From Terriglobia bacterium (GTDB taxonomy: Bacteria; Acidobacteriota; Terriglobia; Terriglobales; Acidobacteriaceae), in NCBI GenBank assembly GCA_020073385.1, contig JAIQFH010000011.1, positions 1-64,000 of the forward strand: DNA of 64,000 nt. Direction: 5' to 3'. Every line of letters starts with the position of its first letter. The first letter of the stretch is position 1. Shown here in pieces: positions 1-64,000 of this stretch. The notes beneath the pieces are model-generated. The model saw nothing but the letters and a program-made list of their open reading frames with translations. It was not told the DNA's origin and ran no database searches. Both the position numbers and the translations under genes were made by a program.

Positions 1-143
1 TCCACAAACTCGTCGAACCTGGCACCCTCCAGTAACTCGTTCAACCGCTTATAGAAAGGATGGCCCGGCGCCACCGCCAACTCCGTGTGCGCAATCCATA
101 TGTCCTCTTGCTTCTCCCCGCCACTCCGCTTGCTCATCGCCAT
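1..143 (-). CDS. Transposase, N-terminal part (gene runs off the window)
   Basis: Reading the minus strand from 143 (or the second Met at 137) gives an uninterrupted peptide beginning MAMSKRSGGEKQEDIWIAHT and continuing with a PGHPFYKRLNELL segment and a FDEFVE end at the window edge. This is the N-terminal signature I associate with IS5/IS1182-like DDE transposases, where a short basic start is followed by 'GHPFY..LN.LL'. Only about 47 residues are visible, so the catalytic DDE domain lies outside and it is unknown whether the element is intact. The family assignment is from memory of the motif. No terminal inverted repeat was identified between 144 and 373, which holds only a piece of a 'ggacggggcaccc' type intergenic repeat. 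Confidence 0.6.
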   Translation of the reverse strand, partial: MAMSKRSGGEKQEDIWIAHTELAVAPGHPFYKRLNELLEGARFDEFV

Positions 144-373
144 CCGCGCATTCTACGAACTCTTCCTGTGGATCACGCCATCTTTTGTTTGTTTCAGGTA
201 TCCAGACTTGCACCACGGGCTGCTAGGCTGTCGGCTGTCGGGTATCCGCCCTTCGCAACGTGCGCGAAGGACGGGGCACCCACACTTAGTGGCGGCTTCG
301 GCAGTTCGAAGGCTGGGCCATCATCCGTTTTGTTAAATGGGTTTGGGCTGGTTGACTACATCGGAGCTTAACT

Positions 374-1198
374 TTGCCAGCACCGCTAAAAGACATCATC
401 GCATTAAATGCCAAACTAGAATGGGCAGAAGAGCACATCCAAGCTTTCCAACTGTTTTGGTCCGACTTTCGGGAAAAAAGCTATCGCGTCGAATCCAAGA
501 ACGATTCTAAGAGCGGACAGAGGGTCTACTTTCTCGCGGATGCGTGGGACCTCGATGAGAGATTCTCCGTGAGAATTGGCGATATTGTTCACAACTTGCG
601 GTCTGCGTTGGATCACTTGGCGTACCGAGCGATGAGCGTGTCCCCCGGTATCACTGCGAAAAATCTTCAAAGTGTTTATTTTCCCATTGCGGAGACGGCC
701 GCCGAATACCAATCCCTCAAGGGCAGGCGAGTAAAGGGAATGAGGCAAGACACTGTAAAAGCAATCGACCTGATCGAGCCATACAGGGGAGGAGCAGGAG
801 AAATTCTGTGGCAGCTCCATGATTTGGACATTATCGACAAGCACAAATTGCTGATCGCTGTGGGTTCGACGAGCCGCCAACAAAGCATGCCGCCAAGTGA
901 AATCGCACGATTGAAACGCGAATTCCTGGGTATCCGACAGCAGATCTATACCCCGGCTCAGGAAGCTATTCTCTTTCAAACCGCACGGGCAAGCATCCAA
1001 TTCCCGTTGAAACGAGGCGACATACTCGCCATCATTCCCGAACGTGAAGTGAACGAGCACATGCATTTCACCTTTGAGGTAGCGTTCGGAGAGCCTATAG
1101 CTCTTCGGGGTGAGCCTGTCATCGCCAAACTGTTTGAAATGTCTGGGAGAATTCGTGACATCATTCGGAATTTTGACAATGCTGGGTATTTGGAATGA
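374..1198 (+). CDS. Conserved protein of unknown function with an HNLRSALDHLA motif
   Basis: This 274-residue soluble protein has no signal peptide or membrane segment. The most distinctive stretch, about residues 70-85, reads GDIVHNLRSALDHLAYRAM, a motif I recognise from uncharacterised bacterial proteins that are usually encoded near mobile or accessory DNA. The TTG start is supported by GGAG about 7 nt upstream (363-366); no in-frame ATG gives a better site. The sequence is rich in charged helices, and an all-alpha HEPN-like fold is conceivable but is speculation. It stands alone between a truncated transposase and a repeat-filled spacer, and it is less GC-rich than its neighbours, so recent acquisition is plausible. 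No function is assigned. Confidence 0.65.
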   Translation: MPAPLKDIIALNAKLEWAEEHIQAFQLFWSDFREKSYRVESKNDSKSGQRVYFLADAWDLDERFSVRIGDIVHNLRSALDHLAYRAMSVSPGITAKNLQSVYFPIAETAAEYQSLKGRRVKGMRQDTVKAIDLIEPYRGGAGEILWQLHDLDIIDKHKLLIAVGSTSRQQSMPPSEIARLKREFLGIRQQIYTPAQEAILFQTARASIQFPLKRGDILAIIPEREVNEHMHFTFEVAFGEPIALRGEPVIAKLFEMSGRIRDIIRNFDNAGYLE

Positions 1199-1345
1199 CT
1201 GTTGCCTCTGCTGTCGATATTTTCTGTGTGCGACGACTATAGGATGAACGATCCAAAAACCGAGGAAAGACGGAACGCGGGTGGCACATCCTTTCGCGCT
1301 TTTTGCGAAAGGGTGGGGAGTCGATGCTCTCTGCCGCTAAGTCTT

Positions 1346-1497
1346 TTAAGCCACGCCCCGCACTTTCATCGAGGCTTGCGGCCACTGATTCAGCTTCACG
1401 ATGCCCTCTTCTCCTAACGCGTAACTGCGATAGCTGCTCCATGTCCACTGCTCGGGCTCCAGCACGAGTCCTCGCTTCAGCGGATTTCGGAAATCCC
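1346..1497 (-). pseudogene. C-terminal fragment of a REP-associated tyrosine transposase (RAYT)
   Basis: On the minus strand the sequence before the TAA at 1346-1348 translates as RNPLKRGLVLEPEQWTWSSY followed by RSYALGEEGIVKLNQWPQ. That matches the conserved end of Y1/RAYT transposases (NPVKRGLV ... W.WSSYR.Y). The catalytic HUH domain and tyrosine are absent: upstream of about 1497 the frame dissolves into the duplicated 180-bp repeat. This is therefore a dead remnant. It lies beside the 'cctgagcgaagg' type palindromes, which are the kind of repeat such enzymes are known to mobilise. Confidence 0.7.
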
Positions 1498-1874
1498 CAC
1501 CCGTCCACATATGCGGCTGGCTTCAACTGCGTAACTCCGAAGTAAGGTGAGAACGCCTTGTCAAGCTCATGACACTGCACGCGGGGTAGGGATCCTTCGA
1601 CTGCGGTTGATCTTTGCGCTTACGGCGCGCAAAGATCAGTCCTCGCTCAGGATGACATTGCCGGGAATTGAAACATAAAGTTCGCCTCTGAGTGGATTTC
1701 GGGAATCCCCACGCGTCTCTGTATGCGGCTGGCTTCAACTGCGTAATTCCGAAGTAAGGTGAGAACGCCTTGCCAAGCTTATGACGCTGCGGGGCGGGGT
1801 AGGGATCCTTCGACTGCGGTTGATCTTTGCGCTTACCGCGCAAAGATCAATCCTCGCTCAGGATGACATTGCCA
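1482..1874. repeat. Two direct copies of a ~180-bp intergenic repeat
   Basis: Copy 1 (1482-1662) and copy 2 (1694-1874) start with near-identical 'ggatttcggaaatccccac' and share the whole following order of blocks, including 'ggctggcttcaactgcgtaa', a 'gtagggatccttcgactgcg' block and the hairpin GATCTTTGCGC/GCGCAAAGATC ending in 'ctcaggatgacat'. The period is 212 bp. Differences are scattered point changes, so the duplication is not very recent. The final hairpin block recurs in variant form at 53594-53655. Confidence 0.8.
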
Positions 1875-1900
1875 AATGACATTGCCAAATGACATTGCCA
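1863..1900. repeat. 13-bp tandem repeat, three copies
   Basis: The unit 'atgacattgccaa' is repeated almost perfectly three times directly after the second 180-bp repeat copy. It looks like slippage at the repeat edge. Confidence 0.8.
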
Positions 1901-2120
1901 GGAATTGCCGATTATGCATCCCTTGCAGGGAACACAGTATTGTTCGCACCGAGAGCGCCACTTATCCTGAATGCACAGGTAGTTCCGCGAGTGCTCTACG
2001 TGCAGGACCGGAAGACGAATGCGACTTGGTTGAGGATGCAGCTACGTCCGCACCCGACTTCACTGTCAAACAGGGAGGATTTCGCATCCCCGCACGACAA
2101 ATCGTTACCACGAGGTACGA

Positions 2121-3218
2121 ATGAGAATTGCTCAGGTGTCGCCACTTTACGAAAGCGTGCCACCGCGTCTTTATGGAGGCACGGAACGAGTTGTGTCATG
2201 GCTGACGGAGGAGTTGGTTCGTCGAGGCCACCAGGTAACGCTGTTCGCCAGCGGCGACTCCCTCACCAACGCCCACTTGGTTCCAGTCTGCCCGCAAGCT
2301 TTGCGCCTTGACCCAGAATGCCTGGATCCTCTAGCTCACCACTTACGTCTGATCGAACAAGTCCTGCAACGCAAGGATGATTTCGATATCGTCCACTTTC
2401 ATATCGATTACCTGCACTTCTCGATGAGCCGCCGCGAGGACCTTTCGCAACTCACCACGCTCCACGGACGCCTCGATATTCCAGATCTGGTTCCTATGTT
2501 CCGTGAATTTTCCGAAATGCCCGTCGTCTCGATTTCCGATGCTCAGCGCAGGCCACTACCGTGGATCAATTGGCAGGGCACCGTTCACCACGGCATGCCG
2601 GAGAACACTTTTGTGCCCCACTTTGATGCGGGAAACTATCTCGCGTTCCTGGGCCGGGTTTCTCCGGAAAAAGGAATCGAGGACGCCATTGAGATTGCGA
2701 AACGAGCCGGCCTTCCGCTGAAGATTGCCGCCAAGGTGGACCGTGCCGACAAGAGCTACTTCGAGTCTCAAGTAAAACCGATGCTCAAGCACAAGCTCAT
2801 CGAGTTTGTGGGGGAAATCAGCGACCGGGAAAAGAACGCATTTCTCGGAAATGCGTCCGCCCTCCTGTTTCCCATCAATTGGTCAGAACCCTTCGGCATC
2901 GTGCTGATCGAAGCCATGGCCTGCGGTCTTCCCGTCATCGCCTACCCGCGGGGATCTGTCCCGGAAATTATCGAGGACGGCCTGTCTGGATTTCTGGTAC
3001 ATAATGTCGACGAGGCTGCCCGCGCGGTGAAGAGCCTCTCCGCCATCGACCGCCGCAAATGCCGCCGCGCCTTCGAAGACCGTTTTTCCGCAAAGCGCAT
3101 GGCCCAGCAATACCTGGCCATCTACGACCGCATCATCAAACGAGAATCTGAATCCATCGCTCTCACTGAAGGAGATCTCAGTTGGACGAAGTTGGCACCA
3201 CCCAGCAGTACTACATAG
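2121..3218 (+). CDS. Glycosyltransferase family 4
   Basis: This 365-residue cytoplasmic retaining glycosyltransferase has two Rossmann domains (GT-B fold). The N-terminal half starts MRIAQVSPLYESVPPRLYGG, with the GG-T-E loop typical of GT4 nucleotide-sugar enzymes. The C-terminal half has FLGRVSPEKGIEDAIEIAKR at about 175-195, and the donor-binding segment SEPFGIVLIEAMACGLPVIA with the E-x7-E motif at about 255-275. The ATG has GAGG just upstream (2110-2113). Its last 37 nt overlap the next gene, a debranching-type glucosidase, so the two are probably translationally coupled and act on the same glucan or trehalose-like material. Acceptor and donor cannot be read from the sequence. Confidence 0.85.
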   Translation: MRIAQVSPLYESVPPRLYGGTERVVSWLTEELVRRGHQVTLFASGDSLTNAHLVPVCPQALRLDPECLDPLAHHLRLIEQVLQRKDDFDIVHFHIDYLHFSMSRREDLSQLTTLHGRLDIPDLVPMFREFSEMPVVSISDAQRRPLPWINWQGTVHHGMPENTFVPHFDAGNYLAFLGRVSPEKGIEDAIEIAKRAGLPLKIAAKVDRADKSYFESQVKPMLKHKLIEFVGEISDREKNAFLGNASALLFPINWSEPFGIVLIEAMACGLPVIAYPRGSVPEIIEDGLSGFLVHNVDEAARAVKSLSAIDRRKCRRAFEDRFSAKRMAQQYLAIYDRIIKRESESIALTEGDLSWTKLAPPSSTT

Positions 3219-5338
3219 CCGCCGGATCGTCTCCTTCTGAGGACCGGACGCGAGTACTGAAATACGGAAAATGCTTCGCCGTTTTCAATCGCTACGGCGA
3301 TATCGTACCCCTCGGCCTCGGCGAGCATGGCGTCTTCTTCCGCGGCTGCCGCCATCTCTCGGAGTTCGTCCTTGGCCTGTGGAATGCGCGCCCGCTGCTG
3401 CTCAGCTCGAACGTCCAGGCTGACAATTTTGCATTCGTCGCGGATCTGGCGAACGTCGATGTCACGGAGAATCAAAACATCGCGGTTCCGCGCGGCACGC
3501 TGCATCTGGTCCGCTCGCGTTTCCTGTGGCGCGACGTCGCTCACGAAGAACTCCGCATCGTCAACTACGGCCTGAAGTCGCTACGCGTGCCAATCCAGAT
3601 TGCGTTCGCTGCCGACTACGCTGACATCTTCGAAGTCCGTGGCATGCGCCGCGAACACCGTGGCCGCCGCCTCGAGGACGAGATCACCGCCACGTCGATC
3701 CTGATGACCTACGAAGGTCTCGACCACCAACTCCGCCGCACCTGTATCCAGGCCGATCCCGCACCGGTCGCGATTACTCCTAGCGAACTCCAGTTTGAGG
3801 CTTCGCTCGGCCCGGGCAAGTCGGCGACGTTTCATCTCTCCGTCGACTGCAATCCCCAGAGCCATCACCGCTCGATTGGATACTCCCGTGCCATGGCCGG
3901 AGCCGAGACCGAACTCAAGGCCGCATCGTCCAGTCTGTGTAAAATCTCCAGTTCCAACGACCGCCTGACCTCCTGGGTCCGCCGCTCCCTCGCCGACGTC
4001 GAGATGATGACTATGGGAAATCCGGAGACAAATTATCCCTACGCCGGCGTGCCCTGGTTCAGCACGGTATTTGGCCGCGACGGCATCATCACCGCGATGC
4101 AGATGTTGTGGATCGCCCCGCAAATCGCGAAGGGCGTTCTGCTGTTCCTGGCCTCTACGCAAGCCACGGAAATCGATCTGAAGAACGAAGCACAGCCCGG
4201 CAAGATCATCCACGAAACCCGCGGCGGAGAAATGGCCACCCTCGGCGAAGTTCCTTTCGGCCGCTACTACGGCAGCATCGACAGCACACCGCTATTCCTG
4301 ATTCTTGCCGGATGTTATTTCGATTACACCGGAGACGTGAAATTCCTCGAGCACCTTCGTCCTCACATCGACATGGCCCTCGACTGGATCGACCGCTACG
4401 GTGACGTCGACGGGGACGGCTTCGTGGAATACGCTCCCCACGGTGAAAAGGGGCTGGTCCAGCAGGGGTGGAAAGATTCCAACGACTCCGTCTTTCACGT
4501 CGACGGAACGATTGCCGATCCGCCCATCGCGCTGTGTGAAGTGCAAGGGTACGTCTATGCCGCGAAAATGGCGGCTGCAAAAATCTACGCAGCCTGGAAC
4601 GACATGCAACGCCAACGATCGCTGGAGAGTGAAGCCGCCGAATTGCGGCACCACTTCGAGGAAGCCTTCTGGTGCGACGAAATCTCCACCTACGCGTTAG
4701 CCCTCGACGGCCACAAACAACCATGCCGCGTGCGCACGTCCAATCCCGGACACTGCCTCTTCTCGGGCATCGCCAGCCCCGAGAGGGCGAATCTCGTCGC
4801 CCACACCCTGGTCAGCACAGATTTTTTCAGCGGATGGGGTATTCGCACCGTCGGCTGTCACGAGGCCCGCTACAACCCGCTCTCGTACCACAACGGTTCC
4901 GTGTGGCCCCATGACAATGCGATCATCGCGGCAGGAATGGCCCGCTACGACTTCCGCGAGTTTGCCGGGCGCATTCTGATGAGCCTGCTCGATCTCAGCA
5001 GCTCAGTCGAACTTCAGCGCCTGCCTGAACTGTTCTGTGGAGTCGATCGCCGCGTGGGACAAGGCCCAACACTTTATCCGGTAGCCTGCTCGCCGCAAGC
5101 GTGGGCAGCCGGCGCAGTCTTTATGCTCCTGCAGGCGTGCCTCGGCATCACCATCGATGCCAAGAACCGGCGGGTGGTCTTTGATCGCCCCTATCTGCCG
5201 CAAGGTATCCCACAGCTCTCAATCCGGGACCTGCGCATCGAAGACTGCCGTGTCAGCCTCTTCCTGGAACGCGACTCCGGTCCAGTCCGAATCCAGGTAT
5301 TAGAAAAGCACGGCGAAGTCGATGTAGTGGGGAAGTAG
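3182..5338 (+). CDS. Glycogen debranching enzyme-like amylo-alpha-1,6-glucosidase
   Basis: This 718-residue protein combines an N-terminal beta-sandwich domain (residues 20-250; the GDE_N type, with 'G.GEHGVFFRGCRHLS') and a C-terminal (alpha/alpha)6 barrel (about 275-690). The barrel carries PWFSTVFGRDGIITAMQMLW, the active-site block of the bacterial amylo-alpha-1,6-glucosidase family, plus QGWKDSNDSVFH and 'YHNGSVWPHDNAIIAAGMARY'. It likely hydrolyses alpha-linked glucosides in the cytoplasm; no signal peptide is seen. The TTG start is supported by AAGGAG at about 3168-3173 and lies inside the end of the GT4 gene. A trehalase-like role is the main alternative. Confidence 0.87.
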   Translation: MDEVGTTQQYYIAAGSSPSEDRTRVLKYGKCFAVFNRYGDIVPLGLGEHGVFFRGCRHLSEFVLGLWNARPLLLSSNVQADNFAFVADLANVDVTENQNIAVPRGTLHLVRSRFLWRDVAHEELRIVNYGLKSLRVPIQIAFAADYADIFEVRGMRREHRGRRLEDEITATSILMTYEGLDHQLRRTCIQADPAPVAITPSELQFEASLGPGKSATFHLSVDCNPQSHHRSIGYSRAMAGAETELKAASSSLCKISSSNDRLTSWVRRSLADVEMMTMGNPETNYPYAGVPWFSTVFGRDGIITAMQMLWIAPQIAKGVLLFLASTQATEIDLKNEAQPGKIIHETRGGEMATLGEVPFGRYYGSIDSTPLFLILAGCYFDYTGDVKFLEHLRPHIDMALDWIDRYGDVDGDGFVEYAPHGEKGLVQQGWKDSNDSVFHVDGTIADPPIALCEVQGYVYAAKMAAAKIYAAWNDMQRQRSLESEAAELRHHFEEAFWCDEISTYALALDGHKQPCRVRTSNPGHCLFSGIASPERANLVAHTLVSTDFFSGWGIRTVGCHEARYNPLSYHNGSVWPHDNAIIAAGMARYDFREFAGRILMSLLDLSSSVELQRLPELFCGVDRRVGQGPTLYPVACSPQAWAAGAVFMLLQACLGITIDAKNRRVVFDRPYLPQGIPQLSIRDLRIEDCRVSLFLERDSGPVRIQVLEKHGEVDVVGK

Positions 5339-5342
5339 AGGT

Positions 5343-5440
5343 CGATTTCAGATTGCAGATTTTAGATTGCAGATTCTCGAGCCTGTCAGCGGCACTGCCG
5401 GCGATTCTAAATCTGCAATCTGAAATCGAAAATCTGCAAT
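5343..5440. repeat. Large imperfect inverted repeat between convergent genes
   Basis: The left arm is built from 'gatttcagattgcagatttt' motifs and the right arm carries their reverse complement around 'tctgcaatctgaaatc'. It can fold into a long stem-loop just after the glucosidase stop and before the convergent aminotransferase end. It may act as a bidirectional terminator, but no clean T-run is present. The same 'cagatttgagattga/tctgaaatctgaaatct' motifs recur around 18540-18810. Confidence 0.6.
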
Positions 5441-5484
5441 CGAAGTGGGCCCGGCACTCTGCTTGCAGAACCGGGCCCTATCCA

Positions 5485-6843
5485 TCATGCGCCCTTCCCG
5501 ACCGCCGAAATGCACTCCTCCAGCACATCAACGGCAACGTCAGCCTCTTCTTTGGTGACAACCAGCGGCGGACACAGCCGGATCGTGCTAGGCCCGCAAC
5601 CGAGGAACAGGATGCCCTTCTCGAACGCCATCTCGACAATGCGATCGCGCTCCGCGGCCCCATACTCTTTCGTGACCTTGTCCTTCACGATGTCGACGCC
5701 GATCATCAACCCGCGTCCACGAACATCACCGACCAGTTTCAGTCGCGAAGGCCAATCCGCCATCCGAGCCAGAATGTGCTTCCCAACTTTCGCGGAGTTC
5801 TCGAGCAGATGTTCTTTCTCAATCACATCCAGCGTGGCCAGCGCCGCGGCGATAGCAACAGGATTTCCCCCGAAGGTAGAAGCGTGCGATCCCGGAACCC
5901 AGTCCATGATCTCCGCGCGGCTCACCGTGACGCCTAGCGGCATGCCCGAAGCAATACCCTTCGCCATGCAGACGATGTCCGGCTCGACCCCGGTGTGCTC
6001 CACCGCCCACCACTTGCCGGTGCGACCCACACCGCTCTGCACCTCATCGACGACCAGCAGAATGCCGTGCCGGTCGCAGATCCGCCGTAGCTCTTGCATA
6101 AAGTTGGTAGGAGCGACAACGTATCCGCCCTCGCCTTGCACCGGCTCGACAAAAATCGCCGCGACTTCCTCCGGAGGCAACGTAGTCTTGAACAGCTTTT
6201 CTTCGATGAATCGCGCGCATCCCAAGGCAAACTGTTCCGCTTCCTGCTGCCCAGCGACACATCCGCGATAAACATCCGGATAGCGCACGTGCGTCACGCC
6301 CGGCACCAGCGGAGCAAACCTCCGCCGCTGTTGCGGCTTGGAAGCCGTCAGCGACAACGCGCCCATCGTGCGTCCGTGGAACGCTCCAAAGAACGCAATG
6401 ATGTTCTGCCGCTTGGTGTGATAGCGCGCCAGCTTCAGCGCGCACTCGATCGCCTCCGCGCCGGAGTTGCCGTAGTAAATGCGGTGCGGACCCTTCATCG
6501 GCGCAATCTTCGACAGCCGCGATGCCAACTGCACCATGTTCTCGTAATAGAAGTCGGTGCCCGACATGTGAATGAGTTCGCCCGCCTGGCGTTGAATAGC
6601 GGCGACTACATCGGGATGGCAGTGCCCCGTAGAAGTCACGGCAATGCCGGCAGAAAAATCGAAGAACTCGTTTCCGTCCACGTCGGTGACGACGATGCCG
6701 CGCCCGCTCTTAGCTACCAGCGGATACGACCGGGTATAGGACGGTGAAATGTATTGCTCATCACCCTCGAGCACGCGCTTGGCGTTCGGCCCGGGCAGGG
6801 CGGTCTTGATCTTGGGACCAATCGTAGCAGTCATGGCAGTCAT
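5485..6843 (-). CDS. Class III pyridoxal-phosphate aminotransferase (acetylornithine/GABA aminotransferase family)
   Basis: This 452-residue fold-type I aminotransferase moves an amino group from an omega-amino substrate to 2-oxoglutarate. Visible landmarks are the entry segment DVDGNEFFDFSAGIAVTSTG, the cofactor-phosphate site YGNSGAEAIECALKLARYHT, the AFHGRTMGALSLTASK block, the VEPVQGEGGY loop, LLVVDEVQSGVGRTGK and the Schiff-base lysine in CMAKGIASGMPLGVT at about residue 290. The start ATG is preceded by GGAGGAAT. The length and the GSG/QGEGGY signatures fit GabT or acetylornithine aminotransferase-like enzymes. There are no arg or gab genes beside it, so the substrate stays open (GABA, acetylornithine, lysine). 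Confidence 0.88.
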   Translation of the reverse strand: MTAMTATIGPKIKTALPGPNAKRVLEGDEQYISPSYTRSYPLVAKSGRGIVVTDVDGNEFFDFSAGIAVTSTGHCHPDVVAAIQRQAGELIHMSGTDFYYENMVQLASRLSKIAPMKGPHRIYYGNSGAEAIECALKLARYHTKRQNIIAFFGAFHGRTMGALSLTASKPQQRRRFAPLVPGVTHVRYPDVYRGCVAGQQEAEQFALGCARFIEEKLFKTTLPPEEVAAIFVEPVQGEGGYVVAPTNFMQELRRICDRHGILLVVDEVQSGVGRTGKWWAVEHTGVEPDIVCMAKGIASGMPLGVTVSRAEIMDWVPGSHASTFGGNPVAIAAALATLDVIEKEHLLENSAKVGKHILARMADWPSRLKLVGDVRGRGLMIGVDIVKDKVTKEYGAAERDRIVEMAFEKGILFLGCGPSTIRLCPPLVVTKEEADVAVDVLEECISAVGKGA

Positions 6844-7662
6844 GATATTCCTCCGTTCGGGTCGGCACGACTTTCAGTCGCGCCGCCTATCGCCAGCTTT
6901 GAAAGGGCGCGACCTCAGTCGCGCTGTCCAAGGCCGCTTTTTGATCTTCGGGCTTTAGCCCCTGAGGGCCGCCACGTCGGGCCATTGGACAAATGGATCA
7001 GGCTCGGACGCACGTCGTGGTTTCAGACGAAGTACCGCCGAGGCGAATCCGGCGAAGGAAGGAAACTAGTCGCTACCGAAGAGTGAAGGACGCAGCCGCG
7101 AGGGCAGAATGGCTCGATACCGCCGCGGACACACCAGCGAGTGCAGCCAGCACTCGCCCGCTTGGGCATAGGGAACGCGCGAATTGGCATGTTTGCGCAG
7201 CATCGTTCGCGGTCGACATCACTGATTGATTATAGCCGCACTACGTCAGCCAGCGAAACCCCCTATTTGGTAACGATGGTTTCCACCTTTATTATCTTTG
7301 GCTTCACGCCTTTAAGTACGAAGGAATTATTCCTGGCTTCCCCCAACTACGGCCCGCTGACGCGAGCAACCCCATCTCTCTTGGCGACAGTCCTTTCAAT
7401 TTTTACACCTCCCTTACAACTCTTTTGCAGTTCTTTTACAACTCCTTTGCGGTTCGCCAAGTAACGGACGTGCTTGATTGCCTAGACTCCACCTGCGCCG
7501 CAGTCAGTGCACCGCTGCGCACTTCTTTGCGATTGCTGAGCACGTAACAGCTACCAGCCAGATATAAGGGCTCAGCGCGGCTTTCTTGCTCGAAGAGTCA
7601 TTCCTCGGGGATTCACTCGGAACCAACGGTTGGTCAAATCAAGATCGCATGAGGAGTTCGGA
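6844..7662. other. Divergent intergenic region with degenerate repeats
   Basis: About 820 bp lie between the aminotransferase (minus) and the barrel-cytochrome operon (plus). The first 250 bp contain repeated 'cgactttcagtcgcgcc' and 'gcgcgacctcagtcgcgc' motifs typical of decayed intergenic repeats. Near 7410-7455 there are two direct 'ttacaactc.tttgc.gttc' repeats. No credible gene is seen, and no promoter could be fixed with confidence. Confidence 0.55.
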
Positions 7663-9054
7663 ATGCGTGTCGGGACACGGTCTGACGCTCGCCTGATTCA
7701 ATCTCTTGCAACTTCGGCGTTGACTCTAGCTTTTCTAATCCTGAGCGGCAGCCAATCCGCGAATGCCCTTCCGGCTTTCGCTCGCAAGTATGGGCTGCGA
7801 TGTTCCGCCTGCCATGAAACCTGGCCCATGCTCAATTACTTCGGCCAGAAATTCAAAGACAACGGCTATCAACTGATGAACGACAAAGATGCCCCGATCT
7901 GGCAGAACCCGGCGTACTGGCCGATCACGTTGCGCATGACGCCGTTCTGGAGCCGCGAGAGCACTAACAAAATCGCTGCCGATACGGCCAGCGGCGTGGC
8001 CAGCCTGGCGACCACAGGATTCAATTTTGGCGGACTGGACATTCTGACCGGCGGCACCTTGGAGAAGAACATCTCGTTCCTGCTGGTTCCTGCCTCCGAA
8101 GAGGACGGATCGTTCCACATCGAAGCGGTGAACGTGCGCTTCGACAATCTCTTCCACAGTCCCTGGCTCAACGTGAAAGTCGGGAAGTTTGAGCTGGACA
8201 GCTTCATCTCTGAAAAGCGTGGGTTGACCCTATCGGGAAGTGGCGGGGGCTACCAACTGTTCCACTTCATCCCGGTTAACGATGGCAACATTTTTGGCCA
8301 GATCGGAGACAACCAGGTCGGTGTGGAGTGGATGGGCCACTCGTTCAACGACCGTACGCGGTTGTCCGCGGCGGTACTCAGTTCGACCGACGGAAATCCG
8401 GACGTGCCCTACGGGCAAAACTCTTACACGGCATTCTTCGCCGGGAGTCAAGCCTTCAGCGCAGGAAAACTCGGCGTGCAGCGCCTCGGCGGGTATGCGA
8501 TGGTGGGCCAAGCCCCAACCACCTATTTGACAGCCGATGGTGCTCCCATCCTCGGTTCGGGAACCGGCAACAAGAGTTTCAGCCGCGTAGGATTCGAGGG
8601 CCTGTTCTATCTCGGACCGCACCTCGACTTCCAGGTCTTCACCCAACACGGCTCCGATGATGCCTGGTTCGGCGCCTGCTATGGCGACATCATCACGGGA
8701 ACCTGCGACCCCGCCAACAACAACACCGGCGGAGCAGCGCTACCGGCCGGAGCTCGCAATCCTACCTGGAATGGAGCTTTTGTCGAAACCCACTTCGTCT
8801 GGAACCCGCAGTTCACCATCTTCCAGCGATCCGAGTGGGTTCGGATGTCGCAGCAAGCTCTTCCGGGGACACCCTCGAATCTGGGTGACATCGACAACTA
8901 TGTGTTCGGCTATCGCTATAACCCGTTCATGTCGAGCCGTGCCGGGTTTGCCTTCCACAACGAGTACTCGTGGATCCGACAACGGGGCACCGCGCCCGAT
9001 GGGACAGACCTGAGCAGCAACAGCCTCATGCTGGGCTTTGATTTCGCCTTCTGA
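7663..9054 (+). CDS. Outer-membrane beta-barrel protein with an N-terminal c-type heme site
   Basis: The ATG at 7663 has GAGGAG 7-12 nt upstream; an in-frame TTG at 7630 is less likely. Residues 1-37 form a signal peptide ending near QSANALPAF. Directly after comes KYGLRCSACHETWPMLNYFG, a CxxCH heme-attachment motif. The remaining 400 residues are rich in alternating aromatic/Gly strands with no hydrophobic helices and end LMLGFDFAF, the terminal aromatic typical of outer-membrane barrels. So a single polypeptide appears to carry both a heme and a barrel. The next gene, 19 nt downstream, is a periplasmic diheme cytochrome, so the pair probably moves electrons at or across the outer membrane. 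The redox partner and electron donor are unknown. Confidence 0.75.
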   Translation: MRVGTRSDARLIQSLATSALTLAFLILSGSQSANALPAFARKYGLRCSACHETWPMLNYFGQKFKDNGYQLMNDKDAPIWQNPAYWPITLRMTPFWSRESTNKIAADTASGVASLATTGFNFGGLDILTGGTLEKNISFLLVPASEEDGSFHIEAVNVRFDNLFHSPWLNVKVGKFELDSFISEKRGLTLSGSGGGYQLFHFIPVNDGNIFGQIGDNQVGVEWMGHSFNDRTRLSAAVLSSTDGNPDVPYGQNSYTAFFAGSQAFSAGKLGVQRLGGYAMVGQAPTTYLTADGAPILGSGTGNKSFSRVGFEGLFYLGPHLDFQVFTQHGSDDAWFGACYGDIITGTCDPANNNTGGAALPAGARNPTWNGAFVETHFVWNPQFTIFQRSEWVRMSQQALPGTPSNLGDIDNYVFGYRYNPFMSSRAGFAFHNEYSWIRQRGTAPDGTDLSSNSLMLGFDFAF

Positions 9055-9073
9055 GAAAACGAGGAGACCGACG

Positions 9074-10054
9074 ATGAAAAACTCAAAACCATGGAAGTTT
9101 CGAATCGGACTGGGGTGCCTCGCTCTCGGAGCGATGTGCACCCTCCCTGCCTCAGCCCAGGATGCGCCTGACGTTGGCCCGCACCCGGCGCAGCCGCTGA
9201 AACCCATGGAGAGTCACATTGGACATGTGACGGGCCACGCCAAGGACGGCAAGATGGACTACCGCCGTTACTGCGCTGGCTGCCATGGCGACCAGGGTGA
9301 TGGGAACGGCGAAAACGCCCAGTGGTTGGACCCGAAGCCCCGCGATTTCACCATCGCCACCTTCAAATGCCGATCTACTCTTACCGGCACGCTGCCCACG
9401 GATGAGGACCTGTTCAATACCCTCGGGCGCGGTGTGACGAATTCTTTTATGCCGGTCTGGAACACTTTTTCCGATCAGCAGCGTGCTGACCTCGTGGCCT
9501 ATATCAAGACGTTCTCGCCGCGATGGGAAAAGGAAAAGGCCGGCGAGCCGATCAAGATTCCAGCCGAGCCTGCCGTGACCATCGAGAGCATCGCCCATGG
9601 CAAGGCTCTTTTCACGAAGCTGGAATGCTGGAAGTGCCACGGTCCGCAAGGCAAGGGAGACGGTCCTTCGGCGTCTACGTTGACCGATAGCAAGGATCAA
9701 CCCATTCGGCCCTACGATTTCTCTGCTGGTAGGGACGATTCCCGCTTCAAATGCGGTTCCACCAATCAGGATATCTACAAGATCTTCATGACCGGCGTCG
9801 ACGGCACTCCGATGCCATCATTCGCCGACACCATTCAGCCCAACGACGCCTGGGATCTGGTACATTTTCTGCGTACGCTGCAGGTGCACCGTCACAGCAA
9901 GGAAAACGACGTGCTGAAAGCGGCCGGCGGAAAGATTCCCGCCTACGTTGAGAAATCGCAAGCGCCCGCGAGCTGGTCCGGGAACCAGGGGGGCGGGAGG
10001 CCAAAACTAAGCGCCAGTGTACGGACGGACGACTTCGTCCGTCCCGGTCGCTAA
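9074..10054 (+). CDS. Diheme c-type cytochrome, exported
   Basis: This 326-residue protein starts at an ATG with GAGGAG at 9061-9066. A signal peptide (GLGCLALGAMCTLPASAQ) precedes two class I cytochrome c domains. The first has CAGCHGDQGDGNGEN and a FMPVW methionine; the second has CWKCHGPQGKGDGPS and a TPMPSF methionine as likely axial ligand. It is encoded 19 nt after the heme-bearing barrel and is presumably its periplasmic electron partner. The final residues (from about SASVRTDDFVRPGR) are read through an intergenic-type palindromic repeat that starts near 10016, so the native C-terminus has been extended or replaced by repeat sequence. Confidence 0.85.
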   Translation: MKNSKPWKFRIGLGCLALGAMCTLPASAQDAPDVGPHPAQPLKPMESHIGHVTGHAKDGKMDYRRYCAGCHGDQGDGNGENAQWLDPKPRDFTIATFKCRSTLTGTLPTDEDLFNTLGRGVTNSFMPVWNTFSDQQRADLVAYIKTFSPRWEKEKAGEPIKIPAEPAVTIESIAHGKALFTKLECWKCHGPQGKGDGPSASTLTDSKDQPIRPYDFSAGRDDSRFKCGSTNQDIYKIFMTGVDGTPMPSFADTIQPNDAWDLVHFLRTLQVHRHSKENDVLKAAGGKIPAYVEKSQAPASWSGNQGGGRPKLSASVRTDDFVRPGR

Positions 10055-10066
10055 GCGACCGTGCCA
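10016..10066. repeat. Palindromic repeat overlapping the cytochrome stop codon
   Basis: Two small hairpins sit in tandem: GGACGACTTCGTCC and CGGTCGCTAAGCGACCG. The stop codon TAA is inside the second loop. Related 'ggacgaaggcgtccg...ctacac' motifs are found at about 13220-13255 and 62795-62818, in non-coding DNA. Confidence 0.7.
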
Positions 10067-10186
10067 CTGCCGGAGCACCCCCCGATCTATAGGTCGAACC
10101 ACACCCGTTTGCGCTTCCGCAACCGTTGTTTTGACTTACGGGCTGACGCGCCTTAGCATGGCTCACCACGGCATTCGGGGACTTCT

Positions 10187-13135
10187 TTGCTCGATCAGAC
10201 CATCTCTCACTACCGGATCGTCGAAAAACTCGGCGGCGGAGGAATGGGTGTCGTCTACAAAGCCGAGGACACTCGCCTGGGACGCTTCGTCGCGCTGAAG
10301 TTTCTGCCCGAAGATTTAGCGCAGGACCGCCAGGCGCTGGAACGGTTCCGGCGGGAGGCGAAAGCGGCGTCGGCGCTGAACCATCCGAACATCTGCACGA
10401 TCTACGACATCGGCGAGGATGGCGGCAAGACATTCCTCGTGATGGAGTTTCTGGACGGCGCGACGCTGAAGCACTTGATCGCGGGACGTCCTATGGAACT
10501 GGAGACCATTCTGTCGCTGGGCATCGAGATCGCCGACGCGCTCGATGCGGCGCACGCGGGCGGGATCGTTCATCGCGACATCAAGCCGGCGAATCTTTTT
10601 GTCACCAAGCGCGGACACGCGAAGATTCTCGACTTCGGGTTAGCGAAGGTAAAGGCCGAACCGCGCGACTCGGGCAACATTGGTGACCTCACGGCGCCTA
10701 CTGCCGTCGCGCTGGAAGAGCACCTGACCAGCCCCGGTTCTACCCTCGGCACTGTGGCGTACATGTCGCCGGAGCAGGCCAAGGGGAAGGAACTCGACAA
10801 TCGCACCGACCTGTTCTCGTTCGGCGTGGTGCTTTACGAAATGGCCACCGGAACGTTGCCCTTCCGCGGAGACACCTCAGCCCTGATCTTCGACGCGATT
10901 CTGAATCGCGCGCCGGTTGCGCCGGTTCGGCTGAATGCCGATCTCCCGGCGAAATTTGAAGACATCATTAATAAGGCTCTGGAGAAGGATCGCAACTTGC
11001 GCTACCAGAGCGCGGCGGACATTCGCGCCGACCTGCAACGATTGAAGCGTGACACGGACAGCGGGCGCGCCATTGCGCAGAGTTCAGGATCGATCCCCGC
11101 TGCGTCGGAAACTCCGGCACAGCCCGCAAGAACAACGTCTTCCGCCAAAATGCCAGTTCAGACTTCGGCTTCATCAGCCTTGACGCCGGCCGCGGCGAGC
11201 GTCGAGAGCAAGTCAAACATCAAGCGGAAGATAATTCTGCCCGTCGCGGCAGGAGTGCTCGTCGTCCTAGTCGGGCTGGGGATGTATCTGCGATCGAGAA
11301 CGTCCGGCCGTCTCACTGAGAAGGACAGTGTGCTGCTGGCAGATTTCGTAAACACGACGGGCGATCCCGTGTTCGATGGCACGCTGAAGCAGGCGTTGGC
11401 GGTGCAACTCGAGCAGTCGCCGTATCTGAATATTGTTCCCGATTCGAAGATCCACGATGCGTTGCGCCTGATGGGACGCTCAGGGGAGGAACGCGTCACG
11501 AACGACGTTGCCCGGGAAATCTGTCAGCGGCAAGGAATCAAGGCGCTGCTGACGGGATCGATTGCAGGACTTGGCAACCATTACGTCATCATGCTGTCGG
11601 CGCTCAACGGCGCAACCGGCGATGCGCTGGCCCGCGAGCAGGTCGAGGTCGACAGTAAAGAGCAAGTGCTGAAATCGCTCGACAAGGCCGCCTCCAGCCT
11701 GCGCCAGAAAATGGGTGAATCGCTATCTTCGGTGCAGCAGTTTGCGAAACCCCTGGAACTGGCAACAACTTCCTCGCTGGAAGCTCTGCAGGAATTCAGT
11801 CAAGGGCAGTCGGAACATCAAGACACAAACGATGAAGCAGCCATTCCACACCTGAAGCGCGCCATCGAACTCGACCCGAATTTTGCGATGGCTTGGGCCA
11901 CCCTGGGTGTCTGCTATAACAATACGACCCGGCTCACTGATGCTCAGCAAGCGCTGAAGAAGGCCTATGAATTACGCGATCGGGCCAGCGAGCGCGAAAA
12001 ATTCTACATCCAGGCGCATTACTACGACGAGGTCACGCACGATCCGGAGAAGGCTTTGGCGGCCTATGCCGAGTGGAGGCAGACATATCCTCGCGATACC
12101 GTGCCTTTCGACAACGCGGCCCTGGCCTATAGCACCATCGGTCAACAAGAAAAAGCGCTCGGACTCGCCAGTGAGGCCGTTCGGCTGGACCCAAAAGATG
12201 TCTACGCTTATTCCAATCTTGCGGGCGCTTACCTGTCTCTGAATCGTTTCGACGAAGCCAAGAGCGTTGCCGAACGCGCGATAGCCCAAAAAATCGACGG
12301 ACCCAACCTGCGCGGGGTGCTGACTGATATCGCCTACATTCGCGGTGACTGGGCCACGTACGACCACGTGGTCGATTTGTCTCGCGGCACTCCAAACGAA
12401 CCTTTTGTGCTGCTGTTTAAGGCATCCGGCCAGGAGGCGCTAGGAAAGGTAAAGGCGGCCCGGGCTACATGGCAGCAGGCGCGAAGCATACTGTTGAATG
12501 CGGGTATCAAAGACTTCGCCGGCGCGCTATTTGATGTCGAGGCCGTGAACGAGTGCTCTATTGGTTACCAGGCTTACGGGACGACCGCAGCTTCCCAGGC
12601 CGTGCAAATATCGAGCAGTAGTGAAGTCCGGGCCTATGCCGCTTTAGCGTTTGCATGCACCGGGGATACGGGAAAATCCGCTTCTCTGGTTGCCGCGTTG
12701 GGGCGCGATTTTCCCGAGAACCGTTATCTGCAGATGATCATGTTTCCGATCATCGAAGCTGCGTCGCGTCTCGAGAAAAATCAGCCGTCGGAAGCGATCG
12801 CCGCACTGGAGCCGGTCCGTCCTTATGAACTCGGAGTTGGACCCAACGGATCGGGTTTTTGGCCAAATCACCTGCGGGGACTGGCTTACCTCAAACTGCA
12901 CGATGGCGCCAAGGCAGCAGCCGAGTTCCAGCGCATTCTCGATCATCAGGGGGTATCGGCTACCGATCCGATCTACACGCTGGCACGGGTGAATATCGGC
13001 CGCGCTTATGCAATGCAAGGGGACAACGCGAAAGCGCGGACGGCGTATCAGGATTTCTTCGCGCTGTGGAAAGACGCGGATCCGGATGTGCCGATTCTCA
13101 AGGCAGCGCGGGCCGAATACGAGAAGTTGAAGTAG
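10187..13135 (+). CDS. Membrane-anchored serine/threonine protein kinase with TPR repeats
   Basis: Of 982 residues, 8-275 form a Hanks-type kinase: glycine loop [20 protein letters not shown] lysine at about 39, catalytic [10 protein letters not shown] at about 127, DFGLAK at about 149 and [10 protein letters not shown] Ser/Thr/Pro/Ala-rich linker follows, then one membrane helix (about 347-365, [19 protein letters not shown]). The outer part holds a conserved '[16 protein letters not shown]' domain (about 380-520), common in acidobacterial kinases and resembling an adenylate-cyclase-associated TPR leader, and then multiple TPR-like helical pairs to the end. The TTG start has a GGGGA upstream. 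All catalytic residues appear intact, so it should be active. Its signal and targets are unknown. Confidence 0.88.
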
Positions 13136-13274
13136 ATCTCTGGTTCGGCGGCTTGGAATGAGGGCTGCCCTGCGCGAAGGCGCCGGCGCGACCTCAGCGG
13201 CGGGCACGCTCGTTTCGCTCGCGGGACGGACGAAGGCGTCCGCCCCTACACAAGACGTTCCCTGGTGTGCGCTT

Positions 13275-15833
13275 CTACTGCGATCCGCCTGCGGCGTGCG
13301 CCGGCGCATTCTTCACATACTTGTCAAACCAGCGGAGCATCTCGTAGACCATCTGCTCGTTTGACTCCATGGCTGTATACCAGTGGGGCTCGTGCGGGAG
13401 CATCACCAGACGGGCGGTGCCACCGTTGCCCCGGATGGCTTCGTAGAGCTTGTGCGCCTGCAGTGGCGTCGTGCCGGGATTCGCATCTTCGGCGCCGTGC
13501 ATGATGAGAAGCGGTGTCTTCATCTTGTCGGCGACGAAGAATGGGGAGACTTTTAGATAGACGTCCGGGGCCTCCCACACCGATCGGCGTTCATTCTGGA
13601 AACCGAAAGGCGTCAGTGTCTTGTTAAAGGAGCCGCTGGTTGCGACTCCTGCCCGGAAGAGGTCGGAATGGGCGACCAGGTTCACGGTCATGAGAGCGCC
13701 GTGGCTGTGGCCGGTAACTCCGATGCGCTCAGGATCGGCAACGCCCAGCCGCACCGCTTCATCGACAGCGGCTTTCGCGTCGGCGACGAGCTGGTCGAGA
13801 TAAGTGTCGTAGGCTTTCTTCGGATCGCCGATGATGGGGAATGCTGCGTTGTCGATGATGGCGTAGCCGGCGAGCAGCAACAATCTGTATTGTCGCAGTT
13901 GCGTAAAAGTCTCCTGCGAGCCGGCGACCTGACCCGCAGTGGAGGCGTCGGCATAGTCGAGAGGATAAGCGTAAAGAATTGTAGGGACGCGCGTGCCTTC
14001 CTGATAGCCGGGCGGTGTATAGAGCGTGAACGACAAGTCCAGACCGTCGGCGCGCTTGTATTTGACCAGCCGCTTTTTGATCGCACGCACTTCGGGAGTT
14101 GGATCAGGAATGTGAGTGATCGCGACGCTGGTGGAAGTAACAGTCGCTTCTCCCGCGGGTGCGTCTACGGCGCTTCCGAGCGTTCGTGTGAACGCGTTCG
14201 GCGGCTCGGTGGGCGATTGATGCCAGGTCAGGAAAGTCCGCGTGTCCGGGCCGGTGAAGGAAAGAAATCGCTCGAGGCAATTCTTATCGCTGCGAAAGAG
14301 ACGCTCGGTCTTTAGCGTCTTGAGATCAAGACGGTCGAGGAATGGACGATCTCCATCGGGCGAAGAACCGACTCCTGCAAGGTAGACAGAATCGCCGTCC
14401 TGGCGAACCACCCACGAGCCGTTCGGCAACTGGCGCTTCACTGTGGTGCCGGGGTTCTTGTATCGCTCGTCGGTCGAAAGATCCCAAAGCAGGCGCGGCT
14501 TCTGTTGTAAATCATCTACGTTGAGGACGAAGGCCTTCCTCCAGTGCCGATTGTTGTCGTACTCGGCCAACAGGGCGACGCTGGGTTGTTCGCCCCAGGC
14601 GAAGCCGGTGTAACGCTGCTTGGTGCGGATGATTTCGATCGCTGGCGAATCGAATTGCGCCTTCAGCAGCATAACCTTGTCGCGCGCCGGAACATTCACG
14701 TTCCAGTCGCCGCCATCGAGCGCTTCCGCATAGATGAGGGTCGCGGGATCGGTAGCACGCCAGGAAAAATCACGCGGACCCAGCGGAACTCCGTCGATGG
14801 GAACACGATCCGCCAGGGGAAGGGATGCGATGGTATGAGTCAGAATGTGAGTGCGCTGGGAGACGTCCCAGACTTCAACTTCTTTCGGAAATCGCTCGTA
14901 GGTCACAACGTACGAGTAGGGCCTGTGGATCGCGGTGACGAGGATGTGGTGACCATCGGGCGCTGGATCGATCGACTCGTAATTTCCGGGCTTTCCGATG
15001 GGCGTGATCGCGGAGCTGGCGGCGTCGACTATCGCAAGTTGCGACGCGGCGTAATAATCGAAGAGATCTTCATCGTGCTTGTTGCCGAGCGTGTCACGGT
15101 TTTCGTAGGTGCTGCTCTGGCCTTTTTCGCCTTCGGTCTCCTGGATGCTTGGGCCAATCGGCATGATGGGCTCGGGTGGCGGCGCGCCCATTCCCTTGGG
15201 GACCAGTTTGACCAGAAGGGTTTTCTGGTCGGGCATCCATTGCAATTCGTCATTGAGCATCGGGTTGAGACGGGCGCCGGGCACTCGATGGACTGCTCCA
15301 GTCTTGGCATCGCCAATCCAGAGCTCGACTGATTCGGGAGCGATATTCACAAAGGCGAATCGTTTTCCATAGGCGGCCCACGTCGGTTCGCCCGGGCAAG
15401 CGCCGGCGGGAAGCGCGAGATGGATTTGCGTCGCGTCGGCGATGTGTACCAGGTCGAAACTCCGCGCGCACGGAGTGATGCCGTAGCCGCCGGGTGTGTC
15501 GTGCTTGCTATGATTGCCGGGCTCGACGCGAACTCCGGCCAGCCGCAAAAAAGGCGTCGCCACTCGGGAGATCGTAGGGTAGTCTTGCCAGGATACAAGC
15601 AGGATCGCGTTGTGGGTCGGGCTCACCGAAGGATATGGCGGGGAGGGCGCGTGCATTACGTCCAAAATATTTTTCGGCGGCTGGTTGTATCCCGACGCCG
15701 TTTCGGCTGGCTTCGCGGGTGCCGAGGTCGCTTTCGACGAAGGTGCATTCGACTGCGCCGCTGTGGGAAGGGATATGGTGAAGGCGACAAGAGCTCCGAA
15801 CACGAGGCAGTTCAAGACTCTTCGAAGTGGCAT
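13275..15833 (-). CDS. Secreted prolyl-oligopeptidase-family (S9) peptidase, glutamyl endopeptidase-like
   Basis: This 852-residue protein has a signal peptide (LNCLVFGALVAFTISLPTAA). The middle part is a beta-propeller; the C-terminal alpha/beta hydrolase domain has the nucleophile in GVTGHSHGALMTVNLVAHS (about residue 709), the aspartate in MHGAEDANPGT (about 781) and the histidine in LPHEPHWY (about 814). The blocks TLTPFGFQNERRSVWEA and YLKVSPFFVADKMKTPLLIM are those I know from the chloroplast glutamyl endopeptidase-like S9 group, which usually has GHSYGA; here Tyr is replaced by His. Likely it degrades peptides in the periplasm. Acidobacterial genomes carry many such paralogs. Confidence 0.85.
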   Translation of the reverse strand: MPLRRVLNCLVFGALVAFTISLPTAAQSNAPSSKATSAPAKPAETASGYNQPPKNILDVMHAPSPPYPSVSPTHNAILLVSWQDYPTISRVATPFLRLAGVRVEPGNHSKHDTPGGYGITPCARSFDLVHIADATQIHLALPAGACPGEPTWAAYGKRFAFVNIAPESVELWIGDAKTGAVHRVPGARLNPMLNDELQWMPDQKTLLVKLVPKGMGAPPPEPIMPIGPSIQETEGEKGQSSTYENRDTLGNKHDEDLFDYYAASQLAIVDAASSAITPIGKPGNYESIDPAPDGHHILVTAIHRPYSYVVTYERFPKEVEVWDVSQRTHILTHTIASLPLADRVPIDGVPLGPRDFSWRATDPATLIYAEALDGGDWNVNVPARDKVMLLKAQFDSPAIEIIRTKQRYTGFAWGEQPSVALLAEYDNNRHWRKAFVLNVDDLQQKPRLLWDLSTDERYKNPGTTVKRQLPNGSWVVRQDGDSVYLAGVGSSPDGDRPFLDRLDLKTLKTERLFRSDKNCLERFLSFTGPDTRTFLTWHQSPTEPPNAFTRTLGSAVDAPAGEATVTSTSVAITHIPDPTPEVRAIKKRLVKYKRADGLDLSFTLYTPPGYQEGTRVPTILYAYPLDYADASTAGQVAGSQETFTQLRQYRLLLLAGYAIIDNAAFPIIGDPKKAYDTYLDQLVADAKAAVDEAVRLGVADPERIGVTGHSHGALMTVNLVAHSDLFRAGVATSGSFNKTLTPFGFQNERRSVWEAPDVYLKVSPFFVADKMKTPLLIMHGAEDANPGTTPLQAHKLYEAIRGNGGTARLVMLPHEPHWYTAMESNEQMVYEMLRWFDKYVKNAPAHAAGGSQ

Positions 15834-16047
15834 AGTTCCCTCCGCTCCAACGACAAACGCAGATCATGTCTCGGGCTTTGTAATCCACACTCCGGCGTTG
15901 TCTTTTGCTTCAGTGATAGTAGCGTCGGGTAGATTACAGGCGCCAAATCTTACGTTGGAAGAAACTGGCAAGTCAATGAAAGGCTTGTGAGAGATGGCGG
16001 CAGGTACGGAACGGAGAAAATTCGCGACGACGATCTTGCCTATGACG

Positions 16048-16641
16048 TCAATGTAACGTCACAATTGCCGGATGTATTTCCCACAAAGTCGCTACCGGGC
16101 CGCGATCGTGCTCGAAGTCTTCGAATGCCATCCCGACGACGTCGATGGCTAAAGCCTGGGGAAGTTCGCCTCCGTGCTGCGAATCAAGGCGAAAGCCATG
16201 CTGTTTGAGTTGCGCCTGCAGAGTTTGTCGAGCACTGCAATATTCGCTGTCGACCGGGGTTTCCACGATCATCCGCAACGAGCTTTTGTCGGCAGTCTGT
16301 GAAATCTCCATCGAGACGTCACAATCGAGCGCGTTCACGCTAGCCTTCTGCAAAAATGCATTGGCAATGTGGAAAACCTCAAGCTCGCGACCACTGCGCG
16401 GGGCATCGGGAGGAATGAAGATGTCTTGAGGCCACGTAAGAATGGTCTCTACCGAAACTTCTTGCGGAGTCGCTTTCGGTATCGGGACATGCTTGGCGGC
16501 ATGTCGATAATCCAGGATGTCTGGTTCCACTGGAAGACATTTACAAAGATCTTCCGGCGTCGGCTGCAAGAAGCCGTAATCCTGCCCACTGCAGCTCGCC
16601 ATCGATGCGGCGAGGAGAATTGTCGCCACGAACAGATTCAC
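16048..16641 (-). CDS. Putative lipoprotein of unknown function
   Basis: This 197-residue protein begins at a GTG. The N-terminus MNLFVATILLAASMASC resembles a lipoprotein signal with the lipidated cysteine at residue 17. The mature part contains PTPEDLCKCLPVEPDILDYR and several more cysteines, which might form disulfides after export. No domain was recognised. It is a single gene between an S9 peptidase and an IPT/TIG lipoprotein, all on the minus strand. Confidence 0.55.
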   Translation of the reverse strand: MNLFVATILLAASMASCSGQDYGFLQPTPEDLCKCLPVEPDILDYRHAAKHVPIPKATPQEVSVETILTWPQDIFIPPDAPRSGRELEVFHIANAFLQKASVNALDCDVSMEISQTADKSSLRMIVETPVDSEYCSARQTLQAQLKQHGFRLDSQHGGELPQALAIDVVGMAFEDFEHDRGPVATLWEIHPAIVTLH

Positions 16642-16850
16642 ATGTCCGTGTCTTCTACCTTTGTCACTCAGCTGTGACTCTGCGATGTTCGGCTCCCCAA
16701 ATTGATTTCAGCCAGAGTTAAAGAAAAATGGCAGCAGACTGGATGCTGAATACTGCTTCGAGGTTGGGGTCGAACGACCACGACCCAGTTTCCAAACACG
16801 CTTGCGGGACACTCGGTTTCTGACACATGGTCTTCTTTCCCGGCCAGACC

Positions 16851-17252
16851 TTAGTTCACGGTCAACAGGAGAGTGCTGCTGTGGCCTCCGCTGGTGCAGC
16901 CCAGATCTCCCGAGTTTCCGCTGGGAGTCTGCACCATGATCTTAACCGACCCCGGCCCAGAGACGACAGCTGAGGAGAGCTTTACGGTCAACTTCTGGGG
17001 GCTCACAATAGTGGCGGCGATCGGAGTGGTGTTCACCACCACTTGCGACGAAGAAACGAATTGCTCGCCAGTCACCGTGATCGTTACTCCTTGTTGCACT
17101 TCGGAGAACGTCACCTCGGCGGGTAAGAGCGACCCAATCACAGGGGCGGGCCTGGCACTCCCGCACAGGGGATTCAAAGTGTTGTTGCAACCTGGAAGGA
17201 CAAGAACGGCGAGCAGGCTGGCGATCGACAGAGCGCAAGCGCGGGAAGGCAT
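16851..17252 (-). CDS. Small IPT/TIG-domain lipoprotein
   Basis: This 133-residue protein has a classical lipoprotein signal (SIASLLAVLVLPGC, lipobox LPGC). The rest forms a single immunoglobulin-like IPT/TIG fold: it opens with APVIGSLLPAEVTFSEVQQG and continues with VTITVTGEQFVSSSQVVVN, typical of TIG modules. AGGAG stands before the ATG. Two cysteines (CGSA near the start and LGCTSGG near the end) may link the ends of the domain. It is a surface or periplasmic protein of unknown partner. Acidobacteria use such modules in large secreted proteins; a stand-alone single-domain version is less usual. Confidence 0.7.
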   Translation of the reverse strand: MPSRACALSIASLLAVLVLPGCNNTLNPLCGSARPAPVIGSLLPAEVTFSEVQQGVTITVTGEQFVSSSQVVVNTTPIAATIVSPQKLTVKLSSAVVSGPGSVKIMVQTPSGNSGDLGCTSGGHSSTLLLTVN

Positions 17253-17576
17253 GGGGACTCCTAGTAGTACGCCTCAATTCTGAGACGAGATGCCTTGCAG
17301 TGCCGCTTCTAGTACAGACTCTCGGCCTTAGCAATGCACGGCAGGTAAAGAGTAGCTCATCTGCTAACCGCATGAATCCAGACTTCTTATGAAGAAAAAT
17401 CAACTACTGCCGCGGCCGAGTCAACCAAGATGCATCCCTGCCCGTTGGTGAAATATTCGCGATAGCACTCACAATATTGCCATTGCACTCGTTAACTCCC
17501 GCTTTTCAACTTTAGAATCCAACCTCGATTCGCACTCGTCTGATATGTTGTAATCTCCCCAGTTGTCTCAAAATCA
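17253..17576. other. Divergent promoter region, nothing specific seen
   Basis: These 324 bp lie between two outward-reading genes, the TIG lipoprotein (minus) and the EamA transporter (plus). Promoters for both must be here, but no convincing -35/-10 pair or operator was identified. Confidence 0.5.
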
Positions 17577-18527
17577 ATGCATTCTGCTCAACGCCCAAGC
17601 CGGTGGATGGTAATTCTCGCCTTCGGACTCGTGTACCTGTTCTGGGGCTCGACTTACTTGGGGATTGATATCGCGGTGCAGACCATTCCTCCTGCCTTGA
17701 TGTGCGGACTGCGCTTCTCGGTGGCAGGTTTGGTGATGCTGGCAGTGTGTGCGGCGACCGGGCACAGGATTCGGTACTCACCGCGGCAGATCGCGTTGTC
17801 GGCGATTGTGGGCTTGCTGCTGCTGATGGGCGGGAATCTGACGCTGTCGTATGCGGAGTTGACCGTGTCGTCGGGGCTGTCTGCGTTGATTATCGCAATC
17901 ACGCCGCTTTGGTTTCTGGTGCTCGACTCGCTGCTTCTGGGTGACCATCACATTTCGGGGCGCGGCAAGGCAGGGCTGGCGCTGGGGATAGTCGGACTGT
18001 TCGTCCTGGTATGGCCGGACCTGCAAGCGGGTAGCCTGGGTCGGCGGGAACTCATCGCATCGCTCAGTCTGATCGGCGGATCGTTCAGTTGGGCGCTGGG
18101 CTCGGTGCTGTCGAAGAAGTGGCAATCGGGCATGGATGTATTCGGCGCTACAGCGTGGCAGGTTACAGCGGCGGGCGCGGGGAATCTTTTATTCGCGTTC
18201 TTGAACGGCGATCTGAAGCATGCCACATGGGCTCCACGCAGCCTGGCGGCGGTGGGCTATCTGGTGGTTTGCGGATCGTGGATTGGATACACCGCCTACA
18301 TCTGGCTGCTCGAGCATGTACCGACTTCGAAGGTATCGACGTACGCGTACGTGAATCCTGTCGTCGCAGTTTTTCTGGGATGGCTGGTGTTGCATGAGAA
18401 GGTAGACCGGTTCATCCTGGCGGGAAGCGCGATCGTGGTGGTATCGGTGATCCTGGTGACCAGCGCGAAGATTAAGGAAAAGGTTGTCGCAGAGCAACTG
18501 CCCGCAGTCGAAGCAGCAGGAGATTGA
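17577..18527 (+). CDS. EamA/DMT-family metabolite exporter
   Basis: This 316-residue inner-membrane protein has ten predicted hydrophobic helices arranged as two EamA repeats. Family marks include YLFWGSTYLGIDIAVQTIPP near the start, LRFSVAGLVMLA, and in the second repeat SWIGYTAYIWLLEHVPTSKV followed by YVNPVVAVFLGWLVLHEK. It belongs to the drug/metabolite transporter superfamily, whose members mostly export amino acids or similar metabolites. The substrate is not predictable. The gene is monocistronic and is followed by repeat DNA. Confidence 0.85.
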   Translation: MHSAQRPSRWMVILAFGLVYLFWGSTYLGIDIAVQTIPPALMCGLRFSVAGLVMLAVCAATGHRIRYSPRQIALSAIVGLLLLMGGNLTLSYAELTVSSGLSALIIAITPLWFLVLDSLLLGDHHISGRGKAGLALGIVGLFVLVWPDLQAGSLGRRELIASLSLIGGSFSWALGSVLSKKWQSGMDVFGATAWQVTAAGAGNLLFAFLNGDLKHATWAPRSLAAVGYLVVCGSWIGYTAYIWLLEHVPTSKVSTYAYVNPVVAVFLGWLVLHEKVDRFILAGSAIVVVSVILVTSAKIKEKVVAEQLPAVEAAGD

Positions 18528-18594
18528 GGGAAGTCAGAAGTCAGAAGTTAGAAGTCAGAAGTCAGATTTGAGATTGAAGATTCCTTTTTTGCGA

Positions 18595-18740
18595 TGTCAT
18601 CCTGAACGACGGCTGGAATCTTCGATGACATGGATGGGAAGGCCCGCAATGCATGCGGCGCACGAGATCTCGACTACTTCATTGCCACTTGCGCATGTCG
18701 TAAGGTCCCTCGGAGGGCTACCGCCCTCCTCAGGATGACA
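18595..18740. repeat. MITE-like repeat with 11-bp terminal inverted repeats
   Basis: It begins TGTCATCCTGA and ends TCAGGATGACA. Inside are 'gagatctcgactacttcattgcc' related sequence and a 'gtccctcggagggct' hairpin. It is a shorter, inverted relative of the 176-bp copies at 55656-55831 and 56277-56452, and is flanked by 'gaagtcagaagtcagaa' tandem words. Confidence 0.75.
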
Positions 18741-18813
18741 TCGCGAATCTGCTCCTATCTCACCCTCCCGAGTTTTTTCAATCTGAAATCTGAAATCTCA
18801 AATCTGCAATCAC

Positions 18814-19506
18814 TTATTTGCTCGCTTCCTCGTCTTCCTCAGCGTCAGTCACCACGTCCGCTACATGTCCGCGAATGGCGAAGGTTTGTTTATCGGAGCC
18901 TGCCGTTTCGAAGCTGACTCGCACCGGGGATCGCTGCCAGACCGGCGCGGAACAGGCTGAGTCGGGCGCAGCGTCGTCAGGCAAGGCCGCCGGAAGAGCC
19001 TTCTTCAACACAGGCTTTCTGCGGTTCAATTCGGCGACGATGGCGAATCGCTTGTTGCCGTCGTCGGACACTCCGCAGTAGGCGACGTAGTCTCGAAACC
19101 ACGTCGCGGCCGAGTACACCACATCGAAGTCCGGCAGGTTGACGGGCGAAATGCGGCCGGTCAGCCGATCGACCAGCAGCCAACCGCCGCGCTGCCATTG
19201 CCATCGTGGGGCCGAATCCTCGGGGAGGCTGTCGTTTATGCGAAAGACGCGACGCACTACAAACAGGCGCTCAGTAACCTCGTGAGCCGATCCCAGCACG
19301 TACTCCCGCACTCGGCCATCCACAATTAAAGGACGAATCTTCAGCGTCATCACCTTGTCGTCAGCGGTCGTCCCTGCTGTCCATGGCACGGGCATCCATT
19401 TTCCGAAGGAGATGACGTGGGGTTTTGTAGTGGCTACTGAAGAGCCAGCAAGTACAAAAGCCACGAACAAGAGAGTTGAACAGTTGGTTATAAGATTGCT
19501 CCGCAT
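18814..19506 (-). CDS. Exported protein of unknown function
   Basis: From the ATG at 19506 this is 230 residues; a TTG at 19542 would add 12. The N-terminus (CSTLLFVAFVLAGSSVATT) is a signal peptide. The mature part has KPHVISFGKWMPVPW followed by beta-rich sequence containing LRPLIVDGR-like and RWQWQRGGWLLVDRLTGRIS motifs, and an acidic tail (DAEEDEEASK). I have seen this arrangement among uncharacterised acidobacterial periplasmic proteins, but know no function. It reads away from the HD-GYP regulator, with which it shares an upstream region. Confidence 0.65.
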   Translation of the reverse strand: MRSNLITNCSTLLFVAFVLAGSSVATTKPHVISFGKWMPVPWTAGTTADDKVMTLKIRPLIVDGRVREYVLGSAHEVTERLFVVRRVFRINDSLPEDSAPRWQWQRGGWLLVDRLTGRISPVNLPDFDVVYSAATWFRDYVAYCGVSDDGNKRFAIVAELNRRKPVLKKALPAALPDDAAPDSACSAPVWQRSPVRVSFETAGSDKQTFAIRGHVADVVTDAEEDEEASK

Positions 19507-19689
19507 ACAGCGAGAGTAGGCACAAGAGTAGGTTGGCAGCAAGGTTTGGCGTCACATTTGACGGGCCAGAGAGCCGATCTGGGAAAACATGGCTCAGTCC
19601 ACAAACGCGGGTAGGATCAAAAATTCGACAGCCACCCCCGAAAAGTGGAGAATGGCGGTAAGATTAGGCTGGAAAAACGTTTTTTGGTT

Positions 19690-20754
19690 ATGAATAGCTT
19701 CCCGTCCTCGCGTACCCAGGGTCCCGGAGCACGGACAACTGCAGGGGAAGAAGCGTCTTCTTATCCAACTATGGGAGATTTACTGCCAAGGCGTCGCGCG
19801 CCACGGATTCTGGTCGTCGACGACCAGCCCAGCATCGCTGGACTCATGAGCCAGCTGCTGACCATCCGCGGATACAGCGTGGTCACCGCCTCCAACGCGG
19901 AGCAGGCGGAGGCGGAGGTGCGGAAGCTGGCTCCTGATCTGATTCTTTCCGACGTGATGATGCCGGGCAAATCCGGATATGACTTGTGCCGCAGCCTGAA
20001 AGAGAATCCGGCAACTCGGCTGATTCCTTTCGTTTTGATTACCGGATTAAGCGATAGCAGCGACAAAGTGCGCGGAATTGAGGCCGGTGCCGACGATTTC
20101 CTGAACAAGCCGGTGCTCGCCGAAGAACTGATTGCCCGGGTGAAGTCGCTGCTACGGCTGAAAGAGTTCACCGACGAACTGGAAACGGCCGATTCGGTTC
20201 TGTGTACGCTCGGGCTGATTGTGGAAGGTCGAGACCCCTATACCGAGGGACATTGCGAACGCCTGGCAGTGCATGCCTCCGATCTGGGAAGACATCTGGC
20301 AATGGATGAGGACTCCATTCTTGCCCTGAAACGTGGAGGTTATCTGCACGATTTGGGCAAGATCGCGGTACCAGACGAGATTCTGAAGAAAGGCAGCGAT
20401 CTGACCCCAGCGGAGTGGGATGTCATGAAGCTCCATCCCATTACTGGGGAAAACATCTGCAAGCCTTTGCACTCTCTGCGGCTGGTGCTGCCGATTATCC
20501 GCCACCATCATGAACACTCTGACGGGTCGGGCTATCCCGACGGGCTGACCGCATCGGAGATTCCGGTGCTGCCGCGAGTGCTGCAAGTTGTCGACGTTTA
20601 TGACGCGCTGCGCACGGCTCGCTCCTACAAACCGGCCCTTACCCACGACGCGGCCGCACTGACCATGCGCGAAGAGGCTGCCCGCGGGCTGTGGGATGCA
20701 GAATTGGTGGCTGAGTATTTCTCGATGCTGGAGCAGAAGCGCCAGGTGGCGTAG
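19690..20754 (+). CDS. Response regulator with HD-GYP output (probable cyclic-di-GMP phosphodiesterase)
   Basis: A receiver domain (about residues 38-155) has the acidic pair VVDDQP, the phospho-acceptor in DLILSDVMMPG and the lysine in DFLNKPV. The C-terminal HD-GYP domain (about 170-350) keeps the full signature: HCERLAVHASDLG, GGYLHDLGKIAVPDEIL (the HD plus GK) and HHHEHSDGSGYPDGL (the GYP). It should therefore hydrolyse cyclic di-GMP under control of a histidine kinase encoded elsewhere. The start is uncertain: ATG at 19690 was chosen, while a GTG at 19645 or ATG at 19771 is possible. It stands alone. Confidence 0.88.
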   Translation: MNSFPSSRTQGPGARTTAGEEASSYPTMGDLLPRRRAPRILVVDDQPSIAGLMSQLLTIRGYSVVTASNAEQAEAEVRKLAPDLILSDVMMPGKSGYDLCRSLKENPATRLIPFVLITGLSDSSDKVRGIEAGADDFLNKPVLAEELIARVKSLLRLKEFTDELETADSVLCTLGLIVEGRDPYTEGHCERLAVHASDLGRHLAMDEDSILALKRGGYLHDLGKIAVPDEILKKGSDLTPAEWDVMKLHPITGENICKPLHSLRLVLPIIRHHHEHSDGSGYPDGLTASEIPVLPRVLQVVDVYDALRTARSYKPALTHDAAALTMREEAARGLWDAELVAEYFSMLEQKRQVA

Positions 20755-20950
20755 GAAAGCAGGCGTCAGCCGTCGGGCGTCAGGCTCAAACCTGAGAACT
20801 GCAACCGGAATCCTTGCTCAGGTCCTCATCACAATTACATAATTCCACTCGCGATTTTGCGGGAATCTCTTATTTCCGAAACCCACGACATACAAAGTAC
20901 AATGGCGATGCTTGCTGACAAGCAGCGAAAAGGCGCGCATCGGCATCTGA

Positions 20951-21013
20951 CGCCTGACGCCTGACGCCTGACGCCTGACGCCTGACGCCTGACGCCTGAC
21001 GCCTGACGCCTGA
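20951..21013. repeat. 7-bp tandem repeat, nine copies
   Basis: The unit CGCCTGA is repeated nine times without error, ending 15 nt before the TTG start of the next glycosyltransferase. The flanks (20765-20800 and after 21013) carry related 'gcgtcagg' and 'ctgagaactgagaact' words. Such a perfect array is prone to slippage. Confidence 0.9.
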
Positions 21014-21028
21014 GAACTGAGAACTCAT

Positions 21029-21823
21029 TTGCCTCCTACCTACAGCATCGTCATTCCGGCTTACAACGAGAGCGCTCGCCTGGGCGCCAGCCTGGAGAAA
21101 GTTCTCGCCTATGTACACGCGCAGGGGTGGGATGCCGAAGTGATCGTCGTGAACGACGGGTCCCGCGACAACACGGCAGAGATCGTTCTGAACTCTATGG
21201 CGAAAGACCCCATGGTAAAACTGCTGGAGAATCCCGGCAACCGCGGCAAGGGATACAGCGTGCGCAACGGCATGTTGCATGCGCAGGGGCGGATCATCCT
21301 GTTCAGCGATGCGGACCTGTCTTCGCCGATTGAGGAGGCTCCCAAGCTTCTGCATGCGCTTGACGCTGGAGCTGACATTGCGATTGGTTCGCGATGGTTG
21401 CGGGCCGAGACGCAGACGCAACGGCAACCGCTGCACCGGCAGCTTTTTGGTCGCATCTTCAACCTGATGTTGCGGGTGTCGCTCGGGCTGCAGTTCGCGG
21501 ATACGCAGTGTGGGTTCAAGGCATTCAAACGGGCCGCGGCACAGGCGATCTTCCCACTGCAGAAGATCGAGCGCTGGGGCTTTGATCCGGAAATTCTCTT
21601 TCTTGCGCGCAAGCTGGGATTCACGGTTCAGGAAATTCCCGTTCTTTGGGGACACAGCGGCGGGGCGCGCATTAATCCCGTGATCGACGGGGCTCGGATG
21701 TTTCAGGAAATGTTGCGGGTGCGGTGGTATTCCTTGACCGGTGAATATGAAGGGGCGGGTGCGGCAGCGAGTCCTGAGACGGCAGCGATTCGGGAAACTC
21801 CCACCAAAGTCAGGAACCACTAA
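21029..21823 (+). CDS. Glycosyltransferase family 2, dolichyl-phosphate glucosyltransferase-like
   Basis: This 264-residue GT-A enzyme opens PPTYSIVIPAYNESARLG, has VIVVNDGSRDNTAEI (nucleotide binding), NPGNRGKGYSVRNGMLHAQG and the DxD-like metal site FSDADLSSP at about residue 95. The segment FADTQCGFKAFKRAAAQAIF is the acceptor-side motif of the ALG5/DPM-like subgroup, which moves a sugar from a nucleotide to a polyprenyl phosphate. No C-terminal membrane helices are present. The start is a TTG, with no strong ribosome site, immediately behind a 7-bp tandem array; its expression could vary with array length (inference). Confidence 0.85.
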   Translation: MPPTYSIVIPAYNESARLGASLEKVLAYVHAQGWDAEVIVVNDGSRDNTAEIVLNSMAKDPMVKLLENPGNRGKGYSVRNGMLHAQGRIILFSDADLSSPIEEAPKLLHALDAGADIAIGSRWLRAETQTQRQPLHRQLFGRIFNLMLRVSLGLQFADTQCGFKAFKRAAAQAIFPLQKIERWGFDPEILFLARKLGFTVQEIPVLWGHSGGARINPVIDGARMFQEMLRVRWYSLTGEYEGAGAAASPETAAIRETPTKVRNH

Positions 21824-21860
21824 GGGCACGAAGGTTCACGAAGGATTTGTCCCGCCGCGT

Positions 21861-22940
21861 TTATTTCACTTCCTTCACGAGCATCACTACTCGGCTACCC
21901 ATGTCGGCGGTCGAGATCGACGGATGCGTCTTGCCTGCCAGATCGGCGGTGCGCGCGCCTTGCGACAGGACTGTCGCGACCGCCTGCTCTATGCAGGCCG
22001 CTTCTCTCTCCAGATGAAGCGAATGGCGCAGCAGCATGGCGGCTGAAAGAATTGCGCCTAGAGGATTAGCGATTCCCTTGCCTGCAATGTCCGGGGCGGA
22101 TCCGTGGACCGGTTCGTAAAGGCCGACCTTGCCGCCGATGCTGGCGGAGGCGAGCAGGCCTAGAGATCCTACGACGCCTCCTGCCTGGTCCGACAAGATG
22201 TCGCCGAACATATTCTCGGTGAGCACCACATCGAAATCCGTGGGACGCTGGACGAGCAGCATCGCCGCTGAATCGACGTACTGATGGCCGAGCTTCACCT
22301 CGGGATAGTCTTTGCCGATGCGCGTCACTACGTCACGCCACAGGCGCGAGCATTCCAGCACATTTGCCTTATCGACCGAAAGAACTTTCTTCTTGCGCTT
22401 CATCGCGAGGTCGAAGGCCACGCGTGCAATGCGCTCAACCTCGTGCTCGGCATAACGCATGGTGTTGACGGCCACGCGCGCGCCCGGCTTTCCCTCGATC
22501 GACCGCGGCTGTCCGAAGTAGGCCCCGCCTAGCAGTTCGCGGACGATCATGATGTCGGTGCCGCGAACAATTTCTGCGCGCAGCGGCGAGGAGTCTTCAA
22601 GCGCGGGAAAGAACACCGCAGGCCGCAGGTTGGCGTAGGCGCCGAGCTCACGACGGATGCGCAGCAATCCCGCCTCGGGGCGCAAATGACCGGGATTCTT
22701 GTCGAACTCGGGACTGCCCACGGCGCCTAACAGGACCGCCGATGAGTCTAGGCAAGCCTGCACAGTATCGGGCGGTAGAGGATCGTTCGCAGCTTTGAGC
22801 GCGGCCCCGCCGATGAGCTTTGGCTGAAGCTGCAATTGGTGGCCGAAGCGGTCAGCCACTGCCCGCAATACGAGCACAGCTTGTTCAGTGACCTCGGGAC
22901 CGATGCCATCGCCGGGGAGAACCGTGAGACTAAAGAGCAT
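21861..22940 (-). CDS. leuB: 3-isopropylmalate dehydrogenase
   Basis: This 359-residue enzyme oxidises and decarboxylates 3-isopropylmalate with NAD, the third step of leucine synthesis. Visible features are [19 protein letters not shown], the [20 protein letters not shown] block, LRPAVFF, the [11 protein letters not shown] loop, [18 protein letters not shown] and the metal site in [20 protein letters not shown] followed by [18 protein letters not shown]. The length is normal. It follows leuA on the same strand after a 237-bp gap of repeat-like DNA, so co-transcription is possible. leuC and leuD are not in the window. Confidence 0.95.
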
Positions 22941-23177
22941 TCAGTAATCTGGTAATTGAGTAATTTTGCAGCTCGAATATGGCGGATCGAACCGTCATTG
23001 TATGCGCTGGAGAGAAAAGTCGCCACTGCTGGAAAATATAATGGGACCGAAAGGCAAAAACCTTAACCGCGGAGAACGCGGAGAAAAACGACGCTGAGGA
23101 CGCAGAGAGATTGCTCTCACTGGCGGCGGCGTCGTTTCATTTACAAAATCACTCAATTACCCAATCACCCAATCCTT

Positions 23178-24521
<1,344 letters not shown>

Positions 24522-24732
24522 AATGATTTCCTGTAGCGCCGGACGTGCCGGCTGCCGGGTGGGCAACTCGCCATACGACTGGGTGGCCGACCGCGGCCTA
24601 CGCTTTTGCCTGATCTTTCTATGTTACGGGTATCGGAGGTAGAAGCAAAACTTATATTTATTCAGTAACCATTAGCCAATGTTGTAGTATAAGTATATCT
24701 AATAGTTTGTCCAACTTCATTATGGAGCTGCC
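24522..24732. promoter_or_regulatory. Divergent leuA/LysR control region
   Basis: This 211-bp gap separates leuA (minus) from a LysR-type gene (plus). The part next to the regulator (24640-24720) is strikingly AT-rich, with 'tagtataagtatatctaata', unlike the GC-rich surroundings. This is where a LysR protein would be expected to bind and where both promoters should lie. The exact operator was not resolved. Confidence 0.55.
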
Positions 24733-25650
24733 GTGGAGCTCTCTCAACTGGAAGTCTTTCTCGCCGTCGCCCGCGAACGCCGCTTCTCCCGTGCCGCCGA
24801 CAAACTGTTCCGGACGCAATCGGCGGTAAGCCAAACGATCCGTAAGCTGGAGGATGAACTCGGGGAGGCGCTGTTCGACCGATCGTCGCGCGAAGGGGTG
24901 CTGACCGATGCCGGCAAGGTGCTTTATGAGTACGCGGAAAAACTGATCAATCTCCGCGGCGAGGCGGCGGAATCCCTGACTGAATTACGCGAACTGCAAA
25001 AAGGCAAACTCGTGATTGCGGCCAACGAGTTTACCGTGCTTTATCTGCTGCCGGTGCTGGCCGAATTCCGGCGGCTGCATCCCATGATCAAGATCACGGT
25101 GGAACGGGCGCTGGGCAGCCACATTCCCGACGACGTGGTGCGGCACGCGGTCGAATTCGGCGTGCTATCGTACGAACCCCAGGAGCCGAATCTGCACTCG
25201 CTAGTGGTCTACCTTGACGAGCTGGCCTTTGTCGTACCGCCCAGGCATCCGCTGGCGTCGGCCCGGCAGGTGAGCATACGGCAGCTCGGAGCGGAGTCAT
25301 TTGTCGCGCACATCGTGTCTTCGCCTTACCGGGAAAAAGTTATCCAGCTATTCAAGAGCCACAAAACGCCGCTGCACATGGATCTGGAACTGCCGACGCT
25401 GCAGGCAATCAAGCAGTTCGTGGCGATGGGGAATGGAGTGGCACTGGTGCCGGAGATCAGCGTCGAGACCGAGATTGCGCGCGGAGAGCTGGTGAGGATT
25501 CCGGTGCGCGAGTTGCAGCTAAAACGCAAGCTCAGACTGATTTATCGAAAGGGCGCGAATCTGTCCCATGCTGGCCGGGCTTTTTTGAAAGTGGCCGAAG
25601 CCGTGGCGCTGGAGCGCAAAGGCCATTACCGTTTTCAGAGAGAGAACTAG
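24733..25650 (+). CDS. LysR-type transcriptional regulator
   Basis: This 305-residue protein has an N-terminal winged helix-turn-helix (ELSQLEVFLAVARERRFSRA, then KLFRTQSAVSQTIRKLEDEL) and a periplasmic-binding-like effector domain from about residue 90 (KLVIAANEFTVLYLLPVLAE). The GTG start fits GGAG 5-8 nt upstream; an ATG at 24722 is out of frame. LysR proteins usually control the divergently transcribed neighbour, here leuA, often with a pathway metabolite such as isopropylmalate or a branched-chain intermediate as inducer. That link is inference from position. It shares the KR-LR-IYRKG end seen in CysB/Cbl-like members, but the effector cannot be assigned. Confidence 0.87.
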   Translation: MELSQLEVFLAVARERRFSRAADKLFRTQSAVSQTIRKLEDELGEALFDRSSREGVLTDAGKVLYEYAEKLINLRGEAAESLTELRELQKGKLVIAANEFTVLYLLPVLAEFRRLHPMIKITVERALGSHIPDDVVRHAVEFGVLSYEPQEPNLHSLVVYLDELAFVVPPRHPLASARQVSIRQLGAESFVAHIVSSPYREKVIQLFKSHKTPLHMDLELPTLQAIKQFVAMGNGVALVPEISVETEIARGELVRIPVRELQLKRKLRLIYRKGANLSHAGRAFLKVAEAVALERKGHYRFQREN

Positions 25651-25819
25651 ATTGTGTAGCCCCGGACGCCTCGTCCGGGGTTGCGCGAAGCGCAATAAAG
25701 GGCGTTAAGTAGCAAACAGGATTACCGGGATTTTCGCAGGCTGCGCGCGTATTGGGTCCGTTTTGGCTCAGGCAGTAGGGGACCTTGCGGCTATCGCACG
25801 CTCCCCTACGCAAGCAAAG

Positions 25820-26254
25820 TCAGACGTTCACTTCGTGGAACGATTCCAGTGCGTTCTCGACTGTGGGATGCACATCCAGGACGGAATCCAGATTCGTCAG
25901 TTCTAGCAGCGTTCGGACTACCGTGCTCGGGCCCGCGCATTTTAATTCCGCGTTCCTGTCTTGGGCCCAGGTTTGGAGCAAGGCCAACTCTCCGATGCCC
26001 GCACTGTCAATCGAACTTACGCCGCTGAGATCGAGCACCAACTTGCTGCCGTCCCGCAGAACTTCGCCGACAACGCGCGAGAGCGCCGCGGCCTCATCGC
26101 GATACACGATCCGGCCCTGGCAGTGCACAATGACAACATCCCCATGATTTCTTGCTTCCACACTGAGTTTCAACTTCGACTCCTTGTCCAGCGAAAACGT
26201 CGCCGGCCCCACTGGATATTCCCATGATTCGCAGTTGATGTTCATATTTTGCAT
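25820..26254 (-). CDS. STAS-domain anti-sigma factor antagonist
   Basis: The core is a SpoIIAA-like STAS domain: GDVVIVHCQGRIVYRDEAAA, LRDGSKLVLDLSGVSSIDSA (the serine in SIDSAGIGEL is the usual phosphorylation site) and AELKCAGPSTVVRTLLELT. Proteins of this kind bind or release an anti-sigma kinase depending on phosphorylation. The N-terminal 40 residues before the domain are unusual. The start is uncertain: 26254 (MQNMNINC) or 26293 (MVPKPWEP). Neither has a strong ribosome site. No kinase or sigma gene is adjacent. Confidence 0.75.
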   Translation of the reverse strand: MQNMNINCESWEYPVGPATFSLDKESKLKLSVEARNHGDVVIVHCQGRIVYRDEAAALSRVVGEVLRDGSKLVLDLSGVSSIDSAGIGELALLQTWAQDRNAELKCAGPSTVVRTLLELTNLDSVLDVHPTVENALESFHEVNV

Positions 26255-26491
26255 GGTAGTGAATAGACGTGGCTCCCATGGTTTTGGCACCATGAAAATC
26301 CGGTAAATTTCTGCCCTTCGCCGAGGCTCGTGGCGACCTGCTGCGGGCCATTCGGCGCCAAAAACGGGCCTTGCTGAAAGACAAATTTTGTCAGGCGATA
26401 CATCTTGTGCATCCGGTACACTGCATCTAACGGATTTCGTTGACTAAAATACCTTTTTTTGCCGGCCCGCCGGCCGGGGAGGAAATGTTTC

Positions 26492-27013
26492 GTGCCAAAA
26501 ACCGCTGCCGTTGTGCTGGCCTTCGCGGCCTTATTTTTGTGCTCCGTTCCGATGTCGGCACAGTTCAACGGACTTCTTCCCAGTGGAAACGTCTACGGCG
26601 GAGTTTCCTACGCTCAACTGACGAACGTAACGAACCAGCAGAGCTATAAAGGATGGAACGCTTCGTTTGAAGCGCTTCCATTCGTTCGTTTTCCTCACGT
26701 CGGTCTGGTCGTCGAAGGCAGCGGCCTTTACCGGCGCGGCGAAACCGAATACGACATCGCCGGGGGCCCGCGCCTTTCGGGCAACATGGGGAAGTGGCGG
26801 CCCTTCATCCATGGGATGGCTGGCCTCCGACGGCTGACGTCAAGTGGGCTAACTTACCGTCCGCTGCTCATTGACGTAGGGGGAGGCGCAGACTACAAGC
26901 TCTGGTTCAAGAACTTCTCGTGGCGCCTGCAAGGCGACTACATGCACTCGCACTACGCCAGCGCGTATCAAAACGACTACCGCGCGTCAACCGGTATCGT
27001 CTGGCGCTTCTAG
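26492..27013 (+). CDS. Outer-membrane beta-barrel protein (first of two paralogs)
   Basis: The GTG at 26492 follows GGGGAGGAAA (26477-26486). A signal peptide (KTAAVVLAFAALFLCSVPMSAQ) leads a small eight-stranded-type barrel of about 150 residues with alternating Gly/aromatic strands (NVYGGVSYAQLTN, VGLVVEGSGLYRRG, GKWRPFIHGMAGL) and the terminal STGIVWRF ending in Phe, required by the barrel assembly machinery. It resembles the OmpA/OmpW-like porin fold proteins. It is a paralog of the next gene: same length, same order of strands, and matching ends (STGIVWRF versus STGVVLRF). Its role is unknown. Confidence 0.75.
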   Translation: MPKTAAVVLAFAALFLCSVPMSAQFNGLLPSGNVYGGVSYAQLTNVTNQQSYKGWNASFEALPFVRFPHVGLVVEGSGLYRRGETEYDIAGGPRLSGNMGKWRPFIHGMAGLRRLTSSGLTYRPLLIDVGGGADYKLWFKNFSWRLQGDYMHSHYASAYQNDYRASTGIVWRF

Positions 27014-27122
27014 CGCGGCCATTCCCTCTGGATGTACCAATTGCGCTATCCGCTGTCCTCCTTTCCGCATCCAAAACTTTGTGTTCCTAATAGGGTTACG
27101 AAAACGGGAGGAGGAAAGTTTC

Positions 27123-27680
27123 ATGCGCAAGATGGCATATATCGTTCTGAGCGTGCTTTTGCTGGTAAGTTTCGTGGCGGCCCAGTCAGGAAACATCTTC
27201 GTCGGGTATTCGTTTGAAAACACGAATTGGGCCGGACTTAACTCAAGCCTGAGTCGCCCCAATCTGAACGGTTGGGAGGCATCTCTCGAAGGCAAGGTAT
27301 TACCCCACCTGGGGATCGTGACCGATTTCGCCAGTCACTACGGGTCCCAGAGCTTCACTGAATTGCCGCCCAGCGGCCCGGTGAAGGTCAATGTCACTGG
27401 ACATGAATGGGAGGTACTCTTCGGTCCCCGGCTGTCGATTCCCGTGGGAAATCTCACTCCGTTCGCAGAGGCGATGATCGGGGTGGCACACGTACATAAC
27501 GGCGGAGACTTCCCGAGTACCGCGAATACTTCGTTTGCGACGGCGATTGGCGGCGGGCTCGATTACCGGCTGATTAAGGGTCTCGCAGTGCGCCTGGAAG
27601 CCGACTATCTGCAGACACGCTTCTACAGCACAACCCAAGACAATCTGCGGCTCTCGACAGGAGTCGTACTCCGGTTCTGA
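27123..27680 (+). CDS. Outer-membrane beta-barrel protein (second of two paralogs)
   Basis: The ATG at 27123 has an excellent GGGAGGAGGAAAG site. The signal peptide (MRKMAYIVLSVLLLVSFVAAQ) is followed by GNIFVGYSFENTNWAGLNSS and eight short beta strands, ending LSTGVVLRF. Compared with the upstream paralog it shares the layout 'GWEASLEGKVLPHLGIVTDF' and the final strands. It lies 109 bp after that gene and is probably co-transcribed. Barrels of this type in Acidobacteriota are common and mostly uncharacterised. Confidence 0.77.
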   Translation: MRKMAYIVLSVLLLVSFVAAQSGNIFVGYSFENTNWAGLNSSLSRPNLNGWEASLEGKVLPHLGIVTDFASHYGSQSFTELPPSGPVKVNVTGHEWEVLFGPRLSIPVGNLTPFAEAMIGVAHVHNGGDFPSTANTSFATAIGGGLDYRLIKGLAVRLEADYLQTRFYSTTQDNLRLSTGVVLRF

Positions 27681-27698
27681 AGCAATCCGAAAGCGAAC

Positions 27699-27724
27699 AG
27701 GGTTCAGCTGGTTGGCTGAACCCT
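27699..27724. terminator. Bidirectional stem-loop between convergent genes
   Basis: A perfect 10-bp stem AGGGTTCAGC/GCTGAACCCT closes a six-base loop, 19 nt after the barrel stop codon and 37 nt before the end of the convergent GT2 gene. No long T-run follows, so efficiency is uncertain. Confidence 0.7.
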
Positions 27725-27761
27725 ATCCTCCGTGGCCACAACAAAAACCTGCCTGCAGAAC

Positions 27762-28520
27762 CTAGGCGCGCGGCAGGCTGTCTGCCTCATTGGCCCAGTA
27801 CTTGTGGTCGCGCAGGAAGTGTTTCTCGTTCCAGTAATTCATAGCCGTCTTCAGGAAGAGCCATCCAACTTTGAGATGACCCATCCGCTTGAAGCGGCGA
27901 TTGGTGGTATAGACACCGCCGCGCACGATTGCGAAACGCTTTCGATCGACCTGCTGGCTGAGTCGGTAATCCTCGGCGAAGAGAATCTTTTCGTTGAATC
28001 CCCCCAGTTGCCAGAACTTCATCGTGTCGAACAGCATGAACATGCCGGTCGCGAAGGGGCGATGCAGGTACGACAGATACTGAAAGAAATCATTGCCTAC
28101 GTAAAACAGCCTGTCGATCCAACTTCCACCCTTGCACACGATGTTGGTGGTCAGACAGTGCAGTTGCGTCTTCTGTGCTTTCTCCATACAGCGGCGAATC
28201 AGCGATGGGTCGGCCAGTTCGATGTCGGCATCGAGAAAGAGAACATAGGGCGTATCAGCTTGCGCCGCTCCCTGGTTGCGTCCGAAGGAAGGCATGCCGC
28301 CGCGGATGACACAGACGTTCAGGCGGTCGTGGAAGCTCATCACAATTTCGGGAGTGCCATCGGTGGAGTTGGCGTCAGCGACCAACACTCTCGTACTCGA
28401 CATCTTCGAGTAATCCTGATTCGTCAGCGAGGTCAGCAAGCGCGGAATCAGCCTCGCCTCGTTCTTCGCCGGAATCACGATGGTCAACTCGTTCGCTGTA
28501 TTCATGCTCGTTGAACTCAT
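27762..28520 (-). CDS. Glycosyltransferase family 2
   Basis: This 252-residue GT-A protein shows ELTIVIPAKNEARLIPRLL, VLVADANSTDGTPEIVMS, GGMPSFGRNQGAAQADTPYV and the metal-binding VLFLDADIELADPSL at about residue 95. The C-terminal part (RLSQQVDRKRFAIVRGGVYT) matches the end of membrane-lipid type GT2 enzymes; no clear membrane helices are seen. Its first 146 nt are also read in another frame as the end of the upstream phosphatase gene, and the GT2 core needs that stretch. A cell-envelope glycolipid role together with the LpxH-like neighbour is inference. Confidence 0.82.
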   Translation of the reverse strand: MSSTSMNTANELTIVIPAKNEARLIPRLLTSLTNQDYSKMSSTRVLVADANSTDGTPEIVMSFHDRLNVCVIRGGMPSFGRNQGAAQADTPYVLFLDADIELADPSLIRRCMEKAQKTQLHCLTTNIVCKGGSWIDRLFYVGNDFFQYLSYLHRPFATGMFMLFDTMKFWQLGGFNEKILFAEDYRLSQQVDRKRFAIVRGGVYTTNRRFKRMGHLKVGWLFLKTAMNYWNEKHFLRDHKYWANEADSLPRA

Positions 28521-29199
28521 GGATTTGTACCCCCGTTTCGTCGATCGTTAAGTAAGTGAGCCGGGAATCGACCCACCCTCCGGAGTTGTGGTAGCTGATG
28601 CCATCTTTCTCGATGTGTGTTGCTTCGTGTGTGTGTCCGCAGAAGATCCGTTGCGCTTCATGGTGCCTTGCAAAAGCGAGTGCGCCCGACGAGACTTTCG
28701 TTGACATGCGCAGCCAGCGCGTATTCAAGCGATCGATCATGCGCGCGATCGGCTTGCTTTTGAAGTCCAGCTTCTGCAGTTGCAAATACAGGGATGTGCC
28801 CAACCGGCTCATCCGCAGATTGTTGACCTGGAATCCGTCGAACTGGTGACCGTGGATGGCGATGTGTCGCAGGCCGCGGTAGTCCCACTCGTAGTGTTGG
28901 TACACACGTACGCCGACCAGGTGCGACATGATGTTGGCGAGGCCATGGTCGTGATTGCCTTCCACCCAAACCACTTCAATGCCGCGCTTCGGATTCGACA
29001 GCTTGCGGATGTAGCCGAGGAACTTCCAGTGATCCTTGGTGAGCCGGGCAAAGTTGAGATCGGCAAAGATGTCGCCCAGCAGGATCAGGCGGCGGAAAGA
29101 AATCTTTTTGAGCAACTGGGTGGCTTCCCGCGCGTGACTCGTGTCAGAGCCGAGGTGCAGGTCCGAAAGGATCAGCGTGTTGTAGACCTGCGGATCCAT
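28375..29199 (-). CDS. Metallophosphoesterase, UDP-2,3-diacylglucosamine hydrolase-like
   Basis: The dinuclear metal motifs are all present in 274 residues: LILSDLHLGS (DxH), RLILLGDIFADLN (GDxxD-like), VWVEGNHDHGL (GNHD), IAIHGHQFDGF and FCGHTHEATHIEKDG (GHTH). The order and the insert (KLDFKSKPIARMIDRLNTRW) fit the LpxH/YbbF-like group, which cleaves UDP-diacylglucosamine in lipid A synthesis. The family core ends near VQIHEF; the last 40 or so residues (SGEERGEADSALADLADESG) are an acidic tail lying entirely in the overlap with the GT2 gene. That tail probably arose by loss of a stop codon. The true substrate is unproven. Confidence 0.78.
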   Translation of the reverse strand: MDPQVYNTLILSDLHLGSDTSHAREATQLLKKISFRRLILLGDIFADLNFARLTKDHWKFLGYIRKLSNPKRGIEVVWVEGNHDHGLANIMSHLVGVRVYQHYEWDYRGLRHIAIHGHQFDGFQVNNLRMSRLGTSLYLQLQKLDFKSKPIARMIDRLNTRWLRMSTKVSSGALAFARHHEAQRIFCGHTHEATHIEKDGISYHNSGGWVDSRLTYLTIDETGVQIHEFNEHEYSERVDHRDSGEERGEADSALADLADESGLLEDVEYESVGR

Positions 29200-29387
29200 G
29201 GTTTTGTTGTAGCAGCGGATTGTTACGAGGTGATTAAGATTGCATCAATATTGGTGCATAGGTAACTTTCCGGTAACAGCGGCGAAATCGGGAATTGGGC
29301 GTTCGTGGATGGGCTGAAGCGGGAGAAATCGACACGGCGCGGCGAGACACCGCTCCACAGCCGACGGGAACGGCGGTGCTACGGTGC

Positions 29388-29885
29388 TTACTTCAGCGCG
29401 CTGAAACTCGCGCATTGCTCGGGTCCTGGAGGAATCGTACTGCCGCCTGAATTCAGGTCGGTGCGGATTACGTTTTTGTCAGTCGAGCAGAACAAGCGTT
29501 TCCCCGTCCGATCAAAGACCTCTGGCGCGGCGCCCACGACGTAGCTTGTGTTCAAGCCGCCCGAAGGGCTGCCACCTACGGCTACAAATCGATAGCCGGA
29601 CTTAGTTCCGCCGGCCAGGCTTTGATCGAGCAAGCAGGCTGTTTCGGCGGACTTGGTGCAAGGATCGGCCCCACCCAGGTTGGATAAGGATTCCGCGTAA
29701 CCACCGTAGGTCGCCTGGTATTGCACCTCAACCTGATTGATGGCCCTTATCGAACCGACGGCGGAAGCCTCGTTGGCATGAATCTGCGCCTCGCGCATGC
29801 TGGGAATTGCGATCGCCGCGATCACCAGGATCAGTACGACCACGATCATCAACTCCAGCAGTGTGAAACCCTTCTGACGTGCCAT
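29388..29885 (-). CDS. Type IV pilin-like protein
   Basis: The ATG at 29885, preceded by GGGAGG, gives a 165-residue prepilin. A short basic leader MARQKG is cut before FTLLELMIVVVLILVIAAIA, keeping the glycine at -1, phenylalanine at +1 and glutamate at +5 needed by prepilin peptidase and assembly. The globular part contains IRAINQVEVQYQATYGGYAE, typical of acidobacterial and deltaproteobacterial pilins, and two cysteine pairs (DPCTKSAETAC and LFCSTD...PEQC). It could be a major pilin or a type II secretion pseudopilin. No pilus assembly genes are nearby. Confidence 0.87.
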   Translation of the reverse strand: MARQKGFTLLELMIVVVLILVIAAIAIPSMREAQIHANEASAVGSIRAINQVEVQYQATYGGYAESLSNLGGADPCTKSAETACLLDQSLAGGTKSGYRFVAVGGSPSGGLNTSYVVGAAPEVFDRTGKRLFCSTDKNVIRTDLNSGGSTIPPGPEQCASFSALK

Positions 29886-29942
29886 ATGCGCGCCTCCCCT
29901 GTTCGGAAAGAGAACGGTGGGTGCGTGCGAACTTGCAGAAAA

Positions 29943-29990
29943 CCGGCGGAGCTGCGCTCCGCGGACAGCCGAGGGCGGCTGTCCCCACAT
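29943..29990. repeat. REP-type palindrome (GGGGACAGCC family)
   Basis: It contains 'ggcggagctgcgctccgc' followed by 'ggacagcc' and 'ggctgtccccacat'. The same family occurs at 50703-50750, as a partial copy ending at 30440, and inside the M28 peptidase gene at 58321-58398. Confidence 0.75.
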
Positions 29991-30012
29991 GGCATAGGTA
30001 TTAGGGCGGGGG

Positions 30013-30285
30013 CTACTGCGCCGGCGGAACGTACTCTTTTGGCTTGGCCGAGCCTTCGCCGAAGAAGAACATTTCCAACTGCTTGACGATCACTTCCTGA
30101 TCTTCGCGGCGGGCAGGGTTGAGGCGGTATTCGTTGAGCAGCATCTTGCAGTGCTCCATCCACATGCGCCAGGCTTCCTGGGAAACGTTGTCGTAAACCT
30201 TCTGGCCGAGTTCGTTGTCGAATGGGGGCTCGTCGAGGCCGGGCATGTCTTTCTTTAACTTCACGCAATGAACCATGTGCGCCAT
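30013..30285 (-). CDS. yggX: Fe(II)-trafficking / oxidative damage protection protein YggX
   Basis: This 90-residue protein begins MAHMVHCVKLKKDMPGLDEP, with the conserved cysteine at position 7, and contains FDNELGQKVYDNVSQEAWRM and MLLNEYRLNPARREDQEVI, diagnostic of YggX. In enterobacteria it limits iron-mediated oxidative damage of Fe-S proteins. The length is normal for the family. GAGG precedes the start. It stands between the pilin and a large membrane protein on the same strand, separated from both by repeats. Confidence 0.93.
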   Translation of the reverse strand: MAHMVHCVKLKKDMPGLDEPPFDNELGQKVYDNVSQEAWRMWMEHCKMLLNEYRLNPARREDQEVIVKQLEMFFFGEGSAKPKEYVPPAQ

Positions 30286-30460
30286 AAGTACCTCAGTAGG
30301 ATGAATTCTGACCGCGCGGAGGCGGAATCTTTATCTTACATCTGATTCGATGTGGGGATAGCGGAGGGGGATGCGGGCGGTCGGTGAGTTCTTTCTTCGC
30401 CGCCGCGCGGCAGGACAGTCGAAGGCGGTTGTCCCCACATTTATCGGACTGTAGGCCAAA

Positions 30461-31909
30461 TCAGCTTTCGCGACGAAGGTGTCGCCATAGCCCGGCTGCG
30501 ACTGCCCACATGACTAGCAGCGGGATCAGGGTGGCAAGACCGCGAAGCCCGATCACTTGCCCGAGATTGAAAGCTCCGTAGCTTCCGTTGGCCTCGGGTA
30601 CCCACAACATCGACTCGCGATTCGCGGCCATCTGGCCTGCCCAGAATGCCGGCCACGAGGAATGCACGATGGGGCAACTGCCCTGCATGGCCAGTTGCGA
30701 CGAAGTGGAGACGACCATCAGGGTGACAAAGACGCTGCAGCATGCCAGCCCGATCAGCACCCGTCGCCATGGCAGCGATGCGTGGGTCCAAGCCACGGCG
30801 AGCCCGAGGCCTAACAGCGGGATGGCCGCTCCAGCGTAGCGCGGGCCGAAGGTCAGGCCGGCTTTCCACCAGTAAAACGATGCGTTGAAGAGGAAGTAGT
30901 AGAGCACGATAGCGCCGGCGACGAGGGCCGGCCCCCGGAATCTTTTTCTTAACCACCACAATCCCGGGACCGCCGCGAGCAACACCGGAGAGGCGAAGAA
31001 CAATCCTCGGGAACATCCGAACAAAAGCTTCAGCAAGCGGTCGGGATGGGGATAGGTCAGGCCCATGTATCCTTGCTGCTGCATGAACGAAAACGAGTTG
31101 GGATCGTAGTAGGAATAGCTCGGACGGAAACCACCGAAGGCTGCGTGCAGATAGCTGAACAGAACAATGGCGCAAGCGGTCGCGCCGATGCCAACGCCAG
31201 CGATGACGCGCAGGCGAGCCGCGTTGCCTCGGACCCACGCTTGCGACAGGGCCAGGAACGCGAGCAGCGCCGAAGCCGGGACCGCCGGATACTCGGTGAC
31301 GGTTGCCCATCCCGCAGCTAGTCCCACAGCGAGAGCCCACCAGAACTCACGCGTGCCGTCTCCCACTTTCATCACGGCCGCAAAAGCGAACAGCAAACAG
31401 GCTCCGACCAGCGCATGCGCCCAGAACAAGCTCGCGTATGCCAGGATCGGCGTTCCGACCGCGAGCACAATGGTTGCGAACGCCGCGCCATTGACATCAG
31501 ATCCAAATCGTAGCGCGAGAAAGAACAGGCACACTTCCGCCAGCGCTGCTGGCAGCGCTACGGTGCAGGCGGTCACGATGTAGGAAAGTGCATGTTCCCC
31601 ACGCGCCGATTCCGGATCGACTCCCACGGCCCTTATTACGGAGCGGGCCACCTCAGCGAAAGGCACGGCGAGAAACACTAGACCGGGAGCCTTGTCGGAG
31701 TAGTAGTGTCCCCGAAAGTGGGCTTTGTCCTCGGTGTTCTCGTGGTAGGCGTCGATCTGGAGCGTGTGCCGCTCAACAATCGCGCGCAGCAGATCGAAGC
31801 GGGAGTTCTGATTCCATCCGCCGCCCTCGTAGAAATAGATGAAGGACAGGAAAATCGCGAGGCCGAGGAGTGAAGCGAGTTTCCAGTGCGCTGCGGGCGT
31901 TGGCGGCAT
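30461..31909 (-). CDS. Polytopic membrane protein, GT-C-like
   Basis: About 482 residues with roughly ten to eleven hydrophobic helices. The first extracytoplasmic loop, AIVERHTLQIDAYHENTEDK followed by HYYSDKAPGLVFLAVP, carries acidic and aromatic residues in the place where GT-C (polyprenyl-phosphate sugar) transferases such as PMT/ArnT have their catalytic Asp/Glu. I recognise this 'SDKAPG' type sequence from uncharacterised acidobacterial proteins; a glycosyltransferase role is likely but unproven. Start: ATG 31909 or TTG 31918; no strong ribosome site. Confidence 0.65.
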   Translation of the reverse strand: MPPTPAAHWKLASLLGLAIFLSFIYFYEGGGWNQNSRFDLLRAIVERHTLQIDAYHENTEDKAHFRGHYYSDKAPGLVFLAVPFAEVARSVIRAVGVDPESARGEHALSYIVTACTVALPAALAEVCLFFLALRFGSDVNGAAFATIVLAVGTPILAYASLFWAHALVGACLLFAFAAVMKVGDGTREFWWALAVGLAAGWATVTEYPAVPASALLAFLALSQAWVRGNAARLRVIAGVGIGATACAIVLFSYLHAAFGGFRPSYSYYDPNSFSFMQQQGYMGLTYPHPDRLLKLLFGCSRGLFFASPVLLAAVPGLWWLRKRFRGPALVAGAIVLYYFLFNASFYWWKAGLTFGPRYAGAAIPLLGLGLAVAWTHASLPWRRVLIGLACCSVFVTLMVVSTSSQLAMQGSCPIVHSSWPAFWAGQMAANRESMLWVPEANGSYGAFNLGQVIGLRGLATLIPLLVMWAVAAGLWRHLRRES

Positions 31910-31991
31910 TGGGGTCAATCATAATGCCTCGAAACCCGCAGTGGATGGCTTCGCTAGAGCCGTCGCCTTTCAAAGCAATGGTTAGGCGAAG

Positions 31992-33203
31992 TTAGTACTC
32001 GGGCGCAGTCGCTTTGGCTTCCTCGAACGTAATTCGCTGCTTCTTCTTGTACGACAGGTTCGCCATGTGAACGGCGATGGCGGAGCGGTAACCGATCTCA
32101 ACAGGCGCGTTCGGAGTGCCGCGCGTGCGAATGCAATCGATCCAGTTTTGCATGTGGTTCTGGTTTGGCGTCTTGCCCTTCATCGCCTCGCCGGTGGGAC
32201 GGTTTGTCTTCTCCGGCCAGTATTGTATGGGCTCCTCGAAATGGTGTTCGATGGTTCCGTCGCTGCCCAGGATGCGATCGCCGAGCTCGTAGTGACGGTT
32301 GCTGAAGGTGGACTGCCAGGTCACGACGATATCTTTCGGGAAGTCTAGCGTGACGGCGATCGTGTCGGGGACTTCGCGGCCGTCCTTCTCCGAGAAGACT
32401 CCGCCGGACATGTAAGCAGCCGACGGCAGTGGAAGATCGAGCGCGGACATGATCCAGGCGATCTGGTGAACCATGTTTTCCGCGCAGTTGCCGCCGGAGA
32501 ATTCCCAGAAGAGTCGCCAGTTGATGAACTTGAATCCGTCGAAGGGGCGGTCAGAACGTCCGTTCAGAAAGGCGCTCCACTCGACGTTCTGCGGGATGCA
32601 ATCGGAAGGAACGGGGCGCACCCACTGGCCCTTGCCATGGGGAGTGTTGCGGCTCATCCAGGATTCGACGTGGGCGACCTTGCCGACTGCGCCGTCTTTG
32701 ATGAGTTGTTTGGTGTCGACCAGGGCGCCGGAGCTCTCATGCTGCAAGCCGATCTGCACGACCCGGTCCGAGGCCTTGGCGGCGGCCAGGCATTTGTCGG
32801 CTTCGGGAATCGACCAGGTCATGGTCTTCTCCGAGTAGAGATCCTTTCCTGCAGCAAGCGTATCGAGAAAGTGGCGGGCGTGGATGTGCAGCGGACTGGC
32901 GACAATGACGCCGTCGATGTCTTTCATATCGAGCAGGCGGCGATGATCGCCGAGAGTCTGCATGCCGGGGACCTTGCTCTTGGCCTGGTCACGGCGGCGG
33001 CTATAGACGTCGGCCATGACTACGAGTTCGACGTTCGGGACTTTCACGATCTGATCGAGCAGATCATTTCCGCGGTCTCCTACGCCGATCATGCCAACGC
33101 GCACGCGGTCGTTTGCGCCGAGGACTTTCGAAGAGGGATAGGCGAGTACGGCAGCGCCGATGGCAGCTTGCTTGAGAAAGGTGCGGCGAGTTTGATCGGA
33201 CAT
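31992..33203 (-). CDS. Tat-exported Gfo/Idh/MocA-family oxidoreductase
   Basis: This 403-residue protein starts with a twin-arginine signal (QTRRTFLKQAAIGAAVLAYP). The Rossmann domain follows (VRVGMIGVGDRGNDLLDQIV) with VVMADVYSRRRDQAKSKVPG and DGVIVASPLHIHARHFLDTL; the catalytic-region EKTMTWS takes the place of the usual EKP. The C-terminal part is the beta-sheet substrate domain. Folded export with bound NAD(P) is typical of this subgroup, which acts on sugars or polyols. GGAGG precedes the ATG. It is the second gene after a sugar isomerase, gap 89 bp. Confidence 0.87.
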   Translation of the reverse strand: MSDQTRRTFLKQAAIGAAVLAYPSSKVLGANDRVRVGMIGVGDRGNDLLDQIVKVPNVELVVMADVYSRRRDQAKSKVPGMQTLGDHRRLLDMKDIDGVIVASPLHIHARHFLDTLAAGKDLYSEKTMTWSIPEADKCLAAAKASDRVVQIGLQHESSGALVDTKQLIKDGAVGKVAHVESWMSRNTPHGKGQWVRPVPSDCIPQNVEWSAFLNGRSDRPFDGFKFINWRLFWEFSGGNCAENMVHQIAWIMSALDLPLPSAAYMSGGVFSEKDGREVPDTIAVTLDFPKDIVVTWQSTFSNRHYELGDRILGSDGTIEHHFEEPIQYWPEKTNRPTGEAMKGKTPNQNHMQNWIDCIRTRGTPNAPVEIGYRSAIAVHMANLSYKKKQRITFEEAKATAPEY

Positions 33204-33292
33204 GGAGTCCTCCGGGGATCAGTGGTCATTGGCTAGTAGTCAGTGATCAGTGCCCACTGTGATTCGATCTCTTGCTGACCACTGGCCACTGG

Positions 33293-34249
33293 CTACAACG
33301 CGTCTGCTTCCTGCAACAGCTTCTTCATTCCTGTCCAGCTTTTGCGCGACGATTCTTCGGGCGTACCTCCGCCATGCCAGTGGGTTTCGAGGCTCACGGC
33401 AAAATGGTAGCCGTCGCGCTTGAGGGCTTTGAACTGTCCAGCCCAGTCGATCATGCCTCCACCCATGGGAGCCCAATCGAATCCCGCGCCTTTCTTCACC
33501 GTGTCTTTGCAGTGGCAATGTCCGATGCGGTCTTTGGGCAGCAGATTGTAGCCATCGGGAAATGGGATCTCGCCACTGGCAGCGGCGTTGCCGGGGTCCC
33601 AGTTCAGCATGAACGAACGCGATTGCACCGCGCTTAGAACCTTCGCGGACTCGGCCCCAGTAGCCGTGTTACACGCGGGCTCGTTTTCCAGAACGAGGAT
33701 GATTCCCTTCTTCTCGGCTTTGGCGGCCGCATCGCGCAGCTTGCCGTTAATGGCATCGCGATAGGGAGCTTGATTCTCGAGGCGCCAGAAATCGAAGCAG
33801 CGCACGCGGTCGGTGCCGAAAGCCTTGGCCATGGCAATGGCGCGGTCGAGGACTTCGTCCTGCTCAGCCAGCGTGAAGCTGGCGTTGAAGCTCTTGGCCT
33901 CGCTGTACTTCGACTTGGGCGCGCCGGGCCAGTCGACCTTGAAGAGGGGGCTGGCGATGTCGGTGACTTTGAGCTGATATTTGTCGAGGAGGCGGCGGGT
34001 TTCCGCGATTTCTTTTTCGTCGAGGCTGACGATGTTCTTGTTCCACATGCCGCGCAGCTCGATCCATCCCATGCCAAATTCCTTCGAGGCCACTTCGCAA
34101 ACGTGACCGAAGTCCTGCCCGATCTCGTCGTTGATCACGGAGACGCGGAATGGAGAGGCGGATTCGCCGAATGCGAAGCGGGAGGTCGCGCTCACAACAG
34201 TCATAGCGGCCATTCCGGCGAGGAAGTCGCGGCGGGGGATTCCGGACAT
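33293..34249 (-). CDS. Tat-exported sugar phosphate isomerase/epimerase (xylose isomerase-like TIM barrel)
   Basis: This 318-residue protein has a Tat signal (GIPRRDFLAGMAAMTVVSAT). The mature part is an AP-endonuclease-2/xylose-isomerase-like TIM barrel: GMGWIELRGMWNKNIVSLDE, IILVLENEPACNTATG (metal-binding Glu), FMLNWDPGNAAASG (Asp) and GHCHCKDTVKKGAGFDW (His), and a final SLETHWHGGG with Glu/His. AAGGAG lies before the ATG. It pairs with the following Gfo/Idh oxidoreductase as a periplasmic sugar-processing unit; the two families often cooperate on inositol or oxidised sugars. The substrate is unknown. Confidence 0.85.
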   Translation of the reverse strand: MSGIPRRDFLAGMAAMTVVSATSRFAFGESASPFRVSVINDEIGQDFGHVCEVASKEFGMGWIELRGMWNKNIVSLDEKEIAETRRLLDKYQLKVTDIASPLFKVDWPGAPKSKYSEAKSFNASFTLAEQDEVLDRAIAMAKAFGTDRVRCFDFWRLENQAPYRDAINGKLRDAAAKAEKKGIILVLENEPACNTATGAESAKVLSAVQSRSFMLNWDPGNAAASGEIPFPDGYNLLPKDRIGHCHCKDTVKKGAGFDWAPMGGGMIDWAGQFKALKRDGYHFAVSLETHWHGGGTPEESSRKSWTGMKKLLQEADAL

Positions 34250-34347
34250 CGGCAGGCTCCTTGGGGTTGAGCGATGCAGATAAATCTACACCATTGAAAT
34301 ACCAGAAGGTAGCCGAGGCCAAATATGCAGTTGGACGATGGGGCTCT

Positions 34348-34440
34348 GTAGAGACGTTGCTTGCAACGTCTCTGCCGGCGGCGCTCTACACTCAAGGGTC
34401 GCCGGAACTGTCGGCGAGACGTAGCAAGCTACGTCTCTAC
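34348..34440. repeat. Palindromic repeat with GTAGAGACG ends
   Basis: This 93-bp element has perfect 9-bp terminal inverted repeats (GTAGAGACG/CGTCTCTAC) and two internal hairpins, GAGACGTTGC/GCAACGTCTC and GAGACGTAGC/GCTACGTCTC. It is a non-coding REP/MITE-like element. Confidence 0.75.
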
Positions 34441-34469
34441 GAATCGTGGGAACTAGGATTTCCGCGCGC

Positions 34470-34512
34470 AAAACAAAACGTCCCGGACTCAGTTTGAGTC
34501 CCCAGGACGTTT
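34470..34512 (-). terminator. Rho-independent terminator of small RNA copy 1
   Basis: Outer stem AAACGTCC/GGACGTTT (34505-34512 with 34476-34483) and inner stem GGACTCA/TGAGTCC are followed on the minus strand by TTTTGTTTT. Confidence 0.75.
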
Positions 34513-34608
34513 GCTGATCAGCCCTCCCCCAAGTGCTGCTCAATTGCTAATCTAGTCTTTAACCCCTTATCCCGTAAATGGCCCCTCCGTGCCAGCCATG
34601 GCACGAGG
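34470..34608 (-). ncRNA. Candidate small RNA, copy 1 of 3
   Basis: Read on the minus strand, the unit begins near 34605 with hairpin CGTGCC/GGCACG, continues with a 'ggccattta' block and a highly conserved core (AGCAGCACTTGGGGGAGGGC at about 34519-34538), and ends with a terminator hairpin and a TTTTGTTTT tract at 34470-34478. A TAACTATACC sequence just upstream (34608-34617) could be a -10 element; no good -35 was found. There is no open reading frame common to the copies. Conservation of structure and ends argues for a transcript of about 135 nt. It may belong to a known Acidobacteria-specific RNA motif, which could not be checked. Confidence 0.6.
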
Positions 34609-34681
34609 GTATAGTTACTCGAGATCACGGCAATGCAGCGCCAACTCCGGATGATGAACATGGAATGGAATTCTTGCGCGC

Positions 34682-34723
34682 AAAACAAAACGTCCTGAAC
34701 TCAGTTTGAGTCCCAGGACGTTT
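34682..34723 (-). terminator. Rho-independent terminator of small RNA copy 2
   Basis: Stem AAACGTCCTG/CAGGACGTTT (34714-34723 with 34688-34697), inner ACTCA/TGAGT, then TTTTGTTTT. Compared with copy 1 both sides of the stem changed together, preserving pairing. Confidence 0.78.
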
Positions 34724-34818
34724 GTTGATCAGCCCTCCCCCAAGTGCTGCTCGATTGCTAATGTATGCCCGACCATCAATCCGGTAAATGGCCCCTCCGT
34801 GCTAGGCATGGCACGAGG
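34682..34818 (-). ncRNA. Candidate small RNA, copy 2 of 3
   Basis: Same order as copy 1: 5' hairpin CGTGC/GCACG (34799-34815), the 'ggccatttaccgg' block, the conserved AGCAGCACTTGGGGGAGGGC core and the terminator at 34682-34723. It is closer to copy 1 in the 5' half and to copy 3 in the 'gaatgctaatg' region. The period from copy 1 is 212 bp, although the spacer between them is unrelated to that between copies 2 and 3. Upstream on the minus strand is TTACAC, a weak -10 candidate. Confidence 0.6.
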
Positions 34819-34982
34819 GGTGTAAGGAACTTCTTGCTCCGATCCTTCGCGCTCGGCGAGATGCCCGATATCATGGCAAAAAGTCAAAGTCCCCACCCTG
34901 TCGCACAAAGCGCGACAAGGATGGGGCACCCGATTCATTCTAAGTTAAGATCGCCCTGGACCTGTCGCGGATTTTCGCGCGC

Positions 34983-35022
34983 AAAACAAAACGCCCCAGA
35001 CTCGATTTGAGTCTTGGGACGT
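34983..35022 (-). terminator. Rho-independent terminator of small RNA copy 3
   Basis: Arms ACGTCCCAAGACTC (35009-35022 region, minus) and GAGTCTGGGGCGT (34991-35003) pair with one bulge and one G-U, followed by TTTTGTTTT. The stem sequence differs from copies 1 and 2 on both arms, so pairing is kept by compensatory change. Confidence 0.75.
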
Positions 35023-35118
35023 CTGTTGATCAGCCCTCCCCCAAGTGCTGCTCGATTGCTAATGTATTCCGGACCCCAAATCCGGTAAATGGCTCATCCG
35101 TGCCAGATATGGCACGAA
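34983..35118 (-). ncRNA. Candidate small RNA, copy 3 of 3
   Basis: The most diverged copy: 5' hairpin CGTGCC/GGCACG (35099-35116), a 'ccatttaccggatttggggt' block, the same AGCAGCACTTGGGGGAGGGC core and terminator at 34983-35022. A TATACT at 35124-35129 (minus strand) sits at the right distance to start transcription just before the hairpin. It lies close upstream of the GH42 gene but reads the other way, so it is not that gene's leader. Confidence 0.6.
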
Positions 35119-35249
35119 CGGGTAGTATAGATAACTGCATGAAACTACGGGGCTTCAGCTACGCACCCGTGTTCCCGTCGAAAATCGCTGGAAACCGCTT
35201 GTTGGAAAACAATGGTCCGCGAAGATTTCCACTCATGCCACGAGGACAC

Positions 35250-37340
35250 ATGATCCGAAATCACAGGGTTCTGCTCGCAACTATATTCACTCTTCTCACT
35301 CTTCCACCGATGTTCGCGCAGGCCGTCTTTCGTCCCGACAAGATGGAGACCGTTCTTTATGGCGCCGCCTACTATCCGGAATACATGCCGTATGAGCGTC
35401 TCGATAAAGATGTCGAGTTGATGAAACAGGCCGGCATTTCGGTCGTACGCATGGGCGAATCCAGTTGGGGATTGTGGGAGCCGGAAGACGGGCGCTTCGA
35501 GTACGCGTGGATGGACCGCGTGGTCGAGCAGATGCACAAGGCTGGCATCAAGGTCATCATGGGCACGCCAACGTATTCCATTCCGGCGTGGATGTACAAG
35601 AAGCATCCCGAGATCGTGATGACAAAACTCGATGGCCACACGATCACCTATGGCATGCGGCAGAATGCCGATTTGCTGAATCCCACGTACCGATTCTATT
35701 GCGAGCGCATCATTCGTAACCTCGCAGAGCATTACAAGGACAACCCCGCCGTCATCGGATGGCAGATCGACAACGAGACGCCCCCGGGCGGGGCCGCCAA
35801 CAAAGACATCCAGGATGGATTCGTCGAGTATCTGCAACACAAGTTCAAGACGGTCGACGAACTGAACAAGAATTGGGGGCTGAATTACTGGGGCCAGCGG
35901 CTGAACGACTGGACGGAGATTCCTCCGCAGGCCGGAATTCTCAACCCGGGATGGAAGCTTGAATGGACGCGCTACTCGCAGTGGATCACGACCGACTTTC
36001 TGGCGTGGCAAGCAGGGCTGGTGAATCAGTACAAGCGTCCGGATCAGTTCGTCACGCAAGATTTTGCGGGACCGCCGCGGCCTGAGGTCAACGAAAATGA
36101 TATCTCGAAGAGTCTCGACATTGTTGCCGCCAATCCTTATCACGGCACACAGGACGAGTTCGACGGCGAGGGTTCGTCGTACGAGGGCGATTACAGCCGC
36201 TCGCTGAAGCACACGAACTACCTCATCACGGAAACGAATGCGGACACGATCGGGTGGGATTCGAAGAATCAGTATCCGCCCTACGACGGCCAGTTGAGGC
36301 TAGACGTATACACGCACCTCTCCTCGGGCGCGAACATGGTCGAGTACTGGCACTGGCATTCGATTCAATACGGACAGGAAACCTACTGGAAAGGCATCCT
36401 CGGTCACGATCTGGAGCCCGGGCGGCCCTATCAGGAGATGAGCAAGACGGCGCACGAATTGCGCCGCATCGGGCCGCAGATTGCGAATCTAAAACGCACC
36501 AGTCCAGTCGCCATCCTGTACAGCTCCGACTCGTACTGGGGCATCGAGTTCATGAAGTTCAACGACCACGACAATTACCGGACGATCCTGAAGCAGATGT
36601 ACCACGTGCTCTACGAGAGCAACGTCGGCATCGACTTCGTGTTTCCCGACAGCACGAATTTTTCGGATTACAAGGTGATCGTGGTGCCGCCGCTGTACGT
36701 AGCCACCGACGCTCTTCTGAACAAGCTGGTCGATTACGTGCGCAATGGCGGACATCTGGTAATGGCGTTCAAAAGCGGATTCACCAACGAATTCGATACG
36801 GTGCGCTGGACTACGATGCCCGGTCCGCTTCGCGAGGCTGCTGGATTCCACTATCAGGAGTTTTCCAATCTGCGTCAGCCTCTGGCGCTCAAGGGCGATC
36901 CCTTTCATGCCGTGGACGGCAACAAGGTCTCTGATTGGGCGGAGATGCTCACCGTGGATACCGCCGAGCCCATCGCGTTCTACGATCACCCTTTCTTCGG
37001 GAAGTATCCCGCGATTACCCGGAATTCCTTCGGAAAAGGAAGCCTTACGTACGAGGGAACGGTGTTATCGGATGCGCTGCAGACGAAGGTCATTCTGCAG
37101 GTTCTGCAGCGGGCCGGGGTCGCTGGGCCGGACCAGAACCTTCCGGCGAGTGTGCGTGCGAAGCATGGAACGAATCGCAACGGAAAGACGGTACATTACT
37201 ACCTGAACTATTCGAGCGATCCGCAGACGTTTACCTATTCGTACGGGGCCGGGACGGAGTTACTGACACAAGTGGCCGTTACACAATCGCAGAAGATCAC
37301 CGTAAAGGCCTGGGACTTGATTCTGATCGAGGAAAAATAG
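35250..37340 (+). CDS. Secreted glycoside hydrolase family 42 beta-galactosidase-like enzyme
   Basis: From the ATG at 35250 (GAGGA just upstream; ATG 35235 is an alternative) it is 696 residues with a signal peptide (RVLLATIFTLLTLPPMFAQA). The TIM barrel opens YGAAYYPEYMPYERLDKDVE with SVVRMGESSWGLWEPEDGRF. The acid/base glutamate is in GWQIDNETP (about residue 175) and the likely nucleophile in LITETNADTIGWD (about 327). The trimerisation (glutamine-amidotransferase-like) domain follows, with VDYVRNGGHLVMAFKSGFTN. It should release galactose or related sugars from plant-type oligosaccharides outside the cytoplasm. It lies across the small-RNA region from the Tat-exported sugar genes. Confidence 0.88.
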   Translation: MIRNHRVLLATIFTLLTLPPMFAQAVFRPDKMETVLYGAAYYPEYMPYERLDKDVELMKQAGISVVRMGESSWGLWEPEDGRFEYAWMDRVVEQMHKAGIKVIMGTPTYSIPAWMYKKHPEIVMTKLDGHTITYGMRQNADLLNPTYRFYCERIIRNLAEHYKDNPAVIGWQIDNETPPGGAANKDIQDGFVEYLQHKFKTVDELNKNWGLNYWGQRLNDWTEIPPQAGILNPGWKLEWTRYSQWITTDFLAWQAGLVNQYKRPDQFVTQDFAGPPRPEVNENDISKSLDIVAANPYHGTQDEFDGEGSSYEGDYSRSLKHTNYLITETNADTIGWDSKNQYPPYDGQLRLDVYTHLSSGANMVEYWHWHSIQYGQETYWKGILGHDLEPGRPYQEMSKTAHELRRIGPQIANLKRTSPVAILYSSDSYWGIEFMKFNDHDNYRTILKQMYHVLYESNVGIDFVFPDSTNFSDYKVIVVPPLYVATDALLNKLVDYVRNGGHLVMAFKSGFTNEFDTVRWTTMPGPLREAAGFHYQEFSNLRQPLALKGDPFHAVDGNKVSDWAEMLTVDTAEPIAFYDHPFFGKYPAITRNSFGKGSLTYEGTVLSDALQTKVILQVLQRAGVAGPDQNLPASVRAKHGTNRNGKTVHYYLNYSSDPQTFTYSYGAGTELLTQVAVTQSQKITVKAWDLILIEEK

Positions 37341-37474
37341 GCAGTGCGGAACCAGCTTTTGGGCCGTGGGTCAGAATCTGAAAAGAGGGTTGCCCGAAGC
37401 ATGGAGACTCATCGACAAGATTTTCGACCGCGTAGCGCCGGATATGTTGTGTTCGCGACTGCCAGCTAGCTCCA

Positions 37475-37765
37475 ATGACCTTCGACGACTTTCGCCAATC
37501 ACTGACCGCGACCGAACCGCCAGCCGGACTTACGCCCGCCCTTGCGGGGCTGTGGTGGGATGCCAAGGGCGACTGGTCGCGCGCGCACGAATCCGCGCAG
37601 CAAGACGAGGGCATCCAGGGTTCATGGGTACACGCCTATCTCCATCGCAAGGAAGGTGATCCGGGCAACGCAGCGTACTGGTACCGACGCGCAGGCAAGC
37701 CCGTCTGCCGGGAGGGACTCGAGACGGAATGGCGCACCGTCGTGACAGCGTTGCTGGAATGCTAG
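37475..37765 (+). CDS. Small conserved protein of unknown function
   Basis: This 96-residue soluble protein contains PPAGLTPALAGLWWDAKGDW, an AHE...D pattern, then GSWVHAYLHRKEGDPGNAAY and WYRRAGKPVCREGLETEWRT. I recognise this as a small family conserved in Proteobacteria and Acidobacteria with no known role. The length and all conserved Trp/His/Tyr positions look complete. No signal peptide. It is 135 bp after the GH42 gene on the same strand. Confidence 0.8.
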   Translation: MTFDDFRQSLTATEPPAGLTPALAGLWWDAKGDWSRAHESAQQDEGIQGSWVHAYLHRKEGDPGNAAYWYRRAGKPVCREGLETEWRTVVTALLEC

Positions 37766-37797
37766 CCAGGAGGCGTTCCTTCCGCTCTTGCAAAGGA

Positions 37798-37873
37798 TGG
37801 AGCCGACGAGCGGACTTGAACCGCTGACCTGCCGATTACGAATCGGCTGCTCTACCAACTGAGCTACGTCGGC
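37798..37873 (-). tRNA. tRNA-Thr (anticodon CGT)
   Basis: The minus strand folds into a full cloverleaf: acceptor GCCGACG pairing with the 3' CGTCGGC, D-arm GCTCAGTTGGTAGAGC, anticodon arm CCGAT-loop-ATCGG with loop TTCGTAA giving anticodon CGT (codon ACG), and T-arm with GGTTCAAGTCC. CCA is encoded (37798-37800). Length 76 nt. Confidence 0.95.
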
Positions 37874-37980
37874 CTCTAGTGGGGCTCCAATAGTTTACCA
37901 AATCGTACGATTTGACTCCGGAGAGGCCGATCCAACTCACAACTTTCTCCCACACGCCTGAACCGCAGGCCGCCATCAGG

Positions 37981-38487
37981 CTACGCTGCTTTGGCCGCAA
38001 CCCAAGCGTCATATTCCTGCTGCGATTGGCCGGGCAGCAGCACCCACAGCGTATACACTCCGATCGCGGTACCGAAGGGAATGTTGAAGAGCGAAATGAA
38101 CGCCAGCACCAGCACCAGGACGCGCGCCCAGGTTTCTCGCTGCATCAATCCCCAACCGGCGAAGAACCCTAACGCCGCCTTGGCCACTACGAGGATTCCG
38201 AGCGTGGTAAACAGTGCCATCAGAAAACCGACTGGCACGTCGGACGGCACGTCCTTCATCTCACGCAGATGCGGAAATAGAACGTTGCCCAGCATGAGCA
38301 AGAAAATGCCCCCCACCGCGTTGAACGCCGACATCGCGAGCCACAGAATACCGAGCAGATGCACATGCTGTTGCACGCGGCTCGGATAGGACTGCATGAC
38401 CGAAATTGAACCGACAATCTGCTTGCCGCACTTGCTGCAGAATGCCTGGCCCGGTTCTACAGAAGCACCGCATCGATCACAGAACAT
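37981..38487 (-). CDS. Zinc-ribbon membrane protein
   Basis: This 168-residue protein has an N-terminal double CxxC zinc ribbon (MFCDRCGASVEPGQAFCSKC) and then four hydrophobic helices (LLGILWLAMSAFNAVGGIFL, FLMALFTTLGILVVAKAALG, VLVLVLAFISLFNIPFGTAI and a shorter one). This layout is common in bacterial 'zinc-ribbon domain-containing' proteins of unknown role. It is located 118 bp downstream of a promoter-terminator unit on the same strand that could be its leader. It is followed by the tRNA-Thr gene, also on the minus strand. Confidence 0.8.
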   Translation of the reverse strand: MFCDRCGASVEPGQAFCSKCGKQIVGSISVMQSYPSRVQQHVHLLGILWLAMSAFNAVGGIFLLMLGNVLFPHLREMKDVPSDVPVGFLMALFTTLGILVVAKAALGFFAGWGLMQRETWARVLVLVLAFISLFNIPFGTAIGVYTLWVLLPGQSQQEYDAWVAAKAA

Positions 38488-38603
38488 GAATCCTCCAATC
38501 CGAAATCGTCGGATCTAGTCAACGCCTTCCATAGATACGAATCTTCGTCACAACAGTTCCATCTTGAACTGAATCGATTCACCACTTCACCACGATGATA
38601 TCC

Positions 38604-38691
38604 AAAACGAAAAGGCCACCCGGCAACTGGGCGGCCTTTTCTTCAAGGGAGAATAGTTCCAACGGAGGCTTAAATTCCGTCAAAACTTTCT
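38604..38691 (-). ncRNA. Candidate small RNA or 5' leader with intrinsic terminator
   Basis: Transcription from the promoter at 38698-38727 would begin near 38691 and run about 88 nt to the terminator at 38605-38640. This is either a free small RNA or an attenuated leader of the zinc-ribbon gene whose start is 118 nt past the terminator. No anti-terminator pairing was identified and no known riboswitch class was recognised. Confidence 0.5.
38605..38640. terminator. Stem-loop terminator AAAAGGCC/GGCCTTTT
   Basis: The outer stem AAAAGGCC (38610-38617) pairs with GGCCTTTT (38633-38640); a CCCGG...GGG inner pairing is also possible. T-rich sequence follows on both strands, so it could work in either direction. 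It most likely ends the short minus-strand transcript starting near 38691. Confidence 0.75.
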
Positions 38692-38697
38692 GCGGAA

Positions 38698-38727
38698 ATC
38701 TTATGAGCCGAAAAACGGGGGTGTCAA
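38698..38727 (-). promoter_or_regulatory. Sigma-70-type promoter for the 38.6-kb RNA
   Basis: On the minus strand TTGACA (38722-38727, perfect -35) is followed after 18 bp by TAAGAT (38698-38703, a 4/6 -10). Confidence 0.6.
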
Positions 38728-38863
38728 GCGATTTTTGGGAAATAAATGCTAGTGTTTTCAATCACTTAGGAAATGGGTTAACACACTCGAAAACTGTGCC
38801 AAATTGAGACAGAGGGCCTTAAGAACGGTCGTAAGCCAATACTTCTAAGGCACTTACCGGGCG

Positions 38864-40048
38864 TTATGAGGGGTTCCTGGGCAGGTCCGCGGCCTGTTCC
38901 CCGCCCGCACGTGAGGCTTCCTCGACCACGGTCTCGGTCAGGTGAAGCGAGATGAATTCCATCTGTTCGGGGCGATCGAAAACCTTGTCGGGATACAAAC
39001 GCTTCATCAGAATGCGGAATCCGCCGAAGGCTACACCGGCAATGATCGCGAGCCCGGCGAGAATCGCGCAGAGGATGACGATGTTGAGGATCAGCAAGTA
39101 CAGGTCGCGAACTTGCGCATTCTCGGTGGGAGAGTTCCAGGTGACGCTGGCTTCGTAGTTCACCATGCCCAGCAGGGATTTCGCATCGCTGTCGGAGATT
39201 CCACCTGAGGCAACGGCCACGATCGGCCCGGTGCGTTTGTCAAAGAATGTGCCCGACCCATTGATCGTAGATTCGCCACTATGGCTCGTGTCAGTCACGC
39301 CATGAGCTGTCTCGATGCGTCGCAGATGCTCGGCTGCGAGTTGCGGAGTGGGATACGAGATCAGAACCAGAGTGGCTTCGCCGCTCGGTGTCTGGTAATG
39401 GCCCACAGTGAGCTCAGAACTTGCACCGAAATCGACTTGATCGGCGGTTACCGGCAGTTGTAGCGATGCCAATGCAGCCGGCCCCATCACATATTTCTGC
39501 GTGTTGCTGATGTACTGGCGGCGTGGCAGGAATTGGATGAAGGACGGCAGGTTTCCCGCGCTTCCCCCGGGGCGCGGCAGAGCTCCGGCCAACTCGCGCA
39601 GTTCCGCTCCCGACATCGGGGTTTCCTTGCTGAAATGCGCGTCGACCAGCACGTGGCCGCGATAAAAAACAACCCGGTCGCCCGCTGAAGCGCCCTGATC
39701 GCCGATCTGCTCCTTGTTCATTTCTGGCTGCAGGTAAAACGTGTAGGCACCAAAGGCTCCCGAGGCATCGGCAAACCGCGCCGCGCGAATCTTCAGCGTG
39801 CGCCCGTCATCCCGCGTGTACGTGGCCGATTCAAAATCGGTGAACCGGTATTCAGTCAGCACAGGCGCATTGGTAGGATCGGCCGTGGCGGCATTGCTGC
39901 TCGTCTGCGGCGTGCCTTGCATCTGCCAGCCGGCGAATGCCTGGGGAAGAATTGCAGGAGCTTGTCCTGCAGGCGACGATGCCGCCAACAACATCGTAGA
40001 AAGGCAGCCTAAGATCGGAAAAACCAGTACAAAACGGGGAAATCGCAT
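38864..40048 (-). CDS. DUF6599-type exported membrane protein
   Basis: The ATG at 40048 gives 394 residues with a signal peptide (FPRFVLVFPILGCLSTMLLA). The mature domain contains LPQAFAGWQMQGTP, YRFTDFESATYTRDDGRTLK and GAFGAYTFYLQPEMNKEQIG, which I associate with DUF6599, a family largely found in Acidobacteria. A single membrane helix follows near the end (LLILNIVILCAILAGLAIIA), then a short cytoplasmic tail. Function is unknown. A longer frame reaching 40198 has no signal peptide and is less likely. Confidence 0.75.
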   Translation of the reverse strand: MRFPRFVLVFPILGCLSTMLLAASSPAGQAPAILPQAFAGWQMQGTPQTSSNAATADPTNAPVLTEYRFTDFESATYTRDDGRTLKIRAARFADASGAFGAYTFYLQPEMNKEQIGDQGASAGDRVVFYRGHVLVDAHFSKETPMSGAELRELAGALPRPGGSAGNLPSFIQFLPRRQYISNTQKYVMGPAALASLQLPVTADQVDFGASSELTVGHYQTPSGEATLVLISYPTPQLAAEHLRRIETAHGVTDTSHSGESTINGSGTFFDKRTGPIVAVASGGISDSDAKSLLGMVNYEASVTWNSPTENAQVRDLYLLILNIVILCAILAGLAIIAGVAFGGFRILMKRLYPDKVFDRPEQMEFISLHLTETVVEEASRAGGEQAADLPRNPS

Positions 40049-40262
40049 GAGATGGCGGGCAATACCCGCATAACCATTAGACCACAGGAGTGCCAGAAAA
40101 GTTTCGGAATGCCGGCGCCAGCGACGTCCTGACCACGGATGTAACGCTCTTCTCAGGAAGCGGCTAAGTACCCGAAAAGACGGCAACTGCGGCTGCACCC
40201 TCGTGCCGGTCCCCTACACGTGAGGGCCATTCACAGATTGAAGGCAGGCTTGCAGAATACTG

Positions 40263-40658
40263 ATGGGTGAAGGAATGTCAGTGAGCAGTGTGCATACGAA
40301 CAAGCGCCGGGGAAGCCGCACGAAGGCCGTCCTCCCGGTGAGGATTAAGGGCAAGGATTGTTCCGGCAAGGCGTTCGAGGAATTGGCGCACACGCTCGAT
40401 GTCACCCCCACTGGTGTACGGTTGGGCTCGGTGCGGCGCGAGTTGAGTGCGCAGGATGAAGTGACGATTCTCTTCCGCCAGCGACGAATGCAGTTTCGCG
40501 TGGTCTGGACGAAGAAATTGAAAGGCACGTCTGAGTTTCAAGTAGGACTGCAGGCTTTGACGCAGGAGAAAGAGGCTTGGGGACTCACCTTTGCCGACCA
40601 GGCAAACCAGTCCGTCCAGCCGCTTAGCCAGTCTCTGGTTTCAGCGCTTGCACAATAA
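40263..40658 (+). CDS. PilZ-like domain protein
   Basis: This 131-residue cytoplasmic protein has KRRGSRTKAVLPVRIKG, resembling the RxxxR cyclic-di-GMP binding motif, followed by AHTLDVTPTGVRLGSVRREL in the position of the D/NxSxxG motif. The canonical serine is replaced by threonine (DVTPTG). Binding of cyclic di-GMP is plausible but the motif is imperfect. The start may be 40263 or 40275. The next gene, 14 nt downstream, encodes an Flp pilin, so a role in pilus control is inferred. Confidence 0.72.
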   Translation: MGEGMSVSSVHTNKRRGSRTKAVLPVRIKGKDCSGKAFEELAHTLDVTPTGVRLGSVRRELSAQDEVTILFRQRRMQFRVVWTKKLKGTSEFQVGLQALTQEKEAWGLTFADQANQSVQPLSQSLVSALAQ

Positions 40659-40672
40659 TCAAGGGGAGAGCC

Positions 40673-40858
40673 ATGGAGGAAAACACCAATCGTTCGTTCG
40701 CGTGGTTGAAGCAGCTCTGGTCCGAGGAAAACGGTCAGGATATCGCCGAATACTCCGTCATGCTGGCAGTCATTCTTGTCATTGTAGTGGGAACGGTGCG
40801 CCTGATCGGATCCAACGCGAACAACGTCTTTTCGCAGGTCGGTAGCGCGATTCAGTAA
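40673..40858 (+). CDS. flp: Flp-family type IVb pilin
   Basis: This 61-residue prepilin has WSEENGQDIAEYSVMLAVIL: glycine, then the glutamine-containing processing site and the conserved Glu-Tyr of Flp pilins, followed by one hydrophobic helix (LAVILVIVVGTVRLIG). Tad-system pilins of this size build adhesive fibres. AAGGGGAG precedes the ATG and a strong terminator follows. No tad assembly genes are in the window, so it is an orphan locus downstream of a PilZ-like gene. Confidence 0.88.
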   Translation: MEENTNRSFAWLKQLWSEENGQDIAEYSVMLAVILVIVVGTVRLIGSNANNVFSQVGSAIQ

Positions 40859-40888
40859 TCATAAGGTTCGTGTCGAGTAAGACTCACT

Positions 40889-40923
40889 GGCCAGCAGCGC
40901 TTCGCAAGGCTGCTGGCCTTTTT
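40889..40923 (+). terminator. Rho-independent terminator after the flp gene
   Basis: A perfect 10-bp stem GGCCAGCAGC/GCTGCTGGCC with a ten-base loop is followed by TTTTT. It ends the PilZ-flp unit 31 nt after the stop codon. Confidence 0.92.
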
Positions 40924-41322
40924 CGCTTCGGCTTGTCTACGTCAGTTCCAGCCCAAGAATGCCACCGCGTCGCGTGCCGTTGGCCTGCCTTCACATTCCA
41001 GAGACAGAGCGATCGGATGTTCTACTCACGATGCTGCGCAACGAGAGCGCAAGGCTGAGGAGTTTGATGGAACTCTTGTGGAGGAAAATGCCGGGCGTCG
41101 CCGCCCTTCAGCCCGCGCGGTTTGCGCTGGGGTTGAAAGCTGTCTTTCGGACGACTCCCGGCCTGCCTTTCTTTTAGCGCAACACTTTCCACATTGCAGT
41201 GACTGGGAGCACTGAGTGCAAGAGCGCTCAAAATCCGGCGAGTAACGATTACTCGCCAACGACAAGCCACGTCCCCGCCTCTGCACTGCGCCAGGATCTT
41301 GGCCGGAAACGCAAGTGCCCTA
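40924..41322. other. Intergenic region without a recognised gene
   Basis: About 400 bp follow the flp terminator. The only notable structure is a 'gggcgtcgccgcccttcagcccgcgcgg' like repeat near 41093-41121. Short open frames here have no ribosome site or family resemblance. Confidence 0.5.
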
Positions 41323-41589
41323 CTACGCCGCGTTCAGGCCCTGGTACAGCCACACACCCACGAGCACCAGCAGAAATACCATAGACCCGATGCCGAACAC
41401 GCGCACTGGGACGGTAAGCCGGTTGAGTTTGGCCAACAGTTCCGTCTGCTCGTCGTGCATGTGCGAACTCGCGTCATCCAGAAACAACTGGTCATCCCTA
41501 TGCATGGTGAGTGTGCTTTTGTAGATCAGCAGGATGATTAGACCAATTGCGAAAATTCCGAAGATAATAGCCACGACAGTCAGCGTCAT
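41323..41589 (-). CDS. Small two-helix membrane protein
   Basis: From the ATG at 41589 (GAGGTGG upstream) this is 88 residues: a first helix TLTVVAIIFGIFAIGLIILL, a charged middle with HRDDQLFLDDASSHMHDEQT, and a second helix VRVFGIGSMVFLLVLVGVWL. No family recognised. The acidic, His-rich middle would lie on one side of the inner membrane. The region upstream is divergent from a cytochrome c gene. Confidence 0.68.
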   Translation of the reverse strand: MTLTVVAIIFGIFAIGLIILLIYKSTLTMHRDDQLFLDDASSHMHDEQTELLAKLNRLTVPVRVFGIGSMVFLLVLVGVWLYQGLNAA

Positions 41590-41980
41590 AAACCACCTCG
41601 GCCCGTCCAAGCGGGCGTTCCCGCTCTTAAGAATGATTATAGTCCCTTTAAGCGATAAGCCCGACCGGAGGCGCACTTACTCGTTAGCCGCAATGCGGGT
41701 GATGAACATCACAGACGGGGAGGCCGCAAGGGTCTCTAATTCGTCGCAGGAGGTCCGACAAACTGAATACCGCAATAGTGCGCCCGGCTCCTCAACGGGC
41801 GAGGGCATCTCGCCCAGCCGTAACCCGACGGCAGGGAGTCGGGCCACTTCTCAATGGGCCTCGATCGGATCTCGCTTTCGCGCAGAATGGTTTCTCGCTA
41901 CTGGCACGGGGGCTGCCAGCTGGCGACGTTAAGGATTTTCTCGGCACCTTGATCGAAAAGTCGTTGTGTGGAGGTGCGCA
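41590..41980. other. Divergent intergenic region with a possible sigma-54 promoter
   Basis: About 390 bp lie between the small membrane protein (minus) and cytochrome c (plus). Apart from the -24/-12 like site at 41902-41917 nothing specific was recognised. Confidence 0.5.
41902..41917 (+). promoter_or_regulatory. Possible sigma-54 (-24/-12) promoter
   Basis: TGGCACGGGGGCTGCC keeps the invariant GG (41903-41904) and GC (41915-41916) exactly ten bases apart and matches TGGCACG fully; the -12 half is CTGCC rather than TTGCA. It lies 64 bp before the cytochrome c start. A chance match cannot be excluded in GC-rich DNA. Confidence 0.4.
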
Positions 41981-42406
41981 ATGCATCAACAAGAACGATG
42001 GTCACTGCTACTTCTGTGCATTCTTCTCCCGGCCGTTCTCCTGCCAGGAGCTCAGAAGGATAAGACAACTTCGTCGGAGCGTAACCCCGTCGAGGGCGCG
42101 AAGATTTTTCAATACCACTGTGCAGCTTGCCATGGAACTGATGGACGAGGGCATGGACCGGCGTCAGCCTCTCTAAAGCATTCGGTACCAGACTTGACTC
42201 GAATCTCGCAAAGGAATGGCGGGAAATTCCCCCACAAGCAGGTAAGGGCGATCATTGAAGGGAAAGAAACCGGAATCGTCGCCCATGGCGATGGCGAGAT
42301 GCCGATTTGGGGGCCGATCTTCCACCAGGTCGAAGCGGACCAGGACTGGGGAGAAGTACGGTTAGACGCCATCACCAAGCACATGGAGTCAATTCAGCAA
42401 AAATAG
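41981..42406 (+). CDS. Monoheme c-type cytochrome
   Basis: The ATG at 41981 (GTGGAGG upstream) gives 141 residues. A signal peptide (WSLLLLCILLPAVLLPGAQ) is followed by GAKIFQYHCAACHGTDGRGH, the heme c site, and GDGEMPIWGPIF with the probable axial methionine. Size and spacing are those of a small class I cytochrome c in the periplasm. It may serve an oxidase or dehydrogenase encoded elsewhere. A possible sigma-54 promoter lies upstream. Confidence 0.87.
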   Translation: MHQQERWSLLLLCILLPAVLLPGAQKDKTTSSERNPVEGAKIFQYHCAACHGTDGRGHGPASASLKHSVPDLTRISQRNGGKFPHKQVRAIIEGKETGIVAHGDGEMPIWGPIFHQVEADQDWGEVRLDAITKHMESIQQK

Positions 42407-42695
42407 GGACGGGTGGTTTTCAATCACGGCAAGACTCACGACTGTCGCGAACACGACTGTGCAATGCTTTTGTTTGCTCATAGATCAATGAGTAAAAGGA
42501 TGGTTTCGTCAATTGAAGTAATTGCTTACCAGCTAGCTAGAAGGGTCCGATACTCTGTGCGCCGGGCAGCTCATTCGCTGTAGCCGATTTTTCCTCAGAC
42601 TATAATTGCGCCGTCTCAGTCCAGCAATCAAACGATGGCGCGGATCGCGAACGCTGACGATCCGAGCGCGTCCGACTGGGGCTCGAAGGAGTGCC

Positions 42696-44024
42696 ATGCT
42701 TCGAAGGGCAGCAATCGCTCTCCTGTTGGCTGGTATCTGTCTGGCGCAGGACAACGTAACCCGCATGGAGCAGGTGGTGCGCTCCTATGTGGATGCAAAA
42801 CAATTCATGGGATCGGTCCTGGTAGCTCGCGACGGGAAGGTATTGTTCACCAAGGGTTATGGATCGGCAAATCTGGAATGGGATATTCCCAATTCACCTT
42901 CCACCAAGTTTCGCCTGGGTTCGGTCACCAAGCAGTTTACGGCTGCTTGCATCCTGCTGCTTGAAGAGCGCGGGAAGTTGAAGGTTGAGGATCCGGTGAA
43001 GAAATACATGCCGGATGCGCCGGCAGCATGGGATAAGGTGACGATCTTCAATCTCCTGACGCACACTTCCGGTATTCCGAGCTTCACCGGATTCCCTGAC
43101 TATCACTCGACGGAGGCGATTGCAGCAACTCCCGAGCAGCTCGTGGCGCGCTTTCGCGACAAGCCGCTCGAATTTCAGCCGGGAGAAAAGTGGAACTACA
43201 GCAATTCCGGTTATGTCCTGCTGGGCTACTTGATCGAGAAGATCAGTCAGCAGAGCTACCGGCAATTCATGCAGGAGAACATCTTCGATCACCTCGGAAT
43301 GAAGGACTCGGGCTACGACTCCAACTCGGAAATTATCCTGCATCGCGCTTCGGGTTACACGCCGGGCCCGAACGGGGTGGCCAATGCCGGTTATATCGAC
43401 ATGACCATACCCTTGTCGGCGGGCGCGCTCTACTCGACGACGGAAGACCTGCTGCGCTGGGAACAAGGTCTTATGGGCGGCAAACTCCTGTCCTCCGCGT
43501 CGCTCGAGAAGATGACAACGCCATTCAAGAACGATTATGCCTTTGGGCTTGGAGTACACAAGTCGAACGGACACAAATTGATTGATCACGGCGGCGGGAT
43601 CGAGGGCTTCAACACTCTCCTTGCGTACTATCCGGAGGATAAGCTGACTGTAGTCGTGCTGGCCAACCTGAACGGGCAAGCGCCAGACGCAATCGCCGGC
43701 AAGCTCGCGGCGGTAGCTCACGGCGAGAACGTCGTATTGCCTTCCGAGAGAAAGGAAATCCCAGTCCCGCCTGCCATTCTGGAAAAATATGCCGGCACCT
43801 ATGAGCTGATGCCAAATTTCGATATCGTGATGACGCTCGAAGGCGGTCAGCTGATGACACAGGCGACCGGACAAAGTAAGTTTCCGCTGTTTGCCGAATC
43901 AGAGACGAAATTCTTCCTGAAAGTCGTAGACGCCGAAGTGGAGTTCTTTAAGAACGACAAGGGAGATGTAACTCACCTCATCCTTCACCAAGGCGGACAA
44001 GAGATGAAGGGCATGAAGAAATAG
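42696..44024 (+). CDS. Secreted serine hydrolase, beta-lactamase/class C (penicillin-binding) family
   Basis: The ATG at 42696 has GAAGGAG in front and starts a signal peptide (LRRAAIALLLAGICLAQ); 442 residues. The active-site triad motifs are SxxK in RLGSVTKQFTAACILLLEER, YxN in NYSNSGYVLLGYL and an HGG in LIDHGGGIEGF. A C-terminal lipocalin-like domain begins near ILEKYAGTYELMPNFDIVMT. Proteins of this family are esterases, D-aminopeptidases or peptidoglycan carboxypeptidases more often than true beta-lactamases. The gene is monocistronic. Confidence 0.87.
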   Translation: MLRRAAIALLLAGICLAQDNVTRMEQVVRSYVDAKQFMGSVLVARDGKVLFTKGYGSANLEWDIPNSPSTKFRLGSVTKQFTAACILLLEERGKLKVEDPVKKYMPDAPAAWDKVTIFNLLTHTSGIPSFTGFPDYHSTEAIAATPEQLVARFRDKPLEFQPGEKWNYSNSGYVLLGYLIEKISQQSYRQFMQENIFDHLGMKDSGYDSNSEIILHRASGYTPGPNGVANAGYIDMTIPLSAGALYSTTEDLLRWEQGLMGGKLLSSASLEKMTTPFKNDYAFGLGVHKSNGHKLIDHGGGIEGFNTLLAYYPEDKLTVVVLANLNGQAPDAIAGKLAAVAHGENVVLPSERKEIPVPPAILEKYAGTYELMPNFDIVMTLEGGQLMTQATGQSKFPLFAESETKFFLKVVDAEVEFFKNDKGDVTHLILHQGGQEMKGMKK

Positions 44025-44045
44025 ACAGCCCATTCGACCATTCCG

Positions 44046-44073
44046 GGCGGCCCCTCCGATTCCCAGGGCCGCC
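44046..44073. terminator. Stem-loop between convergent genes
   Basis: GGCGGCCC pairs with GGGCCGCC around a 12-base loop, 22 nt after the serine hydrolase stop and 29 nt before the end of the convergent gene. It lacks a T-run. Confidence 0.55.
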
Positions 44074-44101
44074 GTTCATGGTCTCCGGCTACCGCCCCAA
44101 G

Positions 44102-44731
44102 CTACGGAGTGGTTTGGCCAACGAATGACTGGCAGGACACGTTAGGATGCCAGTTTACGAATGCGCCCTTGGGATTCGCCTTCCACGCCCAAACATGCAG
44201 AGTGTAAAAGGCCGGCAGTCCAAAGCGATTCGGTGATGGGAAGTAATGGAAGATCTGTCCCATAAGAAAGGGCGGCGTGCCGGGATGCTTCTCATCCCAT
44301 GCGCTGGCGATCACGAGATAGTCGGCTCCAGTCAGTTTGACACTACCGTCCGGCTGCGCCTCGTAGAGGATGATCTGGGGACGGTTGACGTCCACGATTC
44401 CGTTGCCGACCAGAGTGTCATTGACATAATGGAGACCCATCGCGCCAAAGTCGTCGCCGCTCACGCAACCGAATTCAAGGCGATACCCCTCGTTCTCGGC
44501 CACCCTGACATCCTTAAATCGCTCCGTGGCTTCCCGAACACTTTTGATCAGGGCGCTTTGCTGGTCTTGGGTGCGTTGGTCTTGGGTTGTCGTAGGGTGC
44601 GAGTGGACTTCTTGCGCCACTGCGCGCAAGAAACAAACGTTCACGAGAGCGAACGCGATCACGGAATACCGACATTGTCTCGCGAATTGTTTCCCGTTTC
44701 TGGTAAGAGTAAGAATCTGCGCTTTGTTCAT
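44102..44731 (-). CDS. Exported protein of unknown function
   Basis: From the ATG at 44731 (GGAGA upstream) it has 209 residues with a signal peptide (CRYSVIAFALVNVCFLRAVA). The mature part has SVREATERFKDVRVAENEGY, CVSGDDFGAMGLHYVND, PQIILYEAQPDGSVKLTGAD and the tail FYTLHVWAWKANPKGAFVNW followed by HPNVSC. The pattern AENEGY...GAMG.HY...P.ILLYE is familiar from many uncharacterised bacterial secreted proteins. Two conserved cysteines and several His may bind metal or heme, but this is a guess. Confidence 0.75.
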   Translation of the reverse strand: MNKAQILTLTRNGKQFARQCRYSVIAFALVNVCFLRAVAQEVHSHPTTTQDQRTQDQQSALIKSVREATERFKDVRVAENEGYRLEFGCVSGDDFGAMGLHYVNDTLVGNGIVDVNRPQIILYEAQPDGSVKLTGADYLVIASAWDEKHPGTPPFLMGQIFHYFPSPNRFGLPAFYTLHVWAWKANPKGAFVNWHPNVSCQSFVGQTTP

Positions 44732-44762
44732 TGGAGTTGTCTCCTTCTTGTAAAATCGACGC

Positions 44763-45011
44763 TCAACTTCGCCGGGCTGCTGTTGATGGCTCTCCTGGAA
44801 GCACATTTGCTAAGACCCGCTGTTCGTCGCCCTTGGGACATTCGAGAATCACGGCCACGGAGCGCTGAGCCTCGTCTTGCAGGTGCAAAGTTACAAGCGT
44901 CAGGATGAGAAGTAACGAAACAACGCCAAAAGAAAACCAAAAGGATGCACAAAGCAGAGCCCACACTCCCAAAAACGTCCGACGATTTTTTGGCCAATCT
45001 TCTAGTCGCAT
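44763..45011 (-). CDS. Possible small membrane protein
   Basis: An 82-codon frame has one long hydrophobic stretch (FLGVWALLCASFWFSFGVVSLLLILTLV in two parts) and a charged C-terminus. It would be transcribed with the next exported protein, 31 bp downstream. There is no clear ribosome site and no recognised family, so it may not be a real gene. Confidence 0.35.
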   Translation of the reverse strand: MRLEDWPKNRRTFLGVWALLCASFWFSFGVVSLLLILTLVTLHLQDEAQRSVAVILECPKGDEQRVLANVLPGEPSTAARRS

Positions 45012-45277
45012 CAGCAGTCACAACGCGGGGTTGCGTAGCTTCGTTGTCGAGTGCTTCAGCCAAGGGTCGCTGACCACGTGTTCGGATTTCGTAACAAGTC
45101 CGAACTCGCCGGAAACACTTCCCTCTGCCATGGAATGATTTCCCGGTCCCAGAAGGTCCACGGCCCTGCTGTCGATCGTTGGTTTATAGTGCGGGCGTCG
45201 GGTTGTACTGTCCCTGAAGCAAAAGATCAAATCGACGTCCCCATGTCTTTTTCTGAAACTCATCAGGGAGGACAGCG

Positions 45278-46003
45278 ATGAAAACCATTCTGAGAGAGGT
45301 TGTTCTGTGGGGCCTGGTGTTGGTTTCGTGCGCCGCGTGCATGTGGGCTCAGGAAGCGACCGCCAAGCGCAATCTCGTTGTGCGCCGCGATCCATCAAAA
45401 TCAAGCCCAGCGATCGACCACGTCGCCAAAGACGACCGGTTAACTCTAGTCCGGAAGAGGGCGGACAACGGCTACTACCACGTTAAGACAGAGCAGGATG
45501 TGATTGGGTGGGTTTTGGCGAGCGGGGTCACTGTGTCGCAACCCCCTCCAACTCCGCCTGCTCCACCCGTCCAACCGCCACCCAGTGGCCAATGCGACGA
45601 CACGTTGTGGAGTCACGTGTACCACTCGAACCGTCTTGTCGTTAACCAGAAGTGCATCTCGGTGACAGGAACCATCGTGGATGCGACCAACGGCAGAGAG
45701 CATGATGGTATCCGTCACGAAGCAGATGGAGATACCCACGGGTGGCTCAAAGTGGATGCCCAGTTCCAGAATCTATTGAACGCCGGAAACATTAGCGCCG
45801 AGGGCGGGAACCTGGTATTCGAAATCGTCTGCAAGTATCCAGTGACTCAAGCTGATGCCAAGACAGCATGCAGCAACTATCACAACAAGGTCACCATCCC
45901 TCCCGTGGGGTCGCATGTCCGCATTGTGGGAGTCTATGTGCAGGATACTTTTCATGCTCAGTGGATGGAAATTCATCCAGTCACGAGCATCGCGATTGAA
46001 TAA
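45278..46003 (+). CDS. Exported SH3-like domain protein
   Basis: This 241-residue protein starts after GGGAGGACAG. A signal peptide ends at AACMWAQ. Residues 30-85 form a bacterial SH3-like module (RNLVVRRDPSKSSPAIDHVA through VIGWVLASGVTVSQP). A proline-rich linker (PPPTPPAPPVQPPPSGQC) leads to a second domain with CISVTGTIVDATNGREHDGI and HGWLKVDAQF, which looks like an OB-fold-type beta barrel with four cysteines. The second domain resembles ones encoded next to LTD/nuclease proteins, but no enzyme residue is visible. Probably periplasmic, role unknown. Confidence 0.72.
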   Translation: MKTILREVVLWGLVLVSCAACMWAQEATAKRNLVVRRDPSKSSPAIDHVAKDDRLTLVRKRADNGYYHVKTEQDVIGWVLASGVTVSQPPPTPPAPPVQPPPSGQCDDTLWSHVYHSNRLVVNQKCISVTGTIVDATNGREHDGIRHEADGDTHGWLKVDAQFQNLLNAGNISAEGGNLVFEIVCKYPVTQADAKTACSNYHNKVTIPPVGSHVRIVGVYVQDTFHAQWMEIHPVTSIAIE

Positions 46004-46113
46004 CGGCGACGCTGAGAGTGTGCTCCCAATTGGAAATCGTAGTGCTTTCGCATTATTGTCCCTCGACATCGAAGTGAGTAGCTTGACGCGATATTTCCAA
46101 GGAGGATTGGCAA

Positions 46114-46488
46114 ATGAGATTTCGCAGTGCGATGAGGATTTCGCTGGGGGCAGCATTGGCTGTCGGCATTCTGGCCTGGAGTAGCGACACCGGCAAGCCA
46201 ACTACGGTTAAGGGCTTCGTGCTGGATTCGGCGTGCGCGTTCACCAAAGGCCTGAAGAAGCCAATCAGCTCCGAGTGTGCGACAGCGTGTGCAAAGGCGG
46301 GCTCACCGTTGGTGATTTTGACCGACAGTGGCACAATCTACTGGCCCATTGCCGACACAACTCCATCCAGTGGGCAGAATGAACGCCTCCTCCCGTTCGC
46401 CGGACAGAAAGTTACCGCTACTGGAAAGGTGTTCGAACGGGGAGGATCGACAGCGCTCGTGATCGAAAAGATCGAAGCCCAAAAGTAG
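46114..46488 (+). CDS. Small exported protein of unknown function
   Basis: A near-perfect AAGGAGG stands 8 nt before the ATG. The 124-residue product has a signal peptide (MRISLGAALAVGILAWSS), then VKGFVLDSACAFTKGLKKPI, ECATACAKAGSPLVILTDSG and a closing FAGQKVTATGKVFERGG strand pair. I recognise this as a small beta-barrel type found repeatedly in acidobacterial genomes, with three cysteines including a CATAC pair that could hold a metal or disulfide. It is 110 bp after the SH3-like gene and may be co-transcribed. Confidence 0.75.
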   Translation: MRFRSAMRISLGAALAVGILAWSSDTGKPTTVKGFVLDSACAFTKGLKKPISSECATACAKAGSPLVILTDSGTIYWPIADTTPSSGQNERLLPFAGQKVTATGKVFERGGSTALVIEKIEAQK

Positions 46489-46530
46489 TCCGCCACCAAA
46501 CACTCTGCTTAGACGCTGCAAAATCTGGGT

Positions 46531-46938
46531 TCAGAACCAGGTTCGCCGTTTGTAGCGGCGATATAGGTCGCCATAGAGCGTCTCGAGGTCTTGTTCCTCC
46601 CGGCGAGCGAGGTAAACGGGGAAGAGTCCCAACAGCAGCAGGAACGGCAGCCCCAGCGGCTTATCCAGGTACAACAGTAGGCCGACGAAGGCGACGAACG
46701 AAAAAAGGTAGATAGGATGGCGGACTCGGCTGTACAGACCGCCAGTCACCAGACCTTCACGCCTGGAGGATCGCTTCTCCAGTTGAATGCGGGCGAGTGT
46801 CAAAAAGGCGAGCCCAAGCAGGATCAGCAACAGGCCCAGAACGCGTGTCGACGTCCACGGCCCTTCCCCGCGCGTCGCCATCCAGGCCGCGACGATGACT
46901 ATAGGTAGAGCGGTCATCAGGCCAGCCGACCAGCTCAT
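46531..46938 (-). CDS. Isoprenylcysteine carboxyl methyltransferase-like membrane protein
   Basis: This 135-residue protein has four hydrophobic helices and the ICMT/PEMT signature GGLYSRVRHPIYLFSFVAFV followed by YLARREEQDLETLYGDLYRR and a terminal RRTWF. In known members this region binds S-adenosylmethionine at the membrane and methylates lipids or prenyl-cysteines. The enzyme seems complete for the short bacterial form. Substrate unknown; no neighbour suggests one. Confidence 0.82.
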   Translation of the reverse strand: MSWSAGLMTALPIVIVAAWMATRGEGPWTSTRVLGLLLILLGLAFLTLARIQLEKRSSRREGLVTGGLYSRVRHPIYLFSFVAFVGLLLYLDKPLGLPFLLLLGLFPVYLARREEQDLETLYGDLYRRYKRRTWF

Positions 46939-47044
46939 GAGCTAATGATATACCTCTGCCGAGATATCTGCGCACCCATGTGAACCATGGCTGATGGTCG
47001 AAGGGTATACCAATTGAAAGGGCAGTTCGACACCGACTGTGGGC

Positions 47045-49372
47045 CTATTGCCCTGCGGTCTTGTCCAGCTTGCTGGCCATCTTCACACCGCTGAGCCCAT
47101 CCACATACTTGGCGATGCCGCGGTACAGCGATTCAGCAATCCTCTGCCGGTATTCGCTGGTTTCGAGACGGTGCTCGTCGCCGGGGTTGGAGACGAACGA
47201 GATTTCCGCCAGGATCGAAGGCATGTTTGCGCCGATCAGCACGATGAAAGGAGCCTTCTTCACGCCGCGATTGCGAATCCCAGGATTCTTCGCCGACAGC
47301 CCGCTGTGCAGTGACGACTGCACGTCGGACGCAAACTCGCGCGACTCTTCGATCTTTTCCTTCAGTGCAATCTTCTTCACCAGGTCCTGAAGTTCATAGA
47401 TGGACTTCTCGGAGACGGCATTCTCGCGTGCCGCGACTTCGAGCGCATCGGGCGAGGACGTAAAGTTCAGGTAGTAAGTCTCGACCCCGCGCGCCGCCGA
47501 GTCGTTGCTGGAATTGGCATGGATCGAAATGAACAGATCCGCCCGCTGCTGGTTGGCGATCGCGGTGCGCGTCTCGAGCGGGATAAACGTGTCATTCTTG
47601 CGCGTATAGACGACTTCGGCGCCCAGTCGAGTCTCGAGCAGTTTACCCAGACGGCGTCCGACTTCCAGCACCAGATCCTTTTCCTCGAGTCCGTTGGGTC
47701 CGATAGTGCCCGTATCGTGCCCGCCATGGCCGGGATCGATGACGATCTTGCCGATCTTCAGACCCAGCGTGCGAATCAGGGAACGGTCGCCACGTGCCGT
47801 CGGTTTGGCCACCCGGATGTCCAGGTCTGAGTCTTTCTTATTGGCGGTCAGCCGTGTGGAAGATTTCCCTTTCGAGTGAGCTGCCGCCGAGGCATCCGTC
47901 ATCGCGCTTTCGGCCGGCGACTCGTCGTCCGCCGCCTTATCACCCTTGCCGCTCTTGCCTTTCATCCTCGAGGAAGAGCGTGGCTTGGGAATCTCGGCCT
48001 TTGCCATGGTCGCCGGTGCAGTGTCGTCATCGTCATCGGCCTCCACAATGACCTTCTTCACGGGCGGGGTCGCAGCTTTGGCGGTCTCTCCGGCACTCGC
48101 GCCCTCCTTCATTGCATGGGTATCCGGCGCTTCGTCCTTGGCAGTCACCTTCTGATCGTGGATTTCTTCCTTCTTGGTGACCGGTTTTCCCGCCAGAGCC
48201 TTCATGTCTGCCTTCACCACGGGCTGCGGAACATGTGCCTTCGTCTCCGTCTGCGGAGGCACTTCCACATCGGCCAGGGCGGCGGCCTCTTCTTTCGTCA
48301 ACTTCGCGTGCGCGATTTTGTCGTTCTTGCCATGAATGTCAATGATCAGGCGATACGGGTTCGGCAGCAGGAAGGCTTCGTAGGTGGAGAGGTCATCGAC
48401 TTCGAGCACCACCCGCGTGCGTCCCGGCTGAAACTGGGCGACGCGAATCTTCTTCAAGAAGCCATCGTCCACTTCAAAGGTCTTTCCAACCAGGGTGGAA
48501 GCAAGCTTGGTGTCACGCAGGTCAAAGAAGATGCGGTCGGGATGGGAAATACGCGACGACCCGAATTTCACTTCGCTCTCGAGATCGATCGCAACCCGGG
48601 TGTAATCCGGGTTCGACCAATGCCGGATCGCGGTCACCCGAGGAAGACCATGGGGCTCTTGAGGCTCTGAGCCCGCAGTTTCGGTCGGGCTCCCAGCTTC
48701 TTCGGTTTCCTGTTGCGGGCTGCTGGCGCTTTGGGCCGTCGTCTTTGGCTTCTCGCCGATTCCGCCGCCGGGCCTCGCCTCCGCCTTCTTTTCCGATTGC
48801 GCGTCTTTCTCCGCCTCAGCCTTGTTCTCGTCCGACTCTTTCTTGAGTTCAGCAATAGCTTGCTGCGCATCCTCGACCAGCCGATTATGCGGATAGCGCT
48901 TCAGAAACTCTTCAAAAGTTGCGCGCGCCTGGTCGGGATCGTTGAGATCGTCTTTGTAGATTTCGCCGATCGTGAACAGAGCGTCGCAACGATATTTGCT
49001 GCCGGGATATTCCTTGCGAAGAAACTTGTATTGCGCGATCGCTGAATTCAGGATCTTGTCATCTTCGAAGCGCCGGCCCATCTCAACCAGCGTTTCGGCG
49101 ACTGCGACCGCGCTAGGATCGGCCTTGGTCGAAGTCGGGGCTCCATAGTAGACATTGCGATAGGCATTGAGGACGCGCTGGTAGTCGCGCCGGGTCCGCT
49201 CGGCCGGAGGCCGTCCATTCAGAGCTTCCCGCAACCGGTCGGCGGCGGCAAAGTGCTCCCGCGCCCAAGCTTCGCCGTGACGCGGACGGGCGTGCGCCGG
49301 CATCCCGGATAACGCTGCCATGAACAGCAGCACTCCCCAGCTCAAGCCACGTAGGGTCAGGGTCACTTTCAA
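47045..49372 (-). CDS. N-acetylmuramoyl-L-alanine amidase with TPR and AMIN domains
   Basis: A large periplasmic cell-wall amidase. Start taken as TTG 49372 (MKVTLTLRGLSWGVLLFMAA signal peptide, 775 residues); GTG 49366 and 49441 are alternatives. The mature N-terminus is a TPR-like region (FEDDKILNSAIAQYKFLRKE; DDLNDPDQARATFEEFLKRY). An AMIN domain follows (VTAIRHWSNPDYTRVAIDLE), then a long Lys/Ala/Glu-rich linker. The C-terminal Amidase_3 domain keeps zinc ligands: IVIDPGHGGHDTGTIGPNGL, the ADLFISIHANSSNDS histidine and the late catalytic glutamate in SILAEISFVSNPGDEHRLE. It cleaves the stem peptide from peptidoglycan during division. Confidence 0.88.
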   Translation of the reverse strand: MKVTLTLRGLSWGVLLFMAALSGMPAHARPRHGEAWAREHFAAADRLREALNGRPPAERTRRDYQRVLNAYRNVYYGAPTSTKADPSAVAVAETLVEMGRRFEDDKILNSAIAQYKFLRKEYPGSKYRCDALFTIGEIYKDDLNDPDQARATFEEFLKRYPHNRLVEDAQQAIAELKKESDENKAEAEKDAQSEKKAEARPGGGIGEKPKTTAQSASSPQQETEEAGSPTETAGSEPQEPHGLPRVTAIRHWSNPDYTRVAIDLESEVKFGSSRISHPDRIFFDLRDTKLASTLVGKTFEVDDGFLKKIRVAQFQPGRTRVVLEVDDLSTYEAFLLPNPYRLIIDIHGKNDKIAHAKLTKEEAAALADVEVPPQTETKAHVPQPVVKADMKALAGKPVTKKEEIHDQKVTAKDEAPDTHAMKEGASAGETAKAATPPVKKVIVEADDDDDTAPATMAKAEIPKPRSSSRMKGKSGKGDKAADDESPAESAMTDASAAAHSKGKSSTRLTANKKDSDLDIRVAKPTARGDRSLIRTLGLKIGKIVIDPGHGGHDTGTIGPNGLEEKDLVLEVGRRLGKLLETRLGAEVVYTRKNDTFIPLETRTAIANQQRADLFISIHANSSNDSAARGVETYYLNFTSSPDALEVAARENAVSEKSIYELQDLVKKIALKEKIEESREFASDVQSSLHSGLSAKNPGIRNRGVKKAPFIVLIGANMPSILAEISFVSNPGDEHRLETSEYRQRIAESLYRGIAKYVDGLSGVKMASKLDKTAGQ

Positions 49373-49572
49373 GCTCAATCCATCGTCGTCCTGAGGCGGG
49401 CGGCCTTTTGTCCGCCGAAGGACCTGGGCAAGCCGCGCCACGCGTCGCCTTCTTTACGACGCAACAAAACGCGCCTTAGGCTCGCTTCCTTACTACATCA
49501 TCCACTCGTCTGCAGTTGAACTGCCTGGGTACCTGAGAGAATTCAAATGCTTAGTAAACAGATGCTGCCAAT

Positions 49573-50436
49573 TTAGTCGGTGTTGCTGATGTAAAGCACG
49601 CCCCGCTCATCCCGTTGAACCTTTACGGGATCGCGGCTCGCCCCGGTTTGCGAAAGATCGAGGCCTCCATAGTAAAGATGCGTAATCTTCCGGACATAGT
49701 CTTGGGTTTCGGCATAATGCGGAACCCCGGCGCTGCGTGCCACGGCTCCCTCGCCAGCGTTGTAAGCGGCCAGGGTTAAATTCACGTCACCGTTATAGTT
49801 TTGCAGCAGCGCTTTCAAATGCCGCACGCCGGCATCGACGTTCTGGTCCGGGTCAAACGGGTTCTTTACCTTCAGTTGACGCGCGGTCTGAGGCATCAAC
49901 TGCATCAGTCCCATGGCGCCTTTGCGCGACACCGCGTTGGAATTGAAGTTCGACTCGACTTTCACCACGGCGCGCACCAGGTTGGGATCCACATTGTGCC
50001 GGGCTGCGGCCATCACGATCGACTGATCAATCTCTTCCGCCGACGCCTGATGTCCGTGAGAATTGGCTTGCAGAATCTTCGCATTCGCCGACTGCACTGA
50101 TTCGTGCCCGTAATATTGGCTAACTTCAGCGGCCGCCGAGCGCGCCGCCTTGCCCGAAGCAGTGTTGGCTCCCGGGACAGGCTTCCACCTATTCTCTTTG
50201 CTGCTCCAGTACGCCAAATAAGAGCGTTTCACTTGCGGAGACGGAGCTGCTTGACGCTCCTTCGCCGGAGCATCTTCGTTCACGTAAATCGTACGGCCGT
50301 GCTCTTCGGTGGTGGCGATGCCGCGCGAAGGCCCTTCGCCTTCGTCCGCGCGCGCCGCTGTACTACTGAGAGTGAAGGAGGTCGCGAGTACTGTCGAAGC
50401 CGTCAGCATCCAGGTTAGTTGCAGGCGCTTTCGCAT
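49573..50436 (-). CDS. Lytic transglycosylase (SLT domain)
   Basis: From the ATG at 50436, 287 residues with a signal peptide (QLTWMLTASTVLATSFTLSS). The C-terminal SLT domain has the catalytic glutamate in VRAVVKVESNFNSNAVS, then KGAMGLMQLMPQTARQLKVK, NVDAGVRHLKALLQNYNGDV and TLAAYNAGEGAVARSAGVPH. It cuts peptidoglycan glycan strands to anhydromuropeptides. It lies 200 bp upstream of the amidase on the same strand, so the two cell-wall hydrolases probably work together. Confidence 0.9.
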   Translation of the reverse strand: MRKRLQLTWMLTASTVLATSFTLSSTAARADEGEGPSRGIATTEEHGRTIYVNEDAPAKERQAAPSPQVKRSYLAYWSSKENRWKPVPGANTASGKAARSAAAEVSQYYGHESVQSANAKILQANSHGHQASAEEIDQSIVMAAARHNVDPNLVRAVVKVESNFNSNAVSRKGAMGLMQLMPQTARQLKVKNPFDPDQNVDAGVRHLKALLQNYNGDVNLTLAAYNAGEGAVARSAGVPHYAETQDYVRKITHLYYGGLDLSQTGASRDPVKVQRDERGVLYISNTD

Positions 50437-51024
50437 ATCCGGGCCTTGTCCTTTCACCAATCCTTCGCTGGAAGGGCGGCCAGACATACTACGCCCTCCC
50501 GTGCTCTACCCGGAACCTGAACGGAGAACCATCAACCAGAGTAGGACGATTATAGGCGGGGAGCCGAGGGGCCACAATCTCTCCGAAGGGAGTAGAACCA
50601 GCGGAGTAATTTGCGGTAAGCAATTGAAACGCAAGCAGATTAGGTTATTCGAAGATTATGGTTTGAGATGTCGGAGGTAACCATAGAAGTGGTTACCAGG
50701 AATGTGGGGACAGCCGCCATCGGCTGTCCGCGGAGCAAAGCTCCGCCCGGCTGCTGAAAAGCCATCGCGAACGTGATTTGAACGGGCACGGCTTTGAGAG
50801 TCACAAATCAGATCGACGTTACTCGTTCGGGTTGCATATCCCTTCGCGCTCTTCGCGGGTGTTCTTTGCGAACTTTGCGGTTAGAGGCCTTGCTCTTGCA
50901 GCACCATCGCCACGATATAGAAATATAAGAGTCGTTATTTTCGGCCCACTACCCTATCCGCCAAGAAGAAGTGAAGGCCTTTTCATTGACGCGAAACCAC
51001 TTCACAACTCATTGACCCATCGCC
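50437..51024. other. Intergenic region with one REP element
   Basis: About 590 bp separate the lytic transglycosylase from holB; the only recognised element is the REP-type palindrome at 50703-50750. The rest (50500-50700 and 50760-51020) shows no gene; 'cttcgcgctcttcgcgggtgttctttgcgaactttgcgg' like words near 50850-50880 are typical junk repeats. Confidence 0.55.
50703..50750. repeat. REP-type palindrome (GGGGACAGCC family)
   Basis: 'tgtggggacagccgccatcg' leads into 'gctgtccgcggagc' and 'gctccgc'. Two inverted pairs are visible: GGACAGCC/GGCTGTCC and GCGGAGC/GCTCCGC. Same family as 29943-29990 and the in-gene copy at 58321-58398. Confidence 0.78.
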
Positions 51025-52119
51025 CTACTTCTCCAGTCCCGCCGCAAATGCATCCAGCGACAACGAGCGCAGCAGATTCCTCCGCATTCCGCGCTCGACC
51101 TCTGCCAGGCGATCCGACGCCGCCGTAATCCACGCGAAATCCGCTGACTCCGCCATCCGCTTCAATTCCGCCGCAATATCGGTGTTACGGACTAACTCCG
51201 GCGCGCCCGAATCGATGAACACCAGATCGCGCAGCAACGAATAAAGCGTCCGGATCAATGCCTCAGTTTTCTCGCGCCCCTCGGCTCCGGGACGATACGA
51301 CTCCGTGATCTTGAACAGCTCGCTGTGCTCGCCGCCGCGCAAAGCCGAATTCAGAATCGCCAGTCCATGCTGGCGGGCCGCCACGTAAACCTCGAGATCG
51401 AAACCGCGCGCCCGCCCCACGGCTCCATCGCACAGCCGAGCCACCAGCGCCCGCTGCGCCGCCTTCCATTCCGGATGATGTTTCGCCAGATCCTTTTCAA
51501 TTTCTTCCCCGGAGAGTGCCCCCAGGGTAAAGGTCATCGACCGCGACCGGATCGTCGGCAGCAACTCCCCCGGATTCTCCGTCAGCAGAAAAATCGTAGC
51601 GAACTCCGGCGGTTCCTCGAGCACCTTCAGCAGTGAATTCGCCGCCTCCTTCATAAATGCCGAATCGGTGAAGATGTAGATCTTTTCCCTGCCCTCCGCC
51701 GGGCGATAGTAGATGGTCTCGATCACCCGCCGCACCTGGTCGACCTTGATCATCATCTGCGGCGGATCGGGCGGGATGATCAGCACATCGGGATGCGTCT
51801 GCACCAGAATGCGGGTCTCTTTCTTGTCGGTCTCGCGCAGGTTCTCGCGCGCTTCGACTGCCTCGGCAAACCGCGCATCCAGATCGCCCGCCTGCGCTAT
51901 GCGCCTGCAATTCGCGCACGTCCCGCAAAAATCCGGCAGCCCATCCGTCTTCGTGGGATTTAAACAGTTCAGCGCCTGCGCCAGCATCAGTGCCAGGGTG
52001 TATTTGCCGGCCCCTCGCCCACCAGCCAGCACGACCGCGTGAGGTAAGTGATCGCGCGACATCATTTCGCGCAAGCGATGGATGGTTTCTGCGTTGCCGT
52101 GGAAGTCAGAAAAGGGCAT
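51025..52119 (-). CDS. holB: DNA polymerase III subunit delta prime
   Basis: A clamp-loader AAA+ subunit of 364 residues starting MPFSDFHGNAETIHRLREMM. The Walker A region reads GGRGAGKYTLALMLAQALNC with Tyr after the lysine, a degenerate P-loop, in line with delta prime being a non-hydrolysing subunit. Zinc ligands are in CLNPTK...FCGTCANCRRI. Further marks are HPDVLIIPPD, VDQVRRVIETIYYRPAEGRE, EAANSLLKVLEEPPEFATIF and LLPTIRSRSMTFTL. It loads the sliding clamp at the replication fork. tmk lies upstream on the same strand, separated by an HXXEE protein gene. Confidence 0.9.
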   Translation of the reverse strand: MPFSDFHGNAETIHRLREMMSRDHLPHAVVLAGGRGAGKYTLALMLAQALNCLNPTKTDGLPDFCGTCANCRRIAQAGDLDARFAEAVEARENLRETDKKETRILVQTHPDVLIIPPDPPQMMIKVDQVRRVIETIYYRPAEGREKIYIFTDSAFMKEAANSLLKVLEEPPEFATIFLLTENPGELLPTIRSRSMTFTLGALSGEEIEKDLAKHHPEWKAAQRALVARLCDGAVGRARGFDLEVYVAARQHGLAILNSALRGGEHSELFKITESYRPGAEGREKTEALIRTLYSLLRDLVFIDSGAPELVRNTDIAAELKRMAESADFAWITAASDRLAEVERGMRRNLLRSLSLDAFAAGLEK

Positions 52120-52329
52120 GGGATGAGGATAAAGCAAACCCGCCTTGGATACTCCGAGGCGCTATCGGAGGGAATACGGGACAGGCGACAACGCCGGGAT
52201 GGATAAAGAACACCGGAACGGCCGCTACAATACCGGGAAGGGCACGAGTTCCACTCGTGCCGCCAAAGCTCCCGTTCTTTGCGCGCTTCAGCGCCTGAGG
52301 GCTCGCTCTTCGCTTACACCATCAATCTG

Positions 52330-52809
52330 CTAGATAATTCGGCCTGCCAGCCACGCCACAATGACGCCGCCCAAAATAAGGGGAACTCCGATTCCGAATA
52401 CCGCCACCTTCCAGCCGTGTACCCATCCTTCGCGCAACATCCTGAACGTAAGAAGACTCATCACCGGTAAGTTAATCAACACCGCAGTCACCAATCCGGG
52501 CGCGTATCCACGAAACACAAAGGCCGCGGGCACGTGAGGAACAAACACATTCGCCAGCATGGCAACGATGTACCCGAATGTCAGGTAAGCCCAGATGCTC
52601 TCCGGTCCGTGACGCACGCTGAGATAAGTCACCACGAAGGCTGCGACCGTGAACACAACCAGCGCAGCTATAATCTCCGCCGCTCCGGGCGGATGCACCG
52701 GAAATTGCATCGCATGGCCGTCCGTCCAACGCGGCATCCAGATCGCTTCTTCCGCGTTGTGCAAGGTGACCGCAATCGGAAACATCCATTGCAGCTTCCT
52801 GAAGGTCAT
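52330..52809 (-). CDS. HXXEE-domain membrane protein
   Basis: From the ATG at 52809 (or 52821) about 159 residues with five hydrophobic helices. The name-giving motif occurs in MFPIAVTLHNAEEAIWMPRW (H-x2-EE), a family of small membrane proteins of unknown function, possibly metal-binding enzymes. A second histidine sits in VFVPHVPAAF. It is inserted between tmk and holB, a pair that is normally adjacent in many bacteria, all three on the minus strand. Confidence 0.82.
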   Translation of the reverse strand: MTFRKLQWMFPIAVTLHNAEEAIWMPRWTDGHAMQFPVHPPGAAEIIAALVVFTVAAFVVTYLSVRHGPESIWAYLTFGYIVAMLANVFVPHVPAAFVFRGYAPGLVTAVLINLPVMSLLTFRMLREGWVHGWKVAVFGIGVPLILGGVIVAWLAGRII

Positions 52810-52854
52810 GGAGTGATACACGACGGAGATAACGCCTGCGACAACCGGCGCTGG

Positions 52855-53550
52855 TTAACGGGCATGGTGAACTCTCCTGGCAAGGCCAGCCAGGGCCAGT
52901 TTGCCGGAAACAACCTCCACAATCTTCTGATGTGTCTGGGCCGGAGTTCCGCGGGCATCGACGATGACCACGCGTCCGGGTTCACGCTTCGCGATCGCCA
53001 GGTATCCCTCGCGCACGCGACCGAAGAAGGATCGAGTCTCCTGCTCAAAGCGGTTTTCATCGTGGCTGCGGCCGGATGACTTGGAAACGCGTTGATTTCT
53101 TCTTCGTGCGCGATTCAGGCTGGCCTGCGGATTCGAGTCCATCAGAATCGTCAGATCCGGCTGCAGATTCCCACACAATACCCGATGCAACTCACGCACC
53201 GCGTCACTACCCAGACGCCGCCCGTTTCCCTGGTAAGCCTCGGTCGAATCCGTAAAGCGATCGCACAAGACGATAGCTCCGGCCGCGAGGCCCGGCTCGA
53301 TCACTTCCGCGATATGCTGCGCGCGCGAAGCGAACATCAGCGCCATCTCAGCAAGAGGTGTCAGTCCCGACGTTCCGGAGTCGAGCGCCACTCTCCGGAT
53401 CCTCTCTCCGGTCGCGGTCCCACCCGGTTCGCGCGTTTCGACCACTTTGTGCCCCGCCTCGCGTAACACCGCGGCAAGCTTCCGCATCTGCGTGCTTTTG
53501 CCCGTTCCGTCGAGCCCTTCGAAGGTAATAAATTTCCCGCGTCGCGACAT
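52855..53550 (-). CDS. tmk: Thymidylate kinase
   Basis: This 231-residue enzyme phosphorylates dTMP to dTDP. The P-loop is FITFEGLDGTGKSTQMRKLA, followed by ETREPGGTATGERIRR (substrate loop), MFASRAQHIAEVIEPGLAAG and the catalytic DR in VLCDRFTDSTEAYQGNGR. The LID region reads NRARRRNQRVSKSSGRSHDE, and FEQETRSFFGRVREGYLAIA is also diagnostic. The length is slightly above the usual 205-215 because of the LID segment and a basic C-terminal tail. It heads a minus-strand run with the HXXEE gene and holB. Confidence 0.94.
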   Translation of the reverse strand: MSRRGKFITFEGLDGTGKSTQMRKLAAVLREAGHKVVETREPGGTATGERIRRVALDSGTSGLTPLAEMALMFASRAQHIAEVIEPGLAAGAIVLCDRFTDSTEAYQGNGRRLGSDAVRELHRVLCGNLQPDLTILMDSNPQASLNRARRRNQRVSKSSGRSHDENRFEQETRSFFGRVREGYLAIAKREPGRVVIVDARGTPAQTHQKIVEVVSGKLALAGLARRVHHAR

Positions 53551-53593
53551 TCAGCGGAATGATACCAGCGCACCCGTTGTCGCCGCATGCCAC

Positions 53594-53655
53594 TTGTCAT
53601 CCTGAGCGAAGAGGTCGGCCACGAAGTGGGCGACCTCGCAGTCGAGGGATCCCTA
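53594..53655. repeat. Palindromic intergenic repeat ('tcatcctgagcgaag' family)
   Basis: It begins TGTCATCCTGAGCGAAGAGG and ends 'gtcgagggatccctac', with an internal GAGGTCGGCCAC...GTGGGCGACCTC stem. Related to the hairpin blocks at 1586-1658 and 1799-1868. It lies between tmk and the M61 peptidase gene. Confidence 0.65.
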
Positions 53656-53752
53656 CGTCCCTTCCTTCCTGTACCCCAACGCTACTCAACTGCTATATTT
53701 CATCATCCCGCGACATTGAAATGACTTCACAATCATCGAGGGCCTCGAAAGA

Positions 53753-55618
53753 ATGAAAGTCTCTAAAATTCTGGGAGTTCTCTGCCTTCTCGTAACATGC
53801 GTCAGCAGCAATGCCGCCACTTCCCCCAACGTCACGATCTCAGTCGACGCCACCGCCGCGCCCCGCAAGATCTTCCACGCCACCCTGCAGATTCCCGCCA
53901 CGCCCGGTGACCTCACTCTCTACTATCCCAAGTGGATTCCCGGCGAACATGCACCCGATGGCCCAGTCGTCGACCTCACGGGATTGTTCTTCAAAGCCAA
54001 CGGCCAGACGTTGAAGTGGCGCCGCGACCTGCTCGACGGCTTCACCATCCACGTCGAGGTTCCGCAGGGCGTCCGCGAAGTTCAAGCCGATCTCGACTTC
54101 CTCTCTCCCGCCACCTTCGAAGGCGGATTCTCCGCCGGCTCTTCCGCCACCGCCAAGCTTGCCGTCATCAGCTGGAACCAGGTGCTGCTTTATCCTAAGG
54201 GCTACAAGTCCGACGAAATTAACTACACCGCGTCGCTGAAGATTCCCGACGGATGGAAGTTTGGCACGCCTCTTCCTATCGCCAGCCAGAGCGGTAACGA
54301 AATCCACTTCGCTCCGGTGTCGCTCACTACACTCGTCGACTCTCCCGTAATCACCGGAGAATTCCTAAAGGTGGTTCCTCTCGCGCAGGATCCTCCCACC
54401 GAAATGGACATCGCCGCCGACAGCGCCGCCGCGCTCGAACCTCCGCAAGCAGTTTGGGATCACTACAAAAGCCTGGTCGACCAAGCGCAGAAGCTCTTCG
54501 GCGCGCACCATTACCGCGATTATCATTTTCTCTACACGCTCAGCGATCACGTTGCGCACTTCGGACTCGAGCACCACGAATCCGATGACAGCCGCGTCGA
54601 TGAACGAGCCCTGGTCGACGACACTTCCCGCAAGCTCTCCGCCGGACTTTTGCCTCATGAATATGCGCACAGCTGGAATGGAAAATATCGCCGTCCGGCC
54701 GGCCTCGCCACGCCCGACTATCAGCAGGCCATGCAGGACGACCTGCTTTGGGTTTACGAAGGCCTGACGAACTATCTCGGATTCGTGCTCACCGCGCGCA
54801 GCGGCCTGCTCAGCGCCAACCAGGACCGCGACGATCTTGCCTTGACCGCCGCCCAGCTCGACCACCTGCCCGGCCGCCAGTGGCGCAATTTGCAGGACAC
54901 CGCCGATGCGGCCCCGCAGCTTTATTTCACCCCGCAGGCGTGGTACTCCTGGCGTCGCGGCACCGACTTCTACAATGAGGACACGCTCAATTGGCTCTGG
55001 GTCGACGTCATCATCCGGCAGCAGAGCAAGGGCAAGAAGTCAATCGACGATTTCTGTCACCTCTTTCACGGCGCACCCAGCACTGGACCTGCGCTCAAAA
55101 CCTACACGTTCGACGATGTGGTGAGCGCGCTCAACCAGGTCGTATCCTATGACTGGCGCGGCTTCTGGACCGAGCGCCTCACCAATCACGGTCCCGGCGC
55201 GCCGCTCGGCGGCATCGAGGGCAGCGGATGGAAGCTCATCTATGACGAGAATCCTTCGGAAATGCTCAGCAGTTCCGCCGGCATGTACCACTTCGTTCCC
55301 GCCGGATTTTCCATTGGTCTGAACCTGCGTGACGATGGCGGCATTGCCGACGCAATCGAAGGCGAGACCGCTGCCAAAGCCGGCATCGGACCGGGCATGA
55401 AAGTCGTCGCTGTCAACGGACGCCGCTTCTCCCCGGAAATTCTCCGCGATGCGATCAAGGCCGCGAAGAACAGCGCCACGCCGATCGACTTGCTGGTAGA
55501 AAACGCTGATTACTACAAAACCTACAAACTCGACTACCACGGCGGCGAAATGTATCCCCACCTGGTCCGCGACGAATCCAAACCAGATCTGCTAAGCGAC
55601 ATTCTGAAAACAAAGTAG
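53753..55618 (+). CDS. Secreted M61-family metallopeptidase with PDZ domain
   Basis: This 621-residue protein has a signal peptide (VSKILGVLCLLVTCVSSNAA). The N-terminal beta domain includes LTLYYPKWIPGEHAPDGPVV, an M61 hallmark. The zinc site is HEYAHSWNGK at about residue 300 (HExxH) with the third ligand in LLWVYEGLTNYLGFVL at about 335; GLEHHESDDSRV is the other family motif. A PDZ domain (about 530-600: DAIEGETAAKAGIGPGMKVV) sits at the end. Family members are glycyl-aminopeptidases or related periplasmic peptidases. The metal site and domain order look intact. Confidence 0.9.
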   Translation: MKVSKILGVLCLLVTCVSSNAATSPNVTISVDATAAPRKIFHATLQIPATPGDLTLYYPKWIPGEHAPDGPVVDLTGLFFKANGQTLKWRRDLLDGFTIHVEVPQGVREVQADLDFLSPATFEGGFSAGSSATAKLAVISWNQVLLYPKGYKSDEINYTASLKIPDGWKFGTPLPIASQSGNEIHFAPVSLTTLVDSPVITGEFLKVVPLAQDPPTEMDIAADSAAALEPPQAVWDHYKSLVDQAQKLFGAHHYRDYHFLYTLSDHVAHFGLEHHESDDSRVDERALVDDTSRKLSAGLLPHEYAHSWNGKYRRPAGLATPDYQQAMQDDLLWVYEGLTNYLGFVLTARSGLLSANQDRDDLALTAAQLDHLPGRQWRNLQDTADAAPQLYFTPQAWYSWRRGTDFYNEDTLNWLWVDVIIRQQSKGKKSIDDFCHLFHGAPSTGPALKTYTFDDVVSALNQVVSYDWRGFWTERLTNHGPGAPLGGIEGSGWKLIYDENPSEMLSSSAGMYHFVPAGFSIGLNLRDDGGIADAIEGETAAKAGIGPGMKVVAVNGRRFSPEILRDAIKAAKNSATPIDLLVENADYYKTYKLDYHGGEMYPHLVRDESKPDLLSDILKTK

Positions 55619-55655
55619 TGGCAGTCATTTCTAGCAGTACTCATCTCTACGGAAT

Positions 55656-55831
55656 TGTCATCCTGAGGAGGGCGCTAGCCCTCCGAGGGACCCTACGAAA
55701 CGCGTAAAGCGGCAATACGGTAGCTGAGATCTCGACGCTGCATGCATCTCGGGCAGTCCCGTCCACAACATCGATGGCTTCACGCCATCGTACGGTCCCT
55801 CGCGCCGGCTTCGCCGCCATTCAGGATGACA
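55656..55831. repeat. MITE-like repeat, 176 bp, copy A
   Basis: Perfect 11-bp terminal inverted repeats TGTCATCCTGA/TCAGGATGACA. Subterminal hairpin GGAGGGCG.TAGCCCTCCG, then 'cgtaaagcggcaatacggta', and near the other end 'cgtacggtccctcgcgccgg'. Copy B at 56277-56452 has the same length and orientation with scattered differences. No coding capacity. Confidence 0.88.
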
Positions 55832-55925
55832 TCCCTTAGGAGAGGAATCCCAAATCGGGAAAGGCACCGCGCATCATGTGACAACCATCACTGACCAGCG
55901 CCCGGTACACGAGCATCCTCGCCGC

Positions 55926-56258
55926 ATGCCCAAGATTTACTACGTCTACATCCTGGCCAGCCAGCGGCGTGTCCTCTATATCGGAATGACCAGTGGCATT
56001 GAACATCGCGTCTTTCAACACAAAACCCACGCCTTCCGCGGATTCACCGCAAAGTACAACGTGATGAATCTCGTTTATTTCGAACGTTATGGCTCAGTGA
56101 TGAGCGCGATCCATCGCGAAAAAGAAATGAAAGCCTGGCGACGAGAAGAGAAGATCAAGCTGATCGAGTCGAGCAATCCGAAATGGCGCGACCTGAGCTA
56201 CGGATGGTACCAGCGCCACCAGTTTCAGCCGGACGCAAAGCAACCCATCCGAATGTAA
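55926..56258 (+). CDS. GIY-YIG nuclease-domain protein
   Basis: From ATG 55926 this is 110 residues: the fold begins KIYYVYILASQRRVLYIGMT (YVYI...YIG, the GIY-YIG pair), with EHRVFQHKTHAFRGFTAKYN, LVYFERYGSVMSAIHREKEM (the catalytic Glu region) and KWRREEKIKLIE-like basic helix. This is the UPF0213/YhbQ-like small stand-alone type, usually of unknown role in DNA processing. The gene is bracketed by two direct copies of a 176-bp MITE-like repeat, so it may have spread or been captured with them. A longer start at 55878 has no better support. Confidence 0.87.
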   Translation: MPKIYYVYILASQRRVLYIGMTSGIEHRVFQHKTHAFRGFTAKYNVMNLVYFERYGSVMSAIHREKEMKAWRREEKIKLIESSNPKWRDLSYGWYQRHQFQPDAKQPIRM

Positions 56259-56276
56259 TTCTCGAATCAACCGTAA

Positions 56277-56452
56277 TGTCATCCTGATGAGGGCGCCAGC
56301 CCTCCGAGGGACCGTAGGAACCGCATAAAGCGGCAATGCAGTATCCGAGACCGTAAATGCTGCATGAAGCGTGAGCATTCCCATCCACCACATCGAAGCT
56401 TCCCGCCGTCGTACGGTCCCTCACGGCGACCTCGCCGCCGTTCAGGATGACA
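56277..56452. repeat. MITE-like repeat, 176 bp, copy B
   Basis: Same terminal inverted repeats (TGTCATCCTGA/TCAGGATGACA) and same length as copy A, about 19 nt after the GIY-YIG stop codon. Relatives occur at 18595-18740 (shorter, inverted) and as a one-ended piece from 60310. Confidence 0.88.
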
Positions 56453-56544
56453 AGCTCAAAACATCCGCACGACATCACAACACCGTATAAAGCTCACAAC
56501 ACATGTGAACTCCTGTTAGCATGTGTGCGTTCCACACAGACTCC

Positions 56545-58767
56545 ATGACCCGCAAACACGCCGCCCTCCTGCCACTTACTGTTCTGTCCCTCTGCACAAT
56601 CGCCTCCGCTCAATCGATCCTCGGCTTCGCCCCCGCCTCCGCCGCCCACGAAATCGAAATCGAGAACAAATTCAAATCCATCCCCAACCCCGAAGAAGAA
56701 CGCCGTCAACACCACATCTTCACGCAAGAACCTCACGTCGCCGGATCGAAACGCAACAACGAACTCGCCGACTACATCGCCGCCGAATGGAAGAAGCAAG
56801 GGCTCGAAGATGTTGTCATCCACCGCTACGACGTTTACAGCACCAATCCAAAGTCGGCCTCGCTCGAGATGATTGCCCCGACGCATTACCAAGCGCTCCT
56901 TGGTGAAGCTCCTCTCGACGCCGACCCCGACTCGAAGAATCCGGCCATCAGCGGCGCATGGCTCGGCATGTCCATCTCCGGAGAGGTGACCGCTCCCGTC
57001 ATCTACGCCCACAGTGGCAATCCCGAAGACTACGACCTGCTCCGCAAGAACGGCATCAGCGTCAAAGGCAAAATCGTCCTCGTGCGCTACTCCAATCCCT
57101 ACAGCTACCGTGGATTCAAAGCACTCACCGCCCAGCGCGAGGGCGCCGCCGCGATGCTCGTCTACAGCGACCCGCAAGAGGACGGCTACAAGAAAGGCAA
57201 GGTCGATCCCGACGGACCCTGGGGCCCCGAATATCACATCCAGCGCGGCGCCATCACCTACGACTTCATGGTCCCCGGCGATCCGCAAACTCCGGGATGG
57301 GCCTCGGTTCCCGGCGCAAAACGAATTCCAATCGAAGACGCGGTGTCCGCGCCGAAGATCATGGCGCTCCCACTGTCCTGGCACGACGCCAAACCGTTGC
57401 TCGAAAACATGGACGGCCCCGTCGCTCCCAAAGACTGGCAGGGTGGCCTGCCATTCGAATATCACTTCGGCGGCGGCCGCGTGAAAGCCCACCTCAAGAT
57501 CGAAATGGACAACGGCATCCAACCCTATTACGTCGTCGAAGGCCGCATCCGCGGCTCGGACTTGCCCGATGAATGGGTTGTGATGGGCAATCACCGCGAC
57601 GCCTGGGTCTTCGGCGGCGTCGATCCCTCCAGCGGCACCGCCAGCATGATGGAACTCACCCGCGCCCTCGGCGAACTCAAAACAAAAGGTGTACGCCCGC
57701 GCCGCACTCTTGTGGTCTGCAGTTGGGACGGCGAAGAAGTCGGTCTCACCGGCTCTACCGAATGGGGAGAACAATTCGCCGACGAACTTCGCGCCAAGGC
57801 CGTCGCCTATATCAACGTCGACGAAGCCACCTCCGGCCCGAATTTCCACGGACAAGCCGTTGCTTCACTCGCCCCGATGCTGGAGGAGACCACGCGCACC
57901 CTGCAGGATCCTTCGGGCAAAACTCTGTACGAAGCGTGGAAGGAGACGGTGGAGCGCGAAAAGAAAGAAGGCCAGCAGTCAGGTCAATTCAGCGACTCTG
58001 GCGCGTCGAATCAAACGCTCGCCGACACCCGCATCGGCAGCGGCTCCGATCACACCGTCTTCCTCAACTTCATCGGCATGCCAGTGTTCGGTCTCGGATT
58101 CGAAGGCGACTACGGCGTCTACCACTCCGCTTACGATGACTTCTACTGGATGAATCACTTCGGCGACCCCGGCTACAAATACCACACACTCATGTCGCAA
58201 CTGTGGGGAGTCACAGCGCTTCGCCTCGCAAATGCCGACCTGCTCCCGTTCGACTTCGCGACTTATGCAAGCAACATCCGCCAATTCGTAAATGACCTCA
58301 CACGGGCCAACGAAAAAAACATGTGGGGACAGCCGCCACAGCCTGCCCTGAGCGAAGTCGAAGGGGCTGTCCGGTCGAGCAAAGCTCGACAGCCAGCTCT
58401 GGACCTGAAACCGATTCTCGCCGCCATCGACGCCTTCGAAGCCGCAGGAAAAAAACTGAACGAATCACTCAAACAGAAACTCTCGTTGGGCCCTCTCGAT
58501 CCCAAACTCGCCTCCGTCCTGAATCACGGCCTAATGCAAGTCGAACGCAACTGGCTCAACCCCGACGGAATCCCCGGACGCCCGTGGTTCAAACACATCC
58601 TCTACGGCGCCCGATACACCTACGCCCACCTCGAACTTCCCGGCCTCACCGAAGCAGTCGAGAAACAAGACTGGCCTACAGCGAAGCAGCAGGCAGAGAT
58701 TCTCGAGCGCGCCCTCCATAACAACACGCAACTGTTGCATGATCTCAATCAACGCATAGAACCTTAG
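56545..58767 (+). CDS. Secreted M28 peptidase, glutamate carboxypeptidase II-like
   Basis: From ATG 56545, 740 residues with a signal peptide (ALLPLTVLSLCTIASAQS). A PA domain (about 145-260: PVIYAHSGNPEDYDLLRKNG) is inserted in the peptidase. Zinc ligands are in GNHRDAWVFGGVDPSSGTAS (His, Asp), SWDGEEVGLTGSTEWGEQ (Glu-Glu), INVDEATSG (Asp) and GSGSDHTVFLNFIGMPVFGL (His). The last 150 residues form the transferrin-receptor-like dimerisation domain. It probably removes C-terminal residues from peptides outside the cytoplasm. At about 593-617 an in-frame REP element (58321-58398) adds MWGQPPQPALSEVEGAVRSS and KARQPA to the linker before that last domain. Confidence 0.88.
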   Translation: MTRKHAALLPLTVLSLCTIASAQSILGFAPASAAHEIEIENKFKSIPNPEEERRQHHIFTQEPHVAGSKRNNELADYIAAEWKKQGLEDVVIHRYDVYSTNPKSASLEMIAPTHYQALLGEAPLDADPDSKNPAISGAWLGMSISGEVTAPVIYAHSGNPEDYDLLRKNGISVKGKIVLVRYSNPYSYRGFKALTAQREGAAAMLVYSDPQEDGYKKGKVDPDGPWGPEYHIQRGAITYDFMVPGDPQTPGWASVPGAKRIPIEDAVSAPKIMALPLSWHDAKPLLENMDGPVAPKDWQGGLPFEYHFGGGRVKAHLKIEMDNGIQPYYVVEGRIRGSDLPDEWVVMGNHRDAWVFGGVDPSSGTASMMELTRALGELKTKGVRPRRTLVVCSWDGEEVGLTGSTEWGEQFADELRAKAVAYINVDEATSGPNFHGQAVASLAPMLEETTRTLQDPSGKTLYEAWKETVEREKKEGQQSGQFSDSGASNQTLADTRIGSGSDHTVFLNFIGMPVFGLGFEGDYGVYHSAYDDFYWMNHFGDPGYKYHTLMSQLWGVTALRLANADLLPFDFATYASNIRQFVNDLTRANEKNMWGQPPQPALSEVEGAVRSSKARQPALDLKPILAAIDAFEAAGKKLNESLKQKLSLGPLDPKLASVLNHGLMQVERNWLNPDGIPGRPWFKHILYGARYTYAHLELPGLTEAVEKQDWPTAKQQAEILERALHNNTQLLHDLNQRIEP
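58321..58398. repeat. REP-type repeat inserted in frame in the M28 peptidase gene
   Basis: The stretch 'atgtggggacagccgccaca' ... 'ggctgtccggtcgagcaaag' ending 'ctcgacagcc' has the same layout as the intergenic copies at 29943-29990 and 50703-50750: GGGGACAGCC/GGCTGTCC plus a GTCGAGC/GCTCGAC hairpin. It also contains 'cctgccctgagcgaagtcga', as at about 62702-62722. Here it is read through without a stop. Confidence 0.82.
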
Positions 58768-59125
58768 CGTGCCCGGATTCCTGCAAGCCAAAGATGCTAG
58801 CGTAGTGCGTCAGGCAGATTGACATTTATAAGTTCCCGGTTTCCCCTGTGATCCTCTGTGCCCTCTGTGGTTAAAGCCTTTGACCTCCTCGCAAGACACC
58901 ACGGATCACGCGGACCGAAACGCAATACTTAACGATCACTATTTCCGACACACTAACCACGATGATCACCATTCCCCCCACTTCTCGCCGATTTTGCCGG
59001 AAGTGCAACCACGGAGGCATCCGTCACGTCGGCTTCTCTGCAATACATCTATCATTTGCTGCGACTGCCGTTGCCGGCGTGCATCCATACAGGCATCAGA
59101 TAGTGATTCGGAGGTTGCAGCCGAG

Positions 59126-60151
59126 TTGGCCATCAAGGGTCCGTTGTTGGAAGCGAACAGGAAGCCCGGGGTCCACTATGCGTTAACTGCGGATGGGGTC
59201 GAGTTACCGATCGTGGACGTGACGAACCCAGTGTTCGCATTATCCGTGACCGCTCCACAGCAGGCAGAATTTGTGCAGGCATTCCTGAAGGAAACGCGGC
59301 GACTTGAACAGGTCCCTAAACTGATTCGAGTTCCACTTCTTCGCTTTTTGCTTCGCGGGTCAGTACTCGCTCGTGGCATCAGACAAAGCCGGGGCAGGTT
59401 CATGAGCGGCATGGATACCTACCTGCTGAAACTCGGGCCCGGCATGCTGGGCAAAGCATACGCCAAGCCCATCGATCAGAAGATAGCTGCCTCTCTGCCA
59501 TCTCTCGGAGTACGTCTGAGACTGCAGGATGTAGCGCAGATGCTGGCTGATAGCCTTGGCGAGACTCTGTCTCGCGATGTGCTGCGTCCGGTGCATCTCC
59601 TGAATATCGCCGGCGGACCCGCGGTCGACAGTCTGAATGCTCTGATTCTCCTCCGCAAGAAATCACCGAACGCACTCGCCGCACGAAAAATTACTATCGA
59701 TGTTCTCGATATAGACGATACGGGTCCGAAATTCGGTGAAGCGGCTTTGCAGACGATGTCGCAAAACGGAGGTCCGCTGAATGGTCTCCGCTGCACTTTC
59801 CGTCATATCCGCTACGACTGGTCGAATGCCGACGATATGCAATCACTGCTGCGCGACTTGCGAAGTTCGAATGCACTGGCGATTTGTTCCTCAGAAGGAG
59901 GGCTGTTCGAATACGGGTCAGATCAAGAAATCGTGTCAAATCTCAGAGCGCAGCGAGACTCGGGGTCAGTGTTTGCAGTAGTTGGATCAGTAACTCGAGC
60001 GGATGAGGCAACGCGAGCTCTGTATCAAACCGGCGGTGCGGCCCTGCACCCTCGCGGCTCACCCGCCTTCGGGACCTTGGCGCAAAAAGCAGGCTGGAAT
60101 GTAACACGCACTGTCGAGCGGCCTTTCAGCGACCAGTTTGTCCTCAGGTAA
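59126..60151 (+). CDS. SAM-dependent methyltransferase-like protein
   Basis: From the TTG at 59126 (GGAGG at 59110-59114) it is 341 residues; the frame stays open to 58880 but that part is low-complexity and unlike protein. A helical N-terminus (VLARGIRQSRGRFMSGMDTY; LKLGPGMLGKAYAKPIDQKI) leads to a Rossmann-like half: PVHLLNIAGGPAVDSLNALI (glycine-rich loop), ITIDVLDIDDTGPKFGEAAL (acidic cofactor strand), CTFRHIRYDWSNADD and ALAICSSEGGLFEYGSDQEI. This order fits class I methyltransferases. Substrate unknown; no neighbour clue. Confidence 0.65.
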   Translation: MAIKGPLLEANRKPGVHYALTADGVELPIVDVTNPVFALSVTAPQQAEFVQAFLKETRRLEQVPKLIRVPLLRFLLRGSVLARGIRQSRGRFMSGMDTYLLKLGPGMLGKAYAKPIDQKIAASLPSLGVRLRLQDVAQMLADSLGETLSRDVLRPVHLLNIAGGPAVDSLNALILLRKKSPNALAARKITIDVLDIDDTGPKFGEAALQTMSQNGGPLNGLRCTFRHIRYDWSNADDMQSLLRDLRSSNALAICSSEGGLFEYGSDQEIVSNLRAQRDSGSVFAVVGSVTRADEATRALYQTGGAALHPRGSPAFGTLAQKAGWNVTRTVERPFSDQFVLR

Positions 60152-60309
60152 CAAGCCCGCACGATTCCCTGTCTCCCTCATATCTCCCGCAGAAGTTCTA
60201 ATTTGTTCGCTCCGGGAGTGTCAGTGACCTAACGCACAGGACTGGATGAAATGAAGACAATATGGCGGAATGGCGGAGCTCGCTAAGAATTGTCATCGTT
60301 CTAGGGAAT

Positions 60310-60420
60310 TGTCATCCTGAGGAGGGCGATAGTCCTGCGAGGGATCGTACGAAATTCGTAAAGCGGCACTGCAGCAGCCGAGATCCTAATGTGCTCCTTG
60401 TCACGCAGGCTCTTTCTTCT
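60310..60420. repeat. One-ended relative of the 176-bp MITE-like repeat
   Basis: It starts TGTCATCCTGAGGAGGGCGA and follows the 55656-55831 copy through 'cgtaaagcggca' and 'gccgagatcc', but the right terminal inverted repeat is lost. The right boundary is approximate. Confidence 0.65.
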
Positions 60421-60461
60421 CGCACGTTTTGCGAAAGGCTGTGAGCGTCAAAGCACAAAAC

Positions 60462-60758
60462 TCAGGAAAGTTTCATCTCCCGCTCCATCACCTTGCGCAG
60501 CGCGCTATTGATTCGCGTCTGATAGCGCCGCCCATCCTTCTTGAACCACGCCAGCACATCGGCATCCAGTCGCAGCGTTACCGGTTTTTTTAATGGGCGA
60601 TAAAGATCGGCGATCCTCATCTTTTGCAGATTCTCCCCCATCAAACCGGAGAATCCCCGGGCCGTCCGCCGGCGACGATTCGCCGCACGCCGCCGCCTGT
60701 TTCCCTTGCCGTCCCTTGCCTTTGATTGTGACCCGCGTTCACCTTTTGAATTCTTCAT
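60462..60758 (-). CDS. brnA: BrnA-type antitoxin, apparently orphan
   Basis: This 98-residue protein has a very basic, probably disordered N-terminus (RNRRRRAANRRRRTARGFSG) and the BrnA core PVTLRLDADVLAWFKKDGRR followed by YQTRINSALRKVMEREMKLS, a ribbon-helix-helix DNA-binding fold. In type II toxin-antitoxin loci BrnA follows the toxin gene brnT. Here the upstream gene on the same strand is rnhB, ending 100 bp before, and no brnT is visible in between. A palindrome at 60805-60816 may be its operator. The long basic N-terminus is unusual. Confidence 0.75.
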   Translation of the reverse strand: MKNSKGERGSQSKARDGKGNRRRRAANRRRRTARGFSGLMGENLQKMRIADLYRPLKKPVTLRLDADVLAWFKKDGRRYQTRINSALRKVMEREMKLS

Positions 60759-60804
60759 AAGCCATTCATCGCGCCTGAGTTACAGGAATCAGCGAAAATG
60801 TACA

Positions 60805-60816
60805 TACAATATTGTA
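60805..60816. promoter_or_regulatory. Palindromic operator candidate upstream of brnA
   Basis: TACAATATTGTA is a perfect 12-bp palindrome in an AT-rich 50-bp patch between rnhB and brnA, about 47 bp before the brnA start, where a minus-strand promoter would be expected. Ribbon-helix-helix antitoxins commonly repress from such sites. Confidence 0.5.
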
Positions 60817-60857
60817 AAATAAATGTTCCTTCGGGAACACTGTGGAAAACTGCCGCC

Positions 60858-61610
60858 CTATACCGCAAGGTCCTCAGCCGCAAGCACTTCCGCCTCCTCC
60901 TCGTTCATGAAGGCAAAGGCCTCCTGAGGCACAGGATTCTGCCACACTGGAGCAAACGACTGCCGGTGCAGTGGAGTCGGGCCAAGCTCGCGCAAGGCAG
61001 CCAGATGTTTGGGCGTGCTGTAGCCTTTGTGCGATGCCAATCCATACTGCGGGAACACCGCGTCCCACTCGCACATCATGCGGTCGCGCTCTACCTTGGC
61101 CAGAATTGACGCCGCGGCAATCGACGCCGACAACGCGTCGCCATGAATGATCGCGTCTTGTGGCAACTCGCATTCAATCTTCAGCGCGTCGATCAACAAA
61201 TGGTCAGGCTTTGGGGCAAGCCCCATCACCGCGTCGCGCATCGCCGCTCGCGACGCTTGATAAATATTGATCTGATCGATGCGTGCCGCGTCCACCGCGG
61301 CCACGGCCCACGCCACCGCATGTTCACGAATGCGCTGTGCCAGCGCCTCGCGCCGCTCCGGCGGCAACAATTTGGAATCGCGCAATCCGCGCACGCGATA
61401 CGTGGGATCCAGAATGACCGCCGCAGCCACCACGCAACCGAACAACGATCCACGTCCGACCTCGTCCACGCCGGCCACCAGGCGCGCCCCTGACTCCCAT
61501 GCCTTTTTCTCATAACGCAGAGTACACCGCAGGCGCTTCAATAGCCGTAGCTTGGCTGCTGACGCAGACAGTGGATGCCCAGGCGGTGCTTTCGAGACGG
61601 GAGACCTCAT
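60858..61610 (-). CDS. rnhB: Ribonuclease HII
   Basis: This enzyme removes RNA from RNA-DNA hybrids and misincorporated ribonucleotides. From ATG 61610 it is 250 residues (61655 is an alternative). Active-site blocks are VAGVDEVGRGSLFGCVVAAA (DE pair), LRDSKLLPPERREALAQRIR, PDHLLIDALKIECELPQDAI (Asp), IHGDALSASIAAASILAKVE (Asp) and YGLASHKGYSTPKHLAALRE. The first motif is usually DEAGRGPLAG; here V, S and F replace A, P and A, while catalytic residues are kept. The N-terminal 50 residues (KLRLLKRLRCTLRYEKKAWE) match the usual lead-in. Confidence 0.93.
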   Translation of the reverse strand: MRSPVSKAPPGHPLSASAAKLRLLKRLRCTLRYEKKAWESGARLVAGVDEVGRGSLFGCVVAAAVILDPTYRVRGLRDSKLLPPERREALAQRIREHAVAWAVAAVDAARIDQINIYQASRAAMRDAVMGLAPKPDHLLIDALKIECELPQDAIIHGDALSASIAAASILAKVERDRMMCEWDAVFPQYGLASHKGYSTPKHLAALRELGPTPLHRQSFAPVWQNPVPQEAFAFMNEEEAEVLAAEDLAV

Positions 61611-61894
61611 CACAGATCCAAGGAAGTTGCTTTCATCTTCACCGAGACGAGTCAATCATGCAAGCGAAGATTCGCAAGAACGTCTGTTAACACTGTCGCC
61701 ACCGTCAGCCGGACGGTTGACCACGCCTCCGTTGTCATTCCGACGCAAGCGAAGCGCCGCGAGGAATCTGCTTTCGATTCACCCGTCCGAGGCCTTCCAC
61801 TTCGGTAACGCCAATCAGTAACCATCCTCTGGATTACGCACGTACATTGCCCGGTCGTACATGCACTGATAGTTTGCTCATAGGGATTTAAGAC

Positions 61895-62662
61895 GTGCCC
61901 GGCAAATCCAATGCGTCGCCCGAAGACGGCCTGCTGACGACCAAGCTCGTTCATCTCGCGCTGCCCGTGCGCTGGACATTGATCGGCCAAGACGGTCGCG
62001 GCGCGCCCGAGATGGCGTGTACGTACGACATTCATCCGCATGGGGCACGGCTGCTCAGTTCGCGCGACCTCAATATCGGCGACATGGTTATGGTCGAGCG
62101 CGGGCGCAACAAGGCGGTCTGCCAGGTCGTCTGGTCAGCCGATCCGGCTTCCTCTCTGCGTGGCCAGTTCACAGTGCAGTGCGTCGAGGGTAGGACGCCT
62201 TGGGATGAAGAGTTGCGTCAGATGGAAGAGCAGTATCAGCCCGTCATTCTCGATGGACTGGACCGGCGCACGTCATCAAGCGGATTTGGAAGGCCGGATG
62301 CGAACCGGCGCCGACGCCCTCGTTTCTACGTCGAAGGACAGGCGGAGGTGAGCGACGGCGTGCTGCGCGTGGCCGGCGAGGTGCAGCAGATTTCTGAATA
62401 CGGCGCGCGCCTCGCTGCGATGGAACCGCTGCGTCCCGGCACGGATTTCCGCCTGATGCTGAACGTCTTCGACGTGAGCCTCGCGCTCAAGGCGCAGGTG
62501 AAATATCTCGTCGACAATCTCGGCATGGGAGTCGAGTTCCAGCAGATCCGGCGCGGTGACCGGCCTCTGCTGGAGTACGTGCTCGGCAAACTGAAGACGC
62601 GCCGCGTGCAAGAGTTCGCGCGCGTCGAGGTAACGAACGAACCAGTGACCGTTGCAGTGTAG
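61895..62662 (+). CDS. Tandem PilZ-domain protein
   Basis: A 255-residue cytoplasmic protein from a GTG start. The N-terminal half (residues 18-100: LVHLALPVRWTLIGQDGRGA, CTYDIHPHGARLLSSRDLNI, GDMVMVERGRNKAVCQVVWS) is PilZ-like but lacks the RxxxR motif. The second half has NRRRRPRFYVEGQAEV (RxxxR) and VQQISEYGARLAAMEPLRPG (matching D/N-x-S-x-x-G), then VSLALKAQVKYLVDNLGMGV. The second domain could bind cyclic di-GMP, the first probably only packs against it. Together with the HD-GYP protein and the other PilZ-like gene it adds to cyclic-di-GMP related functions in the window. Confidence 0.8.
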   Translation: MPGKSNASPEDGLLTTKLVHLALPVRWTLIGQDGRGAPEMACTYDIHPHGARLLSSRDLNIGDMVMVERGRNKAVCQVVWSADPASSLRGQFTVQCVEGRTPWDEELRQMEEQYQPVILDGLDRRTSSSGFGRPDANRRRRPRFYVEGQAEVSDGVLRVAGEVQQISEYGARLAAMEPLRPGTDFRLMLNVFDVSLALKAQVKYLVDNLGMGVEFQQIRRGDRPLLEYVLGKLKTRRVQEFARVEVTNEPVTVAV

Positions 62663-62843
62663 TGCTCGCGAGCCCTGGGCTCGTGTAGGGAACGGACGCA
62701 GCCTGCCCTGAGCGAGGTCGAGGGGTCCGTCCCGCGATGGCGAAGCCGAGCGCCACCATACGGAACTGCACGGGCAATGAAGTGTCTGCCCGCGGACGAA
62801 GGCGTCCGCGGCTACACATTCGCTGCGTGTTATCCTTCCGCGC

Positions 62844-64000
62844 ATGCGGCTCTTCATTCGACTCTTTTCTTTTCTCCTTCTGCTAAGCGCTCTGACCGTG
62901 TCGGCGCGCGTGGTTCGCGTCGAGATTGCGTCTCACCAGGACGTTCTGAACGGCAAGACATTCGGCGAAGCAGGCGCCTACGAGCGCCTCACCGGACGGA
63001 TTTACTTTTCTCTTCCCGTCGCCAATCCGCACAATCAGCCCATCGTCGATCTGAATAACGCAGTAAATTTAAAGAATGGCGAGGTGGAGTTCTCGGCTAC
63101 CTTCATGGCCCTCCGCCCGAAGGATTCGCACAAGGGCAACGGCACACTGCTCCTTGAGAATCCGAATCGCGGCCGCTCGCGCATTGTTGCTGTCGTCGAC
63201 GGAGGCGATTGGGACGCGGCCCACGACGCGGGAGACGCATGGTTGCTGCGCAATGGCTTTACCGTAGTCAGCCTCGGCTGGCAGTGGGACGCGTCCGGCG
63301 ACGACGCGCTGCGCCTCGACGCACCTGTCGCGAAAGAAAATGGCAAGATCATCACCGGCCTGTTGCGCGGCGATTTCATGCTGACGAAAGAAACGCCGGA
63401 GGTTCCGCTCGGACACTTGATATTGGGTGCGATCGGCGGGAGCGAATATCCCGTGGCGGCGCCTGACGATCCGCGCAATACGCTCACGGTGCGCGACTCG
63501 CGAGAGTCAACTCGCACTGTCATCCCGCGCTCGGAGTGGCAGTTCGCGCATACCGTGGACGGCAAACTCACGCCCAGTAACCGGCACCTCCATCTGAGCG
63601 GCGGTTTCCAGGCGGGCAAGATTTACGAGTACGTGTACGCGGTCGCAGATCCCGTCGTGGCCGGCGGCGGATTCGCTGTCGTCCGTGACTTCGCTGCGTA
63701 TGCCAAGCACGCGCCCGACGCCATCACTCCCGCAGCACGTGTGTATGGCGAAGGCATATCGCAGAATGGAAGATTCCTGCGCGACTTCCTCTACCAGGGC
63801 TTCAATGCTGACGAAGAAGGAAGGATAGCGCTCGATGGCGTGCTGGCCCACGTGGCCGGCGCGGGCCGCGGCAGTTTCAACTACCGCTTCGCGCAGCCCT
63901 CACGCGATGCCCAGCCCACGTCGGCGGTCTTCTTTCCGACAGACATATTCCCTTTCACCGATCAGCCTGAGAAAGATCCTGTCACTGGCGAGTCAGGAGG
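62844..64000 (+). CDS. Exported alpha/beta-hydrolase-domain protein, C-terminus outside the window
   Basis: From ATG 62844 the frame is open to the window end (about 385 residues). A signal peptide (LFIRLFSFLLLLSALTVSAR) is followed by FGEAGAYERLTGRIYFSLPV, NGTLLLENPNRGRSRIVAVV, GDAWLLRNGFTVVSLGWQWD and IYEYVYAVADPVVAGGGFAV, the pattern of the large 'alpha/beta hydrolase domain-containing' family (Abhydrolase_10 type). YGEGISQNGRFLRDFLYQGF is the presumed nucleophile elbow (G-x-S-x-x-G). Function unknown; an esterase is likely. Confidence 0.75.
   Translation, partial: MRLFIRLFSFLLLLSALTVSARVVRVEIASHQDVLNGKTFGEAGAYERLTGRIYFSLPVANPHNQPIVDLNNAVNLKNGEVEFSATFMALRPKDSHKGNGTLLLENPNRGRSRIVAVVDGGDWDAAHDAGDAWLLRNGFTVVSLGWQWDASGDDALRLDAPVAKENGKIITGLLRGDFMLTKETPEVPLGHLILGAIGGSEYPVAAPDDPRNTLTVRDSRESTRTVIPRSEWQFAHTVDGKLTPSNRHLHLSGGFQAGKIYEYVYAVADPVVAGGGFAVVRDFAAYAKHAPDAITPAARVYGEGISQNGRFLRDFLYQGFNADEEGRIALDGVLAHVAGAGRGSFNYRFAQPSRDAQPTSAVFFPTDIFPFTDQPEKDPVTGESG

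Follow-up and report, generated by a model that had tools for sequence, protein, structure and literature searches.

What kind of element is repeated three times in tandem between two divergent genes of the window (the whole stretch of acidobacterial DNA that was analysed, 64,000 nucleotides long), and what could it act upon? The initial annotation, drawn up from the letters alone, had read the repeats as independently transcribed small RNAs, each with a 5' hairpin, a near-invariant core and a terminator, and had pointed to the sugar-catabolic genes nearby.

Three structured units on the minus strand

Matches to covariance models coincide with three minus-strand units of 140-143 nt at the coordinates originally claimed (Table 1). 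The 26-nt core GAGCAGCACTTGGGGGAGGGCTGATC is identical in all three units, and the terminator stems do differ in sequence while remaining paired (ACGUCCU/AGGACGU in copy 2 versus ACGUCCC/GGGGCGU in copy 3). Copy 3 shares 94% identity over 172 nt with a copy in another genome (G034).

Table 1. Coordinates of the units, their substructures and the neighbouring genes in the window.
Feature	Position	Strand	Evidence or remark
sRNA unit copy 3, type I, first in transcription direction	34983..35123	-	R1 156.8 bits, R2 133.2 bits
sRNA unit copy 2, type I	34682..34822	-	R1 138.5 bits
sRNA unit copy 1, type I	34470..34612	-	R1 135.6 bits
Core hairpin P2, copy 3, G-rich tip	35028..35053	-	GAGCAGC-A-CUU-GGGG-GAG-G-GCUGAUC; exact core; stem pairing retained across types
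Core hairpin P2, copy 2	34727..34752	-	exact core
Core hairpin P2, copy 1	34516..34541	-	exact core
Terminator hairpin P3 and U-rich tail, copy 3	34983..35022	-	
Terminator hairpin P3 and U-rich tail, copy 2	34682..34721	-	
Terminator hairpin P3 and U-rich tail, copy 1	34470..34510	-	
5' hairpin CGTGCC/GGCACG, copy 3	35099..35116	-	not general in the RNA family
5' hairpin CGTGCC/GGCACG, copy 2	34798..34815	-	
5' hairpin CGTGCC/GGCACG, copy 1	34588..34605	-	
Xylose-isomerase-like TIM-barrel protein (PF01261), 318 aa; downstream neighbour, same strand	33293..34249	-	Pfam 103.6 bits
Gfo/Idh/MocA oxidoreductase, 403 aa; next gene	31992..33203	-	Pfam PF01408 51.1 bits
Divergent upstream gene (GH42 according to the initial annotation)	35250..37340	+	start chosen by inspection

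Both strands of the units fold better than their shuffled counterparts (z-scores of -3.43, -3.25 and -4.74 on the minus strand and of -5.49, -4.73 and -3.76 on the plus strand), so that folding by itself leaves the strand undecided. The assignment to the minus strand follows from the T-rich tail and from comparisons with other genomes. With a simple scanner the three units gave no promoter-like site (the only one of the region is at 35260, plus strand) and the region gave no terminator-like site; we think that the latter result is explained by its stem rule, which absorbs the T tract (AACA/UGUU).

The statement that the units share no reading frame holds for copy 1, but copies 2 and 3 have in common a plus-strand frame that runs for about 47 codons without a stop. 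Coding is nevertheless argued against by the absence of that frame from copy 1 and by the indels of 1-2 nt that distinguish the aligned family members. The listed 777-aa ORF of the divergent gene begins at a TTG (35007) inside copy 3 and thus runs antisense over that copy; the ATG at 35250, with its signal-peptide-like start, is the likelier start of the gene. Between the array and the TIM-barrel gene lies a 25-nt inverted repeat (GTAGAGACGTTGCTTGCAACGTCTC, 34348-34372 and 34416-34440), the arms of which are 92% complementary and 43 nt apart; it resembles a separate repeat element.

Core types and covariation

On basis of the core sequence the 112 fetched copies were divided into 72 of type I (GAGCAGCACUUGGGGGAGGG), 22 of type III (CAGUUCUGGGGGAGGG), 12 of type II (CAGACUUCGGGGGAGG or CAGCUUUCGGGGGAGG) and 6 others. 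The members found in other genera (type A) have the same CAGUUCUGGGGGAGGG as type III, with an outer stem that is longer and changes between members (GGGCAG/CUGCUC, CGGCAG/CUGCCG, AAGCAG/CUGCUU). In 109 of the 112 copies the sequence fits a core hairpin whose tip is GGGG or GGGGG, with 9-11 of the 10-11 pairs being standard; the stem varies with retention of pairing and the G-rich tip GGGGGAGGG is constant. Of the three exceptions, L121 lacks the core, and L141 and L142 have another hairpin with a GGGG tip. In the last two (L141 2994-3150 and L142 2500-2654) the core hairpin is replaced by the longer GAACAUUCGGGGAUGUUC. The 5' hairpin pattern CGTGCC/GGCACG, though present in all three window units as described in the initial annotation, is not a general feature of the family, since it fits 20/72 copies of type I, 4/22 of type III, 0/12 of type II and 1/6 of the others.

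In an alignment of 105 sequences the covariation score was 0.174 as compared to 0.120 in shuffled alignments, and none of 500 shuffles scored as high. In the same alignment 90.8% of the cells pair (98.9% and 96.7% in the helices of the P3 terminator) and 10 of the 25 pairs show two-sided change, against 6.7 in the shuffles. The core hairpin was also considered separately, for 38 hairpins of types A and III: the score was 0.176 versus 0.125 (0/500 shuffles) with 95.8% of the cells paired, and 3 pairs with two-sided change versus 1.7, a number reached by 64 of the 500 shuffles. With respect to the alignments used, A4 omits six copies of other core types and L080, A6 contains three misaligned four-G rows that were counted against the helix, and A2 was built from strong blastn matches, so that the invariance of the core in it is partly a matter of selection. 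The 3' strand of the core hairpin, GGGGGAGGGCUG, is almost constant while its partner strand changes, which points to a second, sequence-specific contact. Taken together, the units and their relatives almost certainly constitute a real RNA family.

Distribution and copy number

A comparison of the window with Rfam 15 at gathering score yielded a single match, a tRNA (37801-37873, minus strand), and nothing in the units; 6S RNA (RF00013) has no match on the window. At E-values up to 10, the 951 nt around the units matched only miRNA models, all of them outside the units. Scans of 14 paralogue loci gave only tRNAs and tRNA-Sec, and those of 16 loci on the type A side one tRNA and one 6S RNA, both away from the family member. 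The 6S RNA (57.4 bits, L164 2845-3035) belongs to G163, and the family member there lies at a distance of about 1 kb. The units thus match no Rfam family, including Acido-1, the comparison with which had been proposed in the initial annotation. Acido-1 (RF01686) and Acido-Lenti-1 (RF01687) resemble the present family in being structured RNAs of Acidobacteria that were classed as not cis-regulatory, according to the part of the original description considered here (PMC2864571); their models match neither the units nor the paralogue and type A loci scanned. No paper on this RNA family was found in the open-access literature searched. Without a match in Rfam 15, it is a new family of a known kind, with an ancestral type A and with types I-III in the genus of the window.

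By nucleotide search, the assembly to which the window belongs (G000, 8.23 Mb) contains five strong copies, i.e. the three units, C6:5201 and C78:12161. The same search in 61 genomes produced a match in 35, all within one genus (35 of its 37 genomes, the window's own included, and 0 of the 24 outside). A covariance model made from 36 strong matches (R1), the kind of search that had also been proposed, showed recurrence in all 45 genomes of the genus that were searched, with 1-15 matches per genome. The claim that the RNA is multicopy is therefore borne out within the genus. Counting all copies with a G-rich core, G000 holds seven: five of type I, one of type III (C6:101512) and one of type A (C17:25056). 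Another match, C128:507044 (29.5 bits), lacks the G-rich core and was not counted.

On a broader scale, R1 matched 126 of 397 genomes sampled in the order, belonging to 43 of 80 genera. The exact 20-nt core was found in 63 stretches among 84,980 one-per-species genomes; all 63 are titled acidobacterial, many of them 'Candidatus Sulfotelmatobacter', and all 63 match R1 as well. A broader model made from 105 sequences (R2) matched, at an E-value of 1e-4, 72 of the 399 genomes that had been sampled in the class (30 of 135 genera), and 71 of these 72 belong to the family of the window. Because strict filters were applied in both large searches, the counts are lower bounds for weak members. G559, a genome outside the family (31.8 bits), is a doubtful member as its match has no clear core. 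Among members of the family outside the genus, R2 found one match in 57 of 65 genomes, the weakest being near the threshold and uncertain.

Messages of OmpA-like proteins as candidate partners

As the tip is G-rich, C-rich partners were looked for. The lead that emerged was post hoc: three genomes of the genus were scanned for CCTCCCC closely followed by a run of T, which yielded few places and hit counts that hardly exceeded those of a backward control. Recurrent in all three genomes was a terminator hairpin with CCUCCCCC in the loop, located in the 3'UTR of a gene for an OmpA-like lipoprotein; in two of the three UCCCUCCCCC preceded the terminator of a second OmpA-like gene. Both genes carry PF00691 and are referred to as OmpA1 and OmpA2. 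OmpA-like genes were then taken from 15 more genomes, and the best gene per genome and 22 further ones were examined.

Within the genus, a 3'UTR complement of at least 8 nt (8-11 nt) was present in 7/7 OmpA1 and 6/6 OmpA2 genes from seven genomes, and four of the six OmpA2 sites are CCCUCCCCCAG, a perfect 11-nt complement of the tip of types III and A. As background, an 8-mer complement occurs in the 3'UTR of 5 out of 649 genes of G000 and a 9-mer complement in none. None of the 22 further OmpA-like genes (14 in the genus, 8 outside) has a 3'UTR complement of at least 8 nt, so the site does not simply go with being an OmpA gene.

In other genera the sites are patchy. Sites of 9-10 nt were found in the 3'UTR of 5 of the 21 OmpA genes (G134, G163, G092, G142 and G105), sites of 11-12 nt within the coding region of OmpA2 in G134, G163, G146 and G127, and a 9-nt site near the start of OmpA1 in G117; G158, G137 and G161 (3 of the 18 genomes) have no OmpA site of at least 8 nt. 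L346, the second weak OmpA-like match of G137, falls outside the 21-gene set and inside the set of 22. Considering sites of at least 9 nt anywhere in the transcript, 8 of the 21 OmpA genes have one as compared to 17 of 582 genes in G000 (Fisher 3.8e-7), and as compared to 7 of 83 genes in other genera (Fisher 0.0020), which is a high background. Moreover, Pro and Ser codons abound in the OmpA2 coding regions, so that chance matches become more frequent.

In some cases tip and site appear to match each other in length. G142 and G105 have a four-G tip and an OmpA1 3'UTR (CCCUCCCCAG) that pairs over 10 nt with their own tip and over 8 nt with a five-G tip, whereas the OmpA2 sites of G000, G011, G012 and G035 pair over 11 nt with a five-G tip and over 8 nt with a four-G tip. 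The combination of four G and four C comes from one genus and perhaps from one event. A four-G tip is also present in G088 of genus g25 (L191). The 3'UTR matches of G134 and G163 lie within a terminator, the loop of which differs from genus to genus.

In terms of duplex energy, OmpA2 ranks 3rd (type A), 4th (type III) and 11th (type I) among 650 genes of G000. OmpA1 ranks 5th, 43rd and 73rd, respectively, and would thus not have been picked on basis of the energy in a single genome. Dinucleotide-shuffled 3'UTRs reach the run of OmpA1 in 0.7-15% of cases, by which measure its sites are modest in several genomes.

Further matches were seen outside the 3'UTRs. Inspection by eye of the 5'UTR of OmpA2 in G011, G007 and G035 showed CUCCCCCAA just before the Shine-Dalgarno (SD) sequence, a 9-nt complement of UUGGGGGAG in type I; the site is shorter in G000 (CUCCCCAA) and absent in G019. 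The C-rich strand of CUCCCCCAAACUUGGAGGA, located upstream of the OmpA2 start in L333, L334 and L299, could cover the SD sequence, which a type I sRNA could then free. The 9-mer CTCCCCCAG occurs in the upstream or coding part, not the 3'UTR, of a further, larger OmpA-like gene (L350, L357 and L359 of G000, G011 and G007).

These comparisons give the two OmpA messages about an even chance of being direct partners of the family. A same-anatomy family of trans-acting sRNAs could have other RNAs as its real partners, either other mRNAs or C-rich anti-SD sRNAs that are sponged, with the OmpA sites being coincidental or minor. All evidence for the RNA itself fits such partners equally, OmpA1 does not give one of the top duplexes in G000 and the sites are missing in the three genomes mentioned. 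A precedent is found in Caulobacter, where, going by the excerpted account (PMC12559287), SisA-D are sibling sRNAs with a shared anti-SD motif and CrfA is their sponge; a sponge of that motif would resemble a G-rich RNA. Unlike in that system, the C-rich partners found here are the 3'UTRs of OmpA-like genes, and no C-rich sibling sRNA was identified. The two recurring matches of the partner search being two paralogous OmpA-like genes, while further OmpA-like genes have no sites, speaks against other partners, which we consider possible but less likely than OmpA1 and OmpA2.

Genomic context

In other genera the copy often occupies one conserved place, between thrB and trxA. By tblastn, 23 of 39 loci carry trxA downstream in the same orientation (within 420 nt in 21 of them), and thrC and thrB lie upstream in 16 of 39; in many loci trxA is followed by lexA. 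Within the genus of the window the type A copy retains the trxA-lexA side in L184, L185, L186, L178 and L188. Across L158-L176, many trxA genes share, after the terminator of the sRNA, a promoter-like TTGCGAC about 16 nt before GCATCTAT (by eye). Away from thrB-trxA, G163 has type I-like copies (L164, L165, L180 and L181) in which the stem has changed to GAGUAG/CUACU and is still paired.

The other types occupy other homes. Both neighbours are on the opposite strand in 18 of the 22 type III copies; examples are a PAS-GGDEF gene upstream (10 copies) with a TonB-C gene downstream (5), and PEP-CTERM (5) with a cNMP-binding gene (6). Of the type I copies, 18/72 have the TIM-barrel gene downstream on the same strand, as in the window, and these represent fewer loci because the copies are in tandem in the window and in two relatives; 12/72 lie 31-59 nt after an NAPRTase gene and 5 before an SH3-like gene. 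By a crude gene caller, 8 of the 112 copies had their centre within a predicted ORF of 130 aa or more. The association with sugar-catabolic genes is thus correct for the window's locus and too narrow for the family, which also has the NAPRTase and thrB-trxA sites. The conserved loci support vertical inheritance and a stand-alone gene, with the sugar link being local. Judged by the orientation of the neighbours, the copies of type III mostly stand alone, whereas types I and A are mixed or on the same strand.

The same-strand neighbours and the terminator at the end of the unit would also suit a cis-acting leader or attenuator, riboswitch-like, of which the terminator controls the next gene and which was copied before several genes: trxA follows in 23 of the 39 loci and the TIM-barrel gene in 18 of the 72 type I copies. 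The orientation of type III argues against a cis riboswitch, as do the downstream genes, which are unrelated between the several loci that carry copies, and trxA has its own conserved promoter-like motif past the terminator (TTGCGAC...CATCTAT, by eye). We therefore regard a cis-acting role as unlikely. A mobile element or passive intergenic repeat that has no function as an RNA would agree with up to 15 model matches per genome and with the different insertion sites, but is highly improbable in view of the inheritance at fixed loci (thrB-trxA; NAPRTase, 12; PAS-GGDEF, 10), the covarying helices, a tip that stays fixed amid fast-changing surroundings and the absence of exact core matches (two patterns) from viral contigs, which also gives no sign of a phage or virus origin. 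Covariation and conserved loci thus support the original description of the units as structured RNAs ending in terminators rather than a passive repeat.

Start sites, 16S rRNA and other possible targets

The initial annotation had noted that the core resembles an SD sequence and might pair with C-rich RNA. Support for the latter comes from the OmpA-like 3'UTRs, but targeting of start sites in general is unsupported. The complement of the tip was not enriched at the start sites of 645 genes of G000, whereas GGAGG, the positive control, was (2.07 versus 0.93 per kb antisense). In 434 deduplicated genes of the fetched loci, 7-mers outnumbered their reversed controls in start regions (67 versus 28; 68 versus 51 on the antisense strand) and within genes (291 versus 223; 313 versus 153 antisense). 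Because this excess is equal on the antisense strand and enrichment in G000 is lacking, generic start-site targeting was rejected. The pyrG leader was also rejected as a target, since the complementary site of G092 and G119 is absent from the other 18 of 20 pyrG leaders. For the 11-mer AGCCCTCCCCC 40 regions were fetched, of which roughly 12, in G092, are copies of one repeated ORF read antisense.

The tip does contain GGAGG, and the duplex of type I with the 16S tail amounts to -15.9 kcal/mol. The tip (GGGGGAGG) might accordingly mimic the SD sequence, bind the 16S 3' end and lower translation globally. However, relative to the folded RNA the gain is -5.5 in type I, -0.7 in type III and 0.0 both in type II and in the three cores of type A, as compared to -8.7 for a plain SD sequence, and the conservation extends past the SD-like part (GGGGGAGGGCUG). 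The SD resemblance therefore stands as such, with pairing to the 16S 3' end weakly supported in types I and III and unsupported in the other core types tested, and a ribosome-directed role is very hard to uphold.

Proposed mechanism and relation to known systems

We propose that each unit specifies an RNA of about 140 nt that consists of a small 5' hairpin, a variable spacer, the core hairpin with its G-rich tip and the terminator. The members of the family very probably act in trans. The RNA, once transcribed, would probably do so with Hfq, and its tip would base-pair with a small number of mRNAs at C-rich sites. Foremost among the candidates are the mRNAs of OmpA1 and OmpA2, mainly at the 3'UTR, where the sites flank the terminator hairpin or lie within it. 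This pairing may alter the stability of these mRNAs, or the 3' end of the OmpA mRNA may serve as a sponge for the sRNA. For this explanation as a whole, sibling sRNAs whose tip pairs in trans with the OmpA1 and OmpA2 mRNAs, we estimate a probability of roughly 0.5. G000 does encode Hfq (PF17209, 95.2 bits at G000:C29, and two weaker matches over the cut-off). CsrA (PF02599) was not found in this one genome, the control being positive in 3 of 14, and an RNA that titrates CsrA (of the RsmY/Z or CsrB type) was rejected for that reason.

Enterobacterial Hfq-dependent sRNAs, e.g. MicA and OmrA/B, target omp mRNAs by pairing near the start codon. The present family is like them in its terminators and in its candidate omp targets, and differs in that the sites are mostly in the 3'UTR. 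In the sibling sRNAs of Neisseria (NmsR), homologous sRNAs are likewise found in tandem in one intergenic region; as far as the excerpted report goes (PMC5362039), these are present in two copies, carry anti-SD motifs and have proven targets, whereas the window has three tandem copies with a G-rich tip and candidate targets. A closer likeness in architecture is offered by the alpha-r14/NfeR1 (cuckoo) sRNAs of alpha-proteobacteria, described in the sections consulted of (PMC10746234) as trans-acting RNAs with an ultraconserved loop motif and stems that differ. Their motif is the anti-SD sequence CCUCCUCCC, directed against G-rich start sites; the acidobacterial family has the opposite, G-rich tip, once per RNA, and shows no start-site enrichment.

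This comparison leads to a more specific picture, which we put forward tentatively: the family could be a mirror image of the anti-SD sRNAs, in which an ultraconserved G-rich tip reads the C-rich 3' ends of two omp mRNAs through a loop-loop or loop-linker contact by the terminator. Tip and sites would change together (five G with five C, four G with four C), and the thrB-trxA copy would have multiplied in the genus, with dosage and promoters tuning the synthesis of envelope proteins. Such a mirror image would make the family a variant of known loop-seed sRNAs. In addition, if the pairing with OmpA is real, it would represent target recognition at the 3' ends of mRNAs with visible co-variation of both RNAs.

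In the table of a review, as far as it was available to us, only four distinct annotated sRNAs are given for Acidobacteria (PMC9029176). Acidobacteria are abundant in soil, and the present analysis adds a conserved, structured and sometimes multicopy RNA family that is spread over much of one of their families and has a testable partner. The single-copy relatives make this family open to experiment.
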